From the NCBI GenBank assembly GCA_016744435.1, contig JADGEJ010000038.1, positions 1 to 35,812 of the forward strand: 35,812 nt of DNA. Reading direction: 5' to 3'. Positions 1 through 35,812 of the stretch are shown piece after piece. The position numbers were made by a program, and so were the translations under genes. Below the pieces are notes generated by a model. That model worked only from the letters and a program-made list of their open reading frames with translations. It was not told the origin of the DNA and made no database searches. How positions within the stretch are numbered: position 1 is the stretch's first letter; each line of letters begins with the position of its first letter. The stretch comes from Lentibacter sp. GTDB lineage: Bacteria > Pseudomonadota > Alphaproteobacteria > Rhodobacterales > Rhodobacteraceae.

Positions 1-65
1 GCAAGCGAGAGTCAATCGCTGCAGTGCGGCGTCGAGTTTGCGTTTCGCTGTACAAAACGCGGCGG

Positions 66-106
66 GCGAGGGGGCTTTGCCCCCTCGCGCTCCCCCAGGA
101 TATTTC
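66..106. repeat. GC-rich hairpin plus CTCCCCCAGGATATTT tail, REP-like element
   Basis: A 10-bp perfect stem (66-75 paired with 79-88) closes on a TTT loop and is followed by CGCTCCCCCAGGATATTTC. From memory, this arrangement (GGGGGC-TTT-GCCCCC, then CTCCCCC and GATATTT) recurs between genes in many Rhodobacterales genomes, so I read it as an extragenic repeat, possibly acting as a terminator of a gene to the left. The hairpin is seen directly; the family assignment is recall and inference. The rest of 1-210 shows no convincing gene. Confidence 0.5.
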
Positions 107-210
107 TTGAAAGAAAAAGGCAGGTTTCAGCGCGCGATTGCGATCGCGGGTTTCATTTTCCTGATCCTTAGTTTAAGTTTTGCTGAAATTAACATTCGGA
201 AAATCAGAAG

Positions 211-1431
211 ATGACTCATCAAGAAACCCCCACCGTTTACGACGCAGAACCTATTCCGGCAGAAGCGCGCGCCGAGATTGACCGGTTGCTGAGCTCAGGG
301 GATTTGTTTCGCTATACTGCGCCTGAAGATGCGCCTGTTGCTTTGCTTGAACGCGAGTTTGCCGCTTTACTGGGCGCCAAATATGCGCTTGCTGTGAGCT
401 CCTGTTCAGCTGCCTTGTTTTTGTCTCTGAAGGCGCTTGGCCTGCCGCGTGATGCCCGTGTTTTGATGCCAGGGTTTACTTTTGCGGCCGTCCCCTCATC
501 AGCGGTCCATGCTGATTGCGTGCCAGTGCTTTGTGAAGTTGGTGACAACTATCGCATTGATATGAATGACTTTCAGGCCAAGCTTGATGAGACAATTTCA
601 GCGGTTATCATCTCGCACATGCGCGGCCATACCTCTGACATGGACGCGATCATGGCGCTTTGTGAGGCGCGCGACATTCCTGTTATTGAAGACGCTGCGC
701 ACTCGCTTGGCACGACTTGGCATGGCAAAAACATAGGCACGATCGGGAAAATTGGCTGTTTTTCGTTCCAGTCTTACAAGCTGGTGAACGCGGGCGAAGG
801 CGGCATCCTGATTACCAATGATGCTGATGCCGTCGCGCGCGCTGTGATCATGTCCGGCGCTTACGAGCACAATTGGCGTAAACACATGCCTGCTGGCGAC
901 AATTCACCCGAACTTGAGGCTGCATTCGCGCGCTGGCAAAACAAACTGCCACTTTACAATTTGCGCATGTCTAACTTGTCAGCAGCGGTTATTCGCCCGC
1001 AACTTAGCCACGTCGCGCGGCGAGTGCGCGACGGGCTGCGCAACCATGACTATGTTGCGAAAGCGCTTGAGCAGAGCCCATGGATCACCGTGCCGAGCAA
1101 GCTTGGGCCAGAAGAACGCGCACCGGATTCGATCCAGTTTAACCTTGTGGGGCTGGATGATGCACAGGTCCGCACCTTTGCTGAAGCCGCCGAAGACCGC
1201 GGCGTGAAAGTGCAAGTTTTCGGGCTGTCGACAGACAACGCCCGCGCCTTCTGGAACTGGCAGTTTATCCCCGGCGACGCACCAGAGCTTCCCCAAACCC
1301 GTGCCATGTTGATGCGGGCCTGTGATGCGCGCCTGCCTGCGCGCCTGACCACACCGGAGCTTGACGGGATCATCGCAGCCCTCACAGGTGCCGCCAACGA
1401 GGCCAGCGGAGCCTTGGCTAAAGCAGTTTGA
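211..1431 (+). CDS. DegT/DnrJ/EryC1/StrS-family PLP-dependent aminotransferase
   Basis: This 406-residue protein has the fold-type I layout of the DegT/StrS sugar aminotransferase family, whose members transfer an amino group from glutamate or glutamine to a keto-sugar. Seen in the sequence: IEDAAHSLG at about 159-167 (the Asp pairs with the PLP ring nitrogen), and CFSFQSYKLVNAGEGG from about 183, with Lys190 as the likely Schiff-base lysine. Length is typical of the family. No glycosyltransferase or nucleotide-sugar gene lies nearby, so the substrate cannot be named, and a role outside envelope sugar synthesis is possible. Its last 14 bases overlap the 3' end of the opposing LysR gene. No strong ribosome-binding site precedes the ATG; it is the first in-frame ATG and keeps the full N-terminal helix. 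Confidence 0.85.
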   Translation: MTHQETPTVYDAEPIPAEARAEIDRLLSSGDLFRYTAPEDAPVALLEREFAALLGAKYALAVSSCSAALFLSLKALGLPRDARVLMPGFTFAAVPSSAVHADCVPVLCEVGDNYRIDMNDFQAKLDETISAVIISHMRGHTSDMDAIMALCEARDIPVIEDAAHSLGTTWHGKNIGTIGKIGCFSFQSYKLVNAGEGGILITNDADAVARAVIMSGAYEHNWRKHMPAGDNSPELEAAFARWQNKLPLYNLRMSNLSAAVIRPQLSHVARRVRDGLRNHDYVAKALEQSPWITVPSKLGPEERAPDSIQFNLVGLDDAQVRTFAEAAEDRGVKVQVFGLSTDNARAFWNWQFIPGDAPELPQTRAMLMRACDARLPARLTTPELDGIIAALTGAANEASGALAKAV

Positions 1432-2383
1432 TCGAGCCTTCGATCTGCGGATACGTCGCAAGCGCCGGGCCAATGACAGTGTCTTGCAACACGGGGCGCA
1501 GTTTTTCGGCAACTTGCGCTGGCATGTCTTGCAGCACGCCCGCGCGCGCCGTGAGGCTTATCCGCCTTGAGAGCGGCTCAAACGGCAGTTCCATGACGTC
1601 GATCTTGAGGGCAAAACGCCGGGCGCGCATGAGCGCGAGAGGTGTGAGAATAGTCCAGCCTGTCCCCTGCCCGACCATGGCCAAAATCGCGTGATAGCTG
1701 TCGAGTTCAAAGCGGTGAGCGAGGCGCAGATTTTGGCGAGCAAGGTGGCTTGCGATCATCCTGCCCATGTAGTGGCGCGTGGTATATTGCACCAAGGGAA
1801 GCTTCTTAAGCTGTTTAAAAACATCACCTTTTTGGTCAATCGCGCCTTTGGGGGCAGCAACAACAAAACTGTCGTCAAGCAGCGGGTGCACTTCCATCCA
1901 GTCGGCAACAGCCCCCATTTCAGCCGCAACAATCACATCAACTGCGCGCGTGTCTAGCTGGTCATAGAGAAAGTGGCTGGCGCCTGTCTCGAGCAAGAAC
2001 TGACAGGTTTTCAACTCGCCTGCCATCTGGGTCAGAAGCTGCGGCGTCACATCGGCTTCAAAGTCTTCGATCATGCCGAGACGAAAGCGTGTAAGAGCCG
2101 CAAGATCTGACATCGCCAATTCGGCGCGCACATGCTCTGCTTCGTTTAGGATATTCTGCGCGCGGCGGCGAAAAATCTCGCCTGCTGGCGTCAAAAGAAC
2201 GGGCCGCGAATTGCGCTGCAGCAAAGTCACGGCCATTGCGTTTTCAAGGTTGGTCAGCTGCTGTGACACGGCAGAAGGGCTCGCTCCCAAGCGCCTTGCG
2301 GCGGCGGTGATCGAGCGCTCATCTGCTGTCGCGATGAAGACTTCCACCCCCCAAAGAGTGAGCTTTCCGGTGGCTTCAGCCAT
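1418..2383 (-). CDS. LysR-family transcriptional regulator
   Basis: This 321-residue protein has an N-terminal winged helix-turn-helix (about residues 10-70, including ADERSITAAARRLGASPSAV) and a C-terminal substrate-binding-like effector domain, the standard LysR arrangement and length. It starts 6 bases after the phaR stop codon on the same strand, so it is probably co-transcribed with phaR. Its 3' end overlaps the opposing aminotransferase gene by 14 bases. LysR proteins usually act on a divergent neighbour, but here there is none, so the target is not evident. A link to PHA metabolism rests on adjacency alone. Confidence 0.9.
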   Translation of the reverse strand: MAEATGKLTLWGVEVFIATADERSITAAARRLGASPSAVSQQLTNLENAMAVTLLQRNSRPVLLTPAGEIFRRRAQNILNEAEHVRAELAMSDLAALTRFRLGMIEDFEADVTPQLLTQMAGELKTCQFLLETGASHFLYDQLDTRAVDVIVAAEMGAVADWMEVHPLLDDSFVVAAPKGAIDQKGDVFKQLKKLPLVQYTTRHYMGRMIASHLARQNLRLAHRFELDSYHAILAMVGQGTGWTILTPLALMRARRFALKIDVMELPFEPLSRRISLTARAGVLQDMPAQVAEKLRPVLQDTVIGPALATYPQIEGSIKLL

Positions 2384-2389
2384 ATAGGC

Positions 2390-2953
2390 TTACTTGCCTA
2401 AGGTGCTGAGTTTGGCTTGAAGCGCGGCCAGCTCGGCTTTGATCTCATCAAGGCCTTCATCTTGAGGTTCGGGCATTGGCTCTTGCTCGGGCTCGGGCGT
2501 GGTGGCTTCTTTCGCCTTGCCCGCGACGCCGCCTGTCATCACATTCAAGAAGGCTTGCTGTTGGGCTTTCATCGCATCAAAACCCGGCACAGTGCTCATC
2601 GGGTTGACCATGTTTTCCATGACCTTCGATTGCCCGTCGCGCAACATGTCAAAGCTGGCTTGCAAAAACTGCGGCATAAAACCCGTGGCTTGGTTGGTAT
2701 AGCTGCGCACAATGTCGTTGAGCACAGGCACAGGCAGCATGCTTTCGCCGCGGCTCTCGTGCTCGGCAATGATTTGCAGTAAATACTGGCGCGTCAGGTC
2801 GTCGCCGCTTTTCAGATCAACGATCTGCACTTCGCGACCATCCCGAATAAACGCCGCAATGTCGTCAAGTGTCACGTAGTCGCTTGTCTCGGTGTTGTAG
2901 AGCCTGCGGCTTGCATAACGTTTGATCAGCAGTGACTTGTCGGCTTCAGACAT
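2390..2953 (-). CDS. phaR: PHA synthesis repressor PhaR
   Basis: PhaR senses PHA granules: it represses phasin and its own gene until nascent polymer titrates it away. The 187-residue protein begins with the conserved PHB/PHA accumulation-regulator DNA-binding domain (about 8-65: LLIKRYASRRLYNTETSDYV onward). A second conserved part follows (about 75-125: PVLNDIVRSYTNQATGFMPQ), then a Pro/Glu-rich linker and a short C-terminal helix. The start codon is preceded by GGGAGGAGA at good spacing. It lies downstream of phaC and phaP on the same strand. Its upstream region holds a 12-bp TGC-rich palindrome at 2988-2999 that may be an autoregulatory operator. Confidence 0.95.
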   Translation of the reverse strand: MSEADKSLLIKRYASRRLYNTETSDYVTLDDIAAFIRDGREVQIVDLKSGDDLTRQYLLQIIAEHESRGESMLPVPVLNDIVRSYTNQATGFMPQFLQASFDMLRDGQSKVMENMVNPMSTVPGFDAMKAQQQAFLNVMTGGVAGKAKEATTPEPEQEPMPEPQDEGLDEIKAELAALQAKLSTLGK

Positions 2954-2987
2954 TGGGGTCTCCTCCCGGAAAATGCAGCCCTAAACG

Positions 2988-2999
2988 TGCAGCGCTGCA
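2988..2999. promoter_or_regulatory. TGC-rich palindrome upstream of phaR, candidate PhaR operator
   Basis: TGCAGCGCTGCA is a perfect 12-bp palindrome 35 bases upstream of the phaR start. Paracoccus denitrificans PhaR is known to bind TGC-rich sites related to CTGC-N3-GCAG, and related sites occur upstream of phaP and phaC here. Autoregulation is an inference. Confidence 0.5.
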
Positions 3000-3020
3000 G
3001 CATACCTTAAGTGAGGTCTG

Positions 3021-3057
3021 CGCAAAAAGAAAGAGCGGGCCTGAACAGACCCGCTCC
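3021..3057 (-). terminator. Rho-independent terminator of phaP
   Basis: GAGCGGG (3033-3039) pairs with CCCGCTC (3050-3056), with an inner CTG/CAG extension and a small loop. Read leftward, the stem is followed by a T-rich run (TTTCTTTTTGCG). It lies about 60 bases past the phasin stop and before the phaR control region, so it should insulate the abundant phasin transcript from phaR. Confidence 0.75.
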
Positions 3058-3113
3058 TAGCTGACGTTCTTTAAAAGGGAGGAGAAAAAGAACGCTCACT
3101 GTAGTTCTTTAGC

Positions 3114-3560
3114 TTACTTAGCAGCTGTTGCTTTCTTGGCTGCTTTTGTAACTTCGTCAGTCGCTTTTTTAACAGCTGTTTGAGCTTCTTCTGAAGCTTC
3201 TTTGCCGGCTGCCATCATCAGTTCAACGGTTTCCATTTGAACTTTTTTCGCAACTTCGGCGAAGGCTGCCATGTTTTCGGCGGCAACTTCAGCTTGGGCT
3301 GAGGCGAAGTCTGTCATCGCTTTTGCGTAGTCAGCTGGCTCGGCTTTGGCTTTTGACATGTCTGTCAGTTTTGCAAGCGTGTCTGTGGCCCACTTGCCTG
3401 AGATAGTGGCTGATTTTTCAGCAGCTTCGACAGCAACGTTTGAGAATTTTTCGCCAAGCTCGGCTTGGTTTTTGAACGCGCCGTCAAAGGCTTTCGTGTC
3501 TACTGGGAATGCGCCCATCATCTCTTTGAGTGTCGCTGTGAAATCTGTTGCGTTTGTCAT
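3114..3560 (-). CDS. phaP: Phasin, PHA granule surface protein
   Basis: Phasins coat PHA granules in the cytoplasm and control their number and size. The 148-residue product is almost entirely amphipathic helix, rich in Ala, Lys, Glu and Met, and fits the Phasin_2 type (FTATLKEMMGAFPVDTKAF near the start, a Lys/Ala-rich tail ending KAAKKATAAK). I chose the ATG at 3560 because AAGGA lies 8 bases upstream and MTNATDF is a normal phasin start. An in-frame ATG further upstream (3641) would add residues that run through the promoter. It has its own promoter with an embedded PhaR-type site, and a strong terminator follows. Confidence 0.92.
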   Translation of the reverse strand: MTNATDFTATLKEMMGAFPVDTKAFDGAFKNQAELGEKFSNVAVEAAEKSATISGKWATDTLAKLTDMSKAKAEPADYAKAMTDFASAQAEVAAENMAAFAEVAKKVQMETVELMMAAGKEASEEAQTAVKKATDEVTKAAKKATAAK

Positions 3561-3617
3561 GTGATCAATCCTTGGGTTGCGGCGGCAAAGGCCTGTTTGT
3601 TTACTGCGTCTGCAAAC

Positions 3618-3646
3618 CTTATACATGCTGCAGTGCGGCATGGCAA
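3618..3646 (-). promoter_or_regulatory. phaP promoter with embedded PhaR-type operator
   Basis: Read leftward, TTGCCA (3641-3646) and TATAAG (3618-3623) are separated by exactly 17 bases, a near-ideal sigma70 promoter. The spacer contains CTGCAGTGCGG (plus strand, 3628-3638), a one-mismatch form of the PhaR consensus CTGC-N3-GCAG. Repressor bound here would block RNA polymerase directly. Confidence 0.65.
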
Positions 3647-3655
3647 GTTTTTATT

Positions 3656-3666
3656 CTGCACTGCAG
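3656..3666. promoter_or_regulatory. CTGC-N3-GCAG site upstream of phaP
   Basis: CTGCACTGCAG matches the Paracoccus PhaR consensus CTGC-N3-GCAG exactly. It lies 10 bases upstream of the phaP -35 element, adjacent to the spacer site, so cooperative binding is possible. Confidence 0.6.
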
Positions 3667-3721
3667 CATTCGCGGCAAATAGGACTCAAGACTTTGATTT
3701 TTATAGGTAAATTAGACCATG

Positions 3722-3732
3722 CTGCGTCGCAG
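3722..3732. promoter_or_regulatory. Second exact CTGC-N3-GCAG site between phaC and phaP
   Basis: CTGCGTCGCAG matches the consensus and is extended by one pair to the odd palindrome GCTGCGTCGCAGC (3721-3733). It lies about 76 bases upstream of the phaP -35 element and could form a repression loop with the nearer sites. It could also be a chance stem. Confidence 0.45.
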
Positions 3733-3773
3733 CGTTTTGCACTCGCAGAAAGACATCCGCGCCAGAGCAACAG

Positions 3774-3794
3774 AAACCCTGCTTTCACAGGGTT
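3774..3794 (-). terminator. phaC terminator hairpin
   Basis: AAACCCTG (3774-3781) pairs with CAGGGTTT (3787-3794) across a 5-base loop, starting only 8 bases past the phaC stop. Read leftward, the right arm of the stem ends in TTT, giving a short U tract. Strength is probably moderate. Confidence 0.55.
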
Positions 3795-3802
3795 TTCGCG
3801 AC

Positions 3803-5596
3803 TCACATCTCTGGTTTGAGCGTTACATAGGTGCCAGGTGCATCGCAAAGCGCTTCATAGCCCGCGTCTCCCGGGGTGCGCGCCGGAACCATCTTTGCGG
3901 AGCGCTTGTTGAGCCAGCTCTCCCAACGCGGCCACCAAGAGCCCTCGTTAAACGTGGCCCCTGCCATCCATCCGTCAGCGGCTTGTGACAAATCACCATT
4001 CGTGTAGTGGCCGTACTTCTTTTTGCTCGGTGGGTTCACCACGCCCGCAATGTGGCCCGACTGGCTGACAACAAAGGTCCTGTCCTTCGCTCCCGTCTGG
4101 GTAAAGCCGCGGTAGCAGTCTTTCCACGCGGCGATATGGTCGGTCTCGCAGGTGATCGAGAACAGCGGGACCGTCACATCTTTGATATGCAGCGTCTCAC
4201 CCAGCATTTCATAGCCCGTGCTGACGAACTCGTTTTTCTGGCAAAGCCCGCGCAGATAATCCATCACCATCGTGCCCGGCAGGTTGGTGCTGTCACCATT
4301 CCAGAACAGCAAGTCAAAGGCTGGTGGCGTCTCGCCCATCATGTAGCTTTTGATAGCAGGGCCGTAGACCAAGTCGTTAGAGCGCAAAAAGCTCATGGTG
4401 CGTGACATGATAACGGAACGCAGCACGCCGTGCTTGCTCACCTCTTCTGCGATGCCATCAACAAAGTCATCCTGCAGGAAGGGCGTAAACTCGCCCTGCT
4501 CGCTGAAATCGGTCAGAGCCGTGAAGAACGTCGCCGACTTGATCGACTTGTCGCCCTTGGCCTTCATATAGGCCAGCGTCATGTGCAGCGTCGTGCCGGC
4601 AATACAATAGCCGACAGCGTTAACTTGCTTCTCACCGGTGATGTCTTTGACAACGCGCACCGCCTCGAGCATGCCGTTTTCAACATAGTCACTCATGCCA
4701 AAGCGGCCTTCGGCGCGGCCAGGGTTGCGCCAGCTGACCACAAACAGAGTATAGCCCTGCTCGGTGATCCACTTGATCAAGCTGTTTTGCTCTTTCAGAT
4801 CGAGGATATAGAACTTGTTGATCCACGGCGGGAAGATGATCAGCGGCGTCGCATGCACTTCTTCTGTCTGCGGCGCATACTGAATAAGCTCGATCAGATC
4901 GTTGCGAAACACCACCTTGCCCTCAGACGTGCCCACATTGCGGCCCAACTCGAACGCGCTCTCATCGGCCAGTCGCACCAGCATCTCGCCATTGTTGGCT
5001 TCGATATCCGCAACAAGGTTCTCCAGCCCCAACACAAGCGACTCGCCCTCTGTCTGCACGGCTTTCTCCAGCGCATCAGGGTTGGTGCCCAAAAAGTTGG
5101 TCGGTGCCAGCATGTCGATAATCTGGTCAGAAAAGAACTTCAGCCGCTGCTTATCTTTGGGGCCAAGATCATCCACATCGTCAACAGCTGTGCGCAAAGC
5201 CTCCGCGTTGATCACATATTGCTGCTTTACGTAGTTGAAGTAAGGGTTGGTCTGCCACAGTGGGTTTGAGAACCGCTTGTCCTTTGGGGCCCGATCTTCC
5301 GGCGCTTTAAAGCCTTCTTCTACATAGGCTTTCTGTGCTTCCATAAAGTGGCTGACGGATTTACCCCAATACTCCAACTGCTTCTCATATATGCGCTGCG
5401 GATTCTCCAGCATTTCAGACCAGTAATTCGCCACGGCATGCTGAAACAGCTCCGGATTCGGAGAACTCAGCGTCGGATTCACAGGCTTTCGCACCTCGAG
5501 AGCCGCCATCAAACGCGCTGATAAGGCCTCAACTCGCGCCAAATTGGCCTTCATTTTATCAAGATTTTCACCTGCGACATCATCGGTTGTTGTCAT
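3803..5596 (-). CDS. phaC: Class I polyhydroxyalkanoate synthase PhaC
   Basis: PhaC polymerises (R)-3-hydroxyacyl-CoA into PHA at the granule surface. The 597-residue length is normal for class I enzymes, which act without a PhaE or PhaR synthase subunit. A PhaC N-terminal domain (about 45-230) precedes the alpha/beta-hydrolase catalytic domain. The lipase-like box is GYCIAGTT with catalytic Cys331; Asp486 (ETDHIAAW) and His515 (SGHIAGVVNPP) complete the triad. AGGGGA precedes the ATG at suitable spacing. It is divergent from phaZ and upstream of phaP and phaR; the phaC-phaZ gap holds two PhaR-like sites. A terminator after the stop separates it from phaP. Confidence 0.97.
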   Translation of the reverse strand: MTTTDDVAGENLDKMKANLARVEALSARLMAALEVRKPVNPTLSSPNPELFQHAVANYWSEMLENPQRIYEKQLEYWGKSVSHFMEAQKAYVEEGFKAPEDRAPKDKRFSNPLWQTNPYFNYVKQQYVINAEALRTAVDDVDDLGPKDKQRLKFFSDQIIDMLAPTNFLGTNPDALEKAVQTEGESLVLGLENLVADIEANNGEMLVRLADESAFELGRNVGTSEGKVVFRNDLIELIQYAPQTEEVHATPLIIFPPWINKFYILDLKEQNSLIKWITEQGYTLFVVSWRNPGRAEGRFGMSDYVENGMLEAVRVVKDITGEKQVNAVGYCIAGTTLHMTLAYMKAKGDKSIKSATFFTALTDFSEQGEFTPFLQDDFVDGIAEEVSKHGVLRSVIMSRTMSFLRSNDLVYGPAIKSYMMGETPPAFDLLFWNGDSTNLPGTMVMDYLRGLCQKNEFVSTGYEMLGETLHIKDVTVPLFSITCETDHIAAWKDCYRGFTQTGAKDRTFVVSQSGHIAGVVNPPSKKKYGHYTNGDLSQAADGWMAGATFNEGSWWPRWESWLNKRSAKMVPARTPGDAGYEALCDAPGTYVTLKPEM

Positions 5597-5621
5597 CTTA
5601 ATAAATTTCCCCTAGCTTTTT

Positions 5622-5649
5622 CTGCAATGCGGCATAAACTGCGTTGCAA
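5622..5649. promoter_or_regulatory. Paired PhaR-type sites in the phaC-phaZ divergent region
   Basis: CTGCAATGCGG (5622-5632) and CTGCGTTGCAA (5639-5649) each match CTGC-N3-GCAG with one mismatch and lie 17 bases apart, close to 1.6 helical turns. The first, extended to CTGCAATGCGGCAT, is identical at 13 of 14 positions to the site inside the phaP promoter. This suggests PhaR also controls polymer synthesis and breakdown. Confidence 0.5.
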
Positions 5650-5712
5650 TTGTTTTACGTTACGATGCGACTTACCTTAGGTAAGCGCAACTCTTTGATC
5701 AAGGACGCTCAC

Positions 5713-6996
5713 ATGCGCTATATGGCAAGCTACGATTGGATGGAGACACTCCGCAATACCAACCAGTGGCTCGGAGCGACTGCGCTCTCGATGGCATCCT
5801 ACCCCGCTTTTGCGATGGTGCCAAACCCTGCCTTAGACTGGATGGCCGCTTGGGGCGAAGTGACGGAACGTAGCTTCCAACGCATGACAGCCAAACCCGA
5901 CTGGGGCATCGACACATTCACATGCAACGATGGCCGCGACCACATTGTGACGGTTGACCATGTTGTTGAGCGCCCGTTCGGCGATCTGCTGCACTTCAAC
6001 GTAAATGGCCGCGAAACCGCCGAGCGCAAAGTTCTTATCGTCGCGCCGATGTCTGGCCACTACGCAACTTTGCTGCGTTCAACCGTCAAAAGCCTGATCA
6101 AGGACTGCGAAGTCTACATCACAGACTGGCACAATGCGCGCGACATTCCGGTGTCGGAAGGTAAGTTTGATGTGGAAGACTACACGCTATACCTCGTTGA
6201 TTTCATGCGCGAACTTGGCCCCGACACGCATGTTATTGCGATCTGCCAGCCAGCGCCCCTGACGCTTGCCGCAACCGCCTATCTCGCAGAGCAAGACCCC
6301 GACGCGCAGCCGCGCTCACTCACGCTCATCGGCGGCCCGATCGACCCAGACGCAACGCCAACAGAAGTCACTGACTTTGGCTCGCGCGTCTCTATGAACC
6401 AGCTTCAAGAGACGATGATCCAACGTGTTGGCTTCCAGCACAAAGGCGTTGGCCGCAAGGTTTACCCGGGCTTGTTGCAACTGTCGTCCTTCATCTCGAT
6501 GAACTCGGAGACACACGCAAAAGCCTTCCAAGACCAGATCGCGCGTGTTGCAAAAGGCGAAGCCTCAGAGCACGACAAGCACAACAAGTTCTACGACGAA
6601 TACCTCGCCGTGATGGACATGACCGCCGAATTCTACCTCTCGACAGTTGAGCGCATCTTCAAAAACGGCGAGATCGCCAAGAACGAATTTGTTGTAGACG
6701 GCCACAAGGTCGATATCGGCGCAATCACAACCGTCGCAGTGAAAACCGTCGAAGGCGAGAACGACGATATTTCGGCCCCCGGCCAATGTATCGCCGCGCT
6801 TGATCTTTGCACGGGCCTGCCGGACAGTAAAAAGGCCTCACACGTTGAGCCCGGTGCTGGCCACTACGGTATTTTCGCAGGCAAAAGCTGGCGCAACAAC
6901 ATCCGCCCGCTCGTGCTCGAGTTTATCGACGCCAACTCAGGCGCGCCTGCAAAACCGAAGAAGGGCAAAAAAGCCGCGAACACCAACGCTGCTTAA
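5713..6996 (+). CDS. phaZ: Intracellular PHA depolymerase PhaZ
   Basis: PhaZ breaks down native intracellular PHA granules when carbon is short. The 427-residue protein belongs to the PhaZa1 type that uses a cysteine nucleophile. Seen: ICQPAPL with Cys178, Asp351 or Asp352 (GENDDISAPGQC) and His384 (GAGHYGIF). This matches, in spacing and order, the Cys183/Asp355/His388 triad reported for Ralstonia PhaZa1. I start at MRYMASYDWM because AAGGA lies 7 bases upstream; an ATG at 5644 is in frame but has no such site and would place the PhaR sites inside the leader. The C terminus is Lys/Ala-rich. It is divergent from phaC. Confidence 0.95.
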   Translation: MRYMASYDWMETLRNTNQWLGATALSMASYPAFAMVPNPALDWMAAWGEVTERSFQRMTAKPDWGIDTFTCNDGRDHIVTVDHVVERPFGDLLHFNVNGRETAERKVLIVAPMSGHYATLLRSTVKSLIKDCEVYITDWHNARDIPVSEGKFDVEDYTLYLVDFMRELGPDTHVIAICQPAPLTLAATAYLAEQDPDAQPRSLTLIGGPIDPDATPTEVTDFGSRVSMNQLQETMIQRVGFQHKGVGRKVYPGLLQLSSFISMNSETHAKAFQDQIARVAKGEASEHDKHNKFYDEYLAVMDMTAEFYLSTVERIFKNGEIAKNEFVVDGHKVDIGAITTVAVKTVEGENDDISAPGQCIAALDLCTGLPDSKKASHVEPGAGHYGIFAGKSWRNNIRPLVLEFIDANSGAPAKPKKGKKAANTNAA

Positions 6997-7003
6997 GGCA
7001 AAT

Positions 7004-7141
7004 CTAAAGCCAAAGCCATTCAACGATCCACAAGACACAGCCTACGGGCAGCGCAACGGTTATCGCCAACAGCGCTGCCCCAATGGGCGTCAAAGTGACG
7101 GGTGCTATCGTCTGCCCGAAAACGGTTTTTCCTACTTTCAT
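7004..7141 (-). CDS. Possible small single-pass membrane protein (45 aa)
   Basis: An open frame of 45 residues (begins MKVGKTVFGQ, ends VLWIVEWLWL) lies just past phaZ and converges with it (7 bases apart). It has a basic N terminus, a continuous hydrophobic stretch at about 17-41 and an aromatic, Trp-rich end, all typical of a small inner-membrane protein. I do not recognise a family. The ribosome-binding site is weak (GAG about 6 bases upstream). It would otherwise fill an empty gap between phaZ and the next gene. It could be spurious. Confidence 0.4.
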   Translation of the reverse strand: MKVGKTVFGQTIAPVTLTPIGAALLAITVALPVGCVLWIVEWLWL

Positions 7142-7188
7142 AGGTACTCATTAACCATGAATTAGGTTTCATTTGGCTTAACAAGCTC

Positions 7189-8043
7189 ATGAAGCCTGAC
7201 TTTAAGCCTGACAATGCCCCTCTCCAACAATCTGATTTGTTTGCTCAGGCACTCGGGCTCATGGGCCGCGAAGTCATCAAACTGTCCATGCCCCATGCTG
7301 AGGGCTTCGCTCTGCGCCGCCGCCCTTTTCCCGCGCTCTTGTCGCGCGGTCCGCGCTGGCACGCCACAGCCGATGTCACAGCCCAAGCCGAAAGCATAGG
7401 CCGCGCGGCCGAGCAAGGCGTGCGGCTTATCAATGCAGAATGCGCCAGCCATGCCGCCGCCCTTAGGCGTGCAGGTTTTCGCCAAATCCTGACAGCGGCC
7501 CATATCGCCGAGCTTGATTTGACCCAGTCGTTAAAAACCCTGCGTGCAAGCGCAAAAGGCAAATGGCGCAACCGCCTTGTTACTGCCGAGGCCGGGCTGA
7601 GCAAGCGACGAAAGTTACTGCACCGCCCGCTTTCTCTGCCCCGTGATGCTTGGCTCCTTGAGGCCGAGGCGGCACAGCGCAAACGGCGGCGCTATCGGGC
7701 TTGGGCGCCCGAGCTTGTCCATGCCATGGCCTTGGCGCAGCCCGAAAGCCTGCGATTTTTCTCGCTGGAGGAGCACGGCAGGAGCATTGCTGCAATGTTG
7801 TTTGTGCAGCACGGCGCGCGCGCCAGCTATCACATCGGATGGTCTGGCCCGGCGGGGCGCGCGGCCAACGCGCACACCCTGCTCTTGTGGGCGGCGATGT
7901 CGGCGTTAAAGGCACGCGGCGTTCAGACACTAGAGCTTGGCAGCCTCGACACGGAAACCGCCCCGTCGCTTGCGCGTTTCAAACTCGGGTCTGGCGCTAA
8001 AGCGCGCGCTTTGGGTGGCACTTGGCTGCGCTTAAAGCCCTAG
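7189..8043 (+). CDS. GNAT/FemAB-like acyltransferase family protein
   Basis: This 284-residue protein looks like the FemAB-like branch of the GNAT superfamily: a central basic segment GKWRNRL followed by a helix rich in Arg and Lys (about 125-170), then the second acyltransferase half. The second half contains FFSLEEHGRSIAAMLFVQHG, YHIGWSG, an Ala-rich helix and a closing FKLGSGAKARALGGTWLR. Such proteins transfer acyl or aminoacyl groups from CoA or tRNA, but the substrate cannot be read here. The ribosome-binding site is weak. It runs towards the leftward hydrolase cluster and shares no evident pathway with its neighbours. Confidence 0.7.
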   Translation: MKPDFKPDNAPLQQSDLFAQALGLMGREVIKLSMPHAEGFALRRRPFPALLSRGPRWHATADVTAQAESIGRAAEQGVRLINAECASHAAALRRAGFRQILTAAHIAELDLTQSLKTLRASAKGKWRNRLVTAEAGLSKRRKLLHRPLSLPRDAWLLEAEAAQRKRRRYRAWAPELVHAMALAQPESLRFFSLEEHGRSIAAMLFVQHGARASYHIGWSGPAGRAANAHTLLLWAAMSALKARGVQTLELGSLDTETAPSLARFKLGSGAKARALGGTWLRLKP

Positions 8044-8107
8044 CAACGCGCGCCCTGTTAACGAATGAGGCAGCTCAAAATCGCCTCAAAACTGTATGTA
8101 CGCGTTA

Positions 8108-8155
8108 TGCATACATAGCTGCATACATAGCGGCATAGGTAGCTGCATACTGTAG
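8108..8155. repeat. 12-bp tandem repeat, four units
   Basis: Two exact copies of TGCATACATAGC (8108-8119, 8120-8131) are followed by GGCATAGGTAGC (8132-8143) and a degenerate TGCATACTGTAG (8144-8155). The array fills the middle of the gap between two convergent genes. It is AT-richer than its surroundings. Function unknown. Confidence 0.8.
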
Positions 8156-8199
8156 GCACGGCTGATTTTGCCCGCTTTGGCGAAAGTTAACGCGCGCGA

Positions 8200-8913
8200 T
8201 CAATCGCGCAAAACAAAGGGTTGCGACAGCCATTCTGTCAGCAAACCGTTCACCACTTCAGGCGCTTCAAGTGTCGGCACGTGCCCTGCTGTCTCGACGA
8301 TACTGAGCTTCGCATAGGGGATCAGCTCGGCCATGAACTCGTGCCGCTTTGGCGGTGTCAAACCGTCATGTGCACCGCACATCACCAAAGCAGGTACGCG
8401 ACACTTGCGCAGCACTGCCTGCTGGTCGCGACGCCGCTGTAACGCTCTGATTTGGCGCATAAAAACTTCCGGCCCAAGGCTCTCCGCCATTTCCTGCATA
8501 CGTGCAAGAACGGCCATGCGCCCCGGCCCCGGCGCGAGAAACTCAGGCTTCAGAAACCCGCGAATCATGTCCATCATCCGGCCAGATTTGATGCCAACAA
8601 TCATCGGTTCATAGGCAGCAGCGCTCTGCGGCGTTTCGGCCAGCGGGTTGGTATCCATCAAGCAAATGCGCGTCACACGCTCAGGCGCACGTCGCAGGAT
8701 TTCCATCGCGATAATCCCGCCCATCGACAGGCCAGCAAGCGCGAATTTATGCGGCGATTCCATAAGGATAGTCGAGGCGATCTCCTCAATCCTCTCCCCA
8801 CGCGTAGCACAAGCGATCATCACATTACGCTCTTGAGAGAAATGTTCGACCTGATGCTCAAACAATCGCACATCGCACATCATCCCGGGAATAAACAGAA
8901 GGGGTTCCGTCAT
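8200..8913 (-). CDS. Alpha/beta-fold hydrolase
   Basis: The 237-residue protein is a compact alpha/beta hydrolase: oxyanion region FIPGMMCD near the N terminus, nucleophile elbow GLSMGG with Ser63, acid in GAHDGLTPP and His in ETAGHVPTLE. The family covers esterases, lactonases and C-C hydrolases; the substrate is unclear. It may start at GTG 8916 instead of ATG 8913; AAGG upstream fits both. It is the last gene of a leftward run with the M15-like, VOC and ABHD10-like genes, with 56 bases separating it from the M15-like gene. A signal peptide is absent, so it is cytoplasmic. Confidence 0.85.
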   Translation of the reverse strand: MTEPLLFIPGMMCDVRLFEHQVEHFSQERNVMIACATRGERIEEIASTILMESPHKFALAGLSMGGIIAMEILRRAPERVTRICLMDTNPLAETPQSAAAYEPMIVGIKSGRMMDMIRGFLKPEFLAPGPGRMAVLARMQEMAESLGPEVFMRQIRALQRRRDQQAVLRKCRVPALVMCGAHDGLTPPKRHEFMAELIPYAKLSIVETAGHVPTLEAPEVVNGLLTEWLSQPFVLRD

Positions 8914-8969
8914 CACTCACACGCCTTTTTGACTGCCTCACTCCCAACCTCGCACACAGCGCTGCGGCG

Positions 8970-9608
8970 TCAACCGCCGAATAAGCATAAGCCCCGGAAA
9001 ACCGGAAAATCGGCATAACGCTGCTGCCTTTCAACGAGGCTTTCGGGCGGGTCTTCACCACGCCGTACCAATGTTCCACGCGGGGCCATGTAGCTTGAAA
9101 TCATCCGCCAAGGCGTGGGGCGCCAACTGATGTTAAAAGCACAGAGCTTGGGGAAAAACCAAAGCTCTGAATACGGTAAATGATCATGGATCCAATAGGC
9201 TAAGTCTCTCCAATCACGTCCTTTTTCGTATTGTTCCGCGAACCATGGAAGCGCGATCGAGGCACCCGCAATGGCCTCCTCGCCGGTGCCCCTGTCCCAG
9301 ATGTGGCACTCTTGCGGGTAGTCATTGCGCGCACAATTCAGGCGATTTTCGTTGCCAAAGGTGTTGAGGCTTGCCGAACGATAGCCCGAGCGTACAGCGA
9401 CACGACCAAACGTCTCTTCAAGTGGATCAAGCAGTGCTTCGCAAAAGGCACGCCCATTGGCGAGCGTCAGGTCCGGATCATCAGGAATGTTCTGCAACCT
9501 ATGGAAATTTGCGATCTCAGAGTAAAGAAACTCGCGCATGTAAAAGTACTTTGAAAGCCTCTGGCGCCCTAAGGTTTCAAGGCTCCACATGCTTTGCGGT
9601 ATGCGCAT
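8970..9608 (-). CDS. Peptidase M15-like fold protein with altered metal site
   Basis: The 212-residue protein resembles the D-Ala-D-Ala carboxypeptidase-like M15 fold: MREFLYSEIANFHRL, a helix ending LLDPLEETFGRVAVRSGYRSASLN (about 59-82), then HIWD at 102-105. The classical zinc motif (SxHxxGxAxD) is not intact, and the final metal-binding strand reads AFNISW rather than a His-containing FxHVD, so activity as a zinc peptidase is doubtful. No signal peptide is visible, which also argues against cell-wall hydrolysis. The start is set by a TGATG overlap with the upstream VOC gene; a TTG at 9626 would add six residues. The M15 link rests on pattern recall. Confidence 0.6.
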   Translation of the reverse strand: MRIPQSMWSLETLGRQRLSKYFYMREFLYSEIANFHRLQNIPDDPDLTLANGRAFCEALLDPLEETFGRVAVRSGYRSASLNTFGNENRLNCARNDYPQECHIWDRGTGEEAIAGASIALPWFAEQYEKGRDWRDLAYWIHDHLPYSELWFFPKLCAFNISWRPTPWRMISSYMAPRGTLVRRGEDPPESLVERQQRYADFPVFRGLCLFGG

Positions 9609-10036
9609 CAGCCGTAGCCATTCCAACGAAAAGCGCCTTCGTCTGACAGCGGTGAGAACGGGTTATGCGCGATCTCCCAAATGTGGCCGTCCGGGTCAGC
9701 GAAATAGCCGTGGTGCCCGCCCCAAAACACGTCGGAGGCCTCTTTCAGGATGCGAGCACCCGCGGCTCTGGCGACGTCGATCAATGCCGCAACTTCTTGT
9801 TTTTCAGAGACATTATATCCGAGTGTCATCGCCCCGCGGCCCAGATCAGCCTCTCTAATGCCGATGTCTTCAGCCAGTTTCGCGCGCGGATAAAGCCCGA
9901 GTGTTTGCCCGATCAGATCAAATGCGACAACGCCATCATCTGTCTTAACCCGTGCCCAACCAAGAGCCTCGTAAAAGGCCGCCGAGCGCCCCATATCGCT
10001 GACTGCCAATGTGATAAGGGAAACCCGCTGCTGCAT
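9608..10036 (-). CDS. VOC (glyoxalase/bleomycin resistance) family protein
   Basis: This 142-residue protein shows the two beta-alpha-beta-beta-beta modules of the vicinal-oxygen-chelate fold: VSLITLAVSDMGRSAAFYEALGW at the N terminus and, in the second half, GYFADPDGHIWEIAHNPF, where Glu is the usual metal ligand. Family members include glyoxalases, dioxygenases and antibiotic-binding proteins; this one lies outside the GloA subgroup, so a specific reaction cannot be given. Its stop overlaps the start of the M15-like gene (TGATG), which points to translational coupling. The ABHD10-like gene lies 45 bases upstream. Confidence 0.85.
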   Translation of the reverse strand: MQQRVSLITLAVSDMGRSAAFYEALGWARVKTDDGVVAFDLIGQTLGLYPRAKLAEDIGIREADLGRGAMTLGYNVSEKQEVAALIDVARAAGARILKEASDVFWGGHHGYFADPDGHIWEIAHNPFSPLSDEGAFRWNGYG

Positions 10037-10081
10037 ACTACTAGCCTTTGATTTGGTTCAAATTCATAAATACCGCTGCTC

Positions 10082-10831
10082 TCATGAACCCACCATAACC
10101 TCTGTCACAGCCTCTTCAATGAGCTTCAGGCAAGCCTCGTCAGAAAAGCGGTGGTCTGCGTCCTTGACCAGATTGAGCCGCATATCAGGGCCTTGTGCGT
10201 GCTCTAAAAGTTGCACCGCAGTGGCCACACTGACGGCCGTGTCAGCAGTGCCTTGCAAACACCGCACGGGAAAAGGAAGATCAAGCCTATCGCGCAAAAC
10301 CAAATTGTTACGCCCATCAACGATCATCTTTTTGGTGATAATATAAGGCTCCATATAGTCTGACGGCAGTTCGACATGGCCCATAGCTTCAAGCGCGGCC
10401 TTCTGCTCATCGGTAAAGCTCGCCCAATAGCCGTCTTCGGTAAAGTCAGGCGCGGCTGCAATGGTCACAAGCCCTGCGATGCGTTCAGGCATAACGCGGG
10501 CAAGCAAGAGCGCCTGCCAGCCGCCCATGGAGCTGCCAACAACCAAAACAGGCCCATCCGTGAGCGCATTCACAACCGCAAGAGTGTCTTCATGCCAGTC
10601 GCCGATACAGCCCTCTTCAAACGTGCCAGAGCTTTCGCCATGGCCGGAATAGTCAAACCGCAGGAAGGCGCGGCCCTGCGCCTTTGCCCATGCCTCAAGG
10701 TGCACAGCCTTGGTGCCCTCCATGTCTGACTTGAGCCCACCGCAAAACACGATGCAGGGCCCCTGCCCGCCGTGCTTGTGGTAAGCGATCCGCCGCCCCT
10801 GTGGCGTGTCAAAATGGTGTGCATGGCTCAT
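10082..10831 (-). CDS. ABHD10-like alpha/beta hydrolase
   Basis: The 249-residue protein has the alpha/beta-hydrolase core with FCGGLKSDMEGTKA, FLRFDYSGHGES and nucleophile elbow GSSMGGW (Ser101), Asp in TADTAVS and His in DADHRFS. The SDMEGTKA and FDYSGHG segments recall mitochondrial ABHD10, a thioesterase and deglucuronidase, whose bacterial relatives are common in alphaproteobacteria. The start at 10831 has AAGGGGG 8 bases upstream; an in-frame ATG at 11020 would run across the thrS promoter and start, and is rejected. Probably first gene of the leftward run; it is divergent from thrS. Confidence 0.85.
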   Translation of the reverse strand: MSHAHHFDTPQGRRIAYHKHGGQGPCIVFCGGLKSDMEGTKAVHLEAWAKAQGRAFLRFDYSGHGESSGTFEEGCIGDWHEDTLAVVNALTDGPVLVVGSSMGGWQALLLARVMPERIAGLVTIAAAPDFTEDGYWASFTDEQKAALEAMGHVELPSDYMEPYIITKKMIVDGRNNLVLRDRLDLPFPVRCLQGTADTAVSVATAVQLLEHAQGPDMRLNLVKDADHRFSDEACLKLIEEAVTEVMVGS

Positions 10832-10985
10832 GCTGTTCCCCCTTGTGAGAGCGCCAGTTTGCAACAGGCCAAGAAGCCCCACAAGCCCCCGCTTGACTTG
10901 CCTCACCCAAAGGCGCAAAACGCTCGCGAACCATACCCGCAACCGGGCGCTTTTGTAGGCGCCAAACTGACGAGGAGCTAGGCCC

Positions 10986-12932
10986 ATGAGCCAGATTTCC
11001 CTTACCCTTCCTGACGGCAATTCACGCAGCTATGAGGCTGGCGTCACGCCTGCTGACGTGGCTGCTGACATTTCAAGCAGCCTGCGCAAAAAGGCCATTT
11101 CCGCTACTGTCAATGGCCAGCACTGGGACTTGCAATGGCCCATTGAAGCAGACGCCGACATCGCGCTGCACACCCTCAAAGACGAAGAGCAAGCCAACGA
11201 GCTGATCCGCCACGACTTTGCCCATGTCATGGCCCGCGCCGTGCAAGAGCTGTGGCCTGACGTAAAGGTGACAATCGGACCAGTTATCGCCAATGGTTGG
11301 TACTATGACTTTGATCGCAAAGACCCGTTCACGCCAGAGGACCTCTCGCTCATCGAAAAGAAGATGAAAGAAATCATCAACTTGCGTGATGAAGTGCGCA
11401 CCGAAATTTGGCCACGCGACAAAGCGGTTCAGTTTTACAAGGACAACAACGAGCCCTTCAAAGTCGAGCTGATCGACGCCATCCCCGGCGACGAGCCTCT
11501 GCGCATGTATTGGCACGGTGACTGGCAAGACTTGTGCCGTGGCCCACACCTGCAGCACACCGGACAGCTGCCCGCTGACGCCTTCAAACTGATGAGCGTC
11601 GCGGGTGCTTACTGGCGCGGCGACAGTGATCGCGAGATGCTGCAGCGCATCTACGGCGTGGCCTTTACGGGCAAGGAAAAGCTCAAAGCCCACCTCAACA
11701 TGCTTGAGGAAGCCGCCAAGCGCGACCACCGCAAACTTGGCCGCGAAATGGACTTGTTCCATATGCAAGAAGAGGCGCCAGGCCAGATTTTCTGGCACCC
11801 GAACGGCTGGAAGATCTATACAACTTTGCAAGACTATATGCGCCGTCAGCAAACGCGAGGTGGCTATGTCGAAGTCAACACACCACAGGTTGTGAACCGC
11901 AAGCTCTGGGAAGCCTCGGGCCACTGGGAAACCTACCAGGAAAACATGTTCATTGTCGAAGTCGACGAAGACCATGCCCGCGAAAAGACAATCAACGCGC
12001 TCAAGCCTATGAACTGCCCCTGCCACATTCAGGTTTTCAACCAGGGCCTCAAAAGCTACCGCGATCTGCCCCTGCGCATGGCCGAGTTCGGCTCGTGCAA
12101 CCGCTATGAGCCCTCAGGCGCCCTGCACGGCATTATGCGTGTGCGCGGCTTCACTCAGGATGACGGGCACATTTTCTGCACTGAAGATCAGATCGTTGAT
12201 GAAACTGCCAAGTTCATCAATTTCCTCGCTGCGGTATATTCTGATCTTGGCTTCGATGACTGGACAATCAAGCTGTCTACCCGGCCAGAAAAGCGGATCG
12301 GGACAGAAGAAACCTGGGACAAACTCGAAGCCGCATTGGGCGACGCTTGTAACGCTGCGGGGCATGAGTATGAGTTGCTGCCCGGTGAAGGCGCGTTTTA
12401 TGGGCCTAAGCTCGAGTTCACCCTCACTGATGCTATCGGGCGTGAATGGCAGTGTGGCACGCTGCAAGTTGACAGCAACATGCCCGAGCGCCTGAATGCC
12501 AGCTATATCGGCGCAGATGGCGACAAGCACCTGCCCTATATGCTGCACCGCGCCACGCTTGGCTCATTCGAGCGTTTCATCGGCATCCTGATCGAAGAAC
12601 ACGCAGGCAAGCTGCCGTTCTGGCTTGCTCCACGCCAAGTTGTTGTCGCGACGATTATTTCTGATGCTGACGATTTTGCCCATGAAGTTGTCGCCGCATT
12701 GCAAGCCGCAGGCGTGCGCGCCGAGGCCGACACCCGCAACGAGAAGATCAACTACAAAGTTCGCGAACACTCGCTTGGCAAGGTCCCCGTGATCCTTGCC
12801 ATCGGCCACCGCGAAGTTGAAGAGCGCACGCTCACTGTCCGCCGCCTTGGCGAAAAACAGACAAGTGTTACAAGTTTCGAGGATATCGTGAGTGAGTTGA
12901 CAAAAGCAGCGACGCCGCCTGACCTTTTGTAA
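10986..12932 (+). CDS. thrS: Threonyl-tRNA synthetase
   Basis: ThrRS charges tRNA-Thr. The 648-residue protein has all domains in order: TGS (1-62), the editing domain with HxxxH (His76, His80) and CRGPH (Cys184, His188), the class II catalytic core with the zinc ligand Cys344 in MNCPCHI and His395 in [11 protein letters not shown], and the C-terminal anticodon-binding domain (about 545-640). These residues correspond to the editing and zinc ligands of the E. coli enzyme. MNCPCH has Cys where E. coli has Gly, next to the zinc ligand. GAGGAG precedes the ATG. A strong terminator follows. Confidence 0.98.
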
Positions 12933-12949
12933 CATTTGAACCTTATGCC

Positions 12950-12982
12950 AAAAGCGGGCGCACCATAAATGCGCCCGCTTTT
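12950..12982 (+). terminator. thrS intrinsic terminator
   Basis: AAAAGCGGGCGC (12950-12961) pairs perfectly with GCGCCCGCTTTT (12971-12982) around a 9-base loop; the stem ends in TTTT and is followed by GCAATTTTT. It lies 17 bases past the thrS stop. Confidence 0.9.
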
Positions 12983-13101
12983 GCAATTTTTCGGCCAGTT
13001 TCAGCCCCAAAAGTCACGAAAAAGCTGGTTAGCGCTCGCGATCGCGTGAAGCACGCGGCCGTGAATAGCCAGCGCGCCTACTTTCTCTCTAGTGTTGGAT
13101 C

Positions 13102-13116
13102 ACCGCACAACGCGGT
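13102..13116. promoter_or_regulatory. Inverted repeat in the bufferin operon control region
   Basis: ACCGC-N5-GCGGT lies 28 bases upstream of the bufA start. It overlaps the likely promoter zone (TTGGAT at 13095-13100, CGATTT at 13118-13123, 17 bases apart). It could be an operator or part of an extracytoplasmic-function sigma promoter. Homologous operons in Caulobacter are under ECF sigma factor SigF, but I do not see its published box here. Confidence 0.3.
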
Positions 13117-13144
13117 CCGATTTTAACATTCAAGGGAGTTCCCA

Positions 13145-13447
13145 ATGTCTAAGATGATGAAAACAGTTGCCGTAGCAGGCGCAGTTGCAGCCGCCCTCAG
13201 CGCCCACGCCACAACAGCCGTTGCCGCAGAAAAAGAGAAATGCTTCGGTGTTTCCATGGCTGGCAAAAACGATTGTGCAGCAGGCCCAGGCACGACATGC
13301 GCCGGCACCTCAAAGGTTGACTACCAAGGCAATGCCTGGACACTCGTTGACAAAGGCACATGCATGGAAATGGCGCTTCCAGCCGCAGATGACGGTATGA
13401 TGCGCAAAGGCTCGCTTGAAGCTCTTGATCGCGACTTGCCAGCATAA
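13145..13447 (+). CDS. bufA: DUF2282 bufferin-type RiPP precursor (BufA/GigA)
   Basis: The 100-residue product has a signal peptide (residues 1-27, cleavage after AVA) and a short mature part with four cysteines at 33, 44, 52 and 73 in the DUF2282 pattern: EKCFGV, KNDCAAG, TCAGTS and [11 protein letters not shown]2282 proteins are bufferins, ribosomally made peptides whose cysteines are modified by a DUF692/DUF2063 pair. They bind copper in the periplasm and buffer metal stress (shown in Caulobacter; known as gold-induced gigA in Legionella). The signal peptide doubles as leader. GGGAG lies upstream of the ATG. First of four genes; the hairpin just after it probably keeps precursor mRNA in excess. 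Confidence 0.9.
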
Positions 13448-13456
13448 GAACCTCTC

Positions 13457-13482
13457 GCAGGAGGGTCTTTGCGCCCTCCTGC
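13457..13482 (+). terminator. Intercistronic hairpin after bufA (partial terminator or mRNA stabiliser)
   Basis: GCAGGAGGG (13457-13465) pairs perfectly with CCCTCCTGC (13474-13482) around an 8-base loop, 9 bases past the bufA stop. The following sequence is pyrimidine-rich (TTCCCCTTCTC) but lacks a clean T run, so read-through into bufB is expected. Confidence 0.65.
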
Positions 13483-13504
13483 TTCCCCTTCTCGGAGCCT
13501 GTAA

Positions 13505-14365
13505 ATGTTTGACAAAAGCCCCCTTAAGGCTTTGCCTGCCGCCTCTGGCGTGGGCTACAAGCCGCAGCATTTCTCCGAAATAATGTCTGATGTCGCGCAG
13601 GCCATTTGCCCCGTCGGTTGGCTCGAAATTCACGCAGAAAACTATATGGGGCAAGGCGGGCGCCCGCTTGCTCAACTGCGCCACTTGTCCGAACATTTTC
13701 CCATTTCTGTGCACGGTGTCGGCCTGTCTATCGGTGGCGAAGGCCCGCTTGACGCCGATCACCTCGCGCGCCTCAAGCAGCTTTGCGACTGGCTTGAACC
13801 TGCCAGCTTTTCCGAGCATCTGGCTTGGTCGTCACATGAGAGCGCCTTTCTGAACGACCTGCTGCCGCTGCCTTACAACACAGCAACTCTCGCCCGCGTT
13901 GGTGAGCACATTGATACGCTGCAAAACACTCTCGGGCGGCAGATATTGCTTGAAAATCCGTCATCATATCTCGCCTTTGACACATCTGACATGAGCGAGA
14001 CCGACTTCCTCGCCGAGCTCGCGCAGCGCACGGGCTGTGGGCTGCTCTTGGATGTGAACAATGTTTTCGTGTCTGCCACCAATCTGGGCTACAGTCCGCA
14101 AGGCTATATTGACGATTTCCCTCTTGATAAGGTTGGAGAAATTCACCTTGGCGGCCACGATGAAGACATTAATGATGCAGGTCGCCCATTGCTCATTGAC
14201 AGTCATGGCTGCGAAGTCGTTGATCCTGTTTGGGCCCTGCTTGACCACACACTTGCCCGCTCAGGCCCGCGCCCTTTGCTGATCGAATGGGACAACGACG
14301 TGCCGGATTGGCCCGTTCTCGCCGCAGAGGCTAAGCGCGGCGCAGCCGCTCTGGTTGCGCTATGA
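13505..14365 (+). CDS. bufB: DUF692 (MNIO) family bufferin-modifying enzyme BufB
   Basis: DUF692 proteins are multinuclear non-heme iron oxidases with a TIM-barrel fold that modify cysteines in peptide precursors. The 286-residue protein shows the family's motifs in order: GVGYK near residue 15, EIHAENYM (41-48), [37 protein letters not shown] and a C-terminal LIEWD. The His, Glu, Asp and Asn residues in these motifs are the expected iron ligands. It shares a 4-base ATGA overlap with the DUF2063 gene, which encodes the partner that presents the precursor. It acts in the cytoplasm before export of BufA. Substrate assignment to the adjacent bufA follows from the operon. Confidence 0.92.
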
Positions 14366-15117
14366 GCCAACTGCACTTCAAGCAGGCATTGCTTGACCCT
14401 TCGCTGCCAGCTCCCGCGGGCCTTCAAGATGGCCAGGGCAGCCCTGCCGGGCGCCATTTTGATGTCTATCGCAACAACGTAACCGTCTCGCTGATCGAGG
14501 CCTTACAAACTGGCTTTCCAGCCGTTTGCAAGCTGCTTGGCGAGGAGAATTTCACCAACCTCGCGCGCGATTACTTACGCGCTGAGCCGCCCACGTCACC
14601 GGTTATGATGTTCTATGGGAAGGGCTTTGCAGAGTTCGTGCAAGGCTTTGAACCGCTTGCAAAATTTGGCTACCTGCCCGACGTTGCGCGCTTTGAGATC
14701 CTACTGCGCGAGAGCTATCACGCCGCCGACGCTGACGTGATCACACCAGTTGCACTCGGAGCGATAGCACCCGAGCGCCTTGGAGGGGCGAAGTTGGTTT
14801 TGGCGCCCTCTACACGCTTGTTGCAATCGCCGTGGCCCGTGCTGTCATTCTGGCAATACGCATTGAAAGACGGCGCGCCACGGCCGAGCGCGCGGCCTGA
14901 AAGCGTGCTGATTACACGCCCAGAGTTTGACCCAACGCCGCAGTTACTGCCGGTTGGTGCAGGCGGCTTTGTGCGGGCACTCCAGCTTGGTAAAAACTTA
15001 GAGAAGGCCGCAGCTCAAGCCATTGAGAAAAATAAAAACTTCGAGCTATCCACAGCTTTATCCACATTGCTATCGGCACAGGCCATTACGCAAGTATCAC
15101 TTGAGGAAGACACATGA
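14362..15117 (+). CDS. bufC: DUF2063 family partner protein BufC
   Basis: The 251-residue protein carries the N-terminal DUF2063 domain: [40 protein letters not shown] and [21 protein letters not shown], within about residues 30-125. In bufferin and methanobactin-like systems this partner binds the precursor and delivers it to the DUF692 oxidase. The C-terminal half (about 130-250) is more variable. It overlaps the upstream bufB and the downstream DoxX gene by 4 bases each (ATGA), so the three should be made in fixed proportion. No own promoter is visible. Confidence 0.9.
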
Positions 15118-15668
15118 ATACTCTGTTATCGAAGTATAATTCCGTTTCAGGAAGTTTGGCACTCTCTGCGCAAGATGTCCTCCCGACACTGGCGAGGTTC
15201 GTCTTTGGCGCTGTTTTGTTGCTCTACTTTTGGATGTCTGGCCTCACCAAACTTGGCGAGGGCGTGTTTGGCTTCCTCAAACCGTCAACCGGAGCATATG
15301 CGCAAATCTTCCCCAAGGTTATGGAAGCCGTCGTCTACGACACGTCACAGCTCGGCTGGTTTCACTGGGCCGTCGTTGTTGGCGGCACTCTCGCCGAATT
15401 TGTGTTGCCATTGTTGATCGTGATCGGGCTTTTTACCCGCCTCGCCGCCCTCAGCATGATCGGGTTTATCATTGTGCAAAGCCTGACCGACCTGTTCGGC
15501 CATGGCGGGTTTGATCATCCTGACACCCTCGGGGCGTGGTTTGATCACGTCGCAGATGGCGCAATCCTTGACCAACGCTTGCTTTGGGTTTTCCCTTTGT
15601 GCACGCTGGTTATGTTGGGGGGCGGCTGGCTGTCGGTAGATCGCTTGTTTAACCGCTCTAGCAGTTAA
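15114..15668 (+). CDS. DoxX family membrane protein (GigD-like)
   Basis: The 184-residue protein has four predicted membrane segments (about 25-47, 80-105, 110-130 and 152-172) with the DoxX signature ARFVFGAVLLLYFWMSGLTKL and a GGTLAEFVLPLLIVIGLFTR stretch. DoxX proteins are inner-membrane proteins associated with redox and thiol stress. A DoxX gene ends the gig operon in Legionella and many bufferin operons, where its role is not settled; electron transfer for the oxidase or help with metal or thiol handling are both possible. It overlaps bufC by 4 bases and ends 14 bases before an opposing gene. No terminator is evident. Confidence 0.88.
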   Translation: MNTLLSKYNSVSGSLALSAQDVLPTLARFVFGAVLLLYFWMSGLTKLGEGVFGFLKPSTGAYAQIFPKVMEAVVYDTSQLGWFHWAVVVGGTLAEFVLPLLIVIGLFTRLAALSMIGFIIVQSLTDLFGHGGFDHPDTLGAWFDHVADGAILDQRLLWVFPLCTLVMLGGGWLSVDRLFNRSSS

Positions 15669-15682
15669 CACCGCCCAGGCGC

Positions 15683-16003
15683 CTAGCCGAGCAATTCGGC
15701 CTGCACATCTTTGCTCCATCCCAGATAATGCCTGCCCGCGACCTCAATCAGCGGGCGCTTCATAAGGGCAGGATGCGCGCGGATCAAATCCAACGGTGCC
15801 TCAGCGCGCTCACTCTCTGATAGCCCACGCCATGTCGTTGAACGCGTGTTGAGCAAAGCCTCGCCAAACTGCGCAAAGGCAGCCTCAAGCACCGTATCGT
15901 CGATGCCCTGCGCGCGCACATCGACAAGCTCAAATCCGGCCAAAGCCTTCACAGCTTTGCGACATGTGTCGCAGTTTTTCAGTCCATAAATCCGCTGAGC
16001 CAT
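15683..16003 (-). CDS. ArsC/Spx/MgsR-family thioredoxin-fold protein
   Basis: The 106-residue protein has the ArsC/Spx fold: [18 protein letters not shown] with a CxxC-like CDTC pair near residues 11-14, a central helix, and [14 protein letters not shown], where Arg and Pro are conserved in the family. Small single-domain members of this type include glutaredoxin-coupled arsenate reductases and the YffB/Spx-like group; without ars genes nearby, arsenate reduction is unproven, and a YffB-like thiol role seems at least as likely. GGGGG precedes the start; GTG at 16006 is an alternative. It converges on the DoxX gene. Confidence 0.82.
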
Positions 16004-16178
16004 CACTATCCCCCAATTTTTGTTGATTTTTACACAAATCGTGCAATCTTTGACAGGCGATATTCTTTCTTTGAGCCCCGTTCAGCCAGCTGTAGGGCGC
16101 CCTGCTGAAAGTGAGCAAACACTGGCGCATCGAGGCCCGTCAAGCTTGGCCTCACTGAAAGGAACAAGGAGAAACGGC

Positions 16179-16385
16179 ATGCCCAACGGCACCGTGAAAT
16201 GGTTTAACGCGACAAAAGGCTTTGGCTTTATCGAGCCCGAAAGCGGCGGCAGTGATGTGTTTGTTCACATCTCAGCGGTCGAGCGCTCTGGGCTGACAGG
16301 CCTCGCCGACAACCAAAAAGTCAGCTTCGAGATGCAAGAAGGCCGTGACGGGCGCGAAATGGCGGCTGATATCAAACTTCTCTAA
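16179..16385 (+). CDS. Cold-shock domain protein (CspA family)
   Basis: The 68-residue protein is a single cold-shock domain that binds single-stranded RNA and [21 protein letters not shown] with RNP1 (KGFGFI, 13-18) and RNP2 (VFVHI, 27-31). Such proteins melt mRNA structure and help translation, often under cold or stress. AAGGAGAA lies just before the ATG; an in-frame ATG at 16020 would add a long tail foreign to the family. The 175 bases before the start are free of a gene and may form the long 5' leader typical of regulated csp genes. A strong terminator follows. Confidence 0.95.
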
Positions 16386-16390
16386 ACAAA

Positions 16391-16420
16391 AAAACGCGCG
16401 AGGCATGCCCCGCGCGTTTT
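16391..16420. terminator. Bidirectional terminator after the csp gene
   Basis: AAAACGCGCG (16391-16400) pairs with CGCGCGTTTT (16411-16420), with an inner GGC/GCC extension around AT. A and T tracts flank both sides, so it can serve both the csp gene and the opposing small secreted protein gene. Confidence 0.88.
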
Positions 16421-16450
16421 GTTCAATGTTTGCAAAAGCTTGACGCGGGC

Positions 16451-16735
16451 TTAGTAGCAGCCCTTGGCGCCTTCTTGGCAAGTGTCTTTGTAAACGTGAC
16501 GCACGCGCTTAACACGGCGAATACGCGTCTTCTTTTTCACAGGGCTCGTCATCATGCTGGCGTATGACTGCGACTGGTTGGGTGTGCCACAGCAAATCAC
16601 GCCGCCCATAACGATCGGCGACAGGCCGGTGGGGCAGTTGTTCGCGCCGCCATAAGGATAGGTCGGCATATCCGCCATTGCAGGAGCCGCGATCATGGCA
16701 GCAACGGCCGCTCCGATAAGTGTTTTCAGTTTCAT
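16451..16735 (-). CDS. Small secreted Cys-containing protein of unknown function
   Basis: I do not recognise a family. The 94-residue product has a clear signal peptide (MKLKTLIGAAVAAMIAAPAMA, cleavage after residue 21). The mature region is short: YPYGGANNCPTG, a GGVICCGTPNQ segment, a very basic stretch KKKTRIRRVKRVRHVYK, and DTCQEGAKGCY at the end. Five cysteines leave room for two disulfides plus one free or metal-binding thiol. The basic patch suggests binding to an acidic surface or envelope polymer. AGGGA lies upstream of the chosen ATG; a longer in-frame version starting at 16810 would hide the signal peptide. It shares the csp terminator. Confidence 0.8.
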   Translation of the reverse strand: MKLKTLIGAAVAAMIAAPAMADMPTYPYGGANNCPTGLSPIVMGGVICCGTPNQSQSYASMMTSPVKKKTRIRRVKRVRHVYKDTCQEGAKGCY

Positions 16736-16915
16736 TTTGTGTCCCTCACCCAGAATACCAAATATAGTATGTGCTTTATTACAAGCTACTGATTGGTGAC
16801 AAAAGGTCAATTGAAAAGCTCATAAACGGTTTGTTTTTAGCGCTTTGTGGCTCGATACCCCTCGAATCCGGAAGCAATCAGCGCTCACAAGCCAGTTGCC
16901 GGAGGAATGTGCGGA

Positions 16916-17830
16916 TCAGTCGCCCCCGTTCAGCAGCCCGTCAAATTCGCGCCATTCACCTTTGCTCATGCCCGAGCTCTCTTGCGTTACGGCCTCGCCT
17001 TTCAGCATACGGCGGATGACATCAAGCGCTGTGCCTGACATCGTAGCGCCACCCATGCGGTAGTCTTCAAAAGCGCCGTAAGCGGCGGGCACCCAGTCGG
17101 CGACAACCTTGCAAATTTCGTCTGCATAGACGCGGATCTCGTATTGCGCATGTGCGTCGGCCCGCAGCCGCAAGAAATGCAGCAGGTTGTGTAGATCAAC
17201 CTTCCAGTACCACTGCGTATAGATGTTGGCGGGCAGGTTCATCCGCGCCAATTCACGCGCAAGGCCCTGCTGGCCCTCATCAGAGATCATCTCTTCGTAG
17301 TGGTCGTAAGCGCGCATCGCGTCGTCGCGCAAATAGCGCAGCACGCGCTCGGCCTCTTCTCCCGACAAAGCTTCGCCGCGGCCCTGATTGTTAACAACCG
17401 ACTGCGCCGCCAAGTCTTCGGCCGCTGGAATATAGAACTCGCGGTCCAAAATAGAATAGCGCGCAGAATATTCGTTCACATTCGCAGTCCGGTGTCTGAT
17501 CCACTGACGCGCCACAAACACGGGCAGCTTCACATGCAGCTTGATTTCGCACATCTCAAACGGCGTTGAGTGCCAGTGGCGCATCAAGTAGCGAATGAGC
17601 CCCTCGTCATTTTGAACAGATTTGGTGCCTTTGCCATAGCTCACGCGCGCCGCTTGGCAGATCGCCGCATCATCGCCCATGTAGTCGATGACACGCACAA
17701 ACCCGTGATCAAGCACTGGATAGGCTGTGTAGAGATGCGCCTCCATGCCCTCACTCACTGCGCGCAAAGTGGTTTGCGGTGTTGCCCGCTGGGCCTCGAT
17801 TTCGGCCTTCTGGTCAGAGTTGAGCGGCAT
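16916..17830 (-). CDS. thyX: Flavin-dependent thymidylate synthase ThyX
   Basis: ThyX makes dTMP from dUMP using FAD, NADPH and methylene-tetrahydrofolate. The 304-residue protein has the family signature at 112-124 as [13 protein letters not shown]; the usual Ser of RHRxxS is Asn here, a form I recall from other Rhodobacterales. It also has [14 protein letters not shown] just before and a C-terminal [10 protein letters not shown]-like substrate segment ([15 protein letters not shown]). AAGGA lies 8 bases before the ATG. It is longer than short bacterial ThyX (about 220-250) because of an N-terminal extension and a C-terminal tail. It is divergent from the lipoprotein/Slam pair. Confidence 0.96.
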
Positions 17831-17991
17831 CTTGCATATCCTTCTAAGCGGCTAAGTCGTCAGTTGATCGTCACTGAATCATCTATGAGTCGTGCGCCAC
17901 TATATCTTGTGAATGCCTCCCAATGAAACACAAGAGGCTGCGTTAATTTGCAACGCCGCAAAAATCATCGCACAAAGCAGCTTCACCGCGA

Positions 17992-18020
17992 TTGACAACT
18001 CAGGCGCGACAGGCGATTTT
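17992..18020 (+). promoter_or_regulatory. Putative sigma70 promoter of the lipoprotein-Slam pair
   Basis: TTGACA (17992-17997) is followed after 17 bases by GATTTT (18015-18020), 35 bases before the lipoprotein start. The -35 is perfect and the -10 is weak. The 18021-18054 leader carries GAGGG as ribosome-binding site. Confidence 0.5.
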
Positions 18021-18054
18021 CAGCAGAAATTCAGAGCTTTGAGGGCAGTTTGTT

Positions 18055-19011
18055 ATGAAACGCACGATCTCACTTTTCGCACTGTTGGGACTTCTTGCAG
18101 CCTGTGGCAGCAGCGGCGGAACCAACCCGTTTGCCTCCGGTACAGGCGGAACTGGCGGAACTGGCGAAACTGGCGATGGCACGATCCCAGAAACTCTTGC
18201 CGCAGATCTCAAAAGCTTTAGCTATGATCCGGCCAACAAGACCCTCACGGTAACTGGCCTCACCCAAGACAGCAGCCCCTTGTCCGCAACCTTCACGCGC
18301 AATACAGGCCTCGATACAGGCGCCTATGAAGCCTATACTGTTCAGGATGATGCCCTCTTTCGCCACGTCATTGCCCTGGTCAAACAGTCGGGCAACTCTC
18401 GCAGCGTGACTGCTGGCGTCGTGGCAACGGGCGGCCAGTTCAACCGCATCTACCACGGCGGATACTACGAGCGCAGCGGAAACTTCACCAAGCCAACGTC
18501 GGGCCACGTGCGATATGCGGGCAGCTATGCTGGCCTCACAAACCTGCCAACAGACAACGACTTGATCACGCCAAAACCAACTATCACTGATGTGTTGTTG
18601 CCCGGACAGGCTGTCCGAACAGAGGGTGTGATAATGCTCAATGTCGACTTCAACGACAATTCCATTGAAGGCCAAATCGTCGAGCGCGAGATTCAGGATG
18701 CAACGTTCACTTTTTCCGGAACGCCCGACTTGCCTTCAATCGTCCTGATCACCGGCGCGATTGCTGATGATGGAACATTCTTTGGCGGCGAAGTCGAGTT
18801 TGAAGGCCAAACCGACAATGACATCGGCGATTATGGCGGCATTTTCGGCGGCCCCGATGCAGAAAGTGTTGGCGGCGTTGTCAACCTGACAGCGTTCCAC
18901 GATGATTTTGTCGGCGAAGTCGAAACCGGTGTTTTCGTGCTTGACCAATGCGGAACCGCAAGTGGCGCAACCACGGGCCTAGCAGGCGATCTTTGCGACC
19001 CTAATCTCTAG
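18055..19011 (+). CDS. Surface lipoprotein with TbpB-like barrel, probable Slam substrate
   Basis: The 318-residue precursor has a lipobox (GLLAACGSS, lipidated Cys17), then a Gly/Thr-rich linker encoded by 9-base tandem repeats. A beta-rich body follows, ending in a segment typical of transferrin-binding-protein-B-like barrels: GAIADDGTFFGGEVEFEG, then YGGIFGGPDAESVGGVVNLT. That G-x-F-x-G-P-x-A-x-E-x-G-G pattern marks known Slam-dependent surface lipoproteins. The next gene, one base away, is a Slam-type exporter, which supports surface display. A Cys pair near the C terminus (QCGTASG and LCDPNL) could form a disulfide. Ligand unknown; there is no TonB receptor nearby. Confidence 0.8.
   Translation: MKRTISLFALLGLLAACGSSGGTNPFASGTGGTGGTGETGDGTIPETLAADLKSFSYDPANKTLTVTGLTQDSSPLSATFTRNTGLDTGAYEAYTVQDDALFRHVIALVKQSGNSRSVTAGVVATGGQFNRIYHGGYYERSGNFTKPTSGHVRYAGSYAGLTNLPTDNDLITPKPTITDVLLPGQAVRTEGVIMLNVDFNDNSIEGQIVEREIQDATFTFSGTPDLPSIVLITGAIADDGTFFGGEVEFEGQTDNDIGDYGGIFGGPDAESVGGVVNLTAFHDDFVGEVETGVFVLDQCGTASGATTGLAGDLCDPNL
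18145..18171 (+). repeat. 9-bp in-frame tandem repeat in the lipoprotein linker
   Basis: GGCGGAACT occurs twice (18145-18153, 18154-18162), followed by GGCGAAACT (18163-18171) and a degenerate fourth unit. The units encode Gly-Gly-Thr, Gly-Gly-Thr and Gly-Glu-Thr. Slippage would change linker length without breaking the frame. Confidence 0.85.
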
Positions 19012-19012
19012 T

Positions 19013-20401
19013 ATGTTGCGCGCAGCTCTCATTGTTCTGGCTTTGGCGCTTGCTAGCGCTCCGGCCGCCGCTTCAAACGCAGAACAGAGCCAAACATTGA
19101 CGATCCCGCAGGTGCGCAATGCCGCGAAAGCCGCGCTGACACAGGGCGACTATCGGCTCGCGCTTAAGCTGGGCCGCGGCTTGCTCATCGCTGATCCGTC
19201 AGACAGCGACGCGCATTTTATTGTCGCAGTCGCGCAAGCCGGCCTTGGCCAGCCGCGTGACGGGCGCGTTGCGGCGCGGCGTGCGTTTCAAAACGCCAAA
19301 CGCCCGCAAGACAAGTTTTTCGCCGCCCAAACAGCCGCGCGCCTTTCGCTCGCTGAAAAGCAATACACGCTCGCACAATACTGGCTTCGCCGTTCGATAG
19401 ATTCGGCCCCGAACCCAGAGCTGCGTACCCAAACCATCAGTGATTTTCGACGTGTTCAAAACCTCAAAAAACTCAACTGGCGCGCTTCCTTCTCGATCAC
19501 CCCTTCCGACAACGTAAACTCCGGTGCTGACGACACCTATCTCGTGATCGACGGCCTCCCGGTTCTCGGCGTGCTGAGCGGTGCATCGCTCGCGCTTTCT
19601 GGGATTGTCGCAAAAGCTGACGTCCACGCCAGCTACCGCCTCAAGCAAAGCAACTCAGCGCTTTGGCAACTGACTGGCCGCGCTTATGTGCGTGAGATAG
19701 CTCTAACGAGCGCCTCAAAAGCCTTGGCACCTGGCCTAACTTCAAGTGATCTCTCAAGCGCGACCTATGAAGCAGGCCTCGTGCGCTATGCTAAAGTCGG
19801 CTCGGGCAAGTTCGCCGGGACAAGCCAAGTGCGGTTTACCTTGGGGCGCAATATCTATGCGCGCGACCCATTTAGTGATTATGCCAAGCTCTCGCTTAGG
19901 CGCAGCTTTACGCTCACAAAGACAAGCAAGCTGTCGCTCGGGGCGTCTTACAAGAAAACCGCCTACAAAAATGCGGCTTCAAACAGGGCTGATGATTATG
20001 AAATTCGCGCTGACTATGAGCGCGCTTTGCCAACGGGTGCGCAAATCACAACAGGGTTTGTTCTTGGCCAGACCAAGAGCCAGCGTGGGAACACACAAAA
20101 CACCTCGCTGACGGGTTATGTCTCTTATGGTTTTGCCAACAAAATTGGCCCCGCCAAGCTGAGTGCAACACTCGGCGCGCGCTTCACGGACTACCCTGTA
20201 TACCGTGTTGGAATTCTCCTTGCCCCCGGCGGCAGGCAAGACAAAAACCTTTTCACAACACTCAACATGCGCTTTGAAGGCTTTGAAGTTGCAGGGTTTA
20301 TCCCGACAGCCTCGCTGCAATATTACAAGACCACGTCAAACATCAGCCGCTTTGAAACTGATGGCGCATCGCTCTCTATCGGGTTTTCATCTAACTTCTA
20401 G
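19013..20401 (+). CDS. Slam-type (DUF560) surface lipoprotein assembly modifier
   Basis: The 462-residue protein has a signal peptide (about 1-21), a periplasmic TPR-like helical domain (about 30-130: AAKAALTQGDYRLALKLGRGLL, AAQTAARLSLAEKQYTLAQYWLRRSI) and a C-terminal outer-membrane beta-barrel (about 150-462) ending in Phe (SIGFSSNF). The barrel opens with ASFSITPSDNVNSG and closes with PTASLQYYKTTSNISRFETDGASLSIGF, both in the style of DUF560/Slam proteins. Slam proteins move lipoproteins to the outer leaflet of the outer membrane. The adjacent upstream gene is the evident substrate. No good ribosome-binding site precedes the ATG, so translation is probably coupled to the lipoprotein gene. 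Confidence 0.82.
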   Translation: MLRAALIVLALALASAPAAASNAEQSQTLTIPQVRNAAKAALTQGDYRLALKLGRGLLIADPSDSDAHFIVAVAQAGLGQPRDGRVAARRAFQNAKRPQDKFFAAQTAARLSLAEKQYTLAQYWLRRSIDSAPNPELRTQTISDFRRVQNLKKLNWRASFSITPSDNVNSGADDTYLVIDGLPVLGVLSGASLALSGIVAKADVHASYRLKQSNSALWQLTGRAYVREIALTSASKALAPGLTSSDLSSATYEAGLVRYAKVGSGKFAGTSQVRFTLGRNIYARDPFSDYAKLSLRRSFTLTKTSKLSLGASYKKTAYKNAASNRADDYEIRADYERALPTGAQITTGFVLGQTKSQRGNTQNTSLTGYVSYGFANKIGPAKLSATLGARFTDYPVYRVGILLAPGGRQDKNLFTTLNMRFEGFEVAGFIPTASLQYYKTTSNISRFETDGASLSIGFSSNF

Positions 20402-20457
20402 CCTTGGCGCTTGCGGAAAACTTGTTACTCTCACAAGCAACAATAGGGAGTGGCACC

Positions 20458-20886
20458 ATGCACATGAAATATCTTCACACTATGGTTCGGGTCAAAGACC
20501 TCGACAAATCCATCGCTTTTTTCGAGCTTCTGGGGCTGGTGAAAACCCGCCACTATGACAGCGAGGAAGGCCGCTTTTCGCTGATCTTCATGGCCCCGCC
20601 TGACCAGCCAGAATGCCCTGTCGAGCTCACCTATAACTGGGATGGCGACGAAGGCTTGCCCGCTGACAGCCGCCATTTTGGCCACCTCGCTTACGAAGTT
20701 GGCAACATCTATGAGTTTTGCGCGCATCTGCAAGACAACGGCATCACCATCAACCGCCCGCCCCGCGACGGGCGCATGGCCTTTGTACGCTCGCCCGACA
20801 ACATTTCTGTCGAACTGTTGCAGCAAGGGGAAGCTCTTGCCCCCGCCGAGCCTTGGGCGAGCATGGACAGCACAGGCAGTTGGTGA
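20458..20886 (+). CDS. gloA: Lactoylglutathione lyase (glyoxalase I)
   Basis: GloA converts the methylglyoxal-glutathione hemithioacetal to S-lactoylglutathione. The 142-residue protein matches the family closely: LHTMVRVKDLDKSIAFFELLG, VELTYNW, FGHLAYEV and PDNISVELLQ. The four metal ligands are His7, Glu56, His76 and Glu119, in the places of E. coli His5, Glu56, His74 and Glu122. GGGAG lies upstream of the chosen ATG; an in-frame ATG at 20404 lies within a few bases of the preceding stop and would add residues before the conserved start. Its stop overlaps the next start (TGATG). Confidence 0.93.
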   Translation: MHMKYLHTMVRVKDLDKSIAFFELLGLVKTRHYDSEEGRFSLIFMAPPDQPECPVELTYNWDGDEGLPADSRHFGHLAYEVGNIYEFCAHLQDNGITINRPPRDGRMAFVRSPDNISVELLQQGEALAPAEPWASMDSTGSW

Positions 20887-21605
20887 TGCGCGCGCTTGTC
20901 TGCGCAGTTGCGATCGTTTTTTCGCTCGCGCCCTTCACAGCACGGGCTGAAAGCTGTCGGCTCGCGCTTGTGCTGGCAATTGATGTCTCTTCATCCGTCG
21001 ACAAAGTGGAGTATGCTTTGCAGACGGGCGGTTTGGCGTCAGCCCTTGTCGCACCCGATGTCAGCCGCGCGTTCATGGCCTCGCCCGAGCCCGTCGCGCT
21101 CGCGATCTACGAGTGGTCAGGCCGCTACAACCAAGTCACCGTGCAAGACTGGGTGCTCATCAAAAGCCGCGCCCAGCTTTTGTTTGTCGCGGAGAAAGTT
21201 GCAGGCCATAAACGCAGCCACGACGCGTTTCCAACGGCGATGGGCTATGCGCTTGGCCATGCGACATCGCTATTACAACGCGCTCCAAAGTGTAGCGCGC
21301 AGACAGTTGATATCTCAGGCGACGGCACCAACAACGAGGGCTTCGGCCCCAAGCAGGCCTACCGCGCGTTTCCTTTCAAGGGCGTCACCGTCAACGGCCT
21401 CGCCATCAACGGGGCCGACTACGAAGCCGAGACAGGATTGCTGCAGTTTTTCCGACAACAAGTGCTGCATGGCCCCGGCGCATTTCTTGAAGTGGCGCAG
21501 GGCTTTGATGATTTTGAGCGCGCCATGCGCCACAAGCTTGAGCGCGAAGTTGCGCCAGGCCTGATCGGCTCAACGGCCACCTCCCCCTCCCGCCCGCGCG
21601 GATAA
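20886..21605 (+). CDS. DUF1194 (von Willebrand factor A-like) secreted protein
   Basis: The 239-residue protein has a signal peptide (about 1-21, cleavage before ESC) and a VWA-like domain that opens with LALVLAIDVSSSVDKVEY. The DxSxS metal-ion-dependent adhesion motif (Asp33, Ser35, Ser37) is intact. Later conserved parts are AIYEWSGRYNQ, HDAFPTAMGYALGHAT and QTVDISGDGTNNEG. DUF1194 proteins are periplasmic or secreted proteins of unknown role found widely in alphaproteobacteria. Translational overlap with gloA (TGATG) suggests co-transcription but no shared pathway is known. The last residues are Ser/Pro/Arg-rich. Confidence 0.88.
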   Translation: MRALVCAVAIVFSLAPFTARAESCRLALVLAIDVSSSVDKVEYALQTGGLASALVAPDVSRAFMASPEPVALAIYEWSGRYNQVTVQDWVLIKSRAQLLFVAEKVAGHKRSHDAFPTAMGYALGHATSLLQRAPKCSAQTVDISGDGTNNEGFGPKQAYRAFPFKGVTVNGLAINGADYEAETGLLQFFRQQVLHGPGAFLEVAQGFDDFERAMRHKLEREVAPGLIGSTATSPSRPRG

Positions 21606-21704
21606 ACAGGCTGGGCCAGATCGGTTCACCCGCGTTAAGTCACCTCTCGTGCAGCTGAGCAGACTACCACGCGATCAGCCAAAGCAGGAAAGCACAAACG
21701 CGAA

Positions 21705-21741
21705 TTGGCTCAGGCCAAACTTTCGAAAGCACCTGAGCCAA
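21705..21741. repeat. Nested inverted repeat between convergent genes
   Basis: TTGGCTCAGG (21705-21714) pairs perfectly with CCTGAGCCAA (21732-21741), and the loop itself contains the palindrome CTTTCGAAAG (21720-21729). It lies 34 bases past the marR-type stop and about 100 bases past the DUF1194 stop. There is no following T run in either direction, so it may be a weak bidirectional terminator or a protein-binding site. Confidence 0.6.
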
Positions 21742-21774
21742 CCGCACCGTAAAAAACAGCACTCATAAAACTGG

Positions 21775-22287
21775 TTAGTAGATATAGCGGATCTGATCGG
21801 CCCAATAGCGCTCGACACGTTTCAAAGCGCTGGTAATGTCTTCCAGCCCTTCGTTGGTGATCACTTTTTTGGACACCAGCCCATCAGCATGGCGCGAAAA
21901 CAGTGCCGAGACGACTTTATGTATCTCGCGGCCGCTTTCTGTCAGGCGGACCCGCACTGAGCGACGGTCAATCTCGCAGCGTTGATGGTGCATATAGCCC
22001 ATCTCCACCAGTTTTTTGAGATTGTAGCTCACGTTGCTACCTTGGTAGTAGCCCCGCGTTTTCAGCTCGCCTGCTGTGACTTCATTGTCGCCGATGTTGA
22101 ACAACAACAGCGCCTGAACTGCGTTGATCTCGAGCACACCGACGCGCTCAAATTCGTCTTTGATAACGTCTAGTAGCAAGCGGTGTAACCGCTCCACCAA
22201 TGCCAGCGACTCTAGGTAGCCAGCCATAAAACCCGCCTCAGGGCCGGAGCCCGAAGGCCCACTGCTCATGTTCATATGTAAGCTCAT
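21775..22287 (-). CDS. MarR-family winged-helix regulator (LdtR-like)
   Basis: The 170-residue protein has the MarR fold: N-terminal dimer helix (LVERLHRLLLDVIKDEFERV), winged helix with TAGELKTRGYYQGSNVSYNLKKLVEMGY as recognition region (about 70-100) and the wing DRRSVRVRLTESGREI. The GYYQGSNVSYNLKKLV part recalls LdtR, a regulator of L,D-transpeptidase and stress tolerance in Rhizobiales; this link is from memory. GGAGACAAGA precedes the ATG. It stands alone, with sdhE downstream of nothing in common on the same strand (94 bases apart), and no divergent target. Confidence 0.85.
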   Translation of the reverse strand: MSLHMNMSSGPSGSGPEAGFMAGYLESLALVERLHRLLLDVIKDEFERVGVLEINAVQALLLFNIGDNEVTAGELKTRGYYQGSNVSYNLKKLVEMGYMHHQRCEIDRRSVRVRLTESGREIHKVVSALFSRHADGLVSKKVITNEGLEDITSALKRVERYWADQIRYIY

Positions 22288-22380
22288 TCTTGTCTCCGTC
22301 GAAACTGCTCAAACAGAAACTGACGCATAAAGCCGAAAAATCGGTTAAGCTGAGCCTATGGTCCCTAAAATGCGATCTAC

Positions 22381-22641
22381 TTAGCTGGAATGGACCAAAT
22401 CTGAGATCTCTTTGATCAATGTTTTATGGGCCTCTGGGCCCACGACCTGCCCGCTGACCCATTGATAAAGATCCTGATCATTTTCGTCGAGCAGCGCTTC
22501 ATAGGCATCAAGCTCTGTTTCCGTCATGCTGTGAAGCCGCGCATCTGCGAAGCGCACGAGAATCAGGTCCATCTCTTTGATGCCACGCCGCATGGAGCGC
22601 ATCTTGAGGCGCTTGAGTCGGTGCTCTGCTGTTTCGTTCAT
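22381..22641 (-). CDS. sdhE: Succinate dehydrogenase assembly factor SdhE
   Basis: SdhE helps attach FAD covalently to succinate dehydrogenase SdhA. The 86-residue protein has the hallmark RGxxE as RGIKE (19-23) within RLKMRSMRRGIKEMDLIL, and the helical DLYQWVSGQ segment near the end; length is right for the family. The ATG at 22641 is one base past the stop of the XRE gene, with GGGGAAG upstream; a longer in-frame start at 22680 lies inside that gene and lacks support. The pairing with an XRE regulator suggests shared transcription. Confidence 0.92.
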   Translation of the reverse strand: MNETAEHRLKRLKMRSMRRGIKEMDLILVRFADARLHSMTETELDAYEALLDENDQDLYQWVSGQVVGPEAHKTLIKEISDLVHSS

Positions 22642-22642
22642 C

Positions 22643-23029
22643 TCAGCTTCCCCAAGCGCGCAGGCGTTTTTCCAAAGCACTCAGGCGGTTGGCCGTGCGC
22701 AGCGAGCGCGCCTTCAAGTCAACGATCTCGGTAATAATGCCCGCCATGTCCGAGGCCTCGGGCTGCGCATCAAGCGAAGTGATCCCCTCGCCCTCGCCTT
22801 CAAGCAGCCACATCATCGTGACATTCAGTATCCCCGCCAACATGTTTAGTTTGTTGGCGCGCGGCTCGGCCATGTCGTTTTCCCAGTTCTGAAGCGTCAC
22901 AAGCTTGACACCAATGCGCTTTGACAGCTCTTCTTGGCTCATCCCAGCAACTTCGCGCGCGCCTGCGACGCGGTCGCCAAAAGTCGAAGTTTCCGGGTCA
23001 AACCAACCGCTTGTCATTTCTTCAGACAT
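22643..23029 (-). CDS. XRE-family helix-turn-helix regulator
   Basis: The 128-residue protein has a Cro/C1-type helix-turn-helix at about residues 20-75 (FGDRVAGAREVAGMSQEELSKRIGV, then VTLQNWENDMAEPRANKL). A C-terminal helix follows with a coiled-coil-like heptad pattern (IVDLKARSLRTANRLSALEKRL). GGAGA lies 4 bases before the ATG; an in-frame ATG at 23101 reads through the divergent promoter and is rejected. It is upstream of sdhE by one base, and divergent from the class I aminotransferase gene. The target is unknown; an AACTT-N7-AAGTT repeat lies in the shared promoter region. Confidence 0.88.
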   Translation of the reverse strand: MSEEMTSGWFDPETSTFGDRVAGAREVAGMSQEELSKRIGVKLVTLQNWENDMAEPRANKLNMLAGILNVTMMWLLEGEGEGITSLDAQPEASDMAGIITEIVDLKARSLRTANRLSALEKRLRAWGS

Positions 23030-23054
23030 AACTCTCCATCTCTGCCGATCTTTC

Positions 23055-23083
23055 TTGATCCGCTGTAGTGTGCAACTTATGAC
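23055..23083 (+). promoter_or_regulatory. Putative promoter of the class I aminotransferase gene
   Basis: TTGATC (23055-23060) and TATGAC (23078-23083) are 17 bases apart and 34 bases before the start codon at 23117. An inverted repeat AACTT-N7-AAGTT (23074-23090) covers the -10 and could be an operator for the divergently encoded XRE protein. Confidence 0.45.
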
Positions 23084-23092
23084 AGAAGTTAG

Positions 23093-24319
<1,227 letters not shown>

Positions 24320-24336
24320 ACGAGAGGCAAGACGGC

Positions 24337-24738
24337 ATGGTTGCTGAGCTACCAAACTACTATTTTCGCGTGCGCGACAACGGGGCATTCGTGTTCCGTG
24401 TTGACACAGAAAACCGTCAGCGCCGCATCGAGATGGACCAGATCGCCGTTGTGAACATCCGCAACGGCGAGATCAAACCGCAGGGCCAACGCGAGCTGAG
24501 CGCGGAAGACCTTGAGGCCATCAAGGGCTGGATGACCGAGCGGCTTGAGCTGCTCGCCTACCGCGACATCGACGATATCCACCGCGCGGTTGACTACCTC
24601 AACACCACGACGCAATGGGCGCAAAGCAAGGCCACCGATGCGCAGCTTGAAGCCGTCACCGACGCGCTACTGCTTGCCATGCACGACTTGCGCACAGTGC
24701 TGGTGCGCAAAAAAGCCGAGCGGATGATCGACGACTAG
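24337..24738 (+). CDS. Conserved hypothetical protein (133 aa)
   Basis: I do not recognise a named family. The 133-residue protein is soluble, with a beta-rich first part (YYFRVRDNGAFVFRVDTENRQRRIEMDQIAVVNIRNGEIKP) and a helical second part (LSAEDLEAIKGWMTERLELL, then LEAVTDALLLAMHDLRTVLVRKKAERM). There is no signal peptide or membrane segment. GAGAGG precedes the ATG at 24337, 17 bases past the aminotransferase stop; an in-frame ATG at 24280 inside that gene is less likely. Codon use and the arrangement suggest a real gene co-expressed with the aminotransferase. Function open. Confidence 0.8.
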   Translation: MVAELPNYYFRVRDNGAFVFRVDTENRQRRIEMDQIAVVNIRNGEIKPQGQRELSAEDLEAIKGWMTERLELLAYRDIDDIHRAVDYLNTTTQWAQSKATDAQLEAVTDALLLAMHDLRTVLVRKKAERMIDD

Positions 24739-24831
24739 CCCGGCTCCACAGCTCCCAATCAACATCTATGCACAGCGCGTTCTCCCGCCCACGTCGATTG
24801 CATCAAGATGCAACCGATGCCGTTGGGCCTA

Positions 24832-24876
24832 GCCGGGGGAGCCTATCGCAGCTTTGCTGCGATAGGCTCCCCCGGC
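24832..24876. repeat. 21-bp perfect hairpin with a TTT loop
   Basis: The 21 bases at 24832-24852 pair perfectly with 24856-24876 around a TTT loop. It begins GCCGGGGGAGCC and ends GGCTCCCCCGGC. There is no T run after it on either strand, so it is not a textbook intrinsic terminator. It sits between two convergent genes and shares GGGGG/CCCCC arms and the GC-TTT-GC loop with the element at 66-88. Confidence 0.85.
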
Positions 24877-24918
24877 GTCGCGACTTGGCAAAGCCAAGGC
24901 GCAAAACCACACAAAAAA

Positions 24919-26265
24919 TCAGTGGGCAGCGCGCGGCTGCCAGCGCACAAACCGCCAGATCAGCAAGACAGCTGCCACAGCAAGCCCAACTGCAAGCCCA
25001 AGCCAGACACCAACGCCGCCAAACTCTAACGTAAACCCCAAAACATACGAGACAGGCACGCCCACCACCCAATAGGCGACCGCCGCGATGATCATCGGCC
25101 CTTTCGTGTCTTGAACACCGCGCAAGATGCCAAGCGCCATAACCTGCGCAGCATCGACGAGTTGGAAAAGCGCCGCCCCCACCATAAGGCCAACCCCGAT
25201 CATAAGCACAGCCGGCGTGTCAGGGTCGGTCGGGTCAAGGAAGGCGCTTAGCAGAAACTCTGGAACTGCCAGAAACAGAACGACAGCAATGCAGGCTACA
25301 AAGAGCGACATGCCCATGACAACAAAGCCGCCCTGCCGCAGCGCCTCATAGTCACCCCGCCCATACGCACGGCCTGCTCTCACTGTTGCGGCGTTTGAAA
25401 GCCCGAGGTGAACCATAAACGTGAGCGAAGCTATCTGTAGCGCAATTCCGTGTGCCGCCAAGTGTAAGGTGCCGAGCCAGCCCATCATGACCGAAGACGC
25501 TGCGAACAGCCCGACTTCGGCCAATGTTGTCATGCCGATCGGCCAGCCAAGCCTGAACACATCTCGCAACGCCTCCCAGTCAGCCCGCCAAAAGCGCACA
25601 AACACCTCGTGCTCAGGGGTCGCATATTGTGTGTAAGCCACGATCAAAACCAGCGAGACAATTTGCACCGCAAGCGAGGCCCAAGCCGCCCCAACGATGC
25701 CCAGCTCCGGCGCGCCCCAGTTGCCGAAAATCAGCGCGTAGTTCACCAGCGCGTTGGCAAAGACCGCAACAATCGTGATCCAAAGAACAGCCTGCGTGCG
25801 TTCCAGCGCTGACAAGAAGCTCTTGAGCACCATAACGATAAGCGCCGGGAACAGCCCCCAGCCAGCAACCGCAAGATAGTCAGCGCCCATAGTGGCCAAC
25901 TCAGGCTCTTGCCCAAGCGCCAAAAGCAGTGGTTCTGCAAAAATAAAAATCGGCATCGCGACAATGCCAAACAGGATCGACGCCCAAATCCCCATGCGCG
26001 TCACCCGTCGCGCGCCGCGCTCATCGCCCGCACCCTCGGCCTGCGCAACTTTGGGCATCACGGCAAAAGCAAAGCCCGAGCCAAAAATAAACACCACAAA
26101 GAACATCATGCCCGCAAGCACCTGCGCGGCCAGCGCCTCAATGCTGTACCAACCCAGCATAACCGTATCGACCAGCTGGATAGAATACTGCGCCACATGA
26201 CTGCCAATCAGCGGCAGGCCGAGCAGCAAGTAAGCTTTGATATGATCACGGGTTGTTTGAGCCAT
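24919..26265 (-). CDS. MATE family efflux transporter (NorM type)
   Basis: MATE proteins export cationic drugs and metabolites by sodium or proton antiport across the inner membrane. The 448-residue protein has about 12 hydrophobic segments in two six-helix halves. It starts with LLLGLPLIGSHVAQYSIQLVDTVMLGWYSIEALAA, the typical MATE helix 1-2 region, and the second half repeats the pattern (LGWPIGMTTLAEVGLFAASSVMMGWLGTLHLAAHGIALQIAS). Length is standard. The AGGG before the ATG is too close for an ideal ribosome-binding site. The control region contains three 10-bp direct repeats. No regulator gene is adjacent. Confidence 0.94.
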   Translation of the reverse strand: MAQTTRDHIKAYLLLGLPLIGSHVAQYSIQLVDTVMLGWYSIEALAAQVLAGMMFFVVFIFGSGFAFAVMPKVAQAEGAGDERGARRVTRMGIWASILFGIVAMPIFIFAEPLLLALGQEPELATMGADYLAVAGWGLFPALIVMVLKSFLSALERTQAVLWITIVAVFANALVNYALIFGNWGAPELGIVGAAWASLAVQIVSLVLIVAYTQYATPEHEVFVRFWRADWEALRDVFRLGWPIGMTTLAEVGLFAASSVMMGWLGTLHLAAHGIALQIASLTFMVHLGLSNAATVRAGRAYGRGDYEALRQGGFVVMGMSLFVACIAVVLFLAVPEFLLSAFLDPTDPDTPAVLMIGVGLMVGAALFQLVDAAQVMALGILRGVQDTKGPMIIAAVAYWVVGVPVSYVLGFTLEFGGVGVWLGLAVGLAVAAVLLIWRFVRWQPRAAH

Positions 26266-26315
26266 CCCTAAGGATTAGCTGCGCCTGCGTTACGGAGCAA
26301 GCTTTGTGAGTTGCT

Positions 26316-26345
26316 TTGCACAGGCTTGCACAGGTATGCACAGGT
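26316..26345. repeat. Three 10-bp direct repeats upstream of the MATE gene
   Basis: TTGCACAGGC (26316-26325), TTGCACAGGT (26326-26335) and ATGCACAGGT (26336-26345) follow head to tail with a partial fourth TTGC. The 10-base period places each unit on the same face of the helix. They lie 51-80 bases upstream of the MATE start and could bind a regulator cooperatively. The rest of 26266-26551 holds no gene I can support. Confidence 0.75.
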
Positions 26346-26551
26346 TTGCCGCGTTCAAAGACAGGTCCAGTAGCTGTGCAAAACGGGGATCAGTCATAAC
26401 GCAAGCCGCCGCACTCAGGCTGGCCTCTTTGGCACAAAATGCTAAATTGCTGGGATCACGCGCGACTCTCTGCTAGCACGGCGCAAACCACGTTTTTCCA
26501 AGAGCAGGCGCGCCACTTGCCTCTGTTGTTATTTGCCACGAAAGAACCACT

Positions 26552-27244
26552 ATGAATATGCTCAAGATCGTCGCCGTGCCGATGCACAAAGAAGGCCGCA
26601 AGTTTGTTGCGATCTTTGCCGCTATTTCTGTGGTGCTGGGGCTAATCTGGCAGCCGCTGTTCTGGCTCGGGGCTGGCGTGACAGTCTGGTGCTATTACTT
26701 CTTTCGCAATCCGGTGCGCATTGTCCCGCAAGAGGCCGGGCTTGTTATATCGCCCGCCGACGGCATTGTCTCACTCATAGAAGAGCTGACCCCACCCGCC
26801 GATATGGGCCTAGGCCGCGAGCCCCTGACGCGGGTTTCTGTGTTCATGAACGTGTTCAACTGCCATGTGAACCGCGCGCCCATTGCTGGCAAAGTCACCA
26901 GCGTGGTTTACCACCACGGCAAGTTCCTCAATGCCTCGCTCGACAAGGCCAGCATGCACAATGAGCGCAACAGCGTCACCATCGAAGCCGCCGACGGTGT
27001 GCGCATTGGTGTTGTCCAGATCGCTGGCCTCGTGGCGCGGCGGATTGTTTGCTTTGTCAGCGAAGGCGACACATTGGGTGTTGGCCACCGCTTCGGCCTG
27101 ATCCGCTTTGGCAGCCGGCTTGATATCTATCTGCCCAAAGGCGTCGCGCCTTTGGTGGCCGTTGGTCAGACTTCGGTCGCGGGCGAAACTGTTCTGGCTG
27201 ATCTTTCTACATCGTATCAAGCCCGCAAAGGCCTGCCCGAATGA
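26552..27244 (+). CDS. psd: Phosphatidylserine decarboxylase proenzyme
   Basis: Psd turns phosphatidylserine into phosphatidylethanolamine at the inner membrane. The 230-residue protein is of the short, membrane-anchored type: hydrophobic segment at about 18-50, [10 protein letters not shown] and [24 protein letters not shown], and near the C terminus [11 protein letters not shown], where Gly187-Ser188 is the self-cleavage site that creates the pyruvoyl cofactor. The next gene, pssA, overlaps its end by 4 bases and makes the substrate. GAAAGAA before the ATG is a weak ribosome-binding site; ATG 26558 is an alternative start. Confidence 0.95.
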
Positions 27245-27978
27245 GCAAGAAGTCAGAAATCAAGCTGCGCCACATCGTTCCCAGCATGGTCACGGTCTTT
27301 GCGATCTGTGCTGGCATGACATCGGTTCGTATGAGCCTTGAGGGCCACCTCGAGTTTGCGCTCTACTACATTTTACTCGCCGTCTTCCTTGACGCCGCCG
27401 ATGGCAAGCTGGCGCGGTTTCTCGACACGGCCAGCCCCTTTGGCGCCGAACTTGATACGCTGGCTGATTTCTTCAACTTCGGCATTGTGCCGGGCATCTT
27501 GCTCTACAACACGCTCTACATCGGAACGCCCTACTCCAGCCTTGGCTGGCTGGCCGCGCTGATGCTGGCCGTGTGCTGCGCTCTGCGTCTGGCACGCTTT
27601 AACCTGTCGATGAAAACAAGTGATGTCTCGCTCAAAGCTGACGACTTCTTTGTCGGCGTGCCTGCCCCCGCGCTGGCCTGCCTCGCACTCATGCCGATCT
27701 TCATGCATCTCTACGGTTTTCAAACCACCGATCTGCCGATCATGCGGGCATTCTACGTCATGGGCATCGGACTGCTGGCGATCAGCACAGTGCCGACCAT
27801 TTCGATCAAACACGCCAAGATCCCGCGCGCCTACCTGCCTTTTGCGATCGTCGCTTCGGTTATCTTGGTTGTCTGCCTGATGGTCTATCCATGGCCAACG
27901 CTGATCGTCGCCAACTGCCTCTACCTGCTGTCCTTGCCGCTCTCTTACAGGGCGCACAAAAAGCACATGGCTGCCTAG
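27241..27978 (+). CDS. pssA: CDP-diacylglycerol-serine O-phosphatidyltransferase
   Basis: PssA makes phosphatidylserine from CDP-diacylglycerol and serine, the step before Psd. The 245-residue membrane protein has a perfect CDP-alcohol phosphatidyltransferase motif at 51-76: D51-x2-D54-G55-x2-A58-R59-x8-G68-x3-D72-x3-D76 (within [13 protein letters not shown] and [11 protein letters not shown]). Six or so membrane segments follow. It begins inside the psd stop codon (ATGA overlap), so the two are translationally coupled. It ends 18 bases from the opposing HlyD-type gene; no terminator is evident between. Confidence 0.96.
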
Positions 27979-27996
27979 GATTAATCGGTCCTGACC

Positions 27997-29184
27997 CTAA
28001 GGCTCGCGGAAGGCTTCACGCGACTTGTAGAGCGGCTTCATGAGGTACTGCAGCACCGTCTTTGAACCTGTGTGCAGCTCAACATTTGCCTGCATACCGG
28101 GGCGAATTTCGATCCGCGCTTGGCGGTCGGTCAGCTCGGTCATGTCAACACGCACGGTCACTTTGTAATGCGCTGAGGCGTCAGCATCGCGCGCGCGCTC
28201 GTCTTTGAACGTATCCGCCGAGATCACATCAACGCGGCCCTTAAGAGAGCCAAAAATGGTATAGTCATAGGCCGACAGCTTGACTGTCGCCTCTTGCCCG
28301 CGACGCACACCAGCGATGTTCTCAGGCTTCACGCGGGCTTCGACAAACAGCTCTTCATCCAAGGGGATAATCTGCAAAATCTCTTCACCGGGGCGCACAA
28401 CGCCGCCGATTGTAGTTACCGCCATGCCGTTCACGATCCCCTTGAGCGGCGAGCGCAGCACCGTGCGGTTCAGCTGGTCTTGGCTGGCCTTAAAGTTCTG
28501 CTTCAAAGTCGCGATCTCTTTAAGCGTGTCTGAGTAGTCCTCGGCGCGTTGCAGTTCTGTTTGCGTCACGATCTCGTCATATCTGATCTGCGCATCAGCA
28601 AAGGCCTTGCGCGCGCGGGTCACCTCGATGAGCGCGACAATCTTCTTCTTGAGCAGATTTTCCATCAGGTTCTTTTCTTGAGCAGCCTGTTCAAGCACCC
28701 GCTTGGCACCGCTCTTAGCGGAGGCAAAATCAGTCTGGCGGGCAACGAGCAAAGCACGCTCTGATGCGACAATCTCGGGGCTGCGCACTTGCAGCTCTTC
28801 GGGCACGCCGAAGTCGCGTCGCCCGTCCAACTCGGCCTCAATGCGGCGGCGGCGAATGTCGAGTGCGATGATCTGATCGCGCAGATCATCCACCGAGCTT
28901 TGGAACTGCGTGCCGCGCAGTTTGGCGAGCACATCGCCCTCGTTCACAACTTGGCCTTCCTTCACCAAAAGCTCGGCCAGAATGCCGCCCTCAAGGTTCT
29001 GGATAATCTGCGGGCGCGACGAAGAAATCATCTCGCCATCGGCGCGCACGATCTCATCAACCCAAGCAAAGGCCGCCCACATGATAAACAACCACACCGT
29101 TGCGGCGCAAAGCCATATCAGCAGGCTGGGCCCGCGCAGTTTGGCGTTGAGTTGGCCTGCGAGGTTTGTGGAGCTTGCACTCAT
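27997..29184 (-). CDS. HlyD-family type I secretion periplasmic adaptor
   Basis: The 395-residue protein joins the inner-membrane ABC transporter to the outer-membrane channel. It has a short cytoplasmic N terminus, one membrane segment (about 20-42), a lipoyl-like half (GEMISSSRPQIIQNLEGGILAELLVKEGQVVNEGDVLAKL), a long coiled-coil hairpin (about 90-230), the second lipoyl half (LRSPLKGIVNGMAVTTIGGVVRPGEEILQIIP) and a beta-barrel part ending in a RPGMQANVELHTGSKTVLQYLMKPL segment, the classic HlyD C-terminal signature. It overlaps the ABC gene by 4 bases (ATGA) and is the last gene of the cluster. Confidence 0.95.
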   Translation of the reverse strand: MSASSTNLAGQLNAKLRGPSLLIWLCAATVWLFIMWAAFAWVDEIVRADGEMISSSRPQIIQNLEGGILAELLVKEGQVVNEGDVLAKLRGTQFQSSVDDLRDQIIALDIRRRRIEAELDGRRDFGVPEELQVRSPEIVASERALLVARQTDFASAKSGAKRVLEQAAQEKNLMENLLKKKIVALIEVTRARKAFADAQIRYDEIVTQTELQRAEDYSDTLKEIATLKQNFKASQDQLNRTVLRSPLKGIVNGMAVTTIGGVVRPGEEILQIIPLDEELFVEARVKPENIAGVRRGQEATVKLSAYDYTIFGSLKGRVDVISADTFKDERARDADASAHYKVTVRVDMTELTDRQARIEIRPGMQANVELHTGSKTVLQYLMKPLYKSREAFREP

Positions 29185-31832
29185 TTGCCGCCTCCTGTGC
29201 GTTTGGAAAGATGCTCAAGCACTTGGTCGCGCGGCCCGTCAACCGCCATGCGCCCGTTTTGCAAAATCACCGTGCGGGTTGTCAGTTGCAAGATCGGCAC
29301 GCGGTGTGTCGCGATAACGGCTGTGCGGCCCTTGAGCCATGTTTCAAGCCTGTCAACGAGCACCTTTTCAAGCGTCTGATCAAGCGCCGCAGTTGGCTCA
29401 TCCAGCAGGCAGATCTTCGGGTCTTGCAGCCAAAGCCGCGCCCAACCGATCGACTGGCGTTGGCCCACAGACAGCCCGATGCCGCCATCGCGGATCTCAA
29501 CATCCAGCCCCTTCGGGTGGTTCTTTACAAATGGCCCTAGCCCGGCAAAATCAAGCGCCTGCAACAGGCGGTCATCATTGCGCTCAAGCATGTTGAGGTT
29601 GAGGTTGTCGCGCAGCGTTCCGGCAAACAGCTTCACCTCCTGGCCAAGGTAGCCGACCATGCGGCGCACATCGCGCGGGTCAAGCTGGCTCATGTCGGTG
29701 CCGTCAAGCAGCACGCGGCCAGCGGTTGGTGCATAAAGCCCTGCCAGCACTTTGAGCAGCGTAGACTTGCCAGACCCGTTCGAGCCAAGCACAGCAACGG
29801 CCTCGCCAGCATTTAGGGCTATGCCATTCACATCAAGAACGGGCGCGCCGTCTTCGTCGTATTCAAACTTGACTTCCGAAAGCTCAAAGCGGCCCTCAAG
29901 GCTTTCGCGGCGCAAAAAGCTTTTGCCTTCTGGGCGGTCTTGGGGCGCGTCAGCAATCGCATCAAGCCCATCAAGCGCTGCGCGCACGTTGCCCCAGCGG
30001 GCCATGGTGCCAGCAAGCTGTGTCAGCGGGCTGAGCGTGCGGCCCGTCAAAAGGCCCACAGCGATGATCGAACCGACAGTGAACTCGCCTGCGAACACAA
30101 GGTATGTGCCCATGATCACAGCGCCCACATATGTGGCCTGCTGCACGCCTTGGCTCCAGAATGTCAGTGTTGACGCCAGCCTGCGTTGCTCGCTTGATTT
30201 GAGCGCCGAGAGCGTTGTCAGCTCTTCCCAAACCCGCTTGATCCGGTCTTCCGAGCGTTGTGTCTTAACGGTATCAAGCTCAAAGATAACCTCATGCAGC
30301 ATCCGGCTTGATTTGGCCGATGCTCCCTGCGTTTCTTTGGTCAGGGCGATCATTTTCTTTTGCAAAAAGAACCCGGGAATGACCATCAGAAGGCCCCCGA
30401 CAATGAGCACCCAAACAACATTGCCCGCAATCGAGCTGACCAGCAGCAAGAAGACAAAGATGAACGGAATATCAGTAAGCGCGCCCACTGTTGAAGCGGT
30501 GAAAAACTCGCGCACCGAGCCGAACTCGCGCATCGAAGAGAAAATCTGGCTGGGTTGCTGCCCTGCCCGCTCGCTGCGCATACCCAGAATACGGCCCATC
30601 AGCAGTTTTTGCACGTTGAGTTCGATCTGGCGGCCCGCGCCATCCATCAGACGTGAGCGCGCGATCTTGAGCATGGCTTCCATGAACACGGCAAGGCCAG
30701 CGCCCGCTGCGAGCACCCAAAGGGTCGCCTCGCTCTGGTGCGGGATCACTCTGTCATAGACTTGCAGGGAAAACAGCGCGACAGAGACTGCCAGCAAGTT
30801 GGCCACAAACGAGCCAAGCGCCACTTCCAGGAAATGCTTGCGAAAGCCCGCGAACTGCCCCCAGAACCAGTGCGGCTCTGCGGTTGTAGGCGCGTGGGTC
30901 TTGGAAATTTTGTGCAAAGGCGCTTCGGCTTTCACCAAAACTCCGGTGAAGTACGGTTCAAACTCGGCCACCGGAACCTGCGCGCGGTTGTCAGGGCATG
31001 TGGTGTCGTAGAGCACGATTTCGCCATCGTCTTGTGAGAGCACAAGCACAAACTGGCCGCCCGACATCTGCGCCAAAGCGGGCCATTCGGCATTAATAGA
31101 ATGGCTGACTGTTTCAACCGAAGTGATCAGTCCGACTGCCTTAAGCCCTTCCTCCAGAACCTGCGGCTGCACGTCGTCAGCGGCTGTTTCGCGATGCACG
31201 ATCACGTCAAGAATGTCACGCGCGACGGTGCTCACACCCAAGAGGCTGGCATAGGTCGCCGCGAGTTCTGCGCGTGATTTGGTCTGCTCGCCACTGCTTT
31301 TACGGGAGGCTACAGGCTTAACCTTCGGCTTGGCCTGCGCGACAGGAGTGTTCTCAGCGTCGGTGAGCGGCTTGGCACGGGAGAGCGCATGGACCTTGGC
31401 CTTGGCTTTCGCCTTAAACCCGGACTTCGCGTCACGCAGCTTTGCCAGCGGAGAGATTTTTGGCTCAGCCAGTTTTTCAACCTGTGTCTCAACCTCAGCT
31501 ATGGCACTGCTTGGCGTCTCAATCGGAGCGGGCATGGCCTTTGACTTCATCCGCAGCTTTGGTTTTGGCTTGGTTTGAGCCTGAACCGGCTTTTCAACTG
31601 GAGGCTGAAGAGACTCCCGAGGAGCAGCCTTCACCTGCGCGTCCGGTTTGGCACGCCGCTTCATCTTCAGCTTAGGCTTTGCAGGCGCTTGCTGCGCGTT
31701 AACCGCCTCAGGCTTCACGCGGGGCTTGATCTTCATTTTCGGGCTGTTGGCGGCTTTGGCTGTTTCCCCACCTGCCTTAAGCCGGGCTTTGCCCCCGGCC
31801 TTGATGGTCAGCGCTATGGGTTTCTGGCTCAA
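29181..31832 (-). CDS. Type I secretion permease/ATPase with C39-like domain and basic N-terminal extension
   Basis: This 883-residue ABC transporter exports the adjacent adhesin. Domains: a Lys/Pro/Ala-rich region (1-190) with repeated KPKxK(M/L)K-type units, a C39-like domain (about 195-300) lacking the catalytic Cys, a six-helix membrane domain (about 335-600) and the nucleotide-binding domain. That domain has Walker A GSNGSGKST (683-691), signature LSVGQ (787-791), Walker B ICLLDEP (807-813) and His843 in ATHR. The family is usually 550-750 residues, so the basic extension is unusual. The start is TTG, overlapping the TolC stop (TTGA) with GGGAG upstream; a start at Met33 would remove only part of the extension. 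Confidence 0.93.
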   Translation of the reverse strand: MSQKPIALTIKAGGKARLKAGGETAKAANSPKMKIKPRVKPEAVNAQQAPAKPKLKMKRRAKPDAQVKAAPRESLQPPVEKPVQAQTKPKPKLRMKSKAMPAPIETPSSAIAEVETQVEKLAEPKISPLAKLRDAKSGFKAKAKAKVHALSRAKPLTDAENTPVAQAKPKVKPVASRKSSGEQTKSRAELAATYASLLGVSTVARDILDVIVHRETAADDVQPQVLEEGLKAVGLITSVETVSHSINAEWPALAQMSGGQFVLVLSQDDGEIVLYDTTCPDNRAQVPVAEFEPYFTGVLVKAEAPLHKISKTHAPTTAEPHWFWGQFAGFRKHFLEVALGSFVANLLAVSVALFSLQVYDRVIPHQSEATLWVLAAGAGLAVFMEAMLKIARSRLMDGAGRQIELNVQKLLMGRILGMRSERAGQQPSQIFSSMREFGSVREFFTASTVGALTDIPFIFVFLLLVSSIAGNVVWVLIVGGLLMVIPGFFLQKKMIALTKETQGASAKSSRMLHEVIFELDTVKTQRSEDRIKRVWEELTTLSALKSSEQRRLASTLTFWSQGVQQATYVGAVIMGTYLVFAGEFTVGSIIAVGLLTGRTLSPLTQLAGTMARWGNVRAALDGLDAIADAPQDRPEGKSFLRRESLEGRFELSEVKFEYDEDGAPVLDVNGIALNAGEAVAVLGSNGSGKSTLLKVLAGLYAPTAGRVLLDGTDMSQLDPRDVRRMVGYLGQEVKLFAGTLRDNLNLNMLERNDDRLLQALDFAGLGPFVKNHPKGLDVEIRDGGIGLSVGQRQSIGWARLWLQDPKICLLDEPTAALDQTLEKVLVDRLETWLKGRTAVIATHRVPILQLTTRTVILQNGRMAVDGPRDQVLEHLSKRTGGGK

Positions 31833-33130
31833 ATGTCGCTCCCGTCAGCCAGAAGGCCAAGTTCGCGCGCCAATTCAAGCTGAGCTGCGGCCAGATCATA
31901 TTTCACTTCAATCGCGGACTGCGCTTGCGCAGCGAAGCTCTCGTAAACGCCCACAACGTCCATCACTTGGCGCTGCCCCGCGTCATACTGCGCTTGGAAC
32001 ATATCAAGGTTGGCTTTCGCCTGCGCTGTGAGTGATCCGGCCTCGCCTTGCTGGCGCGACAGGCCCGCGATCTGGGCCTCTTGCTTGGCCACACTGCGGT
32101 TGGCTTCTTCCTGAGCTTGCGAGACACGGCGGCCTGCGGCCTCTTCCGTGGCCTTAATGGCTTCAAGGTTGGCCCCCATGCCAATGCCGATCGGGTTGCT
32201 CGGTGCGACAGAGCCGGTAATGCCGCCGCCGCTTGAATCAACTGATGCCGTGACAGTAGGCAGAAAGCCTGCACGGTCTATCTTGGCGTTGGCAACAGAG
32301 CGGCTTTTTTCGGCCTCCGCCAACATAACGCTCAGCGGCTGCGCACTCTTGGACAGTGGGAGCTGGCTCACGCCCTGCACACCATCAAGTTTTTTCACAG
32401 ACATTGCGTTGAGTTCGGCCACGGCCGAGGCGGCTGTGTCGGTTTCGGCGGCATAATCTGCCTGCATTTTCGCCAGCTTGTGACGGATCACACTGAGATC
32501 AGACATGTCCGATACGCCGCCTTTGACACGCTCTGTCATGATCCACTCAAAGTGTTTCATATCTTTAAGAGCCGTCGCTAAAGTGGCTGCTTTTTCGCGG
32601 GCTTCCTGCCCCTGCAGATAAAGCGACAAGGCGGTGTGCACGCGGTCATTTGTGTCAATCGCGAGGTTCACAGCGGCGACTTCAACGTCAGCCTTGGCAA
32701 ACTCGCGCTCGGCTTTCTTGCGCCCACCCGAGTAGAGCACCGCATCAACGACGATGCTGGCGACGGCGTCACTCAGCGAGGTAAGCGAAATACTTGGGCC
32801 TATTGTCGGCAACCAGTTTTTGGATTGTGCTTCCGAACGCAAGCGTGCGCTCTTCAGTTCGCTCTCGGCGGCACGCGAATTGGCGGCCAGTACGGGCGTT
32901 GCAATTTGTTCATACGCGCTGCCGCTTGGCAAAACGCTGCTTCGGGCCTGAAGACTGGAAATAACGAAGGAGCCTGCGTCAGCATTGGCCTTCTTGGCCG
33001 AGAGCCCTGCCCCGAAAGGCGCGCTCTTCAATCGGCTAACCTCACCGCCTTGGCTCATGCAACCGCTTACCGCAATTGCCGCCAACATCAGCCCAACGGT
33101 CTTGCCGTTTGGAAATACACTCTGCCCCAT
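31829..33130 (-). CDS. TolC-family outer-membrane lipoprotein channel
   Basis: The 433-residue protein forms the outer-membrane exit duct of the type I system. It has a lipobox (AVSGCMSQ, Cys24) and the two repeated helical halves typical of TolC (SLSDAVASIVVDAVLYSGGRKKAEREFAKADVEVA in the first, KANLDMFQAQYDAGQRQVMDVVGVYESFAAQAQSAIEVKYDLAAAQLELARELGLL in the second). LapE-type channels often pair with adhesin exporters. GAGGCGACT precedes the ATG. It begins 86 bases past the adhesin stop, after a hairpin, and overlaps the ABC gene by 3-4 bases. Confidence 0.93.
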   Translation of the reverse strand: MGQSVFPNGKTVGLMLAAIAVSGCMSQGGEVSRLKSAPFGAGLSAKKANADAGSFVISSLQARSSVLPSGSAYEQIATPVLAANSRAAESELKSARLRSEAQSKNWLPTIGPSISLTSLSDAVASIVVDAVLYSGGRKKAEREFAKADVEVAAVNLAIDTNDRVHTALSLYLQGQEAREKAATLATALKDMKHFEWIMTERVKGGVSDMSDLSVIRHKLAKMQADYAAETDTAASAVAELNAMSVKKLDGVQGVSQLPLSKSAQPLSVMLAEAEKSRSVANAKIDRAGFLPTVTASVDSSGGGITGSVAPSNPIGIGMGANLEAIKATEEAAGRRVSQAQEEANRSVAKQEAQIAGLSRQQGEAGSLTAQAKANLDMFQAQYDAGQRQVMDVVGVYESFAAQAQSAIEVKYDLAAAQLELARELGLLADGSDI

Positions 33131-33181
33131 AGTCGCCTCGATTTTTGTTAGGCGTTATAATTATTGTCGTCTGGTAAAATC

Positions 33182-33207
33182 GGGGCGCGCGCCTGCACAC
33201 GCGCCCC
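33182..33207 (-). terminator. Hairpin between the adhesin and the exporter genes
   Basis: GGGGCGCG (33182-33189) pairs with CGCGCCCC (33200-33207) around a 10-base loop. Read leftward it is followed by GATTTTACC, a short T run, so it is likely a partial terminator that lowers expression of the secretion genes relative to the adhesin. Confidence 0.6.
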
Positions 33208-33216
33208 TAAAGTGGT

Positions 33217-35812
33217 TTAGATGATCACGTTAATGTCGTCATCAATCAGCACATTCGCGTCGTCGCCGATGGTGTAGACATCATATGTCTCGCCATTGTC
33301 GCTCACCGATGTGCCCGTGCGTGTGGCTCCTGTGATGGTGACTGTGTCGTCGTCATCACCGTGGATCGCGAGCGTGTCAGAGTTGTCGGCGAAGGCTTCG
33401 ATCTGATCAAGCGAGAGCACCAGATTGGTGTCTTCCGCAAAGGTCAGATCAATCGCTTCGATCTCAAGGCCAGCAAGCCCTGTGTTGACAGTGCTCATGT
33501 CCACATCAGATGTCGCGATATCGTCAAGCACCATAAATGTGCTTGAAACGTTGCCCGCGGCATCTTCAGCCGACACAACAAGGTGCGAGCCGTCCTGAAC
33601 CGATGGATCAAGATCGTAGTAGTTGTTTGAGCCAATCGCGATTGCGTCGCTGTCGGCAGCTACTTCTGTCACTGTTGAGCCCTCAACTTCGTAGATCGTC
33701 TGGGCTGCATCGCTGTCCTCAACCTGCACGGCGCTGTAACCTGTGTGGTCACGCGTGTAGCCGTCGATCATCGGCGTGTCGGGGATGTCAGCATCGATCA
33801 CCAGCGTCTCGGTGCGGGTGTCAACGTTGCCAGCCGCGTCAGTTGCTGTGATCGTCAGATCAGCGCTGTAGCTTTCAGCGTCAAACGCACCTGCTGGCAA
33901 ATCCACGCTCCAGCTGCCGTCTGCGGCAACCGTGGCGTTGTAGTTGGTGCCACCAAAGTTCACCACCACTGTAGAGCCCGCTTCGACCGTGCCGTTCACA
34001 ACCACACCGTCAGCAACTTCACTGGCGTTGTAGACAGCTTGCGTGCCTTCCGCGACGGCGCCACCTGTAAGTTCGTTCACAAATGTGTCGAACTCTACAT
34101 CACGGGTGGCTGATGCTGTGTTGCCCGCCCTGTCGACAACGTCAACTTCGAGGGTGTATGTCTCTTCGCCCTCGGGCAAATCAACCGCAGGGAAAGTAAC
34201 CGACCAGCTGCCGCTTGAGCTAACTGTCGCTGAGCGCGTTTCACCGTCAATCGTAACCGTGACGGACTGTGTGCCAGGCTCGGTTGTACCGGTAAACTCA
34301 ACACCATCGGCGCGCTCGGCGCCATTGACGATATCGTCACCTGTCACTGGATCAGCCGAAACGCCAAGGTTAAGAACTTCAGTGTCGACATCAACAGTGC
34401 CCGTTACAGTGCGCACGTTGCCCGCTGCATCGGTGGTTGTTGCTGTGATATCAGCGGTGTAGGTGCCTGCTTCGATCTGGCTGGCGCTAAAGTTTGCCGT
34501 CCAGTTGCCGCTTGCGTCTGTCACAACAGTGGCTGTTGCCGTGCCCATCTGAACCTCAACAACATTGCCCGCATCCGAGGTGCCGCTTACCGCGACGCCG
34601 TCAGAGGCCTCAACTTGGTTGATCACATTGTCAGTCTCAATCGGAGCTGTGCTCAGCGCCAATGACCCGGCCATGTTGTCAACAACCACACCCTGCGTGA
34701 GGGTAGAGCTGTTGCCAGCCGCATCGGTTGCGACTGCTGTCATGGTGATGGTGCCACCGTCGCTATCCGGGATCTCGCTACCTGCGAAATTGGCCGTCCA
34801 GTTGCCGCTAGCGTCAACCGTTGCTGCGCGGTCAATGCCGTTGAAGTTAACCATGACAGTTGAACCTGGCTCAACCGAGCCGCCAAATGACACGCCGCTT
34901 CCCTGCTCAGCACCGCTGACAACGCCATCTGCGCCGCCTGTTGAGGTTGTGATCGCGTAGTCACGCACCAGCGTGTCAAACTCGACAGTACCTGTGGTGC
35001 TTGACATATTGCCATGCGCATCAGTCGCGGAGACCGAGACATTGCCTGTCCCCTCGCCGGTTTGGACTTCGCTAGAAGCGTAAGTCACGCTCCAGTTACC
35101 AGCCGCGTCAACCGTGGCGGCATGCTCGACACCGTCAAGCGTAACCGTAACCGTTGAACCGGGCTGGGTTGTGCCTGTCAGCGTAACGCCCTCAGAGTGC
35201 TCAGCGTGGTTCACAACACCGTCCGCACCGCTGTTAGCGCCTGCGAATGTCACATTACCCACTGTATCAACAACCAAGGTCTCGGTTGTTGTTGTTGAGT
35301 TGCCGTAGCTGTCTGTCGAAACGATGGTCACAGCCGTTTCATATTCGCCGCCGTCAACTTCTGTTGTTGAGAAGGTGACACCCCAGCTGCCATCTCCGGC
35401 AACCGTTGTTTCGTGCGTTACCGTGCCGATTGTGACTGCAACCGTTGCGCCTGCTTCGCCCGTTCCGCTCAGCTCAACACCGTCTGCATAGTCAGCGCCA
35501 TCCACCAGATCACCGGTTGACTGAACGCCATCGGTCATGACGATCTCAGGGCCCGTCAGATCAATTGTGATGCTCGGACCGACCAACTCAACAGTGTCCT
35601 GGCCTTCTTCCGTAACTGTGACTTGCGTTTCGTAGACGCCATCTCCCGGGAAATCGCCACCCTCAAAGACAGCGGTCCACTCGTTGTTTTCATCCGCGAT
35701 AACTGTCACGGTTGATGTGCCGATCGTGACTTCAACTTCCGCGCCCTCTTCGGCCGTCCCCGTAACCGTCACAACTTCTTCGGCGTCCGTGACATCATCA
35801 CCGCCGATAACC
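33217..35812 (-). CDS. Large Ig-like repeat adhesin secreted by type I system (partial)
   Basis: The frame stays open to the right edge, so the N terminus is missing; at least 865 residues are visible. It contains seven Ig-like repeats of about 97 residues, each with a (V/L)xGTxxxGxxVxV opening, a D(A/G)xGxWxVxF strand and a TDxAGNxS turn, as in BapA- and SiiE-type giant adhesins. Many Asp residues in the linkers (ADGVVNHAEHSEGV-like) suggest calcium binding. The C terminus (about the last 80 residues: LVLSLDQIEAFADNSDTLAIHGDDDD, ending NVLIDDDINVII) is the secretion signal style of this class. RTX nonapeptides are not seen. It heads the cluster with TolC, ABC and HlyD genes. Confidence 0.9.
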   Translation of the reverse strand, partial: VIGGDDVTDAEEVVTVTGTAEEGAEVEVTIGTSTVTVIADENNEWTAVFEGGDFPGDGVYETQVTVTEEGQDTVELVGPSITIDLTGPEIVMTDGVQSTGDLVDGADYADGVELSGTGEAGATVAVTIGTVTHETTVAGDGSWGVTFSTTEVDGGEYETAVTIVSTDSYGNSTTTTETLVVDTVGNVTFAGANSGADGVVNHAEHSEGVTLTGTTQPGSTVTVTLDGVEHAATVDAAGNWSVTYASSEVQTGEGTGNVSVSATDAHGNMSSTTGTVEFDTLVRDYAITTSTGGADGVVSGAEQGSGVSFGGSVEPGSTVMVNFNGIDRAATVDASGNWTANFAGSEIPDSDGGTITMTAVATDAAGNSSTLTQGVVVDNMAGSLALSTAPIETDNVINQVEASDGVAVSGTSDAGNVVEVQMGTATATVVTDASGNWTANFSASQIEAGTYTADITATTTDAAGNVRTVTGTVDVDTEVLNLGVSADPVTGDDIVNGAERADGVEFTGTTEPGTQSVTVTIDGETRSATVSSSGSWSVTFPAVDLPEGEETYTLEVDVVDRAGNTASATRDVEFDTFVNELTGGAVAEGTQAVYNASEVADGVVVNGTVEAGSTVVVNFGGTNYNATVAADGSWSVDLPAGAFDAESYSADLTITATDAAGNVDTRTETLVIDADIPDTPMIDGYTRDHTGYSAVQVEDSDAAQTIYEVEGSTVTEVAADSDAIAIGSNNYYDLDPSVQDGSHLVVSAEDAAGNVSSTFMVLDDIATSDVDMSTVNTGLAGLEIEAIDLTFAEDTNLVLSLDQIEAFADNSDTLAIHGDDDDTVTITGATRTGTSVSDNGETYDVYTIGDDANVLIDDDINVII

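Follow-up and report, generated by a model that had tools for sequence, protein, structure and literature searches.

Bufferins are a recently recognized and widespread class of modified copper-binding peptides. A bufferin operon that has no regulatory gene at its side was analyzed in a stretch of 35,812 nucleotides from Lentibacter sp., a member of the Rhodobacteraceae, which is referred to here as the window. A first-pass annotation had described a complete operon in the order DUF2282-DUF692-DUF2063-DoxX that is headed by a four-cysteine peptide of 100 residues, taken to be secreted, and the operon and its peptide were confirmed at the stated positions. The open reading frames, Pfam matches and ATGA overlaps all agree on the four genes, their families and their order (Table 1), and the peptide matches PF10048 and possesses the four cysteines. 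All four proteins scored above the Pfam gathering thresholds (DUF2282, E 3.8e-24; MbnB_TglH_ChrH, 1.4e-101; DUF2063, 1.8e-24; DoxX, 4.1e-07). The BufB-BufC and BufC-DoxX junctions are both ATGA overlaps and the gap between bufA and bufB is 57 nt. Profile searches of the genome disclosed a single MNIO and a single DUF2282 protein. The annotation also had noted that no regulator accompanies the operon, and this observation holds: the flanking genes, thrS upstream and an ArsC-family gene, a cold-shock gene, a small unnamed ORF and thyX downstream, include no regulator, and the genome has no NrsF at E <= 0.001.

Table 1. Coordinates of genes and sequence features at the buf locus of the window.
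Feature	Position	Strand	Description
Terminator-like hairpin after thrS	12949..12983	+	14 pairs, then T-run; consensus scan
Tandem-palindrome element, proposed site of regulator	13036..13066	+	One mismatch to TSACGNNNNYGTGANRCACGNNNNYGTGANT; none with third base relaxed to R
-10-like TAGTGT	13090..13095	+	Fixed distance to element (TAGnnT)
Inverted repeat ACCGC-N5-GCGGT near predicted mRNA 5' end	13102..13116	+	Position kept, stem sequence varies among relatives
Shine-Dalgarno-like AAGGGAG ahead of bufA	13132..13138	+	Read from sequence
bufA	13145..13447	+	100 aa DUF2282 (Buf1) precursor; C33/C44/C52/C73; signal peptide by eye
Intercistronic hairpin GCAGGAGGG-N8-CCCTCCTGC, bufA-bufB	13457..13482	+	Stem counts and folding
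bufB	13505..14365	+	286 aa MNIO bufferin maturase; Pfam, NCBIfam and PDB relatives
bufC	14362..15117	+	251 aa DUF2063 partner protein (PME type 1)
doxX	15114..15668	+	184 aa DoxX-family membrane protein
ArsC-family gene	15683-16006	-	Convergent with doxX; beside buf in at least 40/80 loci

The protein set is an ordinary Buf1 bufferin set of a kind common in Rhodobacteraceae, and profile matches, cysteine spacing and synteny all give good support to its assignment as a Buf1 bufferin operon. BufA scored 84.9 bits with PF10048 (cut-off 22.4) and had no NCBIfam match. The cysteine spacing C-X10-C-X7-C-X20-C was identical in all 87 BufA proteins compared, that of the window included, and inspection of the N-terminus by eye revealed a basic start, a hydrophobic stretch and AVAA ahead of the mature part, which together have a Sec-type look. 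In the bufferin model, as given in the accessible part of PMC12452194, the central pair of cysteines is modified and the outer pair is joined as a disulfide; by analogy, C44 and C52 would be the modified residues in BufA and C33 and C73 the disulfide pair. BufB passed the NCBIfam MNIO_BufB equivalog NF050167 (364.3 bits, cut-off 310) and was far under the cut-offs of the HvfB, MbnB, ChrH and ApyH models. Its PDB relatives are 3bww, 8hci (DUF692 family), the latter of which we take to be TglH-type, and MbnB entries. Many positions, among them the EWD motif, are >=99% conserved in 85 BufB homologues. The length of BufC and its DUF2063 match above cut-off can be set beside the description of PME type 1, which is DUF2063 with an RRE-type domain in about 250-260 aa. 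NCBIfam gave just sub-threshold HvfC and HvfX matches for BufC and DoxX, which missed the equivalog cut-offs.

The C-terminal tail of BufA (residues about 86-100) falls outside the Pfam DUF2282 match. A GSLE-L-RDLP-like tail was detected by pattern in 86 of the 87 family proteins and by eye in L025, and 2 of 28 BufA proteins from other families have a similar tail. The sequence was considered as a family-specific trait and rejected: 3 of 29 BufA proteins from a class search match the pattern, one of which (L218) is from Rhodobacteraceae, and the tail therefore is not peculiar to that family. Two loci (L064 and L069) possess a tandem bufA pair ahead of a single bufB.

The gene order had been likened to that of bufferin operons in Caulobacter and of genes in Legionella. 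The former parallel is sound: in the available text of PMC3511200, Caulobacter vibrioides CC3254-CC3257 and CC2907-CC2905 encode DUF2282, DUF692, DUF2063 and, in the first operon, DoxX in the order found in the window. The Caulobacter operons use the sigmaF promoter GTAACC-N16-CGAA with NrsF as negative regulator, according to the same source, whereas the window has neither and carries a tandem palindrome instead. The Legionella parallel calls for some caution. The first gene was called DUF2282 in a 2017 paper that also describes an RpoS-influenced promoter (PMC5413113, accessible part), but a later survey takes a L. pneumophila protein as a Buf2 (6-Cys) example (PMC12452194, accessible part), so that the Legionella operon may lie in a sister (Buf2) family. 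The gig operon of Cupriavidus metallidurans comprises the same four families as the window in a table of PMC5413113; this species is a betaproteobacterium, unlike the host of the window, and the likeness is one of gene families. Gig function is described as unknown in the available text of PMC10304878. Bufferin chemistry and copper binding are reported in the accessible parts of PMC12452194 and PMC13097082. The latter gives, for relatives, a mass decrease of about 4 Da for each modified cysteine and an absorbance near 305 nm, and also describes captophorins with EGKCG repeats (fontiphorin, oxazolin and gonophorin) in which an MNIO and a DUF2063 partner make 5-thiooxazoles, but these precursors are repeat proteins whereas that of the window is DUF2282, and BufB reached 230 bits with HvfB (cut-off 360). 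The MbnB-MbnC pair of methanobactin similarly has an MNIO enzyme and a copper-binding product (PMC12452194, accessible part), but BufB scored 53 bits with the MbnB model (cut-off 325), none of the four window proteins matched an MbnC model, and the window precursor looks Sec-exported, unlike methanobactin. What is new at the locus is the control region; the protein set adds no new chemistry.

Relatives of the operon were taken as the best 80 of 409 found in a scan of public genomes, the titles of which name mostly Rhodobacteraceae genera. All four genes are in order in 79 of the 80, including L042 in which bufA is cut by the contig end; in the remaining relative (L061) the contig stops before bufC. 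The L067 record is titled Nocardioides marinus, and its BufA and upstream region are of Leisingera type; the title probably is wrong. MNIO was found in six of seven genomes of the genus, the sole miss being a genome that is 85% complete, and in 105 of 149 genomes of the family (132 of the 149 are >=90% complete). Upstream of the operon is thrS in at least 55 of the 80 loci, and downstream is an arsC-like gene in at least 40; both values are lower bounds, as the crude ORF caller sometimes picks antisense frames. Among the 40 most frequent neighbor clusters listed, and at the locus itself, no regulator candidate was found apart from an NrsF-like cluster. A small protein encoded at 16451-16810 on the minus strand of the window looks secreted, contains several cysteines and has no Pfam match; relatives of it follow buf in at least 7 of the 80 loci. 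The hairpin after thrS suggests that the operon is transcribed independently, although the consensus scan found 4 terminator-like sites in the region versus 4.2 expected and, thus, only stem length sets this hairpin apart.

No match to the sigmaF promoter GTAACN-N15-17-CGAA was found within 250 nt ahead of bufA in the window. The element that occupies this region consists of two 14-bp palindromes one base apart, [TSACG-N4-YGTGA]-N-[RCACG-N4-YGTGA]-N-T, and was present at <=5 of 18 mismatches in 75 of 87 regions upstream of bufA (the window and 74 of 86 others); 0.04 matches with up to 3 mismatches would be expected in the window by chance. All six genus genomes with MNIO have the element at the buf locus. 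The conserved columns are mostly those of the palindrome arms and the -10, those in between being close to random, and in 64 of 71 distinct regions the sequence yTAv starts 20-24 nt after the element (mean 7.8 and maximum 20 in shuffles that kept base composition, not dinucleotides). The pattern GTAACN-N16-CGAA was found in 6 of the 87 regions (L028, L030, L033, L043, L048 and L055), all without the element, and the strict form of the sigmaF promoter in 0 of 87. Six further regions that exceeded the mismatch limit for the element include two second bufA copies and elements that have diverged by eye. A sigma factor and an NrsF homologue lie beside the operon in exactly the six sigmaF-promoter loci of the 80, with the proviso that such a pair could be missed in L042, L084 and L011 in which about 1 kb or less precedes bufB. 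Rfam provided no credible match, the one obtained (E 0.57) being far below gathering. Among the matches listed in the openly licensed literature, none concerned a Rhodobacteraceae buf operon or promoter, experiments included, and the word 'promoter' does not occur in PMC12452194 or in PMC13097082.

The distribution of the element was assessed in the 149 family genomes. At <=2 mismatches, 63 matches were detected in 57 genomes and a single match with the pattern read backward. Fifty-four of the 63 (50 genomes) were within 2 kb upstream of bufB, as were 34 of 35 at <=1 mismatch. The pattern was built on the upstream regions of 87 related loci, of which L004 and L008 are identical, and the 149 genomes may include some species more than once, so that these counts are not a fully independent test. 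The element thus has a fixed geometry with the -10 and a near-exclusive association with buf. At the same limit of <=2 mismatches it was absent from 55 of the 105 buf genomes. In contig C45 of genome G106, bufB has one internal stop and the element is 912 bases upstream of the MNIO match, not about 500. None of 285 genomes of the class outside Rhodobacteraceae matched; in a class-wide draw of 289 genomes that included four of Rhodobacteraceae, among them G000, only G000 matched, with one mismatch. A class search for DUF2282 gave a match in 47 of 142 genomes. The 28 DUF2282 loci outside Rhodobacteraceae that were read, among the matches listed, all scored below -8 on the weight matrix of the element, and 9 of the 28 have a sigmaF-like GTAACN-N15-17-CGAA within 300 nt of the chosen start.

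NrsF was found in none of the seven genus genomes, that of the window included, with a positive Caulobacter control, and in 22 of the 149 family genomes, 21 of them above cut-off and 16 with buf. Genomes with a pattern match at buf contained NrsF in 0 of 50 cases compared to 16 of 55 for other buf genomes (Fisher p 1.1e-05, or 5.8e-05 with 0 of 14 when G124 and G135 are not counted as NrsF), p-values that overstate the case, since relatives are not independent samples and the test takes no account of relatedness. NrsF lies within 2 kb of bufB in 12 of the 14 strong cases. Thirty family buf loci were fetched, and the 29 with enough upstream sequence comprise 16 with the element, six with the sigmaF promoter, two with NrsF only and five with none of these, a sorting that is a reading of matrix scores and in which two of the 16 element loci (L152 and L164) are weak. 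The five loci may represent a third mode or decayed elements. In genome G135 an element (matrix score 25.9) coexists with an NrsF match that is weak, falls under the cut-off and has two stops, and in G124 (L164) a very weak element (score 1.6) coexists with a partial NrsF match, so that mutual exclusion is imperfect at the weakest level; at the eight remaining loci with NrsF in this set of 29, element scores are below -6. The difference thus appears to go further than the absence of a local sigma factor: at the place that the sigmaF promoter occupies in other copies, much of the family shares a different element, and many Rhodobacteraceae buf copies appear to have in common a DNA switch unlike the known one.

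Two potential RNA structures accompany the element. Near the predicted transcript start, a stem of >=5 pairs is present in 29 of 68 regions (shuffled mean 4.1, maximum 11) with 18 different stem sequences, and the unrestricted hairpin count was 44 of 71 versus a mean of 21 and a maximum of 31 in shuffles with dinucleotides kept. As the stem sequence changes while pairing is kept, an RNA structure is favored over a protein site. For the hairpin in the window the folding energy is -12.8 kcal/mol (z -1.8), a value reached in 8 of 200 shuffles. In the gap from bufA to bufB, stems of >=8 pairs are found in 56 of 83 distinct regions (shuffled mean 1.0, maximum 4), including the window, in which the hairpin folds at -22.2 kcal/mol (z -2.5; 3 of 200 shuffles as good). 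The shuffles for the 29 of 68 and 56 of 83 stem counts kept base composition, not dinucleotides. A hairpin behind the precursor gene is a known means of holding the peptide above the enzyme in RiPP operons.

A Buf1 bufferin operon in which an element-bound regulator replaces sigmaF-NrsF and a hairpin favors the precursor is considered the best explanation for these data, and a probable one. BufA would be made with a Sec signal, BufB and BufC would oxidize C44 and C52 to 5-thiooxazoles in the cytoplasm, the C33-C73 disulfide would form, and the mature peptide would sequester copper in the periplasm, with DoxX as a putative membrane accessory. Chemistry, export and copper binding are predicted here by analogy with characterized bufferins. 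A regulator encoded elsewhere may bind, as dimers, the two adjacent palindromes, which would stop immediately short of the -35 region of a sigma70-type promoter. We infer the regulator, its sign and its signal: when bound, it would activate the buf promoter in response to metal or thiol stress and so take the role that the sigmaF-NrsF switch has in other copies, and the hairpin after bufA would hold precursor mRNA above enzyme mRNA.

Copper as both signal and target of the operon also is an assignment by analogy, and the copper-response label of the first-pass annotation gained no backing from the element. Nine of the 63 family matches are away from bufB. The two that were read (G000:C33 and G118:C7) disclosed no known copper gene that shares the element, and nothing was found in this way that ties the operon of the window to copper; the other seven all have 2 mismatches. 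Two G000 sites at <=2 mismatches, C33:12569 and C33:39025, were rejected as co-regulated genes as they are inside unrelated ORFs and look like chance; G000 has three further places at 3 mismatches. The only <=1-mismatch element away from buf (L117 1501-1531; G118:C7:58314-58344), in a genome without an MNIO match, precedes a gene read by eye as encoding an L,D-transpeptidase, an enzyme type described as copper-sensitive, and was kept as a lead. The main signal or target of the bufferin operon conceivably is another thiol-reactive stress, such as chromate, cadmium, gold or hypochlorite: a Haemophilus sigma factor study that mentions DoxX concerns hypochlorite and reportedly is linked to an MNIO system, and gig promoters respond to gold as well as to copper (PMC5413113, accessible part). 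However, Buf1 of Caulobacter reportedly binds copper and supports growth when copper is in excess (PMC12452194, accessible part), and this alternative is considered doubtful.

The tandem palindrome otherwise might be the operator of a repressor, with metal-driven derepression switching on the operon. Palindromic dimer sites are common for metal-responsive repressors, but the element is upstream of the predicted -35 and at a fixed distance from the -10, which is the usual place of an activator and not over the promoter, and repression is considered unlikely. That the element is a mere relic or a structural feature that no protein specifically recognizes, kept by block inheritance of the thrS-buf interval, would accord with the strong thrS synteny and the restriction to the family but is very improbable, as conservation sits in the palindrome arms and the -10 and genomes with NrsF have no pattern match at buf.

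Activation from the tandem palindrome by a regulator encoded elsewhere is preferred. In its widest form, the proposal is that buf in Rhodobacteraceae has been rewired, sigmaF-NrsF having been replaced by a dedicated, near single-target regulator of a promoter-abutting tandem 14-bp palindrome, with the two modes mutually exclusive and two hairpins tuning bufA versus bufBC; the chances for and against this full version are judged to be evenly balanced. The element would add a further control mode to the sigmaF-NrsF mode of Caulobacter and the RpoS-influenced promoter of Legionella and, being defined to base level, offers a bait for the regulator and a direct route to the stress that the operon answers.
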